Shown in pieces: positions 1 to 38,572 of a stretch of 38,572 bases of DNA. The first letter of the stretch is position 1. Each line of letters starts with the position of its first letter. This DNA is from an uncultured Alphaproteobacteria bacterium (GTDB lineage Bacteria > Pseudomonadota > Alphaproteobacteria > UBA7985). The stretch is taken from the NCBI GenBank assembly GCA_905479265.1, contig CAJQLX010000051.1, forward strand, positions 1 to 38,572, in the 5' to 3' direction. The translations under genes were made by a program, and so were the position numbers. A model generated the notes under the pieces. That model was not told where the DNA came from. It made no database searches and worked only from the letters and a program-made list of their open reading frames with translations.

Positions 1-167
1 CGGCGTTTGGATCGGCGCAATCTTCCGATCCGGCGCGCAGACGATGGCAGGTTCTCGGTGGATTATTTAGTTTAAAGTCATTTCATAGATTAAAATTCTT
101 AGGAATTTGGGACAAAAATAGTATAAGACTATGTAAATACTGTTAATTCCTGAGCTGGATTATCCAA
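1..167. other. Left window edge and leader of the ChaC-like gene
   Basis: The first ~70 bases are GC-rich and open on the plus strand in two frames, ending at a TAG (68-70) or a TAA (73-75), so the 3' end of an upstream plus-strand gene is probably present, but too little is visible to name it. Bases ~62-150 are AT-rich and gene-free and probably hold the promoter of the next gene. I see no confident -35/-10 pair and no clear terminator hairpin. Confidence 0.35.
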
Positions 168-896
168 ATGACTGACCCTTTTCGCCATCACCCTGAATTG
201 CGCTCACTGGTAAAGCCGAGCGGGGAGTCATTTTTTCGCACCATCACCACGGAGAAAATCAAGGCTCAGATTGCGGCCAGTGGTCAGGCGTTGACCATCG
301 AGTTTCATGACGACGAAACGCGCGAAGGTCTGCGGGCGGAAGCGCTTGAGGGGCATGACGGTGAATTGTATGTCTTCGCCTATGGCTCGCTGATGTGGGA
401 TCCAGCCTTGGAATTCACCGAAGTGCGGCGGGCCTTTGCACCGGAGCACGAGCGCCGCTTTATCCTTGTTGATGACAAGGGCGGGCGCGGCAACAGCCAA
501 GCGCCGGGCGTCATGGCGGCGCTTGACGTTGGGCAGGGCTGTGATGGTCTGGTGTTCAAGATTGCGGCCGATTGCGTGGATCAAGAAACGACCATCCTGT
601 TTCGGCGCGAAATGATCGCTCCGGGGTATCTTGCGCGGTTTATCCCGGTTGAGATCGATGGGGAGAAAACCGTGGCGCTGAGCTTCCTCGCTGACCATGA
701 GCAGCCCCACATGCAGCCTGATATCGGGCGGGATGAGCAAATCCGGTTTGCGGCGACAGGCGTCGGGATTTTGGGCAGTAGCCTAGAATACCTGCAAAGC
801 ACGGTGACGCAGCTCGGCAACTTGGAGATTGAGGACGCTGACGCATCTGACCTGCTGGCGTCTGCCTTGGCGTTTCGCGAAGAAGCGGCGGCTTAG
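168..896 (+). CDS. Gamma-glutamylcyclotransferase, ChaC-like
   Basis: This 242-residue cytosolic protein carries the glycine-rich substrate loop YGSLMW (residues 72-77) and a downstream FRREM motif whose Glu147 matches the catalytic glutamate of the ChaC/GGCT fold. Family members cleave gamma-glutamyl peptides, classically glutathione to 5-oxoproline and Cys-Gly. The core lies between residues ~66 and 230. The first ~60 residues are an extension beyond the minimal fold, as in several proteobacterial ChaC homologues. There is no signal peptide or membrane segment. The ATG at 168 is preceded by a weak GGA. The stop overlaps the stop of the convergent sulfatase by 4 bp, so no terminator fits between them. 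Family assignment is firm; glutathione as the actual substrate is inferred. Confidence 0.86.
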   Translation: MTDPFRHHPELRSLVKPSGESFFRTITTEKIKAQIAASGQALTIEFHDDETREGLRAEALEGHDGELYVFAYGSLMWDPALEFTEVRRAFAPEHERRFILVDDKGGRGNSQAPGVMAALDVGQGCDGLVFKIAADCVDQETTILFRREMIAPGYLARFIPVEIDGEKTVALSFLADHEQPHMQPDIGRDEQIRFAATGVGILGSSLEYLQSTVTQLGNLEIEDADASDLLASALAFREEAAA

Positions 897-2362
897 CTGC
901 TGATCTTCGGCTGCCAGTCTGAACCCCATGCATCGATCCAAAGCTGGTCATAAGTGACGTTGGACTTGGCACTGCCCCCGTTCCAAAGATCATAGGCAGG
1001 CGCGGCATAGCTGCTGAAAAAAGCATCAAGTTGAGCCTGCAAATCCTTGGCGGTTGCAGCGTGATCCCCGTGGTCAATGAGGTTGGTTTTTTCCAACGGA
1101 TCGGCGCGCAGGTCGTACAATTCATCATGCATGATGAACGACGGCGCGCCTTTGAAGCGGGCGGCATAGAGCCAGTCTTTTGTGCGGATCGCGCGGGTTT
1201 CCTCTTGCTCCATAAACACAGCGCTGGCCGCGGGCTTGGTGCCGTGGATTAAAGTGGGGGTGAGGTCTTGGGCGCTGCTGGGCAGGGAAGGGGTGGCGAG
1301 ATCTGCGCTGACCAGAGACGCAAGTGTCGGGAAAAGATCAATCTGGCTGACCAAGCTCGATTGCGGGCCGGTTGCCTGTACCGGGCCACCGGAGACGATG
1401 AGCGGAATATGGTAGGAAGGGCGATGCGCGCTGGCTGGAAATGCCGCTGCGCCGTGGCCCCAAACACCGTTATGTCCGAGCGAGAAACCGTGATCAGCGG
1501 TGTAAATCACGATCGTGTTTTCATCCAGCCCAAGCCGATCGAGGCTCTGCACAATTTGGCCAACACCATGATCGATCAGCGAGACCTGACTGAAATAGTT
1601 GCGCAGGGAGTCGACATTGTTGGGCAGCAGCAGCGGTCCTTTGAACTGCTCTCGCACACCGCCCGATTGAACGCGCAAGCCAAAGCGTTCAAGCACCTCG
1701 GCGCTCAACCCTTCGCGGGGAATGGAGTGCATGTCGCTGTCATCATACAGCGCCGCAAATTCATTCTCCGCCCGCCCTTTGATCGCTGGCCAATGACCGT
1801 AGGGACCGTTGTAGGGAACAAAGGCGAAGAAGGGGTCATCCTTGCCGGATTGATGCTCCAAAAACTCGATGGTCTTCTGGGTGAAGAAATCGACCGTATG
1901 GCCGGTAAAGCGGTAGCGGTTGTAGTCGTCGATGACCTCGTTGTCATAAAAGCTGGTGGTGTGGCCGTGGGTAAATGTCACCCAATGATCGAACGCTAAT
2001 TGCGGGACAAAGGGGACGCCAAGGTGAAACTTGCCGATCAGGGCGGTCGTGTATCCCGCGTTTTTTATAATGGTCGGCAGGTTGGCAAATTCAGCGATGG
2101 CCGACCAATTCTGGGGCCATTGATCCATGAGTCGATCATCCAACCAATTGTGCAGACCATGTTGGCTGGGCATGAGGCCCGTCAGCACGGAAGCCCGGCA
2201 GGGGGAGCACATGGCATTGACGCAAAACGCCTGATCAAAGCGCTGTCCGCGCTGGGCCAAGGCGTCGAGATGCGGGGTTTTTACCTCGTCATTGCCATAG
2301 CAGCCCAGTAGGTCTGCGGGCTGATTGTCCGCCATGATCAGTACAATGTTTGGACGCGTCAT
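893..2362 (-). CDS. Sulfatase / alkaline phosphatase superfamily hydrolase
   Basis: This 489-residue enzyme has the type I sulfatase layout: N-terminal metal-binding strand with Asp12-Asn13, the core CSPCRASVLTG (Cys52) that fits C-x-P-x-R for conversion of Cys to formylglycine, and a TADHGFSLGHNG metal segment near residue 290. The residue after Pro is Cys where many sulfatases have Ser or Ala. The 'D-[NQ]-Q' start resembles the phosphonate monoester hydrolase / arylsulfatase-like branch, so the ester cleaved could be sulfate, phosphate diester or phosphonate. No signal peptide is visible, so action is probably cytosolic. It is divergent from the amidohydrolase (172-bp spacer) and convergent with the ChaC-like gene. 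GAGGG lies ~12 nt before the ATG. No formylglycine-generating enzyme is in the window. Confidence 0.9.
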   Translation of the reverse strand: MTRPNIVLIMADNQPADLLGCYGNDEVKTPHLDALAQRGQRFDQAFCVNAMCSPCRASVLTGLMPSQHGLHNWLDDRLMDQWPQNWSAIAEFANLPTIIKNAGYTTALIGKFHLGVPFVPQLAFDHWVTFTHGHTTSFYDNEVIDDYNRYRFTGHTVDFFTQKTIEFLEHQSGKDDPFFAFVPYNGPYGHWPAIKGRAENEFAALYDDSDMHSIPREGLSAEVLERFGLRVQSGGVREQFKGPLLLPNNVDSLRNYFSQVSLIDHGVGQIVQSLDRLGLDENTIVIYTADHGFSLGHNGVWGHGAAAFPASAHRPSYHIPLIVSGGPVQATGPQSSLVSQIDLFPTLASLVSADLATPSLPSSAQDLTPTLIHGTKPAASAVFMEQEETRAIRTKDWLYAARFKGAPSFIMHDELYDLRADPLEKTNLIDHGDHAATAKDLQAQLDAFFSSYAAPAYDLWNGGSAKSNVTYDQLWIDAWGSDWQPKISS

Positions 2363-2534
2363 GATGACTTAAACCCTCGCTTCGGACCCTTTACACGGCC
2401 AATACCGTAAACCGATTTTGCGCCTGTTGATCCCAGAAATCGCTACAGAACCACAGATTATCAAAACAAATGCAGGCACGACGCGGGATGTGTTAGCGTT
2501 TTCGACAAGGTATTAACGTCGGGAGTAGAGTCTC

Positions 2535-4181
2535 ATGCGTGCAGATAAGATTTGGTTCAACGCCGCGATCCAAACCTTGGACCCAAGCCTTCCCACAGCA
2601 ACGGCCTTGGCGTCCAAGGATGGAAAGATCGTTGCCATGGGTCAGGACGCCGATGTGCTGCATCTGGGCGGACCGGGAACGCAATCGATTGACCTGAGAG
2701 GGCGCGCTGTTCTGCCCGGCTTTGTCGAAAGCCATACCCATGCGCTGTGGGGCGCGTGTCAGGATCTGTTCGAGGTTAACGTCGACTACGGCGCTGCCTA
2801 TGGCGAGCTGATCGGCGCTGTGAAGGAACATGTGGCGCGCTCTAGCGGAGACGCGATGATCACCGGCGGCCCGTGGCGGCATGACATGCGGACCGAGATG
2901 GGCGCAAACCCGCGAGCAACGCTGGATGAAATCTCAACAGATGTGCCGATTGCTTTGGCCGATGTTACCAAGCATTTGCTGTGGTGCAATTCGCGGGCAT
3001 TGGCGTTGGCTGGGCTTCATGACGAGGTTGACGACATCGAGGGCGGGATTATCGAGCGTGACCCAATCCGTGGCACGCCCAACGGTATCTTGGCCGAAAC
3101 AGCCTGTGCGCCGGTGCGACGGCTGTTCACCCACACGCCCGAAGAACTGGCCCGCGCGACCCGCTATTTTGTTGAGCGTTTCAACCGGTTGGGCTTCACC
3201 GCGTTCAAAGAGCCGATGGCGATTGAGTCCGATTTAGCCGCCTATCAAGCCGCCGATCAGCGTGGCGATCTAACCTTGCACATGGCCGCGCATTTGGTTC
3301 GGCAAAGTCCGCTGGTGCCAGAGATGATACCCTATGAGGAAATGGAACGCTGGCGGCGGGTCTATGCGTCACCAAACGTGCGGACTGATTTCGCCAAATT
3401 GTTCCTCGACGGCGTTGCACCGGGCTTCACTGCTTCGTTTACCGAGCCCTATTTGGCTGCCTCTGGTTACGATGGTGAAACCCACGACGCGGACGGCATC
3501 TTGTTGCTGACCCCCGAAGCCATTGCGCACGAAATCACAGAGCTGGATCGGCGCGGCTTTACCGTCAAGATGCACGCGGTCGGGGATAACGCCATTCGGC
3601 GGGGCTTGGACGGGATTGAGGCTGCGCGTCGGGCCAATGGGTTCAGCGGCCTGCGCCACGAAATCGCGCATGCGCCCTTTGTCCGGACCGAAGACTTGAG
3701 CCGGTTCAGCGCGCTGGATGCTGTTGCTGAAGTCTCGCCCAAGCTTTGGTATCCCAACCCCGCGACACAGGCGCAGATCGCTCTGCTGGGTGAGCATCGT
3801 GTTTCGCGGTGTCATGCCTTGCGGGATTATCTGGCTGCTGACATCAATGTCACCTACGCCTCCGATTGGCCGGCAGCGTCGCCGGATCCAAACCCTTGGA
3901 CCGGCCTTGCCGGTATGATCTCGCGCCAAGACCCGTTTGGGAACTACCCCGGCGCTCTTGCCCCAGAGCAAGCGATTACGCTGGATCAGGCCTTGCCGCT
4001 GTTCACAATCAATGGTGCGCATGCACTGCGGATGGGGGCGGAGACGGGCTCGCTGACCGTTGGGAAGTCAGCGGACTTTATCGTGCTGGATGCGCCGCTG
4101 GAGAGCCTGAGCCCGGCTGAGATCGCAGCGGTTGAGGTTCGGGAAACCGTGTGGAAGAGCCAGACCGTTTTTGCCCGATAA
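2535..4181 (+). CDS. Amidohydrolase family 3 (YtcJ-like) metal-dependent hydrolase
   Basis: The 548-residue protein has the YtcJ/amidohydrolase-3 organisation: a small N-terminal beta sandwich, the metal motif HTH at residues 67-69 after LPGFVES, later metal or active-site segments KMHAVGDNAI and HEIAHAPF, the YASDWPA segment carrying the late Asp, and a C-terminal return to the sandwich ('GSLTVGKSADFIVLD'). Such enzymes hydrolyse amide, carbamate or formamide bonds of small molecules using one or two divalent metals. There is no signal peptide. The ATG has a good GGGAG Shine-Dalgarno 10 nt upstream. Its 3' end is only 9 bp from the convergent sulfatase, and the preceding sulfatase is divergent from it, so its promoter lies in 2363-2534. 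Substrate is unknown. Context suggests the hydrolysed compound is handled together with sulfo-esters. Confidence 0.88.
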   Translation: MRADKIWFNAAIQTLDPSLPTATALASKDGKIVAMGQDADVLHLGGPGTQSIDLRGRAVLPGFVESHTHALWGACQDLFEVNVDYGAAYGELIGAVKEHVARSSGDAMITGGPWRHDMRTEMGANPRATLDEISTDVPIALADVTKHLLWCNSRALALAGLHDEVDDIEGGIIERDPIRGTPNGILAETACAPVRRLFTHTPEELARATRYFVERFNRLGFTAFKEPMAIESDLAAYQAADQRGDLTLHMAAHLVRQSPLVPEMIPYEEMERWRRVYASPNVRTDFAKLFLDGVAPGFTASFTEPYLAASGYDGETHDADGILLLTPEAIAHEITELDRRGFTVKMHAVGDNAIRRGLDGIEAARRANGFSGLRHEIAHAPFVRTEDLSRFSALDAVAEVSPKLWYPNPATQAQIALLGEHRVSRCHALRDYLAADINVTYASDWPAASPDPNPWTGLAGMISRQDPFGNYPGALAPEQAITLDQALPLFTINGAHALRMGAETGSLTVGKSADFIVLDAPLESLSPAEIAAVEVRETVWKSQTVFAR

Positions 4182-4190
4182 GACCGTCGC

Positions 4191-5753
4191 TTATGCCAAG
4201 CGATCGGACAGCGGGCTTTCGTCCATTTGCGCCGTGAGCAGGTGCGTTAGGCGCTCAGCCAAGCGCGCACGCTGGGCGGCGTAGGCAGGGACGTCCCACA
4301 GATTGTGGGTCTCCTGCGGATCGTTTTCAAGGTCGTATAACTCGCCCCAATCCTGATCGAGATACATGGTGTAGCGCCATCCGCTGGTGATGACCGACCG
4401 CACGCGGGAGGCTTTGGCAAAGCCCAATCGCGAGCCGCCATCGTTGTACTCAACCAGCACTTCATCACGCTGCCCTTGGCCACCGGTCAACGCGTCGCCA
4501 AAGCTCACGCCCTGATCCCCGTTGTAGGGTCGCAGGCCAGCGCGTTCGAGGATGGTTGCGCCGATGTCCACGGTGGAGGCTAGAGCGTTGGTTGTGCTAG
4601 CTTCTGGGCGGGCGGGATCCGACCAGATAAACGGCACCCGGGTGATGCTCTGGAATTGCAGCGCGCCTTTGAGCAGCATGTTGTAATCGCCCAAGTAGTC
4701 GCCGTGATCGGACGTGTAGCAAACCACAGTGTTTTCCAACGCGCCGCTTGCTTCCAGCGCTTGCATGATGTCGCCAATGGCATCATCGACGAAGGCCATC
4801 ATCCCCGCTGACAGCGCCATCGCTTCCTTGAGCTGCGGCTCGTCCAGCATCATCGCCGTTTGCGGCGTCATTTGCTCGCCTTCGCCCTTCCAGCTGTTGT
4901 GTAGGAACGTCATGGGCGGGGTTGGGTTCTGGTGAGCGGAATAGGGTAGCGTGACTTCGAAGTCATCGGGATCGTACATGTCCCAATACTTGCCCGGCGG
5001 ATTGAAGGGGTGGTGGGGGTCGGGGAAGGACACAAAGGCGAAGAATGGGCTGTCGCCCTCCGCCTGTTCTCGGATGTAGTCAATCGCCCGATCCCGCACA
5101 AAGGCGGTGGGGTAGAGATGTTCTGGGATCGGCGTGCGGTAGGCTTGGGGGCAGGTATAGTCGTGGGGAAGCTCGTTTGCCGGATCATGCAGCGCTTCCC
5201 AATCTGGCGCCTGTTCCCGAAACCACTGCAGGTAATGCCCGCCGCACCGATCACCGTGCTCGGTCACCATGTCCACGTGCTGATAGCCATAATAAGGCGT
5301 GGTGATCTCATAGCGGCCATCGGCCTGATAGCGGTCGGGCTCTTCTTCACCATAGTCCGCGGGGTCTTTGAACCATGCTTCGTTGGGGTTCGAGGCGACC
5401 GCTGGGTCGCGGCCCATCGGGGGCATGCCGGTGAAGGGCTGCAGATGGCTCTTGCCAATCGTGGCGGTGTGATAGCCTGACTGCGCCAGCAGATTGACGA
5501 ACGTGTTGGACGACAGCGGCAGTCGGCATCCGTTGTAACGCAACCCGTGCAGGCTGGGATAGCGCCCTGTTAGCAAAGACGCTCGGTTGGGCATACAGAC
5601 GGGTGAGGCGGTGTAGAACTTCTCAAACCGTGTCCCGCGTGCTGCGATGGCGTCGATGTTTGGCGTGCGCAAAACCGGGTGCCCGTAGCAGCCAAGCCAG
5701 TCTGCGCGCTGCTGATCGGTGATGAGAAACAAGAAGTTTGGCCGCTGGCTCAT
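4191..5753 (-). CDS. Sulfatase (second copy), last gene of the TRAP operon
   Basis: This 520-residue type I sulfatase-fold hydrolase has Asp13-Gln14 in the N-terminal metal strand, CMPNRASLLTG with the formylglycine-type Cys53, the GKSHLQ segment and YTSDHGDYLG carrying the Asp-His metal pair. The D-Q / C-x-P-x-R / D-H set is that of the phosphonate monoester hydrolase-like and arylsulfatase-like group, enzymes often active on several ester types. No signal peptide is visible. It starts 32 bp after the TRAP permease stop on the same strand, which points to cotranscription and to the imported compound being its substrate; that link is inferred. It is not closely similar to the sulfatase at 893-2362, so the two probably have separate roles. 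Confidence 0.9.
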   Translation of the reverse strand: MSQRPNFLFLITDQQRADWLGCYGHPVLRTPNIDAIAARGTRFEKFYTASPVCMPNRASLLTGRYPSLHGLRYNGCRLPLSSNTFVNLLAQSGYHTATIGKSHLQPFTGMPPMGRDPAVASNPNEAWFKDPADYGEEEPDRYQADGRYEITTPYYGYQHVDMVTEHGDRCGGHYLQWFREQAPDWEALHDPANELPHDYTCPQAYRTPIPEHLYPTAFVRDRAIDYIREQAEGDSPFFAFVSFPDPHHPFNPPGKYWDMYDPDDFEVTLPYSAHQNPTPPMTFLHNSWKGEGEQMTPQTAMMLDEPQLKEAMALSAGMMAFVDDAIGDIMQALEASGALENTVVCYTSDHGDYLGDYNMLLKGALQFQSITRVPFIWSDPARPEASTTNALASTVDIGATILERAGLRPYNGDQGVSFGDALTGGQGQRDEVLVEYNDGGSRLGFAKASRVRSVITSGWRYTMYLDQDWGELYDLENDPQETHNLWDVPAYAAQRARLAERLTHLLTAQMDESPLSDRLA

Positions 5754-5785
5754 GGGGCGATTTTACTCCGAAATGGGATTGCGCT

Positions 5786-8128
5786 TTAGCGTAGGGCGGC
5801 TGCGGTTTGCCGGGCCCTCCAATAGTGCCAAGCGATGACCCCAAAGGCGACGAAAATCGCACTCAGATGCAGCAGTTGAGGCCGGGTTAGAACGGCGACA
5901 GCGAGGGCCAGTCGCAAGACAATCTCGACGGTCAGCAGCCGCCGCGCATCGAACCCGGCAAGCGCGCTGGCCACCAAATAAAGCGACAGCACCAGCCGCG
6001 TCAGCAGCCACAGCAGGCCCGGCACCGAGATACCGGTCTCATAGCCGGGAAGGGGCGCGCGGGCTGGACTGGTGGGGTCGATCAAGGCTTGATCGATCAG
6101 CAGCAGCTCGGGGTAGAACGCAAACACAAACGGGATGGCAAACATCACGATGCCAGATCGAACCGCGCTAAAGCCTGTGGCCATGGGTTCGGCCTTGGTG
6201 ATCGTCGCTGCGGCAAAGGCAGCCAGCGCGACTGGCGGCGTTATGGCTGAAGCGATGGCGAAGTAGAAGATGAACATGTGCGCGGTAAACGTCGCAATGC
6301 CCAAGCCAACCAGCAGTGGTCCCATCAGCAAAGCAACGTTCACATAAGCGGGAACGGCGGGCATACCCATGCCCAGCAAGATCGCCAGCAGCATGGTAAT
6401 CGCCAGCGCGAAGAACTGGAAGTAAGCCGAGCCACTGCCGCCGAGGTCAAACGACAGCAAGAACCGTAAGACGTCGATGGCAACAAACTTGGACAGGCCG
6501 GTAAAGTTCAGACAGACGTCAATCACGGTCACGGCCAAGAACATCAAGTACAGCGTCGATACCGTAATGCCGGACTCGGCTAAAGCATCCAGCAGTTTGC
6601 TCGGCTTGGCGCGAAAGTCGCGGTCGAGGAACAGCAGCACGGTCACAAACGCCGCCGCCCACCAGCCCGTCGCACCCGCAGAGCCAGCGGAATTCTGGAA
6701 AATCTGCAGCACCCACGGCAGCGAAGTCACCGTACAGCGTCCATCCTGCATCATCGCGTCGGCGCCAAACAGCCAGCCAAAGAACCCGCAACCCACCATG
6801 TCTTTGGGCGTGAGCAGCAGGAGCAAAATCAGCAGGATCGGCAGTAAAATCTGAGACAGATTCACCAGATCGCGCGGGCTGATGCGCATGTCTTCGGTGA
6901 TCGCGCCAGAGGCTTCGATGCCTTGTTTGCGCGACTGAAAGGCGGCGCTCAGGAACAAACAGAAGAAATAGGCGATGGCCGGGATTGTCGCGGCGATGAT
7001 GACATCGCGATAGGGCACGGCAGTCATGGCCGCGAGGATAAAGGCAGCGACCCCCATCACCGGGGGCATGATCGATCCACCCGACGACGCAGCCGCTTCC
7101 ATCCCGCCTGCGAACGTACGAGAGAAACCGCGCTTGATCATCATGGGAATGGTCAGAACGCCGGTTGAGAGGACGTTGACCACGGGGCCGCCGGTGATTG
7201 TGCCGAACATGGCGGAGCTGACGATAGCCGCGTGCGCCGGTCCACCGCGCAAGTGGCGCGTCCAGCGGAACGCCAACTTGATCAGCACTTGCCCGCCTGC
7301 GGACTTACCAAACAATGCGCCCAATATAATGTAGGGGAAGACGACGTTCATGATCACGTCCATGAACCGCCCCAGAATGCCCGCTGCGTTGTTGACCAAG
7401 GCGTCGTGGACATTGGGACGTCCGTCGAGGAACGTCCGCGGCTCGCCCCCGAGTTTTGTCATCAGGTATTTGTTGATGCCATCGGGACCGTGGAAGTACC
7501 AAACGAGCACCGTGCCGATGGTGTAAAGCGCCACAAGGATGGATACCAAAACCAGCGGCAAGCCCCAGACTTTGACGTTGTAGCCTAGAAAAACGAGGAT
7601 CGACGCGCCAACAATAGCCACAAGCCATACGCCGGTGGTGGACATGCACTTGGGGTCTTCAACCGTGTCTGGTGCGGGTAGACCCATCAGGGCTGCAAAT
7701 TCGATTTCGGCCTTCAGCGTCTCGGCCATCACGCGCGCGCGCTCGCCGTTGAGCAAATCAACCAAGCAAACGCTATCAATTTCAATCAGGTAAGTCAGGG
7801 AAATTGCGAAGGATGACAGGACCAGCGCCGCGTCCATAAACACGCCAAGCCATTCGCGCCGCGTCCCGCGCCAAGCGCGCCACATGGAATGCTTTAGGGC
7901 GACGATCAGCATCATCACCAAAAAGACGATGGGATAGAACCATTCCGTCGAAAAGGAGCGGGTTTTGAGGCCTTGGTAACCCGTAAGGCCACGCCAGAGC
8001 TCGTCCCAGCCGGGGATCAACGGCATGCTGTTGATGATTCCAGCGGCGACAAAAATCAGCGCAAGAAAATAGACAGCTTTGTTTGGAAAGAGGGCGGCCC
8101 TCGTCTCCTGTTTTGGCGCTTCGGTCAT
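5786..8128 (-). CDS. TRAP transporter fused permease (DctQM type, TAXI family)
   Basis: This 780-residue inner-membrane protein fuses the small DctQ-like subunit (four hydrophobic segments in the first ~220 residues) to the large DctM-like channel. Family hallmarks are the SSAMFGTITGGPVVNV segment and GSIMPPVMGVAAF, followed by a run of transmembrane helices. Roughly the last 100 residues add further hydrophobic segments, seen in many fused TAXI permeases. It uses an ion gradient to import a small organic anion delivered by the periplasmic binding protein encoded just upstream (78-bp gap containing a hairpin). The ATG at 8128 has only a weak ribosome-binding sequence, consistent with lower expression than the binding protein. 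Downstream lies a sulfatase, 32 bp away. Confidence 0.93.
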   Translation of the reverse strand: MTEAPKQETRAALFPNKAVYFLALIFVAAGIINSMPLIPGWDELWRGLTGYQGLKTRSFSTEWFYPIVFLVMMLIVALKHSMWRAWRGTRREWLGVFMDAALVLSSFAISLTYLIEIDSVCLVDLLNGERARVMAETLKAEIEFAALMGLPAPDTVEDPKCMSTTGVWLVAIVGASILVFLGYNVKVWGLPLVLVSILVALYTIGTVLVWYFHGPDGINKYLMTKLGGEPRTFLDGRPNVHDALVNNAAGILGRFMDVIMNVVFPYIILGALFGKSAGGQVLIKLAFRWTRHLRGGPAHAAIVSSAMFGTITGGPVVNVLSTGVLTIPMMIKRGFSRTFAGGMEAAASSGGSIMPPVMGVAAFILAAMTAVPYRDVIIAATIPAIAYFFCLFLSAAFQSRKQGIEASGAITEDMRISPRDLVNLSQILLPILLILLLLLTPKDMVGCGFFGWLFGADAMMQDGRCTVTSLPWVLQIFQNSAGSAGATGWWAAAFVTVLLFLDRDFRAKPSKLLDALAESGITVSTLYLMFLAVTVIDVCLNFTGLSKFVAIDVLRFLLSFDLGGSGSAYFQFFALAITMLLAILLGMGMPAVPAYVNVALLMGPLLVGLGIATFTAHMFIFYFAIASAITPPVALAAFAAATITKAEPMATGFSAVRSGIVMFAIPFVFAFYPELLLIDQALIDPTSPARAPLPGYETGISVPGLLWLLTRLVLSLYLVASALAGFDARRLLTVEIVLRLALAVAVLTRPQLLHLSAIFVAFGVIAWHYWRARQTAAALR

Positions 8129-8151
8129 ACATTACCCGGGGTATAAAAGCT

Positions 8152-8185
8152 GATCAGGTGGCAAGTAAGCGCTCGCCACCTGATC
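8152..8185 (-). promoter_or_regulatory. Perfect 11-bp hairpin between TAXI binding protein and permease
   Basis: GATCAGGTGGC (8152-8162) is the exact inverse complement of GCCACCTGATC (8175-8185), with a 12-nt loop. On the minus strand it begins 21 nt after the binding-protein stop and is followed by CTTTTATA, a short, imperfect T-run. It could act as a partial terminator or 3'-end RNA stabiliser giving more binding protein than permease. The structure is seen; the role is inferred. Confidence 0.6.
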
Positions 8186-8206
8186 CATTAAAGAAACCGA
8201 AGTCGC

Positions 8207-9256
8207 TTAGTCGTCCGCGACGGCACAGTCGTCCAGATCAAAACCAGCCTCACGCCACGCGCGAGCGGCGGCGGGGTGGTACTGGACGGGGTTGGCTCCA
8301 CACATACCCTGCATCGGGAAGTCGAAGCTCACGGTATCCCCGTACGGCGCTTTAGCCTTCAGGTCGTCGAGCGTTGCGACATAGGCAGACACGAGGCTGT
8401 AAACCAAGTCATCGTCCATATCCTTGTGCACCACGTTACCGCCAATCGTAGCAAAGCCACGGAAGGTGTCGTCTTCAGAGACAAAGCTCCAGTCCGGACC
8501 CATGACGTCCTGCAAATCGGCAACCGGCATGGTGAACGGAGCGCTGCCCGGTGCGACCATGTACTTCTGCATCGCATCGCTATCGTAAGCAGACTTTGGC
8601 ATGGACCAACCGGTCATCTTGCCCGCAGCAGTAATCGCGGTCAGGCGGGTGCCGGGGAAGACTTCGGGCAAGACAATGGCGTCAGGCTCGCCGCTGGTGA
8701 CCAGCGTCGTCCCTTGGCCCCAGTTCACTTGAATGCCCTCGTAATCGTCGCCTTCTTTCAGGCCGGCAACAATCTGAATCATGCTCCGCGCATTGGTCAG
8801 CGCGCCGCCCCGTGGTGGGCCGTTGTAGATCTTGCGACCTTTCAGATCGTCCCAGCCGCCCAGATTTTTCGCGTCGTAGGCATAGAGAAAGAAAATACCC
8901 AGCGTGAAGGGGTTAATAGCGCGCAGGTTCCCTGCGAGCTCCGCACCCTGTTCCGCGCCGAGGGAGCCGTAAGGACCAACGCCTCGACTCATCAAGAACG
9001 GCAGGATGTATGGTGTACCCGCGATGTCGGTTTTGCCTTCGGCGACATTCTGGATTGAGTTCGTCAGTGTCTGACCGTCAGCGAGTTGAATATTCGCAAT
9101 GCCCTGTGTCCCGGCAATTTCAGTCAGGTGCGCAGGCGACAAGTACGTTGCGCCCCCTGGGCTGGCGGTTTCTGCGGTAAGATTCACTTGCGCAAGGGCT
9201 GATGTGCCCAGCAAAGACGCAACGATTGCGGCGCCCTTAAATATCTTCTTCAGCAT
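8207..9256 (-). CDS. TAXI-family TRAP transporter solute-binding protein
   Basis: This is a 349-residue periplasmic protein with a Sec signal peptide (MLKKIFKGAAIVASLLGTSALAQ). The mature start resembles TAXI proteins: 'TAETASPGGATYLSPAHL' corresponds to the ligand loop, followed by 'NIQLADGQTLTNSIQNVAEG'. TAXI proteins bind small anions such as glutamate or dicarboxylates and hand them to the fused permease. The start at 9256 is chosen because it gives a proper signal peptide and has GGGAGGA at ideal spacing; an in-frame start 72 nt upstream would bury the signal sequence. It is the first gene of a three-gene minus-strand operon (binding protein, permease, sulfatase). The ligand cannot be read from sequence. 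Confidence 0.9.
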   Translation of the reverse strand: MLKKIFKGAAIVASLLGTSALAQVNLTAETASPGGATYLSPAHLTEIAGTQGIANIQLADGQTLTNSIQNVAEGKTDIAGTPYILPFLMSRGVGPYGSLGAEQGAELAGNLRAINPFTLGIFFLYAYDAKNLGGWDDLKGRKIYNGPPRGGALTNARSMIQIVAGLKEGDDYEGIQVNWGQGTTLVTSGEPDAIVLPEVFPGTRLTAITAAGKMTGWSMPKSAYDSDAMQKYMVAPGSAPFTMPVADLQDVMGPDWSFVSEDDTFRGFATIGGNVVHKDMDDDLVYSLVSAYVATLDDLKAKAPYGDTVSFDFPMQGMCGANPVQYHPAAARAWREAGFDLDDCAVADD

Positions 9257-9584
9257 TTTTTCCTCCCAAAAAAACTGACAAGAGGTCGCAGGTTGGTATG
9301 AAAAATCCAAGCGAGTCAATGAATCCATTAACTTGATAAGTAAATAACGGTGAGACTTTTGTTTTATAAAGCTGATAAAAATGTTGTTTTGGCATTATTT
9401 GGATTTTGGTAGTTATTTGATATGCGTCGATGGGTAGCCTATTCGAGATTTTTCATTGGCGTGATGTTTTGCTTGTTTATCCGGCGATAAGGCCGTCCAA
9501 GAAAATAACGTTGGTGAAGCAATGCGGAGACTTGGTCAGGCTTACATTCAGCAAGGATCTTTGAGGGAAGAAGGCCAAAGCAGA
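9257..9584. other. Gene-free AT-rich spacer upstream of the TRAP operon
   Basis: No coding sequence is evident. The left part (to ~9420) is AT-rich and must hold the minus-strand promoter of the TAXI operon. A small ACTT-GAT-AAGT inverted repeat sits at about 9331-9341, possibly an operator half-site pair, but it is short. I see no T-run terminator for the minus-strand gene that ends at 9585. Confidence 0.4.
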
Positions 9585-10367
9585 TCAGTAAAACTCAATT
9601 CCCTCAATTGAGTAGTCGTTGTTTTCTTTTTGCCGGGTCATGAACTCAATCCGGTTGACCGCTTGCCCAATCAACGTTGAGAGAACTTGTTTTTGTGCGC
9701 CGTTCGCAGGAACGCCAATGTCCCGTCGGCGCGGATAAAATCGTTTTACGACGGCTTGGTCATCACGAAGCCCCGAAGCCCTCAGACCAGCACGCGCGTC
9801 GGCCAAAGGCATCACCACCGTGATGATTGCCTCATCAATTTCCTCCAGCCGACGGACGCCCAGGGGCAGGGATCCCCACTTGTTGAACTCTTCGTCAGGC
9901 AGTTCGATCCCGCCCTGAAGCTCGTAGGTCGTCACGGTACCGGATGGGGTAAATGTGTGGATGGTCGCGTACTCGCCGCCTGCGCTATCTCGACCATTGG
10001 AACCGAGGAACAGGTCAGACAAGGCAAACAGCCGAATGGATTGCTCGCGGGGCAGGACAATGACGATCTTTTCGTCTGGATCGATCTCGTCGTCCTGATT
10101 GCCGCGCTGCACGCCCAAGCCATCGACTCTGTCCCAGTGGAGCGTTGCGGGACGTGTTTCCGCATCCAGAATAAACGGCTCCCGGTTGGCGGTGCGAAAG
10201 CCATAGACGGTCACCCCCTCGACCGTGCACGACGGACGATTTTTACAGGTGCTGAACGTGGGGCGTTTGAAGTCCAAATAGAGCCCCTGCGCGCCCGCGA
10301 AAGATGAATAGAATGATGCGCATACCGCGCTAAAGATCGCCGTTGCGATGACCATTTTCTTGATCAT
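9585..10367 (-). CDS. Secreted protein of unknown function
   Basis: The 260-residue product starts with a plausible signal peptide (MIKKMVIATAIFSAVCASFYSSFAGAQ), so it is probably periplasmic or extracellular. Two cysteines (CKNRPSC) follow shortly after and could form a disulfide. The segment 'DGLGVQRGNQDDEIDPDEKIVIVLPRE' (two overlapping parts, residues ~70-100) resembles the beta-sandwich seen from memory in PEP-CTERM-type secreted proteins, where a GLGV...DEID motif precedes alternating hydrophobic strands. No C-terminal sorting signal is present here. It lies 47 bp downstream of the repeat-bearing secreted protein on the same strand, probably in one operon. I do not recognise a specific function. 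Confidence 0.72.
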   Translation of the reverse strand: MIKKMVIATAIFSAVCASFYSSFAGAQGLYLDFKRPTFSTCKNRPSCTVEGVTVYGFRTANREPFILDAETRPATLHWDRVDGLGVQRGNQDDEIDPDEKIVIVLPREQSIRLFALSDLFLGSNGRDSAGGEYATIHTFTPSGTVTTYELQGGIELPDEEFNKWGSLPLGVRRLEEIDEAIITVVMPLADARAGLRASGLRDDQAVVKRFYPRRRDIGVPANGAQKQVLSTLIGQAVNRIEFMTRQKENNDYSIEGIEFY

Positions 10368-10414
10368 GGATCTTCTTACTGGAAAGTTGATGAGGGCTGG
10401 TTCCTTTGGGGCCT

Positions 10415-11056
10415 TTAGTTGTTCTTGTTCCCGCTGTTACCGCTGTCGTTTCCGACGTCATCGCCGCCTGAGTTTTCGGCGTTATTGTTGAGCTCGGATC
10501 CGCCCGGCGCGTCTTGATCGCCATTTCCGTGACCATTGTTCTGGTCGGACCCGCCACCGTTATCGTTGCCGCCGCTGTTGCCACTGTTTCCGGTGTCGTT
10601 GCCCGCGTCATTGCCGCCAGAGTTTTCAGCATTGTTGTTCGACTCTGACCCACCCGGTGCGTCCTGATCGCCATTTCCGTGGCCATTGTTCTGATCCGAA
10701 CCACCGCCGTTGTCGTAGTGGTTGGCATTATGGCTGATGGTCCGTAACCAAGTGTTACCGTTTCCGGGCTGCACAGGCTGGTTTGCCAGAAGGTCGAGCC
10801 ACGTCTGGAGATCGACGTCCAAGTCTGAAATGCACCCTTCGTGGGTTCCGGGCAGCACACCCAGATCAGCAAGTGCGAGGATTTCTGGCGTGCACAGCAC
10901 GGCGTCTTCATCACGCTTGGAAAGGCTCCAATCGGCGTCTTGAACTTGACCAAGGCTGGAGGCCGTGACGTTGGTTGCGAGCCCGCCAAAGAAGAGGGTT
11001 GTCGCGCCTTTGAGAAGTGTTCGGAAACCGAAAGGTTTCTTTTTTCTCAGCGTCAT
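10415..11056 (-). CDS. Secreted Gly/Asn/Asp-rich repeat protein, unknown function
   Basis: The 213-residue protein has a basic N-terminus and hydrophobic segment (MTLRKKKPFGFRTLLKG then TTLFFGGLATNVTAS), consistent with a signal peptide. A folded-looking part to residue ~110 contains two cysteines (C55, C75). Residues 116-210 are two copies of a 50-residue repeat built on GGGSDQNNGHGNGDQDAPGG and runs of NNNAENSGG. The tail has very few hydrophobic residues and many Asp/Asn/Gly, so it is probably disordered or calcium-binding. The start has GGAG 9 nt upstream. Together with the gene at 9585 it may form a small secreted pair. Function is unknown. Confidence 0.72.
   Translation of the reverse strand: MTLRKKKPFGFRTLLKGATTLFFGGLATNVTASSLGQVQDADWSLSKRDEDAVLCTPEILALADLGVLPGTHEGCISDLDVDLQTWLDLLANQPVQPGNGNTWLRTISHNANHYDNGGGSDQNNGHGNGDQDAPGGSESNNNAENSGGNDAGNDTGNSGNSGGNDNGGGSDQNNGHGNGDQDAPGGSELNNNAENSGGDDVGNDSGNSGNKNN
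10427..10711 (-). repeat. 150-bp in-frame tandem repeat (about 1.9 copies)
   Basis: Copy 1 spans 10562-10711 and copy 2 spans 10427-10561. The period is 150 bp (50 codons). The two copies encode nearly the same residues, with differences mostly at third codon positions and a few substitutions (S/L, N/D, A/V, T/S). Synonymous divergence with conserved protein suggests an older duplication kept by selection rather than a recent slippage event. Confidence 0.85.
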
Positions 11057-11357
11057 TAATTAAGGCTCCAGCAAAATCACAGCACGTTCTCGTGCGAGAA
11101 AAGAACGCGATACAATTCAACCTTAAAAAGAATCATGCTCACGCGTGTACACTTGTCGATGCAAAACAGGGACCGTCTATCGGTTTTGATAGCGTTTGCA
11201 CGAGCCAGTGCCTTGAATAGCAGGATATGCGCGATGAAAAGTCGCCAAACGCTCCATGCGCAGGGTAAGAACGCGCCAAAGGCCAATAATGCGGATAAAA
11301 AACGGATTTAATTGGCTGTTTTTCCTGTTCAAAGACGCCGCAGCGGAGGCGCTTTGG

Positions 11358-11418
11358 CCCTTGGATTTCATCCAGACAATCAAATTGATGATCGTTGGGA
11401 ATGACTAAAATCCAAGGG
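11358..11418. repeat. 11-bp perfect inverted repeat with 39-bp interior
   Basis: CCCTTGGATTT (11358-11368) and AAATCCAAGGG (11408-11418) are exact inverse complements. The interior holds a smaller hairpin, ATCAA-A-TTGAT. Neither side is followed by a T-run, so it is not a standard terminator. It may be part of a structured RNA or a paired protein-binding site. Confidence 0.55.
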
Positions 11419-11472
11419 TGTTAGAGTGCTGTAATCTTAAACCGCAGTCGTATAATTATTTGAGGATGGCGT

Positions 11473-11484
11473 GCAAACGTTTGC
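11473..11484. promoter_or_regulatory. LacI/PurR-type 12-bp palindrome
   Basis: GCAAACGTTTGC is a perfect palindrome with a central CG, the shape of LacI/GalR-family operators (PurR boxes look like ANGCAANCGNTTNCNT). No promoter or regulator gene is adjacent, so this is a sequence resemblance only. Confidence 0.3.
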
Positions 11485-11507
11485 GGGGCTCTGGCAGCCC
11501 TCTTTTT
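11485..11507 (+). terminator. Terminator-like hairpin on the strand without a gene
   Basis: GGGGCT-CTGGC-AGCCCT followed by CTTTTT reads as an intrinsic terminator on the plus strand. No plus-strand gene precedes it, so either a small plus-strand transcript exists or the match is chance. It does not have a T-run for the minus-strand gene ending at 11518. Confidence 0.4.
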
Positions 11508-11517
11508 GGGTGCCAAA

Positions 11518-12093
11518 TCAGCTGCGTTTCCAGACAGTTTTGTGCGTGCGAACGTCGGTAATCAACGAAAGATCGTAGCGTTCCACAGCTCTGGAACAGG
11601 CCTCTTCTGTCGTCTCATTTGGTGCCATTGCGCAGAAGCCCAGACCCAAGTAACCGATCACAGGCAGCCAACGCAGGGTGGTGCTGAGAATGACAAAGGC
11701 AACAGCCTCAGCACGCGCCTGCTTGGTCAGGTAAAGCGCTAGCATTGTTCCTTCCTCGCCGCCCAAATCGGGCACAAGCAAGCCGATTTTTACCAAGCGA
11801 GGGTCGCCCTCATCCAATGCATGCGGCACGTGTTGCCCTTGCCTGAGTTCCATGGCGGGGCGCTTGGCCGTCAGTTGAGCAGGCACGTCGATCAATCCGG
11901 TTGCGCGACCTTTGCCAAAGACCGCTTCGAACCCGGCTTGCATTGCCGTAAGTCCGCCGCCGCTGAGCACTTCGAGCGCGGTTTGGTGCGCATAAGGTGC
12001 GTGCCGGTTCCGTGCGTTTTCAAGCTGTTTTTTGGCAAGCTGAAGCGCGTTGCTGTCCGCGCTTGGGACGGAACCGGGTGTTTTAGCCGTCAT
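11518..12093 (-). CDS. Conserved-context hypothetical protein of the glycan operon
   Basis: The 191-residue product is not recognised. It has a charged N-terminal half and a more hydrophobic stretch near residues 130-155 (AVAFVILSTTLRWLPVIGYLGLG) that could be one membrane-associated segment or buried strands. No signal peptide is seen. The ATG at 12093 overlaps the stop of the MurG-like gene as ATGA, so translation is probably coupled. A longer reading from an upstream in-frame codon would overlap that gene much further and is less likely. As the third gene of a tightly packed glycosyltransferase operon, it probably assists the same glycan-modifying process, but no activity can be assigned. 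Confidence 0.68.
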   Translation of the reverse strand: MTAKTPGSVPSADSNALQLAKKQLENARNRHAPYAHQTALEVLSGGGLTAMQAGFEAVFGKGRATGLIDVPAQLTAKRPAMELRQGQHVPHALDEGDPRLVKIGLLVPDLGGEEGTMLALYLTKQARAEAVAFVILSTTLRWLPVIGYLGLGFCAMAPNETTEEACSRAVERYDLSLITDVRTHKTVWKRS

Positions 12094-13928
12094 GGGGTTA
12101 AATCCCGGATAAAATTCGCGATTTGAACGGCGCCGTTGGGAAGCCGATCGATCGGTGGTCGGGGTGCAGGTCGGCTGCTTCTGACTTCCGCAAAGAAAGC
12201 GTCTAGTTGCTGGTCCCAAGGAGCCGGGTCGGACAGGGCAATCTGGTGCGCCCAGCCCTGCTTCACCAGATGTGCGACGCGGCTGGTTTGGTCATCTCTG
12301 GCTGTGTCTTCGTTGGGTACGAATAGAACCGGCTTGTCGCTTGTCAGCATGGCTTCATGACAGGAATTGTATCCCCCACCCAATATTGTTCCCGCACCGT
12401 GTTTCAAATGGGGAGCAAGAGGAAACACAAAGGGGAGAATGCTGGAAACCCGTGGGTTCAGTCGGTGCAGCAGTCCGCCCGGCGCCAAAGGGGGGAGGAT
12501 CCATGACAGCGCGATGCGGTGATTGACGGCTGCGCGTTCCAAGGCGGTCATTAACTCTGGATAAGCCAGCAGTCCGGCACCGCCTAGGCTCACCAGAACC
12601 GGGCGTTTCCCGATGTCGCCAAGACGAAATCTGGTGCGCGGGAGTGGGACCGGTGGACTGTCTCGGCCCAAAACGACGGGCGCAGCATGGAAGTGCGGTG
12701 TCTGATGGTCGAGGGAGCGGCTGCCATAGGGGAGTTGGGAGAACCGGCGCAGCGGTCCCGGGTCGGAAGCGCCAGACAGGTCGCCGGGTGTGATAATGGC
12801 ATCAAAGCGAGAAATCGGTCCGAAACCGGGTGCCGTGTGGGTTTTGCGCCAGAAAGCGCGGCGCAGCCAAATCTTCACGCAGGGAAAGGTGAGTGTTTCC
12901 AAGCTTTCCATGATCGCCGTTTCGAGCGTTGCGTGATCAATGATGATCCGGCGGGGACGACGCGCGGCCAAGTATGCCTGCAAATCCTCGGTTTCTCGCG
13001 CTTCCCAGCGGTTCCCGTCGATCCCCAGTTGTTTGGCCGTTTGGCGCGGTATGATGCGATACCCGGCTTGCTGGATCAGGGCGCTGGCCAGCGAGTAACT
13101 CCAGAAGCCAATTTGATGCGGTGCCAGTCCAAGCTGCGTCTCAAGCGCCTTTGCGACCGCCAAGGTGCGGGATAAGTGTCCCAACCCCATGCCATTGGGG
13201 ATGAAAAACAGCACTTCAAGCGCGTGGTCTGACGCTTCGGTTCTTGGCGTGTTTTCGGGCTGCAGGGCCGCGTGATCCTGCTGGCGGAGGCGCCAAACCA
13301 GCTCCGTCAGATCTTGAGTGTCTAAAGGGGCTGACCGGCAGTCAGGGCGCGCAGCACCGCGACGCGCGGCGGTGATCAGTGGGGGCAGGGAGAAGGGCTG
13401 GCTTTGCGTGCCTTGTTCGCGATGGTCCGGGTCCACGGGGATCAGGATCTTGTTCGCGGCTGAAATCTCCCAATGCGGGCTGTCTGTTACCGAGGCCTCA
13501 GCCAGACCCTCGCCCGGGACCAGCGGTAAGACGGTCAAACCTTTTTCGCCGGTTAAAGACCGCCAAGCATCGGCGTTAGGACGTATCGTCCACAATTGGA
13601 AGCGGAAGCCGCCCAGCGAGAGTGCCTCTAGCGCTGTTGCCTCGGAAAGCGATGAGCCTCGCCTACGCAAGCACAGATTGATTTCCAGATCATTGGCTCT
13701 GTCGGCCAAAGCGCTGGCATAAGTAACGAACGTCGTTTGGTCAAAAATCCAGAGAACGCACCGCGCCCGTGTATCGCCGTCGACTCTTGCTTGCGCAGTG
13801 GCTTGGTCGATCGCAGGCAAAAGCCCGCTGGTGCCTTCAAAGACAGTGACAGCCGACCCTGTGAGGAGCGCTGAAACCGGGAGCAAATGCTCGATGCTGT
13901 GCTGGGCGGTCAGGACAAAGGCGGTCAT
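12090..13928 (-). CDS. MurG-like GT-B glycosyltransferase with extra N-terminal domain
   Basis: This is a 612-residue predicted cytoplasmic or membrane-peripheral enzyme. From residue ~236 it shows a GT-B fold of the MurG/UDP-glycosyltransferase type: the glycine loop 'FIPNGMGLGHLSR' (~242-254), then a second Rossmann half with 'VLVSLGGAGLL' and the donor-site loop 'ILGGGYNSCHEAM' and 'VPNEDTARDDQ'. Family members transfer a sugar from a nucleotide donor to a lipid or protein acceptor. Residues 1-~230 form a separate, unrecognised alpha/beta-looking domain. Its start overlaps the stop of the upstream GT4 gene by ATGA, and its stop overlaps the next start in the same way, so the three proteins are likely made in step. 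Donor and acceptor are unknown. Confidence 0.75.
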   Translation of the reverse strand: MTAFVLTAQHSIEHLLPVSALLTGSAVTVFEGTSGLLPAIDQATAQARVDGDTRARCVLWIFDQTTFVTYASALADRANDLEINLCLRRRGSSLSEATALEALSLGGFRFQLWTIRPNADAWRSLTGEKGLTVLPLVPGEGLAEASVTDSPHWEISAANKILIPVDPDHREQGTQSQPFSLPPLITAARRGAARPDCRSAPLDTQDLTELVWRLRQQDHAALQPENTPRTEASDHALEVLFFIPNGMGLGHLSRTLAVAKALETQLGLAPHQIGFWSYSLASALIQQAGYRIIPRQTAKQLGIDGNRWEARETEDLQAYLAARRPRRIIIDHATLETAIMESLETLTFPCVKIWLRRAFWRKTHTAPGFGPISRFDAIITPGDLSGASDPGPLRRFSQLPYGSRSLDHQTPHFHAAPVVLGRDSPPVPLPRTRFRLGDIGKRPVLVSLGGAGLLAYPELMTALERAAVNHRIALSWILPPLAPGGLLHRLNPRVSSILPFVFPLAPHLKHGAGTILGGGYNSCHEAMLTSDKPVLFVPNEDTARDDQTSRVAHLVKQGWAHQIALSDPAPWDQQLDAFFAEVRSSRPAPRPPIDRLPNGAVQIANFIRDLTP

Positions 13929-16270
13929 AGCGCTTGCCTGATCCCATAAAGCTGCAGCGCCTCATGAGCTGCTGCTGCGCTGTCATAGGCTGCGAGAATT
14001 TTACGGCGCCGTTCGGCAGGGTCGCGCTGGCACACACGGGGCCACCACGCCAGCATGCGCTCGATGACTTCCTCGGCGGTTGCTCCGGCGTGGAGGAGTA
14101 AGTTGTCGTTCTCCGTTGCATTCGCCTCATGCTGCAAAACGGCTTCCTTCACCCCGCCCACGTCAAAAGCGGCAACGGGGAGGCCAGACGCTTGCGCTTC
14201 GAGCACGACATTGGGCGTACCTTCCACGCGAGAGGCGAGGAGCAGTGCGGTCATCCCTGCGTAGATATCCGCAGGATCAGAGCGCGGTTCACGCCATTCG
14301 AGGTTGTCCATCAACCCAAGTTCTTCAGCGTGGGCGCGGGCTTGCGCTTTGAGGGGGCCGGATCCAATGAGAATGCCCTGAACCGGAAAGTTGGCGCGAT
14401 CCTTTAACCCCTTGAGCACGTCAAGCCAAAGCAAAGGGCGCTTGTTATGGGCAAAGCGGAACACGCCACCGAGGTGCAGCGGCGGGATGGCTGGCGCAGC
14501 GTCGCGCTGGAGCAGAGGTGCGGGTTGCAGGGGAATACGGTCGGCGTTCAGCACGTTCAGCATCACCGTCACAGCACTGGTTTCCAGCCCCAGCCAGTCT
14601 TCGTAATCACGAGCGCCGGCATGAGAATTGGCCGTCAGCTTAACGTTTTCGAAGGCCAGAAAGGCCTGCATGAGTTGTTGCGCGTAGTCCAACTGCATCT
14701 TGCGCTTGGCCGGCTGCATATTCCGCGCGCTCATAACGATCTGCCGGACGTGATTTTCCTGCCCGGCCCAAGCCGCAGCGAGGCTTGAGCGATCCTGCCA
14801 GCCGTGCAGGATTTCTGGACGCAGATGCTGCACCATCCGCTTTAAGCGGATCACATCCTGACGCAACGTGCGGGGCAGTAACAGAGTGAAAGTCGCGTGG
14901 TCCAACGAGGCTTTGGGGCTCGACAGCTTGCTCAAGTCGGTGAAGGGGACGTTGAGCGATTCAAGCCAAGGCAAAAAGTGATCATGTCCCCGGTCAGGGG
15001 TCAGCGAAAACAGACAGATGTGCAGATTCTCAGCCGGTGTCCCTCGATCTATCAGGCTCTCGACGAACATGAGGAACTGTCGCTCGGCACCGCCAGCGGC
15101 AAGCGTCGCGTTGACCAGCATAATTTTTGGGCGGGCCTTCACCTGTGTTGCGGGTTGGGTCAGGTCGTGTTCTTGATCCGATGACGCGTGGTCGGCGATG
15201 CCGTGACGGATTAACTTTTCCGCGACGTCCTTCGCGAAAATCTGAGCGCACTCATTCAGGGGAGCCGGTCGCAACAAAGCGCCAACGACGCGGCCCGACG
15301 ACCGCTGCACAACCTCACGGATGGTTTGATCCGCTGCGATACCGTTGACCGCCAAATCCACCTGCTCGATATAAAGCGCCATACCCAGATATCCGGCAGA
15401 GACCAGCGTTTCCTTGCATTCATCCAACTGTTGCCGGGTGTGTTCATCCCACGTCCGTTGATGGGCGCAGGCTTCCAGCACTTGCCCCAGCAGCAGTTCT
15501 GCGAGCGCTGGGTCATCGATCTGAACCGCAATTTGAAGCCGAGCAAAGCTGTCCTTGATGCGTAAAAACGCGCGGGCGAGGAGCGCTGGCATTTCGTCTT
15601 CTCGTTCCTGACGTTGCAGGATGCGGATGAGGGCTACTCCGGCTTGGCTGTCACCGAAGTCGTCTAACAGGGTTTGCCAGTCCGAATAGGCCTGTTGCCA
15701 ATCGCCCAGCTGTTCGCGCAACCGCGCCCGACGGGATAGGAAGCGCGCGTCGCGGTGGACCAGCGGTTCTAGGGGCCCCGTAATCATCGCCAACGCATCG
15801 CGTAGTCGATCCAGTTCGCGCAGGGCATCGACCCTTAGAAGATTGGCTTCGGGGCTGTGTGGGTGAAGGTGGTCAGAGAGCGCCAAAGCCATGGCCGGAT
15901 CGACAGGAAGCAGCGCCCGCACCACCGCGTCACCGACCTCGGGCGCTAGAGCCGTACCAACGGTGTCAGCCTGAGGATTCCGCGCCAGCAGCCGAAGCGC
16001 CACCTCTGCCGCCTGCTCTCTGTCCCCTTTGGCCAGAGCGTTCTTGATCAGATGATAAGCAACGTCTTGGGTCAGAAACCCGGCCTGAAGTAACCGCTGG
16101 TACACCGCGTGCGAAAGATCACTATAGCCGGCTTGCAGCAGATGTCGGGCAGCAAAAGACCAGACCTCGGGACTGGCCGAAGCCTCCGTAAATTCTTGGC
16201 TCAAGGCTTGTGTAACTTTGAGAAGGTGCCCAGACTTTATGTCTTCAAGGAGTTCTTTTAAGTGCTTCAC
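13925..16270 (-). CDS. GT4 glycosyltransferase with long N-terminal helical-repeat region
   Basis: The 781-residue protein has two parts. Residues 1-~370 are alpha-helical with TPR-like features (repeated A/L/Y spacing, 'GDWQQAYSDWQTLLDDFGD'). From ~382 the GT4 domain begins with 'IMLVNATLAAGGAERQ', the usual GG-x-E-R loop. The C-terminal half carries 'GSGPLKAQARAHAEELGL' and the E-x7-E region EGTPNVVLEAQASG (~697-710). Retaining GT4 enzymes transfer sugars such as mannose, glucose or hexosamines. The fused repeat domain suggests a protein acceptor or partner. It is the first gene of the minus-strand operon, divergent from a methyltransferase-like gene 70 bp away. No signal peptide is seen. 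Confidence 0.83.
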   Translation of the reverse strand: MKHLKELLEDIKSGHLLKVTQALSQEFTEASASPEVWSFAARHLLQAGYSDLSHAVYQRLLQAGFLTQDVAYHLIKNALAKGDREQAAEVALRLLARNPQADTVGTALAPEVGDAVVRALLPVDPAMALALSDHLHPHSPEANLLRVDALRELDRLRDALAMITGPLEPLVHRDARFLSRRARLREQLGDWQQAYSDWQTLLDDFGDSQAGVALIRILQRQEREDEMPALLARAFLRIKDSFARLQIAVQIDDPALAELLLGQVLEACAHQRTWDEHTRQQLDECKETLVSAGYLGMALYIEQVDLAVNGIAADQTIREVVQRSSGRVVGALLRPAPLNECAQIFAKDVAEKLIRHGIADHASSDQEHDLTQPATQVKARPKIMLVNATLAAGGAERQFLMFVESLIDRGTPAENLHICLFSLTPDRGHDHFLPWLESLNVPFTDLSKLSSPKASLDHATFTLLLPRTLRQDVIRLKRMVQHLRPEILHGWQDRSSLAAAWAGQENHVRQIVMSARNMQPAKRKMQLDYAQQLMQAFLAFENVKLTANSHAGARDYEDWLGLETSAVTVMLNVLNADRIPLQPAPLLQRDAAPAIPPLHLGGVFRFAHNKRPLLWLDVLKGLKDRANFPVQGILIGSGPLKAQARAHAEELGLMDNLEWREPRSDPADIYAGMTALLLASRVEGTPNVVLEAQASGLPVAAFDVGGVKEAVLQHEANATENDNLLLHAGATAEEVIERMLAWWPRVCQRDPAERRRKILAAYDSAAAAHEALQLYGIRQAL

Positions 16271-16340
16271 ATTTTCAAGATACTACGGTTTGTATGTTTG
16301 TGAACTGGTAAAGTTAAAACGAACTGAGAATAGAATTTTA

Positions 16341-17195
16341 ATGGCGTCTGCATTTACATCGATGATGACCAAGTCTGAAGAGGCCCGGATTACGGGCCTG
16401 GCAGCGGCTATGCCTGCCGCATCAGTGGCGGTTGAGGTGGGGTGCTGGGTGGGCGAATCATCCAAGGCGATTTTGCGTGGCTTCGGCGGCGCTGTGCATC
16501 TGATTGATCGGTTCCAGTGGACGCAGCTGCATGCGCAAAAAGTGCCAGACCTTCTCCCCGTTGGCAGTGATTTCAGCGCGATCACCAAACAGAATCTTGC
16601 CAGCTTTGGCGCTGAGCGCGTGACATTCCACCACGGGCGGGTCGAGGATTTTCAGATCTCGGCGCTTGGTGATCCATTGGTGGGGCTGCTGCTGCTTGAT
16701 GGTCCCAAGGATCCGCAAAGCGTTGAGGATATGATCCTCCGTTTTTTGCCGAAGATGGCAGAAGACGGACGCATTTTGATAAAGCACGCGGCCTCAACCT
16801 CGCTCGCTAAGATGATGGACTTGATCATCCGGCTGATGGAAGCGGGGGTATTGATCCGCGCCGAAGACTGTCCGCCGGATGTTGGCGATACCATGCTCGC
16901 GTTCTATCCGGGCCAAGCCGCTGCCGTGTCTAGCGAGCTGCTCATTTCATCGTGGTTAGACATCTTTGACGCGCACTTGAGTCAGACTTTGACCCACTGT
17001 CCCGCCGCTCAGCTTGTGCCGCTGATTTGGTTGCTTCGATGCGGGCATGTCGACGCGGCGGTGCAACGGGCGAGGGCGCTGCCCTATTCGCCTACCATGT
17101 TGAGTCGTTGGGTCGCGCTGCAGGATGAGCTTGTCGTGCAGGACGGCGCAGACGTGTCGGTTCTTGTGGAAATCGAGATGAATTTGGCCGCTTAG
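16341..17195 (+). CDS. Methyltransferase-like protein (class I SAM fold)
   Basis: The 284-residue product has a Rossmann start 'VAVEVGCWVGESSKAIL' (motif I-like E-x-G-x-x-x-G), then 'VHLIDRFQWT' where motif II acidic residues sit, and 'LLLLDGPKDPQSVEDM', the layout of the Methyltransf_24 group. The last ~80 residues are helical. The first ~260 residues can be aligned by eye with the N-terminal half of the double protein at 18271 ('VHLIDRFQWT' vs 'VHVVDNFHWT', 'VPDLLPVGSDF' vs 'VPNLLQPGDSF'). The start at 16341 is preferred; a longer reading from 16218 would run into the divergent GT4 gene. It stands alone on the plus strand and converges with the epimerase gene. Methylation of sugar or amine groups on the local glycan is a reasonable guess. 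Confidence 0.7.
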   Translation: MASAFTSMMTKSEEARITGLAAAMPAASVAVEVGCWVGESSKAILRGFGGAVHLIDRFQWTQLHAQKVPDLLPVGSDFSAITKQNLASFGAERVTFHHGRVEDFQISALGDPLVGLLLLDGPKDPQSVEDMILRFLPKMAEDGRILIKHAASTSLAKMMDLIIRLMEAGVLIRAEDCPPDVGDTMLAFYPGQAAAVSSELLISSWLDIFDAHLSQTLTHCPAAQLVPLIWLLRCGHVDAAVQRARALPYSPTMLSRWVALQDELVVQDGADVSVLVEIEMNLAA

Positions 17196-17212
17196 CCGAT
17201 GCTGGACGATGG

Positions 17213-18271
17213 CTAGCCGGTGCGACTGAGCACTTCGTGCTCGCTGAAGTCTTGCAGATACCATGCGACCAGCGCGGCCACGCCATCCTGCACGCTGACC
17301 TGCGGTCTAAACCCGGTGAGATGCTGCAATAAAGCGGTGTCGGCCCACGTCATCTGAACGTCACCTTGCGCCATAGGCTGAAAGTTGCGGCGTATGGGGC
17401 GGCCAATTGCTGTTTCGATGGATGCGATAAAGCCCATCAATTCGACCGGGCGACTGTTCCCAATATTCACGACCCGGTGCGGCGCGATTGGTGACAGGCT
17501 ATCAATGCTGCTTGCTGCTGTCGTGGGTGGCGAGGCTAGAGCCGGCTCTGCGGGGGCGCCGGGCGCAACCGCAGCCAGCCGGATCATCGCTTCTACGACG
17601 TCATCGATAAAGGTGAAGTCGCGCTTCATTTGGCCGTTGTTGTAAACGTCTATCCCATCGCCGGCGAGGGCGGCTTTGATAAACTTCATGTAAGCCATAT
17701 CTGGCCGACCCCATGGGCCATAAACGGTAAAGAACCGCATCATGGTAATCGGCGTGCCGTAAAGGTGCGCATAGGAATGAGCCATCAGCTCAGACGATTT
17801 CTTTGTCGCGGCATAGAACGACAGCGGAGCATCACTGCGCTGGGTTTCCCCATAAGGAAAACGATCGCTTGATCCATAGACGGACGAGCTGGACGCCATC
17901 AAAAGGTGCTGTGGGGGAAAGGCTCGGGCGGCCTCTAGCAGCTCAAATGTTCCCTGCAAGTTGCTCTGAAAATAACTGCGGGGATTGGTTATCGAATGGC
18001 GAACACCGGCTTGCGCGGCAAGGTGAAACACGATCTCGGGCCGGTGTTCTTCGAAGAGGTGGTAAAGCTGTTGCTCTTGCTGGATTGGTGCGATGACGGA
18101 GGTCAACGCGGTGTTTTCGGCCAGCAGGCTCAGGCGTTGTTGCTTGAGGGAAACGGCGTAGTAGTCGTTGAGATCATCAACCCCGATCACACGCCAACCG
18201 TCGTTCAGCAAGCGTCGGCTCAAATGAAATCCAATAAATCCGGCGTGTCCCGTAACCAGTGCTGTGCGCAT
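17213..18271 (-). CDS. UDP-glucuronate 4-epimerase-like NAD-dependent epimerase
   Basis: This 352-residue extended short-chain dehydrogenase has the NAD loop TGHAGFIG (residues 7-14), the hallmark 'VDDLNDYYAVSLKQQRL' of UDP-glucuronate 4-epimerases, Ser/Ser/Ser near 127-130 and the catalytic Tyr153-x3-Lys157 (YAATK). Such enzymes interconvert UDP-glucuronate and UDP-galacturonate in the cytosol for capsule or LPS sugars. A proline/alanine-rich insertion precedes 'HRVVNIGNSRP', as is common in the group. The ATG shares its A with the TAA stop of the upstream double methyltransferase-like gene (TAATG), so the two are translationally coupled. It supplies an acidic sugar donor for the neighbouring glycosyltransferases by inference. 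UDP-glucose 4-epimerase activity is the main alternative. Confidence 0.87.
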   Translation of the reverse strand: MRTALVTGHAGFIGFHLSRRLLNDGWRVIGVDDLNDYYAVSLKQQRLSLLAENTALTSVIAPIQQEQQLYHLFEEHRPEIVFHLAAQAGVRHSITNPRSYFQSNLQGTFELLEAARAFPPQHLLMASSSSVYGSSDRFPYGETQRSDAPLSFYAATKKSSELMAHSYAHLYGTPITMMRFFTVYGPWGRPDMAYMKFIKAALAGDGIDVYNNGQMKRDFTFIDDVVEAMIRLAAVAPGAPAEPALASPPTTAASSIDSLSPIAPHRVVNIGNSRPVELMGFIASIETAIGRPIRRNFQPMAQGDVQMTWADTALLQHLTGFRPQVSVQDGVAALVAWYLQDFSEHEVLSRTG

Positions 18272-20040
18272 TAGGTCCGCCCTTGGCGACGGGCACGCGC
18301 AGACTTCGACCGCGCAACGCAAAACAGATTTTGTGTTTCGAAATCGCGGTCAGTCAGGTCTGGGTGGCGTTGGCGCACAGTATCCGTTAGCCGACCCAGG
18401 CCCGTTTCTGGTCGGCTGAGGACTTCGTCAGCGGTAACGATGTCAAAATACTTTGCCGTCAACGCCAGGATGTCATCCAGCTTAATGCGGTTCAGCCCGC
18501 GTGCGATGTAATGTTCCGGCTCAGGCTGGAAACCGACATGGCCCCAATCCATCATGGCGGCTTGATCGGGTTCGTCGGCCCGTATTGCTGAAACCTTTTT
18601 GGGCGGCAAGTGGTGGCCGTTCCAGCTGTAAAAGTTATGGTGGTTGTACAGCAGGACACCGTTGGGCTTGAGCCGCTTGGCAATCGCGGCAAACACGTCC
18701 TCGATTTGCAACAGGTGTTCGGTCACATTGTGCATGACCGCAAAGTCAAAGAGATCTGATTCGGGCAAGCTCTGCAGCGGTTCTGCCTGCACCTGCCAGG
18801 GTTCAATCATTTCTGAAAGTGCGCTCGGGGACCAGCCAAACGGCATTTTTTCGGAGTTGCGGGATAGATTTTTGACTCGGTCCTTGTCGAGCTTGATGAT
18901 GGGGTCGAGGCCCAGATACCCTGTGGCCCCGGCGGTCAGATAGCCAAGCCCATGCAAGCCCGGTCCACAGCCCACATCCAGAACCGTTTTACCGTGCACG
19001 TAGTCTTGAATTTTGGCGGCAAAGGCCATGTAGCCATAGTCATAAGCGCGCTCCAGCACAGCTGGCTGCATCGCTTTGGCGCGCCAAGGTTGGCCTTTGT
19101 TGTTGCGCCAGAAGGCGGACAGGGTGGCGTCCAGGCTCTTCGAAAAATTTTGCGATGAGTCTTTGCCGGCGGCGGCGCTGGTGTGCGCACGCAGGACGGT
19201 AGAAAACCAATCGAGCTGTTTGATGTCCTTGACAGCCGCGAGGACCGTTTTGTGCTGGCTTTTCCAATGGCGCAGCAGGGCGGGGTCGCTTGAGCTTGCA
19301 TCCAAGGCGGCATAGGCGGACGCCCAATTCTCCTCGCAGGCGTGCTTGATCAGGATCGCCGCTTGGAACGCAGGGAAGGGCTCAAGTGCGCCCTTTATTG
19401 CCGGGGTGCTGCTCGTCTCTTCGGGGTCAATCGCAGCCAGTGATTTTTTCAACGCTGGCGCGTCCTGCTCGACCCGCAGCACGATGATGTTCGAGGCTTC
19501 GCTCTGCTCCGCTGGATCAATGCGAAAGACCCCATGTTCGGCCAAGCGCTGTAGATACAACATCATGTCCAGGAAGCTCGGGTGGAGTCCGTTTTTGATC
19601 AGAACCGAGCTGCCTTTGCTCAATCCGCTGGCGACAGCATTCAGGCACTCGCGAAGGGCTAGGGCGGTCTTCGCACTGTCGATCACACAGAGATCAATAG
19701 GGCCACCGCTCCACTGGAATGCGGAAAAGTCGCTGTGGTGGATCACGGGTGACAAACCGTGTTTGTCCATCAGTGCTGCGAAGGTGTCTTTAAAGCTATC
19801 CCCGGGTTGAAGCAGGTTCGGCACACGACGGTCGTGGTCTTTGGTCCAATGGAAGTTATCGACCACGTGGACCTCTTCGACTGACGCAAAATTCAGTGTC
19901 AACGCGCCAAGCCACGGCCCCAGTTCTAGAACGCGCCTTACGGTTCCATGTTGTTCCAAGTGTGCTCGCACAACAGCCGCGTCGGAATCTGACGTCATAC
20001 TGGGAACGGTGCTTTGCCCGAAAATCTCGTGCATCAACAT
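18271..20040 (-). CDS. Two-domain SAM methyltransferase-like fusion protein
   Basis: The 589-residue product contains two class I methyltransferase-like domains. Domain 1 (residues ~25-210) starts with 'VLELGPWLGALTLNF' and 'VHVVDNFHWT' and is a paralogue of the protein at 16341. Domain 2 (from ~345) has a canonical motif I 'VLDVGCGPGLHGLGYL', 'GLDPI' and 'FDFAVMHNVTEHLLQ', the typical post-I to IV series of active methyltransferases. Domain 1 lacks a standard G-x-G-x-G and may bind substrate rather than SAM. The start is uncertain: ATG 20040 has AAGG upstream and is chosen; a TTG at 20061 or ATG at 20034 are alternatives. It is coupled to the epimerase by TAATG and probably modifies the same surface glycan. 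Confidence 0.78.
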   Translation of the reverse strand: MLMHEIFGQSTVPSMTSDSDAAVVRAHLEQHGTVRRVLELGPWLGALTLNFASVEEVHVVDNFHWTKDHDRRVPNLLQPGDSFKDTFAALMDKHGLSPVIHHSDFSAFQWSGGPIDLCVIDSAKTALALRECLNAVASGLSKGSSVLIKNGLHPSFLDMMLYLQRLAEHGVFRIDPAEQSEASNIIVLRVEQDAPALKKSLAAIDPEETSSTPAIKGALEPFPAFQAAILIKHACEENWASAYAALDASSSDPALLRHWKSQHKTVLAAVKDIKQLDWFSTVLRAHTSAAAGKDSSQNFSKSLDATLSAFWRNNKGQPWRAKAMQPAVLERAYDYGYMAFAAKIQDYVHGKTVLDVGCGPGLHGLGYLTAGATGYLGLDPIIKLDKDRVKNLSRNSEKMPFGWSPSALSEMIEPWQVQAEPLQSLPESDLFDFAVMHNVTEHLLQIEDVFAAIAKRLKPNGVLLYNHHNFYSWNGHHLPPKKVSAIRADEPDQAAMMDWGHVGFQPEPEHYIARGLNRIKLDDILALTAKYFDIVTADEVLSRPETGLGRLTDTVRQRHPDLTDRDFETQNLFCVARSKSARARRQGRT

Positions 20041-20436
20041 GAAGGCCTTATTCAGTATCAAATAGGTATTACACCTATAGATCTAATAATTTGTTACGCC
20101 ACAGTTGAGCTTGATTTTTCGATAAAATACAATTTCTGAAGTATAGAATAAATTACTTTACTATATTTTAGGAGGGTATTTCGTATTTGAAACGAACACT
20201 GTTGTTCCGCCAGATTGGCTGTCTGGTTGTCCTGCGCGATGTTCCTTGGATATACCGCGAGATCACCGCCCGTCCGCGGGCCTGCGATTGCTTCTTAGGT
20301 CTTTAAGCGGCTTTTCGAGCGCTCAAGAGCGTGGCTGGGCAGCCCGCCAAAGACATCGTCGAACGGCTTCCGAACGGCAAACATCACGTTTGCTATTGGA
20401 TAACCGGGCACGCGCCGCTGTGTGGTGAAGATGAGA
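20041..20436. other. AT-rich promoter region and spacer before tRNA-Asn
   Basis: Bases ~20062-20200 are strongly AT-rich, unlike both flanks, and lie upstream of the minus-strand double-methyltransferase gene. A TATACT-like -10 can be read on the minus strand at ~20140-20145, without a good -35. From ~20210 the sequence returns to high GC and contains a small hairpin GCCCG-TCCG-CGGGC (20268-20281). No gene was found. Confidence 0.45.
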
Positions 20437-20512
20437 TGGCTCCCTGAACTGGACTCGAACCAGTGACCCGCTGATTAACAGTCAGCTGCTCTACCAACTG
20501 AGCTATCAGGGA
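20437..20512 (-). tRNA. tRNA-Asn (anticodon GTT)
   Basis: Read on the minus strand from 20512, the sequence folds as a full cloverleaf: acceptor TCCCTGA / TCAGGGA, D arm GCTC-AGTTGGTA-GAGC, anticodon arm GCTGA-CTGTTAA-TCAGC with anticodon GTT, T arm ACTGG-TTCGAGT-CCAGT, discriminator G and encoded CCA. Length is 76 nt with CCA. GTT decodes AAC/AAU, giving Asn. It separates the glycan locus from the conserved housekeeping block. Confidence 0.97.
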
Positions 20513-20525
20513 ACGCTCGAGAAGT

Positions 20526-20554
20526 TGGATAGACGGGAGTGGCTTGGGTTGCAA
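20526..20554 (-). promoter_or_regulatory. Candidate sigma-70 promoter of tRNA-Asn
   Basis: On the minus strand TTGCAA (20554-20549), a 17-nt spacer and TATCCA (20531-20526) precede the mature tRNA 5' end by about 13 nt. Matches to consensus are partial (4/6 and 3/6), but position and spacing fit. Confidence 0.4.
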
Positions 20555-20692
20555 GCCTTGAATTTTGCGATAAGCCAAGTCCCAGTATGTCGTTGGTGCA
20601 TGGCTCGCAAAGGTTGGTGTTGTTTGCCTCTATTGTGACATAGCTTCGGCCTACGACGAACGGGGCAATTTCGTCGCGAAAGCATGGCGGAT

Positions 20693-20721
20693 TTGGCCTG
20701 TGCATGTTATGCGGCTAGAAT
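20693..20721 (+). promoter_or_regulatory. Candidate sigma-70 promoter of rlpA
   Basis: TTGGCC (20693-20698), a 17-nt spacer and TAGAAT (20716-20721) lie about 80 nt before the rlpA start. The -10 matches 5/6. Start of transcription would be near 20728. This promoter would serve the whole rlpA - carboxypeptidase - tmk - holB chain. Confidence 0.42.
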
Positions 20722-20800
20722 ATTTGGATGCATGTTTGCGAAGGCAGGGGCGGGGGCCTGGGTTTGTTGAATGCGAAACAGGTTGTTCAGGGGTGAATCC

Positions 20801-21868
20801 ATGACGAGATTGAAGTCGGTTCTAACGGCAGTAGCCTTGCTCGGTAGCACGGCTGTTCTAACCGCATGTGATGCAATTCAAGAGAGTTTCGGTCGGAATC
20901 GAGGAACGGCGTCAGAGGTCGTTTCGACCTCCACCTTACCGACGTTCGATCCCAGCAATCCTGTATCGGCATTCCCCGTCAATACCCTCGATCCAAGCGG
21001 CGACGTGGCGCGCTACTCCTTGGGCAGTGTTTACACGCTGGGCGGTCAGAACGTGACGCCGACCGAAGATTTGTCTTACTTGCGCGAAGGCATTGCCGTC
21101 ATGGGCTCGGAACTGTTCTCTGGCACCACCGCGAGCGATGAGCGCTACAACCCCGGTCTGTATACCGCCGGGCACCGGACGCTGCCGTTCTCGACGATCA
21201 TTAAAGTGACCAATCGGGACAATGAGCGATCGACGTTGATGCGGGTCAATGACCGAGGACCGGAAAACTTCACACACTTGCTCGAAGTGACCCCTGCGGC
21301 TGCGAAAGTCCTGGGCTTTGGCAACAGTGCCGTTGCGAACGTGACCGTCGAAGTTGTTGAGACCGTGACACGAAATGTTGCGCAAGTGACCGGCGGCATA
21401 ATCGGTGGCTCGCTTGATCCCGCACCGGCAAACCCAGCGGCGGTGGCCGGTGGAACGCCGCAGTTTGCCCCGGCGAACCCCGTCATTCCTCAAGGCGCAG
21501 CAACAATCGCGACGCCCCAATCCATCGCGTCGCAGTCGGTGAATGATCCTTTCGCTGCCAATGCGCAAGCGCCGGTGGTCCCATCTTTGACCTCTGGCAC
21601 TCTGCCGGGTGCGAGTAACGCGTTCTTCAATGGTGGCGGCTCCCAGTTCTTTATTCAGGCTGGCGCCTATGGTGAGCGGGCGAATGCGCTGTCGATGCAG
21701 CAGATGCTGGCCCAAACGGGCAGTGTGGTGATCCAGCCTGCGGTGTTGAACGGGCGGCAAATCTGGCGCGTGCGGGTCGGTCCTTACGGCTCCGAAACCG
21801 ACGCGCGGGTTGCGCTGGGCCGTGTGGTTGCGGCTGGCGCGGCTGATGCACAGGTTGTAATCGACTGA
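20801..21868 (+). CDS. rlpA: RlpA-type septal ring lipoprotein with SPOR domain
   Basis: The 355-residue lipoprotein has a signal peptide ending in the lipobox LTAC (Cys23). Its double-psi beta-barrel core carries 'AGHRTLPFSTIIKVTN' and 'MRVNDRGP', the RlpA signature, and the C-terminal ~75 residues form a SPOR domain ('FFIQAGAYGERANALSMQQ ... WRVRVGPYG') that binds denuded septal glycan. RlpA homologues are lytic transglycosylases or septal ring proteins. A Pro/Ala/Asn-rich linker joins the domains. The start at 20801 is chosen because it gives the proper lipoprotein signal and has AGGGGTGA upstream; an ATG 30 nt earlier exists. Asp follows the lipidated Cys, which in E. coli would favour inner-membrane retention. 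The stop overlaps the next start (TGATG). Confidence 0.92.
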   Translation: MTRLKSVLTAVALLGSTAVLTACDAIQESFGRNRGTASEVVSTSTLPTFDPSNPVSAFPVNTLDPSGDVARYSLGSVYTLGGQNVTPTEDLSYLREGIAVMGSELFSGTTASDERYNPGLYTAGHRTLPFSTIIKVTNRDNERSTLMRVNDRGPENFTHLLEVTPAAAKVLGFGNSAVANVTVEVVETVTRNVAQVTGGIIGGSLDPAPANPAAVAGGTPQFAPANPVIPQGAATIATPQSIASQSVNDPFAANAQAPVVPSLTSGTLPGASNAFFNGGGSQFFIQAGAYGERANALSMQQMLAQTGSVVIQPAVLNGRQIWRVRVGPYGSETDARVALGRVVAAGAADAQVVID

Positions 21869-23061
21869 TGCGCGTGCCGAAATTGGCCAGTTTCCAGCCT
21901 CATCGTCACGCGTTGATGATGATGCGCGCTTTGCGCGCAATGGTGCTTGGGGTGTTTGCCGCCGCCGCCGTGCTGACGCCCGTGGCACAGGGAATCACGA
22001 CCGAAGCCAAGCAAGCCATCGTCGTCGACGCCGAAACCGGCTTCGTTCTCTACGAAAAGAACGCTCGGCAACAAATGGCACCGTCCTCGATGACCAAAAC
22101 GATGACGGCTTATGTGGTGTTTAACGCCATAAAGGCGGGGCAGCTGACGCTGGATACCCAAGTCACCGTGAGCGAAAAAGCGCGGCGCAGGGGCGGTTCG
22201 ACCATGTGGTTGGAGCAAGGACAGAAGGTCTCTGTCAAAGACCTGCTGATTGGGCTGATTGTCGTGTCGGGTAACGACGCTGCGATCGCGCTCGCGGAAG
22301 GCTTCGCCGGTTCTGAGCCAGAGTTTGCGAAAATCATGAATGCCACGGCCGTCGCCATCGGCATGCTGGATTCAAACTTTGTGAATGCGAGCGGTTGGCC
22401 GGATGACGGGCATTTGTCGACGGCGTGGGATCTTGCGATTCTGGGCCAGCGGTTGATCAGCGATCACCCGGATTTCTATTCATACTTTTCCCGCGAATCG
22501 TTCAAGTTCAATGACATCATCCAAAACAACCGTAACCCCGTTCTCCGAGATGATGCCTTGGGTGTTGATGGGATCAAAACGGGCCATACCAACGCCGGCG
22601 GCTATGGCGTGATGATTTCTGCGGTTCGAGACGGGCGGCGGGTGATCGTAGTTCTCAACGGCACCACGTCCAAGGAGGACCGGAAGAACGAGGCGGAGCA
22701 CCTGACAGACTGGGCTTTGCGCGCCTATGGGAACTACAGCCTGTTTCGAGCGGGGCAGGTGATCGAGCATGCGCCGGTTTGGTTGGGGCAGGAGGATAGT
22801 GTTCCGCTGGTCGCCCAGTACGGCTTACGCATGACCTTGCCGCGCCACACCTACGAAAACCTGCGGGCGCAAGTAAACTATCGCTCGCCCATCCCTGCGC
22901 CGGTGCAGGTTGGCGCGGAGATTGGAACCTTGATTCTCAGTGGGCCGGGCATCGATCCAGAAGAGATCCCCGTCATTGCGGGCGCTTCTGTGGATTCTGT
23001 TGGCCGTTTGGAGCGTGTTTCGACGGGCATTCGCTACATCGTCTTTGGCTTGGCGGACTGA
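21868..23061 (+). CDS. D-alanyl-D-alanine carboxypeptidase (PBP5/6 class)
   Basis: This 397-residue penicillin-binding protein trims the terminal D-Ala of peptidoglycan pentapeptides in the periplasm. The three active-site motifs are intact: Ser74-M-T-Lys77, Ser134-Gly-Asn136 and Lys237-Thr-Gly239. An N-terminal hydrophobic segment (~residues 23-42) is the signal peptide, preceded by a rather long basic and histidine-containing leader, so a downstream ATG in the MMMR cluster is possible. The C-terminal ~100 residues correspond to the PBP5 beta-rich domain, though no clear amphipathic anchor helix is seen at the extreme end. The start overlaps the rlpA stop, and tmk follows 2 bp after the stop. 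Belongs to the dacA/dacC/dacF group. Confidence 0.94.
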   Translation: MRVPKLASFQPHRHALMMMRALRAMVLGVFAAAAVLTPVAQGITTEAKQAIVVDAETGFVLYEKNARQQMAPSSMTKTMTAYVVFNAIKAGQLTLDTQVTVSEKARRRGGSTMWLEQGQKVSVKDLLIGLIVVSGNDAAIALAEGFAGSEPEFAKIMNATAVAIGMLDSNFVNASGWPDDGHLSTAWDLAILGQRLISDHPDFYSYFSRESFKFNDIIQNNRNPVLRDDALGVDGIKTGHTNAGGYGVMISAVRDGRRVIVVLNGTTSKEDRKNEAEHLTDWALRAYGNYSLFRAGQVIEHAPVWLGQEDSVPLVAQYGLRMTLPRHTYENLRAQVNYRSPIPAPVQVGAEIGTLILSGPGIDPEEIPVIAGASVDSVGRLERVSTGIRYIVFGLAD

Positions 23062-23063
23062 TC

Positions 23064-23702
23064 ATGACGGGACGTTTTATTGTTATCGAGGGGCCGGACG
23101 GTACCGGTAAAACGACCCAAGCCAAGCGTTTGGCGGATGCTTTGGCCGGTGCTGGACAGCGTGTTATCCAAGTGCGAGAGCCGGGTGGTTGCCCGTCTGC
23201 GGAGCGCATTCGTGTTCTGCTGGTGGAGGGCGAGCCGGGGGATCTGCTTAACTGGACAGAGGCCTTGCTGATGAACGCTGCGCGCCATGAGTTGGTGGAA
23301 CGCGTGATCCGGCCAGCCTTAGAAGCCGGCCAGTGGGTCATTTGCGACCGTTACTACCATTCGACGTTGGCTTATCAAGGCGGCGGGCTTGGGCTGGATC
23401 AAAGCAAGCTGGAAGCCCTGATCGAGATGGCAACAGGTGGCTTAGAACCAGACCTGTTGCTTGCCTTTGCCTTGACTCCAGAAGACGCCTTGACGCGGGC
23501 GCGAGAGCGTGACGACGAAGAAAAGCGTTTTGAGGCGCGCGAAGACAGCTACCACGCGCGCGTGCGCCACGCCTATGCCGACGTGCTCAACGCAGCGGCT
23601 GAGCGGGGCGAGACCGCAGAAATCGATGCGTCGGGTTCGGTTGAGGACGTGGCTGAACGCGTTAAGCGCGCCGTTGCCAAGCAGTTTCAGGACGCGTTCT
23701 AG
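23064..23702 (+). CDS. tmk: Thymidylate kinase
   Basis: The 212-residue enzyme phosphorylates dTMP to dTDP with ATP. It shows the P-loop GPDGTGKT (residues 10-17), the Arg-containing REPGG segment, the DRY motif 'CDRYYHSTLAYQG' and a LID region 'REAREDSYHARV'-like stretch (seen as FEAREDSYHARVRHAY). Length matches the family. The start lies 2 bp after the carboxypeptidase stop, and the TAG stop shares its G with the GTG start of holB, so the three genes form a tightly coupled chain typical of alphaproteobacteria. Confidence 0.96.
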   Translation: MTGRFIVIEGPDGTGKTTQAKRLADALAGAGQRVIQVREPGGCPSAERIRVLLVEGEPGDLLNWTEALLMNAARHELVERVIRPALEAGQWVICDRYYHSTLAYQGGGLGLDQSKLEALIEMATGGLEPDLLLAFALTPEDALTRARERDDEEKRFEAREDSYHARVRHAYADVLNAAAERGETAEIDASGSVEDVAERVKRAVAKQFQDAF

Positions 23703-24664
23703 TGGCACCCCGTTCCAAATCGGGTGAGGAAGCGGATCGCTCTTTTCTGCAACCCCGGACTTTGATGGGCCAAGATCGGGCGTGGTCCCAAATTTGTAGC
23801 CTGTATGGCTCAGGCGATGGCCCATCTGGACTGATTTTCTATGGCCCTGCGGGGGTGGGAAAGCGGACGGCGGCGATGGTGCTGGGCAAAACGCTGCTGG
23901 CTGAACGCGCGCCACAAACCAATGCGCCGTTTAACAGCGACGAACACCACCGAGCAGCGTCTATGGTCGAGGCAGGCGGACACCCTGATTTCCTGTTTCT
24001 GGAAAAACTGCCGGATAAGACAGAGCTTACGGTGGCTGTGATCCGCCGTATTGGTCCGTTTTTCTCGACGACAGGGTCATTTTCTGCCCGGCGTATCGTC
24101 GTGATCGACGGTGCAGAACTCATGAACCGAGAAGCGGCAAACGCGCTGCTGAAACGGCTAGAAGAACCACCACGGGGCGGTTTAATCATCCTGATCGCAC
24201 GGTCTTTAGGCAGCTTGCTGCCTACCGTTTTATCGCGCTGCGCAAAGGTGCCTTTTGTCCCACTTTCTGCCGCTGATTTTACGCAGTGGGCGCTCGCAAG
24301 CAACCAGCCTGAATTGGGTGACTTGGCCGCAGCCAGTGGCTATGCGCCCGGGCAGGCCGAAGGAATGGCGGATGGCAAGATCTTAGGCTGGCTCGAACAG
24401 CTGAAGGCTTTGGCGCAAGACTACCACCCGGATCGGCATGCGGCTAAGGCGTCTAAACTGGCGGGAGCCATTGGAAAAACCGGGGACCAGTCCTTTCGCG
24501 CGGCTTTTCTGCGCGCGCTGCGGGAGCGGCAAACCGGGGCGGTTACAGCGGAAAATCGCAAGGGGCAGGCGCTGTACCGCGATGCTCAGGCGGCCTTTGC
24601 GCGCATCGACGGCCTCAATGTCAGTGCCGAAGACGAGTGGCGGGCTTTGCTGTGTCGATATTAG
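23702..24664 (+). CDS. holB: DNA polymerase III delta-prime subunit
   Basis: This 320-residue clamp-loader subunit has a P-loop-like 'YGPAGVGKRTAAM' segment, 'VVIDGAELMNREAANALLKRLEEPP' (Walker B region and sensor neighbourhood, two overlapping parts) and the SRC motif 'TVLSRC'. The four-cysteine zinc module present in E. coli HolB is absent, as is usual in alphaproteobacteria. It helps load the sliding clamp in replication. The GTG start at 23702 overlaps the tmk stop as TAGTG. A 114-bp gap follows before the next gene, where a weak hairpin (ACGCAA ... TTGCGT) is visible but no clear terminator. Confidence 0.94.
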   Translation: MAPRSKSGEEADRSFLQPRTLMGQDRAWSQICSLYGSGDGPSGLIFYGPAGVGKRTAAMVLGKTLLAERAPQTNAPFNSDEHHRAASMVEAGGHPDFLFLEKLPDKTELTVAVIRRIGPFFSTTGSFSARRIVVIDGAELMNREAANALLKRLEEPPRGGLIILIARSLGSLLPTVLSRCAKVPFVPLSAADFTQWALASNQPELGDLAAASGYAPGQAEGMADGKILGWLEQLKALAQDYHPDRHAAKASKLAGAIGKTGDQSFRAAFLRALRERQTGAVTAENRKGQALYRDAQAAFARIDGLNVSAEDEWRALLCRY

Positions 24665-24778
24665 TGCCATCGCAATCGTGAACGCAAAAACGCAATGACG
24701 CCGCATTTGCGTCTAGCGAAAACCACAGCGGTTCATTATTTCTATCGGCGTACTCCGGGGTTCTAGGAAAGAAAACAT

Positions 24779-25297
24779 ATGCGCCTCCTCGTGGCTTCTA
24801 TGCTCGCAACGACCGCTATGGCTGCTTCGGCCACGGCGCAGGTTTTCTATCCGCAACCCGCCGCAACCGGTGTTTTGCCCAGCTACCAGACCACAGACAA
24901 CCTCGACGTCACGGTGGGGGTCGAGGCTTTTGCGACCAACTGGGGCGACGGCTATTCGGGCGTATCATACGGCGCAGACGTTGAGTTCGAGCTCAGCCCG
25001 AGCCTTTCGATTGAGCTGGACGGCAAGCGTCTGGATACAAATCTGGGTTCCGCTTACGAATACGGTGCAGGCCTCAATCTGCACGGTACACGCGGTGAGC
25101 TGTACGCCGCGATTAATTCCGTGACGACACAGCCTAACGGGCTCGCATCGCGAGACAAAACGTGGGTCGAAGTGGGTGGCGAGTACATTGTCAGTGAAAA
25201 TCTGAAATTTGGTTTCGAAGCGTCCACGACTTTGGACGGCGCAATCGTGCCCTATGAGTCGATTTACACGACCAACGCGCTCAATCAATACCGCTAA
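24779..25297 (+). CDS. Small secreted beta-rich protein, unknown
   Basis: The 172-residue product has a clear Sec signal peptide (MRLLVASMLATTAMAASATAQ). The mature ~150 residues alternate polar and hydrophobic residues in short strands ('LDVTVGVEAFATNWG', 'SYGADVEFELSPSLSIELDG', 'WVEVGGEYIVSENLKFGFEA'), which suggests a small outer-membrane barrel or a beta-sandwich. There are no cysteines. AGGAAAG lies well placed before the ATG. It interrupts the holB-metG neighbourhood on the same strand with its own 114-bp and ~100-bp flanks, so it is probably an independent insertion in this lineage. No family is recognised. Confidence 0.72.
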   Translation: MRLLVASMLATTAMAASATAQVFYPQPAATGVLPSYQTTDNLDVTVGVEAFATNWGDGYSGVSYGADVEFELSPSLSIELDGKRLDTNLGSAYEYGAGLNLHGTRGELYAAINSVTTQPNGLASRDKTWVEVGGEYIVSENLKFGFEASTTLDGAIVPYESIYTTNALNQYR

Positions 25298-25399
25298 CCC
25301 GCAAAAGACAAACTGCGTTGCTGACTTAGGCGTGGCGTCAAAGCCAAGCTAGAGGCTACAGTCCCGCTCAAATCCCTTACTGTTTTGAGCCGCTTAGCT

Positions 25400-26923
25400 A
25401 TGACCAAAAAGACTTACTACGTCACGACGCCGATCTATTACGTCAACGACCGTCCCCACATTGGTCACGCGTACACCACGCTGGCCGCCGATGTCATGGC
25501 GCGGTTCAAGCGTTTGGACGGCTATGACGTGCATTTTCTCACCGGCACGGATGAGCACGGGCAAAAGATCCAGCGGTCTGCAGAAGCCAAGGGCGTAACG
25601 CCTCAGCAGTTTACCGACGAGGTTTCGGCTGTTTTTCGTGAGTTGGCGACCGACTTCAATTTCTCCAACGACGACTTCATTCGCACCACCGAGGATCGGC
25701 ATAAGCGGGCCTGCGCTGAGATGTGGAAGCGCTTGTTGGACGCGGGTCATATCTATCTGGACAAATATTCTGGTTGGTACGCGGTTTCGGACGAAGCGTT
25801 CTATGACGAGGGCGAGCTGAAGGAAGGCCCGGACGGGTCCAAAATCGCGCCAACGGGAAAGCCTGTTGAGTGGGTGGAAGAAGAATCTTACTTCTTCCGC
25901 CTGTCAGCGTTTGAGCAGCCGCTCTTGGACCTCTATGAGCGTCAGCCTGATTTCATCCTGCCCAAGGGTCGCCGCAACGAAGTGATTTCCTTTGTTAAGG
26001 GCGGTTTGCAGGATTTGTCGATTTCGCGCACGACCTTTGACTGGGGTGTGCCTGTACCGGGCGACGAAAAGCACGTGATGTACGTCTGGTTGGATGCCCT
26101 GACGAACTATATCACCGCGACGGGCTGGCCCAATGAGGCACCGCGTTGGCCTGCGGATCTGCATTTGGTGGGCAAGGATATCTTGCGCTTTCACGCGATC
26201 TACTGGCCGGCGTTCCTCATGGGGGCTGGGTTGCCGCTGCCCAAGCGCGTGTTTGCGCACGGTTGGTGGACCAATGAAGGCGAGAAGATTTCGAAATCGC
26301 TGGGCAACGTGATTGATCCCTATGAGCTGAAGGAAACCTTTGGCCTGGATCAAACCCGCTATTTCCTCCTGCGCGAAGTGCCGTTTGGTAACGATGGCGA
26401 TTTCCGTCGTGAGGCGATGGTCACGCGGATGAACAGCGATCTGGCGAACAATCTCGGGAACTTGGCGCAGCGCTCCCTGTCGATGATTGCCAAGAACCTC
26501 GATGGAACTGTTCCTGCTGTCGATCTGACGGCCGAAGACGAGGCGCTGATCAATGCGGCGGGCGAGTCTCTGTTGGCTGACGTGCGGTCACTGCTGGACG
26601 TGCAGTCCTTCAACCGAGCGCTGGAAACCATCTGGACGGTGATTTCGGAAGCGAACGTTTACATTGATGCGCAAGCGCCGTGGACCCTCAAGAAAACCGA
26701 TCCCGAGCGGATGGCCGCGGTTCTGTATACGGTTGTCGAGACGGTCCGGCGGATTGCTCTGATTTTGCAGCCCGTTATGCCGGAAAGCACGGAAAAGCTG
26801 CTGGATCTACTCGCCCAATCGTCGGATCAGCGAGGATTTGACGCGCTGAACCGTCGCCTTGAGTCGGGTTTGGAACTGCCGAAACCGGCTGGTGTCTTCC
26901 CGCGGTTTGTTGAAGCTGAATAA
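25400..26923 (+). CDS. metG: Methionyl-tRNA synthetase
   Basis: This 507-residue class I synthetase attaches methionine to its tRNA. It carries the HIGH motif at residues 20-23, KISKS (the KMSKS equivalent, ~296-300, in 'NEGEKISKSLGN') and the helical anticodon-binding domain after residue ~360. The connective peptide lacks the CxxC zinc knuckles of the E. coli enzyme, and there is no C-terminal EMAP-like domain, so it is the short MetG type common in alphaproteobacteria. The ATG at 25400 is chosen over an upstream TTG in frame, because the sequence from MTKKTYYVTTPIYYVN matches the family start. An intrinsic terminator follows 49 bp after the stop. Confidence 0.97.
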   Translation: MTKKTYYVTTPIYYVNDRPHIGHAYTTLAADVMARFKRLDGYDVHFLTGTDEHGQKIQRSAEAKGVTPQQFTDEVSAVFRELATDFNFSNDDFIRTTEDRHKRACAEMWKRLLDAGHIYLDKYSGWYAVSDEAFYDEGELKEGPDGSKIAPTGKPVEWVEEESYFFRLSAFEQPLLDLYERQPDFILPKGRRNEVISFVKGGLQDLSISRTTFDWGVPVPGDEKHVMYVWLDALTNYITATGWPNEAPRWPADLHLVGKDILRFHAIYWPAFLMGAGLPLPKRVFAHGWWTNEGEKISKSLGNVIDPYELKETFGLDQTRYFLLREVPFGNDGDFRREAMVTRMNSDLANNLGNLAQRSLSMIAKNLDGTVPAVDLTAEDEALINAAGESLLADVRSLLDVQSFNRALETIWTVISEANVYIDAQAPWTLKKTDPERMAAVLYTVVETVRRIALILQPVMPESTEKLLDLLAQSSDQRGFDALNRRLESGLELPKPAGVFPRFVEAE

Positions 26924-26971
26924 CATCTCGATCATGCCCCTGGGTCTTGCTTGTTTTTGCCGCCATTAAAG

Positions 26972-27004
26972 AAACCCCTGCGCCCAACGGCACAGGGGTT
27001 TTTT
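26972..27004 (+). terminator. Intrinsic terminator after metG (probably bidirectional)
   Basis: AAACCCCTG (26972-26980) pairs with CAGGGGTTT (26993-27001) around a 12-nt loop, followed by TTT. On the minus strand the hairpin is followed by CTTTAATGG, so it can also serve the convergent gene ending at 27062. Confidence 0.88.
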
Positions 27005-27061
27005 GCGAGGAGGAGAGAGTGGCGCTCTTCTTTTGAAGCGCTTTAGGTACTGCGATTGGGG

Positions 27062-27364
27062 CTACTTGCTGCCGCCCATCATGTTGCGAACAACACCAAC
27101 GATGGCCAGCAAGCCGCCGCCACCAATGGCCGCGCCGCCGGTTGCACCCAGCAGACCGCCGATGTCCAAGCCACCGCCAGCGGCAACCGCGCTTGTGTCC
27201 ATGCCGGTCAAAGTGCTGAGGAGGGAGCCACCAACACCGCCACCAACGACACCAGCAACGGTGTTCATGACGGTGCCCAGTGAGAAGTTCTTGAGCAGTG
27301 CGCCCGCAACGTTGCCGCCAACGCCACCAACGACCAAGCTGATGAGAATATTTACGATGTCCAT
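27062..27364 (-). CDS. Small glycine-rich membrane protein
   Basis: The 100-residue protein is dominated by Gly, Ala, Val and Leu: an N-terminal helix 'VNILISLVVGGVGGNVAGALL', a middle stretch of GG pairs, and a C-terminal hydrophobic segment ending in 'RNMMGGSK'. It looks like a small membrane protein with two or three glycine-zipper helices, similar in style to short uncharacterised alphaproteobacterial proteins. A CAGGAGT ribosome site lies 6 nt before the ATG. It is monocistronic, facing the metG terminator. Function is unknown. Confidence 0.72.
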   Translation of the reverse strand: MDIVNILISLVVGGVGGNVAGALLKNFSLGTVMNTVAGVVGGGVGGSLLSTLTGMDTSAVAAGGGLDIGGLLGATGGAAIGGGGLLAIVGVVRNMMGGSK

Positions 27365-27517
27365 GATTGTACTCCTGTGCTGGAAAAGACGAACAGGTGA
27401 AGATCACCCGTCCTTACTGCTCAGGATAAATAGATAAAATCAAAAATAAAATCAAGAGAATTTTAGATAGTTTATGGCCTAGCAAGGGCAAACTGTGGAA
27501 AAGACGCCTATTTGGCC

Positions 27518-28624
27518 CTAGTTCACGCGGAGGGTTCCATCTGTGAATCGTAAACCGGTTTTGGAGACCGTCTTTACAAACTCGCCCATTTGACCGGCGA
27601 GCCGGGACGAGGCGTTGCCGTCTAGCGAGCGCTTGTAGACGCCTTGAAGAATCGCCGCCATGCGGAAGTTCGAGAACGCCATGTAGTAGTTGATTTCATC
27701 GACCGAGGCGCGCCCAGCGGCATCGGCGTACATGGCGACAAATTCGGGCAGGGACGGGATCCCCTCATCGTTAAGGTTTAAGCCCAAGAGCCCCGGCGAG
27801 GGCCGAGCATCCGACGGCGTGAAATACATCATGGCGCAGTAGGCAAAGTCGGACAGGGGGTGGCCAATGGTGCTGAGTTCCCAGTCGAGGACCGCGATGG
27901 GTTGAAGGCTGTCGTTGCCGTAAATCATGTTGTCGATGCGAAAATCGCCATGCGCGATGGTCACGTTGTGCGGTTCATTCACATCTTCGGGCATGTTGTC
28001 TCGCAGCCATGCCGTCAGGTTATCCATGTCCGCGATATCTTCGGTTTTGGATGCCTCGTACTGGCCAGACCAACGCTTGATTTGGCGGGCGATGTAGTCG
28101 CTGGACTTGCCATACGTTTCCAATCCCGCTGCGCGCCAGTCCACCCGGTGCAGACCAGCAAGTGTGGTCGCTGCGCTCTCAAACACTTGGCCCCGCTGGG
28201 ATGCGGCCAGAGAGGGCAGGCCGGGATCTTTGAACACGCGACCTTCGATGAAGTCCATGACGTAGAACATGGTGCCAATCACGGAATCATCGTCGCACAG
28301 CACGCGCACATTCGGGACGGGAACATCGGTTTGTGCCAACGCCTTCATGATCCGGAATTCGCGATCGACCGCGTGGGCGGAAGGCAGCAACTTCCCCGGT
28401 GGCTTTTTTCGCAGCACATAGCGCTTGCCAGAAAAGCTCACCAAGTACGTCGGGTTTGATTGACCCGCATCGAACTGCGCCAGCGATAAGTCGCCAGAAC
28501 CGTCGCCCGCGGGCAGATGCTCGGCGAGGTATTGCTTGAGTCGTTCCTGATCCAAAGCATGTTCAGCCCGAACCTCTATGGCTCGATCAGCGGTATCCAC
28601 GGCCATATTGTGATCAGCAACCAT
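27518..28624 (-). CDS. APH-like phosphotransferase family protein
   Basis: This 368-residue kinase-fold protein has a nucleotide-binding N-lobe ('SFSGKRYVLRKKPPGKLLP'), the Brenner motif 'IAHGDFRIDN' and 'VLDWELSTIGHPLSDFAY', where the second Asp binds metal. This branch is the one fused to acyl-CoA dehydrogenase in eukaryotic ACAD10/11, and bacterial stand-alone versions probably phosphorylate small hydroxy compounds such as 4-hydroxy acids; that is inferred from the family. Aminoglycoside resistance is unlikely. AAAGGA sits ~9 nt before the ATG. It is the third gene of a minus-strand set, 35 bp after the lipid kinase-like gene. Confidence 0.85.
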   Translation of the reverse strand: MVADHNMAVDTADRAIEVRAEHALDQERLKQYLAEHLPAGDGSGDLSLAQFDAGQSNPTYLVSFSGKRYVLRKKPPGKLLPSAHAVDREFRIMKALAQTDVPVPNVRVLCDDDSVIGTMFYVMDFIEGRVFKDPGLPSLAASQRGQVFESAATTLAGLHRVDWRAAGLETYGKSSDYIARQIKRWSGQYEASKTEDIADMDNLTAWLRDNMPEDVNEPHNVTIAHGDFRIDNMIYGNDSLQPIAVLDWELSTIGHPLSDFAYCAMMYFTPSDARPSPGLLGLNLNDEGIPSLPEFVAMYADAAGRASVDEINYYMAFSNFRMAAILQGVYKRSLDGNASSRLAGQMGEFVKTVSKTGLRFTDGTLRVN

Positions 28625-28659
28625 TCCAGCGTCCTTTCTTCTGGCGGTAATTCAGTGTT

Positions 28660-29580
28660 CTAGCGTTTGAAAGAAGCCTCTAGCGGCGCAAGCATGCTGA
28701 TACCGGCGCTTTGAAGGTCAAAGCGGGTCTTGGCAGCGCCCTGGTACGAGTCTCCTTCGGCAAGCAGAGGAGACCATGGACCCGGCTGTTCTTCAAGCGG
28801 CTCGATGGTCAATGATCGACACTTCCACAGCTTTACCTGCGGATGGCCGAGGTGCTTTCCCAAATATACCCGCCCCAGTAAGCCAACGAGACCAAGGGTG
28901 CTGACATCACCCAAGGCTAGCACTTCCATCATGCCGTCCTGCGGGTCAGCATCGGGCGCAAACCGCATGCCGCCGCCCGCCATTGACGTGTTGCAGACCA
29001 ACACCGTCCAGAAGCGATCTTCAACCACCGTGTCATCATCAAAGGTGAGGCGTACCGACCGTGTGCCGCCCTTTGCCAGTGCCTGAAAGACACCCACAGG
29101 GTATTGCAGCGCACCCGGCACGGAGGAGGCGTTCGCCTCGCGATTAACGTCGCTGGCAAAGCCCCAACCGGCAACCGATAAGCCCGTGAAATGGGGCGTT
29201 CCATCTTGGGAGACGTGCAAGCAGTCAAGCTCGACCGGTTGGGCCGTGCGAAGTTGTTCAAGCGCGGCATCGAGGGACTTGGCCCAACCCAATGCCGTGG
29301 CAAAGTCGTTTCCTGAGCCCAAAGGCAGGGTCGCAAAGGTTGTTTTTGCAGGCAAGTGCTGGGCGAGCTGGTGTACGGTTCCATCACCCCCAACCGCGAC
29401 GGGCAGACGGCCTGCGGCTACGGCATGTGCGACGGTTTGCGGTAAATCTTGCAGTGCTGGGCTAACCAGCTGAGCGTCTATCCCATGCCGGTCCGCCCAT
29501 TGTTCGAGTTTGGGAGCAATCTGTGCCGTAGACACCTTGCGCGCGGCGCTGTTGAGAAAAAATGTCAGGCGGTGTTGCAC
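28660..29580 (-). CDS. Diacylglycerol/lipid kinase-like protein (DAGK catalytic domain)
   Basis: The 306-residue protein has the DAGK_cat signature: GGDGT at ~63-67 for nucleotide binding and 'LPLGSGNDFATALG' shortly after, followed by the beta-rich C-terminal half of the YegS/DgkB type. These soluble enzymes phosphorylate diacylglycerol or related lipids at the membrane surface. The start is GTG at 29580, supported by AAGGAA 9 nt upstream; no ATG is near. It begins 12 bp after the small membrane protein gene and is followed by the phosphotransferase after 35 bp, so all three probably share a transcript. Confidence 0.88.
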   Translation of the reverse strand: MQHRLTFFLNSAARKVSTAQIAPKLEQWADRHGIDAQLVSPALQDLPQTVAHAVAAGRLPVAVGGDGTVHQLAQHLPAKTTFATLPLGSGNDFATALGWAKSLDAALEQLRTAQPVELDCLHVSQDGTPHFTGLSVAGWGFASDVNREANASSVPGALQYPVGVFQALAKGGTRSVRLTFDDDTVVEDRFWTVLVCNTSMAGGGMRFAPDADPQDGMMEVLALGDVSTLGLVGLLGRVYLGKHLGHPQVKLWKCRSLTIEPLEEQPGPWSPLLAEGDSYQGAAKTRFDLQSAGISMLAPLEASFKR

Positions 29581-29592
29581 GATACTTATTCC

Positions 29593-29973
29593 TTAATCAC
29601 CGGCACGCATGGAAGCGGATTCCCAGACCAACCAGACCCCCAGTAAAGCCAGCGCCCAAAATGGTCCGGTGATCACCAACTGACCAAATATCACGCCAAC
29701 CCCCACCAATAGAAGGCCAAGAACATGCACGTTACCGGGCCGCCATCGCGCAAGCAACAGAGCAACAGCAAGAACCAGCTCAAGCCCTGAAACGGCAAAG
29801 ACGGCGATAAGTGCCCGGACATCGGAAGACACGGTCGCGTCGAGGCCGCCAAAGAGCGCCTGCTGAATAATCCAGCCAGAGGTCGAGCGGATCCCCCAGG
29901 CCATCGTGCCGAGGGCAACGACGAGGGTCAGTAGAGGCGCAAGTGCGGAAGGGCGTGTCGAAGGGCTTTTCAT
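29593..29973 (-). CDS. Small four-helix membrane protein, unknown
   Basis: The 126-residue protein has four hydrophobic segments (about residues 10-28, 52-74, 80-97 and 101-118) with short polar loops and a basic N-terminus, so it is a small integral inner-membrane protein. No motif identifies a family. It is the first gene of a minus-strand operon with a lipid kinase-like and an APH-like kinase gene and is divergent from rmuC across 54 bp, where both promoters must lie. Confidence 0.72.
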   Translation of the reverse strand: MKSPSTRPSALAPLLTLVVALGTMAWGIRSTSGWIIQQALFGGLDATVSSDVRALIAVFAVSGLELVLAVALLLARWRPGNVHVLGLLLVGVGVIFGQLVITGPFWALALLGVWLVWESASMRAGD

Positions 29974-30027
29974 AGCCTAAGACTTAGCATCACAGCGGCA
30001 AAAAGGAACAGATGGTTCAGGACCATA

Positions 30028-31497
30028 ATGCGGCTTTCTCTTGCATTTGTTCGGTTTTTGTTTCATTGGGGTTTTATGACGGAAGACATACTCATTTTCA
30101 TCGACGCACTCCCGGACTGGGTGCTGATTGCCGTGCCCATGCTGCTGGCGGCGCTGTTTGGCTGGGTTTGCGCGGGCTTGTGGCAGCGCGGCACCTTGCA
30201 CGAGGCACAGCGGGCCGCGGCGACCGCCGATGCGCAGTTGGAAGCCGTGCGAGAGCAACTGGTCCAGCGAGAGGCGCAGGCGAATGAACTGCGTGATGGC
30301 ACGACGGATCTTGCCGCTGAAAACAGTGCGCTGCGCGCAAGGTTGGAGGCGCAGGCGAGCCAGTTCGCGCAGCAAGCTAAGACCTTGGGTGACGTGCGCG
30401 GTGAATTGGAAAAAGAGATGAAATTGCTGGCGCAGCAGGCGTTGCAGTCCAATCAGCAAAACTTCATCACGATGGCCAATCAGGTGTTTGAAAAGCATCG
30501 GACAGCGGCTTCTGGCGATCTGGCGCAGAAGAAAGAGTCGATCGCGGCCATGTTGAAGCCCTTGGGTGAGACGGTCGCTCGCTACCAAAAAGAGCAGCGC
30601 GAGGCTTACGGTAACCTCAGTCAGGAAGTTCAATCGCTGGCCCGGCAGTCGGCGACGGCTGCCTCTGCGACGGGTAAACTGGTCAACGCGTTGCGCGCCT
30701 CGCCTAAGACGCGCGGACGGTGGGGTGAGCATCAGCTCAAGACGGTTCTTGAGCTTGCCGGCATGTCTGAGCACGTTGATTTTGAGACTGAAAAGACCTT
30801 GCAGGGCATGGAAGGCACGGTCCGGCCCGACGCCGTGATTCGGCTGCCAGGGGAGCGTTTCATTGTTGTTGATGCAAAAACGTCCTTATCTGGCTATCTG
30901 GAAGCCCTTGAGACCGATGATCCGGCTTTGCAAGACGCCGCGTTGCTGAAGCACGCCAAAGAAATACGGTCGCACATGCGGGGGTTGGCGGAAAAGAAGT
31001 ATTGGACGGCCCTGCCGTTCACGCCTGACTTCGTGGCCATGTTTATTCCGGGCGAGAACTTCTTTGCCGCGGCGGCGGAGCGTGACCCGACTTTGTTCGA
31101 AGATGCGGTGGCGAAGAAGGTGTTGATTGTAACGCCGACAACGCTGGTCGCGCTGTCAAAGGCGATTGCCTATGGCTGGCGGCAGGAAACCATGTCCAAA
31201 AACGCGGCAGAAATCGCGGAGACGGGGCAGGAGCTGTACAAGCGCTTGGCCAATCTGGGGCAGCGCGTTTCTGATCTCGGTGATGCCTTGACGCAGTCAG
31301 TCAATCGGTACAACGGCTTCATTGGAACGCTGGAGGGTCAAGTCATGCCCCAAGCGCGCAAGTTCAACGATCTGCAGGTCGAAGGATCCCAGGATCCATT
31401 GCCCAAGCTGGAGGTTCTGGATGCCGATCCGCGTGACCCGAAGCGTGGCCGGGATTTGCAGTTCGATTTCGACGTTCCACCCAAGCAAGTTCAGTAG
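30028..31497 (+). CDS. rmuC: DNA recombination protein RmuC
   Basis: The 489-residue protein has a short N-terminal membrane segment ('VLIAVPMLLAALFGWVCAGLW'), a long coiled coil (~residues 55-190, rich in A/E/Q heptads) and the RmuC nuclease-like domain with the family marks 'KTRGRWGEHQLKTVLELAGM' and 'VVDAKTSLSGYLEAL'. RmuC limits DNA inversions and rearrangements, probably as a PD-(D/E)XK-type nuclease tethered to the membrane. ATG 30028 has AGGA five nt upstream; ATG 30076 (MTEDIL) is a fair alternative that keeps the membrane segment. It is divergent from the small membrane protein gene. A small hairpin (TTCCCGG/CCGGGAA) follows the stop but lacks a T-run. Confidence 0.93.
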   Translation: MRLSLAFVRFLFHWGFMTEDILIFIDALPDWVLIAVPMLLAALFGWVCAGLWQRGTLHEAQRAAATADAQLEAVREQLVQREAQANELRDGTTDLAAENSALRARLEAQASQFAQQAKTLGDVRGELEKEMKLLAQQALQSNQQNFITMANQVFEKHRTAASGDLAQKKESIAAMLKPLGETVARYQKEQREAYGNLSQEVQSLARQSATAASATGKLVNALRASPKTRGRWGEHQLKTVLELAGMSEHVDFETEKTLQGMEGTVRPDAVIRLPGERFIVVDAKTSLSGYLEALETDDPALQDAALLKHAKEIRSHMRGLAEKKYWTALPFTPDFVAMFIPGENFFAAAAERDPTLFEDAVAKKVLIVTPTTLVALSKAIAYGWRQETMSKNAAEIAETGQELYKRLANLGQRVSDLGDALTQSVNRYNGFIGTLEGQVMPQARKFNDLQVEGSQDPLPKLEVLDADPRDPKRGRDLQFDFDVPPKQVQ

Positions 31498-31823
31498 GTT
31501 TCCCGGCGAGTCTGATCCCGGGAACGGCGCATTCGCGTATAATGCGGGAATGATGCGCGATTCGTGGCGTTAGGCCTGTAACACGTCGCAATCCCGCCCT
31601 AGTTGCGCCTCAAATCGCCATTTCCCCTGCGTCAATACCCTGTCAAACGCAGATTCGGGCCGAAAAAGAGAAAAAAGGGTTTAAATTTCATCTAAAGTGT
31701 TTTTTACCGCTACCTATGTATTCGCGCGAAGACCATCCGTGTTTTGCACGCGTGTAGTTTGAGGCCAACCTGTTCGGTACTGAGCAGGACGCCGCGCTCA
31801 TCATGGTGACGGAGATGACGACA
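31498..31823 (+). promoter_or_regulatory. 326-bp leader of the large surface-protein gene
   Basis: No gene is seen. It holds a hairpin TTCCCGG-11nt-CCGGGAA right after rmuC (31500-31524), a nested inverted repeat CGCATT-CGCGTAT-AATGCG (31528-31546) that includes a TATAAT hexamer (31538-31543) without a good -35, and an AT-rich tract at ~31660-31720. A long untranslated leader is plausible for a highly expressed surface protein. Confidence 0.4.
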
Positions 31824-34800
31824 ATGATGTTAGACAGCCAGGACGCAAGCCAAGTTCTGACCAACGACCCCGCTTTTGAGCCGATGGAACGTCGGCAAGT
31901 GGCCAAGAAGAACTTGCGTGGAAAGGGCGGCGCGTTGATGGCGTCCTCCGCGATGATTGCTGCGGCAGCGGCGTTAACGATCGGCGGCGAAGCCGTGGCA
32001 CAGGGTGTACCGTCTGGCTTCGCGCCAGCACCATCCGATGTCGTGTCCTACGTCCAGCTGTCCAACGGCTCCGTTTTGGTGCAGTTGGCCAACCAGCAGT
32101 CCCTGTTGGTGACCTCCAACAACTTCTTCATCGACGGCAGCGGCGTGCTCTACTTGAGCCCCAGCGTCTCGTCCGGCATTTCCGGTGGTGGCGCCGCCGT
32201 ATCCAGCGCCATGACCGCCACAACCGGCTTCCCAACGCCATCCGCGCCAATCGGCACGACGAACTTGGGCCAGACGTCCTCCGGCGTGATCTTCGATGAC
32301 GTCAGCGCCGCAGCATCGTCCGGCGGCATTCTCGGCACCATCACCGGCGGCCCGGGCCTCTTCGGCTTAGGCACCATCGGCACCGTCGCAGCAATCGGCC
32401 TCGGCGGCGGCGCAATCCTGCTCGCAGCCAACGCCATCCGCGCGCAGTTGTCCGACGACGACGACGCAGCCACCGGCAACCAAGCCGCCTCCGTCGCTGT
32501 CATGGACGATGATGTTGAGGTTGGTGAGACCGACGGCACGCTGACCTACGCCATCACCGACCAAGACGGCATCGACGAAAGCGACCTGATCGCCTCCCTC
32601 GAAGCCGGCCTCGACGGCGCATCCACCATCGCCTCGGTCTTCCCCAACGGCGCGACAGTCTCGACCGAGCGCACCGGCTCCGGCCTGGTTGATGGGACCG
32701 AAGACACCTACCGCTCCATCAACGTCACGCTGACCGGCGACATTTCCGGCAGCTTGAACGTGGGCGAGTTCACCGGCCCGTCCGTTTCCTTTACCGATGC
32801 CGCGGGCAATGACGAGACCGTCAACCTCGCCCTCAACATCACCTCCGGCACCGCGGGCACCACCGGCAATACCGGCAGCACGGGCAACACCGGCACCTCG
32901 TCGCTGGAGCTGAACGCAGCCGATGGCGGCACCTACACCATCCCGCAAGGCGGCACCTACTTGTTCCGCGCTACCGACAGCGAAGGGGACACCGTCTCCT
33001 ACGAGATCGACAACAACCCAACCGGCGTCGGCATTGACAGCAACACCGGCTTGGTGACAGTCGCCAGCTCTGTTGCGACGGGCAACCACACCATCACGGT
33101 GACCGCGACCTCGACCAATTCGGACGGCTCCGTCGATACGGATACCGAGACCTACAACATCGAAGTCACGTCCAACGGCTCCACCTCGCCGACCAACACG
33201 GTTGACGCGGACTTTGACAGCACGGGCGCAGGGTTCAGCACCCTGAACGGCCAGAACATCACCGACAGTTCGCTCGCGACCAACGATGATGACGAGTTCG
33301 AAGTGCCAAACGCCACCGATCTGGCCAACTCCTACGTGATCGACGGCTTGGCCGGCGCGGATACGCTGTACTTCTCCGAGTTCGGCGCGACCTACCACCT
33401 CGACCCCACCGACCAGAACAGCTTCGAAGACGTTGCCGGCTTCGAAACCCTCACGCTGCTCTCCGGCGTAGACCTCGAAATCAACGGCGGCGTGCTTGAT
33501 AGCAGCAGCACCGGCGACATCGAGTATATTCAGGGGACGACCGAAAACCGCGTGACGCTGGTCAACACCGACGCTGACATGGGCTTGGATGTTTCCCTGA
33601 CGGGCATCGAGACCATCGACATGAACAACTATGACCTCACGCTCGATTACGCCGATCTCGCCGGCGTTGATATGATCGAGGGCGATACCGAGTCCGTGCT
33701 CGTGTTCACCGGTCAGTTCACCTACGACTTCGCCGACGCCATGATCGACACCACCGACGTGGTGCGCTTGGGCATCGACGCGGGCAATTACGACTACAGC
33801 CTCACGCTCGACGGCATCCACGACGAAGACGTCACCCAGATCTACGCCTACGGCGAAAACCAGATCGAAGGCGACGTGATGATCGACACGCGTGAAAACG
33901 CGAAAGTCACGCTGATCGACCTTGCCGGTGACCAATACACCACCGGCGGCCTGTCCGGCTCCTCCAACATCTTCGCGACCTATGATGATGAGTTGACCAT
34001 CCTCGGCGGCGACAACGATGACGACGTAGACCTGACCCTCGACAGCGATGTCGAAGACGGCGAGTTGCACATCGACCTCGGCGACGATGCGCAGGATACG
34101 CTGAACATCAACCTGAACGGGGACGAGATCGACACACGCGGCTTTGGTCGCCACATCGACCACGTCGAGTACGTCAACGTTGACGCGCCACAGGGCGACG
34201 GCGAAGCGCACTTGCAGTTCAACGGGTCCAGCGAAGACGTCAGCACCCTGCGCGTGCTGGATATGTCCGACCTGTCCGAAGACGGCGGCATCTACCTCGC
34301 CGGTGATCTGTCACAAACCTCCGGCTACCGCGCTGATACGGTCAGCAGCATTGGCTTTGTCGCGGATATCAGCTCCTTTGAGTTCGCGAACATCGCATCC
34401 ACGGCACCGCTGGCGGGCGATACCTCCGCTGGTACGTTCCAAGAGCTGCTGATGATCGACGGTTATGTCAGCGATGACGACCTCGAAATCACCATGACCC
34501 CGGGCGACGACGTGATCGAAATGATCATCGGTGAATCCGAATACCTCGTAACGCTGTCTGCCTCTGGCACGCAGTACACGCAGGAAGTCAACGCAGCCGC
34601 TACCACGTTTACGGTGCCTCAGTTGTCCATGCGCAACATCGCAAACCTCGGCAACGGCAACCAGTCGTTCCTGAGCACGACCGCAGCAACCACGCTTGGC
34701 GGTTCAGTGGACGGCGTGACGCTGACCAACACCATCGCCGAAGGCGCGGGTGAAGTTGACCTCGAACTCGGCGGCGGCGATGACCAAATCAGCCTCGTGC

Positions 34801-35408
34801 TCGGTTCGGCGCAAACCTCAAACGTCACCCTGCACGTGGCGCGCGCGGATGCGGACGACTTCGACACCATCGACTTCGACGTGCTCGAAGACATGGGCGT
34901 ACAGGCCGTTGCACAAGCGAACAGCGCAACGGGCAACGCCTACTTCGCCGTCGATGCTTTGGGGAACGCCAGCGGTCTGGAAATCGACTTCCAAGACGAC
35001 GTGACACAGATCCTCACGGACGTGAGCGCCATTGACTCCGGCTCGATCGACGTTGCGAACTCGACCCAAGGCACCGTCATCGTCTACGGCATGAACACCA
35101 ACTCGGTGCAAAAAGGTTTGCTGTACGATTACGATGGTGATGGCCAGTTGTCCGATGGCGATACCGTCATCGACCTGACCGACGCCTTGCTGGCACAGGG
35201 ACAGGCTGCCGGGGCGGCCTTTGGCTCCGTTGGCATCTGGATTGACTCCGATGGCGACGGCGCACTCACGGGGGATGTGGCGACGGAGTTGTATGCCTCC
35301 AACGCCTCCATCATCAACGCGACTCCACAGTCCATCGGGATGATCACAGACGGCCTCGATTACATCGAGTTCGCGCTGTCCGGTGGCGACCTTGTGGACG
35401 TTGCCTAG
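31824..35408 (+). CDS. Very large surface protein, S-layer/adhesin-like, Ca-binding C-terminus
   Basis: The product is about 1,194 residues. After a ~35-residue polar leader comes a signal-like hydrophobic stretch ('ALMASSAMIAAAAALTIGG' then EAVAQG), and at ~180-206 a second hydrophobic Gly/Ala segment. A cadherin-like stretch (~residues 360-455) has 'ATDSEGDTVSYEIDNNPTG'. The centre is a long series of Asp/Thr/Gly-rich beta strands. Near 1102-1113 lies an EF-hand loop DYDGDGQLSDGD, with a second partial one (DSDGDGALTGD, ~1141). I see no cysteine and very few lysines. Codons end overwhelmingly in C, a sign of high expression. The start 31824 is chosen for GGAG 9 nt upstream; ATG 31803 is an alternative. 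An abundant S-layer or adhesin-like protein is the best guess; no RTX repeats or autotransporter barrel are visible. Confidence 0.75.
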   Translation: MMLDSQDASQVLTNDPAFEPMERRQVAKKNLRGKGGALMASSAMIAAAAALTIGGEAVAQGVPSGFAPAPSDVVSYVQLSNGSVLVQLANQQSLLVTSNNFFIDGSGVLYLSPSVSSGISGGGAAVSSAMTATTGFPTPSAPIGTTNLGQTSSGVIFDDVSAAASSGGILGTITGGPGLFGLGTIGTVAAIGLGGGAILLAANAIRAQLSDDDDAATGNQAASVAVMDDDVEVGETDGTLTYAITDQDGIDESDLIASLEAGLDGASTIASVFPNGATVSTERTGSGLVDGTEDTYRSINVTLTGDISGSLNVGEFTGPSVSFTDAAGNDETVNLALNITSGTAGTTGNTGSTGNTGTSSLELNAADGGTYTIPQGGTYLFRATDSEGDTVSYEIDNNPTGVGIDSNTGLVTVASSVATGNHTITVTATSTNSDGSVDTDTETYNIEVTSNGSTSPTNTVDADFDSTGAGFSTLNGQNITDSSLATNDDDEFEVPNATDLANSYVIDGLAGADTLYFSEFGATYHLDPTDQNSFEDVAGFETLTLLSGVDLEINGGVLDSSSTGDIEYIQGTTENRVTLVNTDADMGLDVSLTGIETIDMNNYDLTLDYADLAGVDMIEGDTESVLVFTGQFTYDFADAMIDTTDVVRLGIDAGNYDYSLTLDGIHDEDVTQIYAYGENQIEGDVMIDTRENAKVTLIDLAGDQYTTGGLSGSSNIFATYDDELTILGGDNDDDVDLTLDSDVEDGELHIDLGDDAQDTLNINLNGDEIDTRGFGRHIDHVEYVNVDAPQGDGEAHLQFNGSSEDVSTLRVLDMSDLSEDGGIYLAGDLSQTSGYRADTVSSIGFVADISSFEFANIASTAPLAGDTSAGTFQELLMIDGYVSDDDLEITMTPGDDVIEMIIGESEYLVTLSASGTQYTQEVNAAATTFTVPQLSMRNIANLGNGNQSFLSTTAATTLGGSVDGVTLTNTIAEGAGEVDLELGGGDDQISLVLGSAQTSNVTLHVARADADDFDTIDFDVLEDMGVQAVAQANSATGNAYFAVDALGNASGLEIDFQDDVTQILTDVSAIDSGSIDVANSTQGTVIVYGMNTNSVQKGLLYDYDGDGQLSDGDTVIDLTDALLAQGQAAGAAFGSVGIWIDSDGDGALTGDVATELYASNASIINATPQSIGMITDGLDYIEFALSGGDLVDVA

Positions 35409-35475
35409 CGCCAACAACCAACCACACGACCCAGTAAACTAAGGCATTTAAGCCACCCCAGGGGAACATTTCAAA

Positions 35476-35510
35476 GGGGGTCCGCGCCAACGCGTGCGGG
35501 CCTCCTCTTT
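35476..35510 (+). terminator. Hairpin between the two large surface-protein genes
   Basis: GGGGGTCCGC (35476-35485) pairs with GCGGGCCTCC (35496-35505) through 10 bp including two G-T pairs, loop of 10 nt, followed by TCTTT. The T-run is imperfect, so it may end most but not all transcripts of the first gene, or protect its 3' end. AAGGA for the next gene follows. Confidence 0.5.
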
Positions 35511-35538
35511 CCAACGCTAGATCTTAAGGAACGAGATA

Positions 35539-38049
35539 ATGGCGAACCTACTTTCCAGCTTTCTGAACGGAAGCAGCACGTTTACCTACAACAACGGCAC
35601 AAACGTTATCCCGAGTTACACCCTCGTCCAGCCAACGTTTTCCAACACGTCCACGGGCGCGTCGATCTTCAACCAAACCTTTGGCTCCAGCAGCAGCTTC
35701 GGAAATTCCCTGCTGTTCGGTTCGTCCTTAGGCGGCTCGACGCTGACCGGCAGCTTTGGAAACAGCTTTAACGTCGGCGGTTTCAACACCTCCTTCAACT
35801 ACGGCTCGCTCGGCAACGGCTTCGGCTTTGGCACAATAGCTCGCACTTCGACGACGCCAACGACCACGACGACCCCTTCGGGAACGACGATTGCGACGAA
35901 GCAGATTGCTGAATCTAATGCAGCGAATGATTCAGTTCTGTCGTTTGTTACCTCTGATTTCGCCTACGCGAATGGCGATGCCGTCGATAGTTTGCAGATT
36001 TCTGTTCTTCCAGAATACGGCACTTTGGAGCTGAATGGTGCTGCCGTGTCTTTGAATCAGTACATCGACGCTGATGACCTGAGTGACTTGAGCTATGAAC
36101 CAGACGTGGATTTTGATGGCACTGACTATTTTTCCGTCAAGCTCAGCACGGATGGTACGACCTACGACAGCTCGAATTCGAATGTCACCATATCTGTTCT
36201 AGGTGAGAACGATGCGCCAACGTTGGACGCTACTTCGCTCATTTCTGTTGTTGAAGGTGAAACCGCAACTAACGTCGGCTCGGCGATGGTTAATGCCTTT
36301 AATGATGTAGATACAGGTGACTCGATCGGGTCGTTAACAATCACCAGTATCTCAACTTACCAGTACGGCACTCTTTCCTACGTTTCTGATAGCGGAAGCA
36401 CGATAACAATTTCAGACAGTTCGTTAATTGGTTATGAGTTAAGTCCAACTGAGGCTAATTCATTAAAATTCTCTGCTTTGGATAATTCGGTCGCTTCTGG
36501 GAGTTACCCGCCCGTAAAAATAAATTTTGACGTCACTGACAGTTATGGCGTTTTGAATGCTACTGCTGACGAAGGCACAATTAGTATTCAATTAAACGAC
36601 GGTAATGATGCTCCAACGTTTGCAGCCACAACAAAGACCTACAATACAGTAGAAAATGACACTGCCATAACAGGCATGGTGCCAAATCCTGCTGAAGATG
36701 AGGAATCTAATTCACTGCTGACATACAGCATTGCTGGAACAGACTCTAGTTTCTTTAGCGTCAATTCTGCGAACGGGGCCATTACCTTCAATGACGCACC
36801 TGACCATGAAGATCATCAAGATTCCGACGTTAATGGCACCTATGAGCTAACACTTACTGCCACTGATCCGCAGGGTGCGACAGCAGTACAATCACTTAAG
36901 GTATTAGTGGGCAATCAAATACAATCGTTAAATTTGACCGCTCTGAGCTCTGCAATCACGATTGATGAAGGTGAAACTGCGATTACAACTGTTACTGCAG
37001 GGACTAACGATGTTAGTAACTCAATTTCATACAGTATTTCTGGGACAGACGCAGATTTGTTCACAATTGATGAGGATAACGGTACGCTTTCTTTCGTTTC
37101 GGAACCAGATGCAGAAAACCCGGACGACTCAAGTAGTAATAACAGCTATTCAATCACAGTGAAAGCGACTGACGAATCAGAAGCAGTATCGGCTGCAACA
37201 AAAGCAGTCACGATTACCGTCAATGATATTGAAGATGAAAATGTAGAATTTATTGCAGCATCAGCACCATCAACTAGTACTCCTGCATCAGATTATATTC
37301 TGGAATCGACCAATGAAGGCGACCTAGAAGTTTTGCTAGTCGAAGGATATACGGCATCCCCGGCTGAAAATCTGATTGCGCTTAGCTTCACTAATGGTGA
37401 GTCTAGTTTGACGGGCGACCTTGGACTTACTCCAAATCTGACCTATGACTTGGAAAACAGCGCTGGAACTACTAACTTTACTGTTTCAACAGCATCAAAT
37501 GGTAGTGGCGCGACGGCCAATTATTCTCAAGTTTACATCCAGTATTCGTCTACTTCCACTGATACTTTAGATTTTGAAGAAGCGGATGAGATTACGCTTA
37601 CACTTGTGGCGACGGATAATGAAGGTACGTCAGCTCAGACAGACGTGACTATAACAATTTTGGACGATAACGAGTCGCCTGAATACGACGCGCCAGCAAG
37701 AGCTGGCGTAGCCGTAGGGGGTACCGCGCCGATTGGTGATAGCATCTTCCGGAGTATGACAGATCCGGAAAATGATGCCCTTACTTTTAAGATTACTGGT
37801 ATGTCAACTACCCAGTCTGTGAATCTACCGGGCGGTGACGTTGAGTATGACTGGACGGGTTTAGGTCATTACGTTGAGCTTACACCCGGCCCATCTGCTC
37901 CCACATTGAACGAGGTTGAGGTTCGTTCTCTAAGGTTCGTCGAAGATGACGGGGATTTGGGAGTTATAACGCTGAGCTATGAAGCAATCGATAATGATGG
38001 GTCTCAGATCGCTAATACGGACGGCCAGATTGAAATTTTGATTTTCTAA
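35539..38049 (+). CDS. Cadherin-like repeat surface protein with FG/Ser-rich N-terminus
   Basis: The 836-residue protein has no signal peptide. Residues 1-~105 are low-complexity Phe/Gly/Asn/Ser (SSFGNSLLFGSSLGGSTLTG and similar), followed by a Thr/Pro linker (~103-118). From ~125 a chain of Ig/cadherin-like domains follows: one with 'LSDLSYEPDVDFDGTDYFSV', then ones opening at NDAPT (~224 and ~356), cadherin units with 'GTDSSFFSVNSANGAITF' and 'GTDADLFTIDEDNGTLSF', and two more to the end. The C-terminus 'GQIEILIF' is acidic then hydrophobic, as in many type I secretion substrates, but no RTX repeats or transporter genes are present. No cysteine was seen. AAGGA precedes the ATG. Codon use is C-rich up to ~residue 115, then clearly more AT-rich, so the gene looks like a mosaic. 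Confidence 0.76.
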   Translation: MANLLSSFLNGSSTFTYNNGTNVIPSYTLVQPTFSNTSTGASIFNQTFGSSSSFGNSLLFGSSLGGSTLTGSFGNSFNVGGFNTSFNYGSLGNGFGFGTIARTSTTPTTTTTPSGTTIATKQIAESNAANDSVLSFVTSDFAYANGDAVDSLQISVLPEYGTLELNGAAVSLNQYIDADDLSDLSYEPDVDFDGTDYFSVKLSTDGTTYDSSNSNVTISVLGENDAPTLDATSLISVVEGETATNVGSAMVNAFNDVDTGDSIGSLTITSISTYQYGTLSYVSDSGSTITISDSSLIGYELSPTEANSLKFSALDNSVASGSYPPVKINFDVTDSYGVLNATADEGTISIQLNDGNDAPTFAATTKTYNTVENDTAITGMVPNPAEDEESNSLLTYSIAGTDSSFFSVNSANGAITFNDAPDHEDHQDSDVNGTYELTLTATDPQGATAVQSLKVLVGNQIQSLNLTALSSAITIDEGETAITTVTAGTNDVSNSISYSISGTDADLFTIDEDNGTLSFVSEPDAENPDDSSSNNSYSITVKATDESEAVSAATKAVTITVNDIEDENVEFIAASAPSTSTPASDYILESTNEGDLEVLLVEGYTASPAENLIALSFTNGESSLTGDLGLTPNLTYDLENSAGTTNFTVSTASNGSGATANYSQVYIQYSSTSTDTLDFEEADEITLTLVATDNEGTSAQTDVTITILDDNESPEYDAPARAGVAVGGTAPIGDSIFRSMTDPENDALTFKITGMSTTQSVNLPGGDVEYDWTGLGHYVELTPGPSAPTLNEVEVRSLRFVEDDGDLGVITLSYEAIDNDGSQIANTDGQIEILIF

Positions 38050-38082
38050 TTTGGATGGTTTCCAATTAGAGATAATTAGAGA

Positions 38083-38107
38083 GGGGCGCTTTTGCGTCCC
38101 TTTTTTT
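38083..38107 (+). terminator. Intrinsic terminator after the cadherin-like gene
   Basis: GGGGCGC (38083-38089), loop TTTT, GCGTCCC (38094-38100) and seven T residues form a standard terminator 34 bp after the stop. Confidence 0.9.
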
Positions 38108-38176
38108 GTGTTGATTTTCTATTTTTGCGGAGGGGGATGTGTTGGGGATGATCGGTTTTGTATTGGGGGGTTGAGG

Positions 38177-38223
38177 GTTTTGTAGCGCGCGTGGCGCGCT
38201 GGTCCTCGATGGCGATACAAAAC
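38177..38223. repeat. Nested palindromic element
   Basis: GTTTTGT (38177-38183) and ACAAAAC (38217-38223) enclose a second perfect hairpin AGCGCGC-GTG-GCGCGCT (38184-38200). TGTAGCG/CGCTACA provides an alternative pairing. It stands in a gene-free, G-rich/C-rich segment after the terminator and may belong to the same class of structured repeats as the next element. Confidence 0.55.
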
Positions 38224-38289
38224 GCTACATCCGGTGCGGCCCCCCATTCCACCCCCACCATCCCAGCATTCCCCCACCAATCCTGACGG

Positions 38290-38572
38290 CCCGCGCGAGA
38301 CCCCGTCTCTGGCCTTGCCCTATCGCTGCATGCCATCCCCCAGCCCTCCCTGAGTGGCCGCGCAGCGGCTGTATCGAAGGGGCCGCGCGAGGCTCCGTCT
38401 CTGGCCTTCCCCCTTCGATACGCTCTCCGAGCTACTCAGGGAGGGTTTATCGCTGCATGCCATCCCCCAACCCTCCCTGAGTGGCCGCGCAGCGGCTGTA
38501 TCGAAGGGGCCGCGCGAGGCTCCGTCTCTGGCCTTCCCCCTTCGATACGCTCTTCGAGCTACTCAGGGAGGG
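38290..38572. repeat. 127-bp direct repeat with cloverleaf-like inverted arms, running off the window
   Basis: Copies begin at 38321 and 38448 (TATCGCTGCATGCC...), period 127 bp, and a partial third copy (CCGCGCGAG...CCGTCTCTGGCCTT) lies at ~38291-38316. In one unit CCCTCCCTGAGT (38344-38355) pairs with ACTCAGGGAGGG (38434-38445), GTATCGAAGGGG (38371-38382) pairs with CCCCTTCGATAC (38410-38421), and small hairpins GCCGC-GCA-GCGGC (38357-38369) and GCTC-TCC-GAGC (38422-38432) fill the sides. The second copy changes the latter loop to TTC and keeps the stem. It resembles REP/BIME-type intergenic repeats. Confidence 0.85.

Follow-up and report, generated by a model that had tools for sequence, protein, structure and literature searches.

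A tandem array of REP dimers in an uncultured alphaproteobacterium, probably an orphan member of a mobile palindrome family linked to GIY-YIG nucleases

The window, by which we mean the whole 38,572-nt stretch of DNA analysed here, ends in a tandemly amplified, BIME-like array of REP dimers that is probably an orphan member of a mobile, GIY-YIG-linked palindrome family. The palindrome family occurs in many bacterial phyla. Judging from gene neighbourhoods, its partner is one subfamily of small GIY-YIG nucleases and not a RAYT, and the window's array would be a local, orphan example of this nuclease-linked family. The window is the entire contig C51 of a host genome of 2.89 Mb in 61 contigs.

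Structure of the array

Tandem Repeats Finder placed a repeat of period 127 at 38321-38572, with 2.0 copies and 98% matches. Unit 1 spans 38344-38470; unit 2 follows from 38471 and is broken off by the window edge. Each 127-bp unit is made of two REPs in opposite orientation, REP-L (+) and REP-R (-), with the 27-nt linker A between them and the 25-nt linker B after REP-R. In unit 1 these are REP-L at 38344-38382 (core 38348-38381, hairpin GCCGC-GCA-GCGGC at 38357-38369, covariance model 42.3 bits), linker A between the inner arms at 38383-38409, REP-R at 38410-38445 on the minus strand (core 38411-38441, hairpin GCTC-TCC-GAGC at 38422-38432, 50.2 bits), and linker B between the units at 38446-38470. 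In unit 2 they are REP-L at 38471-38509 (core 38475-38508, 42.3 bits), linker A at 38510-38536, and REP-R at 38537-38572 (core 38538-38568, 49.3 bits), which runs to the contig end. The REPs were delimited by the pattern and the covariance model, in unit 1 also by the fold, and the linkers by sequence comparison.

An earlier note on this DNA had described a 127-bp repeat array that folds into a cloverleaf, each unit with two nested, perfect 12-bp arm pairs and two side hairpins, and all of this is real. The outer arm pair of unit 1 is formed by 38344-38355 and 38434-38445 and the inner pair by 38371-38382 and 38410-38421, each 12 bp and perfect. The nested arms are the flanks common to both REPs, and the side hairpins are the REP hairpins. 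Folded as single-stranded DNA, the centroid structure of unit 1 is exactly the cloverleaf, with a minimum of -34.5 kcal/mol versus -19.67 +/- 2.5 for shuffles (z -5.93).

The note was also right that the array runs off the window: the same array occupies positions 1-163 of contig C61, where a single REP pair is complete, its left member being mutated. The reported change of the REP-R loop from TCC (unit 1) to TTC (unit 2) is correct and C61 adds TGC at that position, the stem remaining constant throughout. What had been taken for a truncated third copy is indeed incomplete, but it is not a cut-off cloverleaf: this unit 0 (38288-38343, plus strand), which matches later units at 84% over 38 nt, keeps linkers A and B on direct comparison and lacks both REPs with their hairpins. 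The array is compatible with the suggested gain or loss of units by recombination. A terminator-like hairpin (38078-38105, plus strand) lies between the array and the gene upstream; we give it as context only, about one such site being expected by chance. Another imperfect palindrome (TTTTGTAGCGCGCG...CGCTACA), unrelated to the array, was noted just upstream of it at 38178-38232.

The REP frame and its dimers

The REPs share the frame CCT-GA-G-(variable hairpin)-T-C-GA-AGG, or CCTGAG...TCGAAGG, which we read as an outer stem, a tandem GA/GA, a G-C pair, a bulged T, one or two pairs and a free hairpin. Tandem GA in such a setting would be a stable DNA motif. The pair beside the bulge is T-A, G-C or C-G, depending on the subtype, and the outer stem also varies with compensatory change.

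In our alignments of 16 copies and of 30 rows, only the inner hairpin is informative and counted as evidence, because the query pattern fixed the flanks. Among the 16 aligned copies, 98.3% of cells were paired versus 90.5% in shuffles, there were 11 double-change cells versus 2.3, and the covariation score was 0.217 versus 0.064, with none of 500 shuffles scoring as high; any slide of the partner destroys the structure. The 30-row set gave a covariation score of 0.254 versus 0.101, with two of its five measures reached by shuffles (68/500 and 30/500). The remaining counts were made over 86 copies, 65 distinct cores and 25 close pairs, from 80 loci of the at least 120 stretches that a named-genome search for the exact pattern returned. 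A stem of at least 4 contiguous base pairs is present in 71% of the 65 cores, versus 9% (maximum 18%) when the halves are shuffled. From the covariation and the stem counts, copies elsewhere do preserve the pairings through compensatory changes, as the earlier note had proposed to check.

Most of the close pairs (at most 200 bp apart) are outward-facing, that is +- with CCTGAG outside (17/25), while four are -+ and four have the same direction; the window's pair across linker A is of the outward-facing kind. By eye, some dimers have a common linker (the groups L058/L070 and L093/L095/L126). Copies fell in ORF proxies in 23 of 86 cases versus 88% of random positions, and the window array is itself intergenic. 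With alternating palindromic units, short linkers and clustering, the array has the anatomy of a REP dimer or BIME. The earlier note had thought of something more complex than a REP hairpin, and the unit is indeed a REP-type element made of paired palindromes. A second, nested TGAG..TC(G/A)AA motif lies inside the hairpin in 10 of the 86 copies (Sphingobium and others); we noted such nested REPs in Sphingobium and Sphingomonas at L064, L083, L115, L132 and L134. In Solimonas marina (L107:3199-3310) there is a same-direction REP tandem with a 6-nt ACAGGC spacer, whereas arrays elsewhere alternate.

Distribution of the palindrome family

In the host we found eight exact matches of CCCTGAGTN{5,30}GTATCGAAGGG (control 0) and ten covariance-model matches at three sites: the array, C11 and C24. 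The host thus lacks the high copy number of a REP dimer or BIME, whereas other genomes hold up to 82 pattern matches, this maximum coming from the wider pattern CCTGAGN{4,30}TCGAAGG in one genome whose control gave 2. Of 41 genomes, namely the host and 40 relatives, 29 have matches to the wider pattern, and the exact pattern is present in 7 of 385 genomes of the class; by exact pattern and covariance model, the array's subtype is absent from five other genomes of the genus. Among the matches listed, the family occurs in Sphingobium, Herbaspirillum, Defluviicoccus, Nitrospinota, Bacteroidota, Gordonia, Calditrichaceae and others. The genome-wide count and map that the earlier note had called for turns up further copies both in the host and in many phyla.

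A Marinimicrobia MAG (L094:5897-5927) has a 31-nt REP identical to the REP-R on C61, in unrelated flanks. An exact GTATCGAAGGGG at C6:66174 was inspected by eye and rejected, being without the REP partner half. A phage element was also set aside, since a viral contig collection has the exact TA~TA pattern in only 10 stretches.

Linkage to a subfamily of GIY-YIG nucleases

In one REP-rich genome, a GIY-YIG ORF lies between two REP dimers, and its tail and stop codon are inside a REP. Relatives of this ORF were found at five other loci, the distance to a REP being 11 to 105 bp in every case, in a search that also covered the other 40 of the at least 120 stretches. Because these first loci had been fetched for containing the REP, the search was restarted from the protein, using a GIY-YIG profile (A3) built from two proteins whose genes were found beside REPs. 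Matches at E <= 1e-8 occurred in 132 of 385 genomes of the class. They fall into two clusters with a gap in E-values between them, and we set the border at this gap after seeing the values; the strong cluster comprises 49 loci (E <= 2.7e-19) and is a subfamily of PF01541 (GIY-YIG).

A REP lies within 300 bp of 39 of the 49 subfamily genes, and on both sides in 24, with a REP density of 2.04/kb near the genes and 0.01/kb farther away. The 40 matches that rank next are GIY-YIG proteins outside the subfamily, and a REP was found at two of them (39/49 vs 2/40, Fisher 1.7e-13, or 3.4e-13 with the seed locus removed). The strict pattern found no REP at 10 of the 49 genes, and its union with the wider pattern none at six, so that 43 of 49 loci are REP-linked once changed outer stems are allowed. 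At 19 of the 24 two-sided loci, the gene is preceded by REP(+) and followed by REP(-), the same orientation as in the window's dimer, where a linker stands instead of the gene. Both flanking REPs are of one subtype at 24 of 25 genes, versus a shuffled mean of 6.6; this comparison covered the 49 loci plus L103, L116 and L145, and the 25 two-sided genes include L145. The window's own TA~TA subtype flanks a nuclease gene in L282, L103 and L116.

Across 34 genomes scored for both the wider REP pattern and the nuclease profile, a strong nuclease is present in five of eight REP-rich genomes (at least 10 matches) and in none of 26 REP-poor ones (Fisher 2.0e-4); in the profile search, the REP-rich genomes G014, G017 and G026 had no strong match. 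The nuclease tree, made from 40 of the 42 labelled proteins (those with at least 75 residues), shows modest clustering by REP subtype, with 17 changes versus 20.4 when shuffled and 2 of 200 shuffles as low. We also examined four of 20 plasmid records, all outside the 49 loci: two Methylobacterium records have REPs on both sides in the order (-,+), one Sphingomonas record has one strict REP match, and one record is without any. In the Methylobacterium records, L353 and L354, which are replicons of Methylobacterium bullatum and M. aquaticum, the GIY-YIG matches have no listed gene, the PLSDB table being incomplete, and GGTG...CC-type REPs flank the match on both sides in reverse orientation.

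Two loci of the MAG YP3.bin125 look as we would expect an autonomous element and its miniature derivative to look. L145 has a REP(+), a frameshifted GIY-YIG gene and a REP(-), and L079 has the two REPs of L145, the same start of the gene and a 29-residue remnant, with the middle lost. By losing the middle of its gene, a REP-gene-REP element would become a REP-linker-REP dimer of the kind seen in the window's unit.

A different reading of these data is that the palindromes are passive, serving in mRNA 3'-end protection, termination or gyrase/IHF binding, and that GIY-YIG genes merely insert in or near them. Their intergenic placement would fit this, as would the position of the array downstream of a gene and a terminator-like site, and the presence of short-type REPs between rmuC and hom in three relatives as well (see below). 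However, the identical subtype on the two sides of the gene, the fixed REP orientation around it and the deletion derivative at L079 all point to one element and away from random insertion, and we consider the passive reading improbable.

Comparison with RAYT-linked REPs

The earlier note had suggested that the array might be a target of a REP-type transposase, with an association to a RAYT, and this was not borne out. Y1_Tnp was found in none of six genomes, the host and five relatives of the genus. In a set of 38 made up of the host and element-carrying genomes, 18 have one. Of 50 Y1_Tnp loci, one has a family member within about 1.5 kb. The wider pattern raises this to two, and no convincing further member comes from the covariance model; a REP-flanked Y1 RAYT gene, as in REPIN-RAYT systems, was not found in the genome. 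We therefore rejected a RAYT/Y1 transposase as the partner.

It can still be argued that the array is a classical REPIN or BIME moved by a RAYT (Y1 tyrosine HUH) transposase that was lost or missed. Its dimer anatomy, tandem clusters and intergenic placement do fit the GTAG REPs described in the available text of PMC3733652, and many copies have an internal GTAG. GTAG REPs as defined there by Di Nocera are continuous stem-loops with an unpaired terminal GTAG, whereas here GTAG is internal with conserved flanks outside it, and related subtypes have GGAG, GCAG, GGTG or another sequence instead. Together with the Y1_Tnp counts, this makes a RAYT-moved element very unlikely, and a GIY-YIG-linked family remains the reading we prefer. 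More generally, BIMEs and REPINs with RAYTs in Pseudomonas and E. coli (PMC3116915 and PMC3733652, as far as the available text goes) likewise have opposed REPs with a linker, tandem clusters and intergenic positions. They differ in that here there is no RAYT in the host or beside the family, the neighbour is a GIY-YIG gene, and a frame of tandem GA and bulged T surrounds the hairpin.

Also comparable are the CGTC-tagged REPs, which according to the available part of the 2013 survey (PMC3733652) have no dedicated transposase and which share with the present family outward-facing dimers, an occurrence in many alphaproteobacteria and the absence of a RAYT. They are defined there by a CGTC, TGTC or CCTC tag, a continuous stem of 8-9 bp, a loop of 4-5 nt and a 3-nt tail; in contrast, the family described here has GA/GA, bulges and a variable hairpin. 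CCTCA or TGTCA precedes 33 of the 86 family copies (80 loci of the at least 120).

The nearest known system and a proposed mechanism

Ssn of Neisseria is reportedly a site-specific GIY-YIG nuclease that cuts single strands and is paired with the palindromic NTS repeats. By analogy, the Ssn/NTS pair is probably the nearest known system, since both combine a small GIY-YIG nuclease with a short palindromic repeat, and at the level of the family the nuclease gene adjoins the repeat (39/49 vs 2/40). The repeat sequence is different, however, REP dimers and tandem arrays occur here as putative non-autonomous derivatives, and the REP is a predicted target of the nuclease. The host also has repeats without the gene: neither it (96% complete) nor the relative G005 has a GIY-YIG match at E <= 1e-8 in the profile search. 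UPF0213/YazA-type GIY-YIG proteins of solved structure (1zg2, 1ywl), named only as hypothetical UPF0213 proteins, belong to the same fold family by sequence (E 2e-15), in contrast to which the subfamily stands out by its REPs, the 40 next-best GIY-YIG genes not being REP-linked (2/40). Among the literature matches listed, none ties GIY-YIG to REP, and those found by sequence motif were unrelated papers alone. The available text of RepRanger (PMC12306157) mentions neither GIY-YIG nor RAYT.

We infer that the nuclease cuts the REP and that the element moves in the following way. As Ssn and NTS would suggest, the nuclease may recognise the REP hairpin as single-stranded DNA and cut at that point; when the cut is repaired or the cut DNA copied, REP-gene-REP elements would spread, as would their gene-less derivatives, which are the dimers. 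The host array would be an orphan, non-autonomous remnant, orphan because no nuclease of the subfamily is recognisable in the host; the gene may have been lost, may lie in the absent 4% of the genome or may have acted from another replicon. Local expansion by 127-bp duplication, and loss of the hairpins by deletion in unit 0, could both have come about through ordinary replication slippage or recombination.

A broader proposal, which we find about as easy to doubt as to believe, is that CCTGAG/TCGAAGG palindromes belong together with small GIY-YIG nucleases in a single class of minimal mobile element, found in many bacterial phyla. REP-nuclease-REP would be the autonomous form, homing or copying into REP dimers via cutting of single-stranded DNA hairpins, and REP-linker-REP dimers and tandem arrays would be its miniature derivatives. 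Many genomes have palindromic repeats without a known transposase, the CGTC type being an example according to the available text of PMC3733652, and such a class, if real, would give REP-like repeats without a RAYT their missing mover. A multi-phylum palindrome family is linked by these data to one specific small nuclease, and, given an apparent autonomous copy and its deletion derivative, the spread of such repeats becomes testable at the bench.

Genomic context of the array

On C61 the array is followed by the homoserine dehydrogenase gene (hom), and in three relatives (G002, G004 and G005) hom is directly preceded by rmuC, which in the window is at 30028-31497. Because rmuC and hom are neighbours in these relatives, C51 and C61 most likely join at the array. 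An assembly artefact of a repeat-rich draft genome might be suspected, as the array is located at two contig ends, but the units differ by single bases in loops and linkers, and the rmuC and hom neighbours imply that the two ends belong together, so we give this explanation very little credence. Least credible of all is the earlier note's other suggestion, a structured RNA or riboswitch-like element, for although there is a stable RNA fold (z -6.96), the RNA of unit 1 favours one long rod and not the cloverleaf, which is a DNA fold, copies lie in both orientations and on both strands, and we found no Rfam match, only a tRNA in the window and no promoter-like site.

The array of REP dimers thus sits in the rmuC-hom gap, which in the host also holds two ORFs and in the relatives is about 300 bp long. 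The two ORFs were probably acquired. One encodes 1201 aa without a Pfam match, and the other 836 aa with cadherin and Big_9 domains. In the relatives, the gap (L243-L245) holds a shorter palindrome of this family, CCTTCGAC-NGG-CTCA-GGG, which in G002 differs by one mutated base. Given that a short-type REP is found in the orthologous gap of all three, this site has held such repeats repeatedly or for a long time. As a minor observation, the two gap ORFs span 31803-38049 of the window, and the GC content of the cadherin/Big_9 ORF is 0.45 versus about 0.58 at the rmuC gene.
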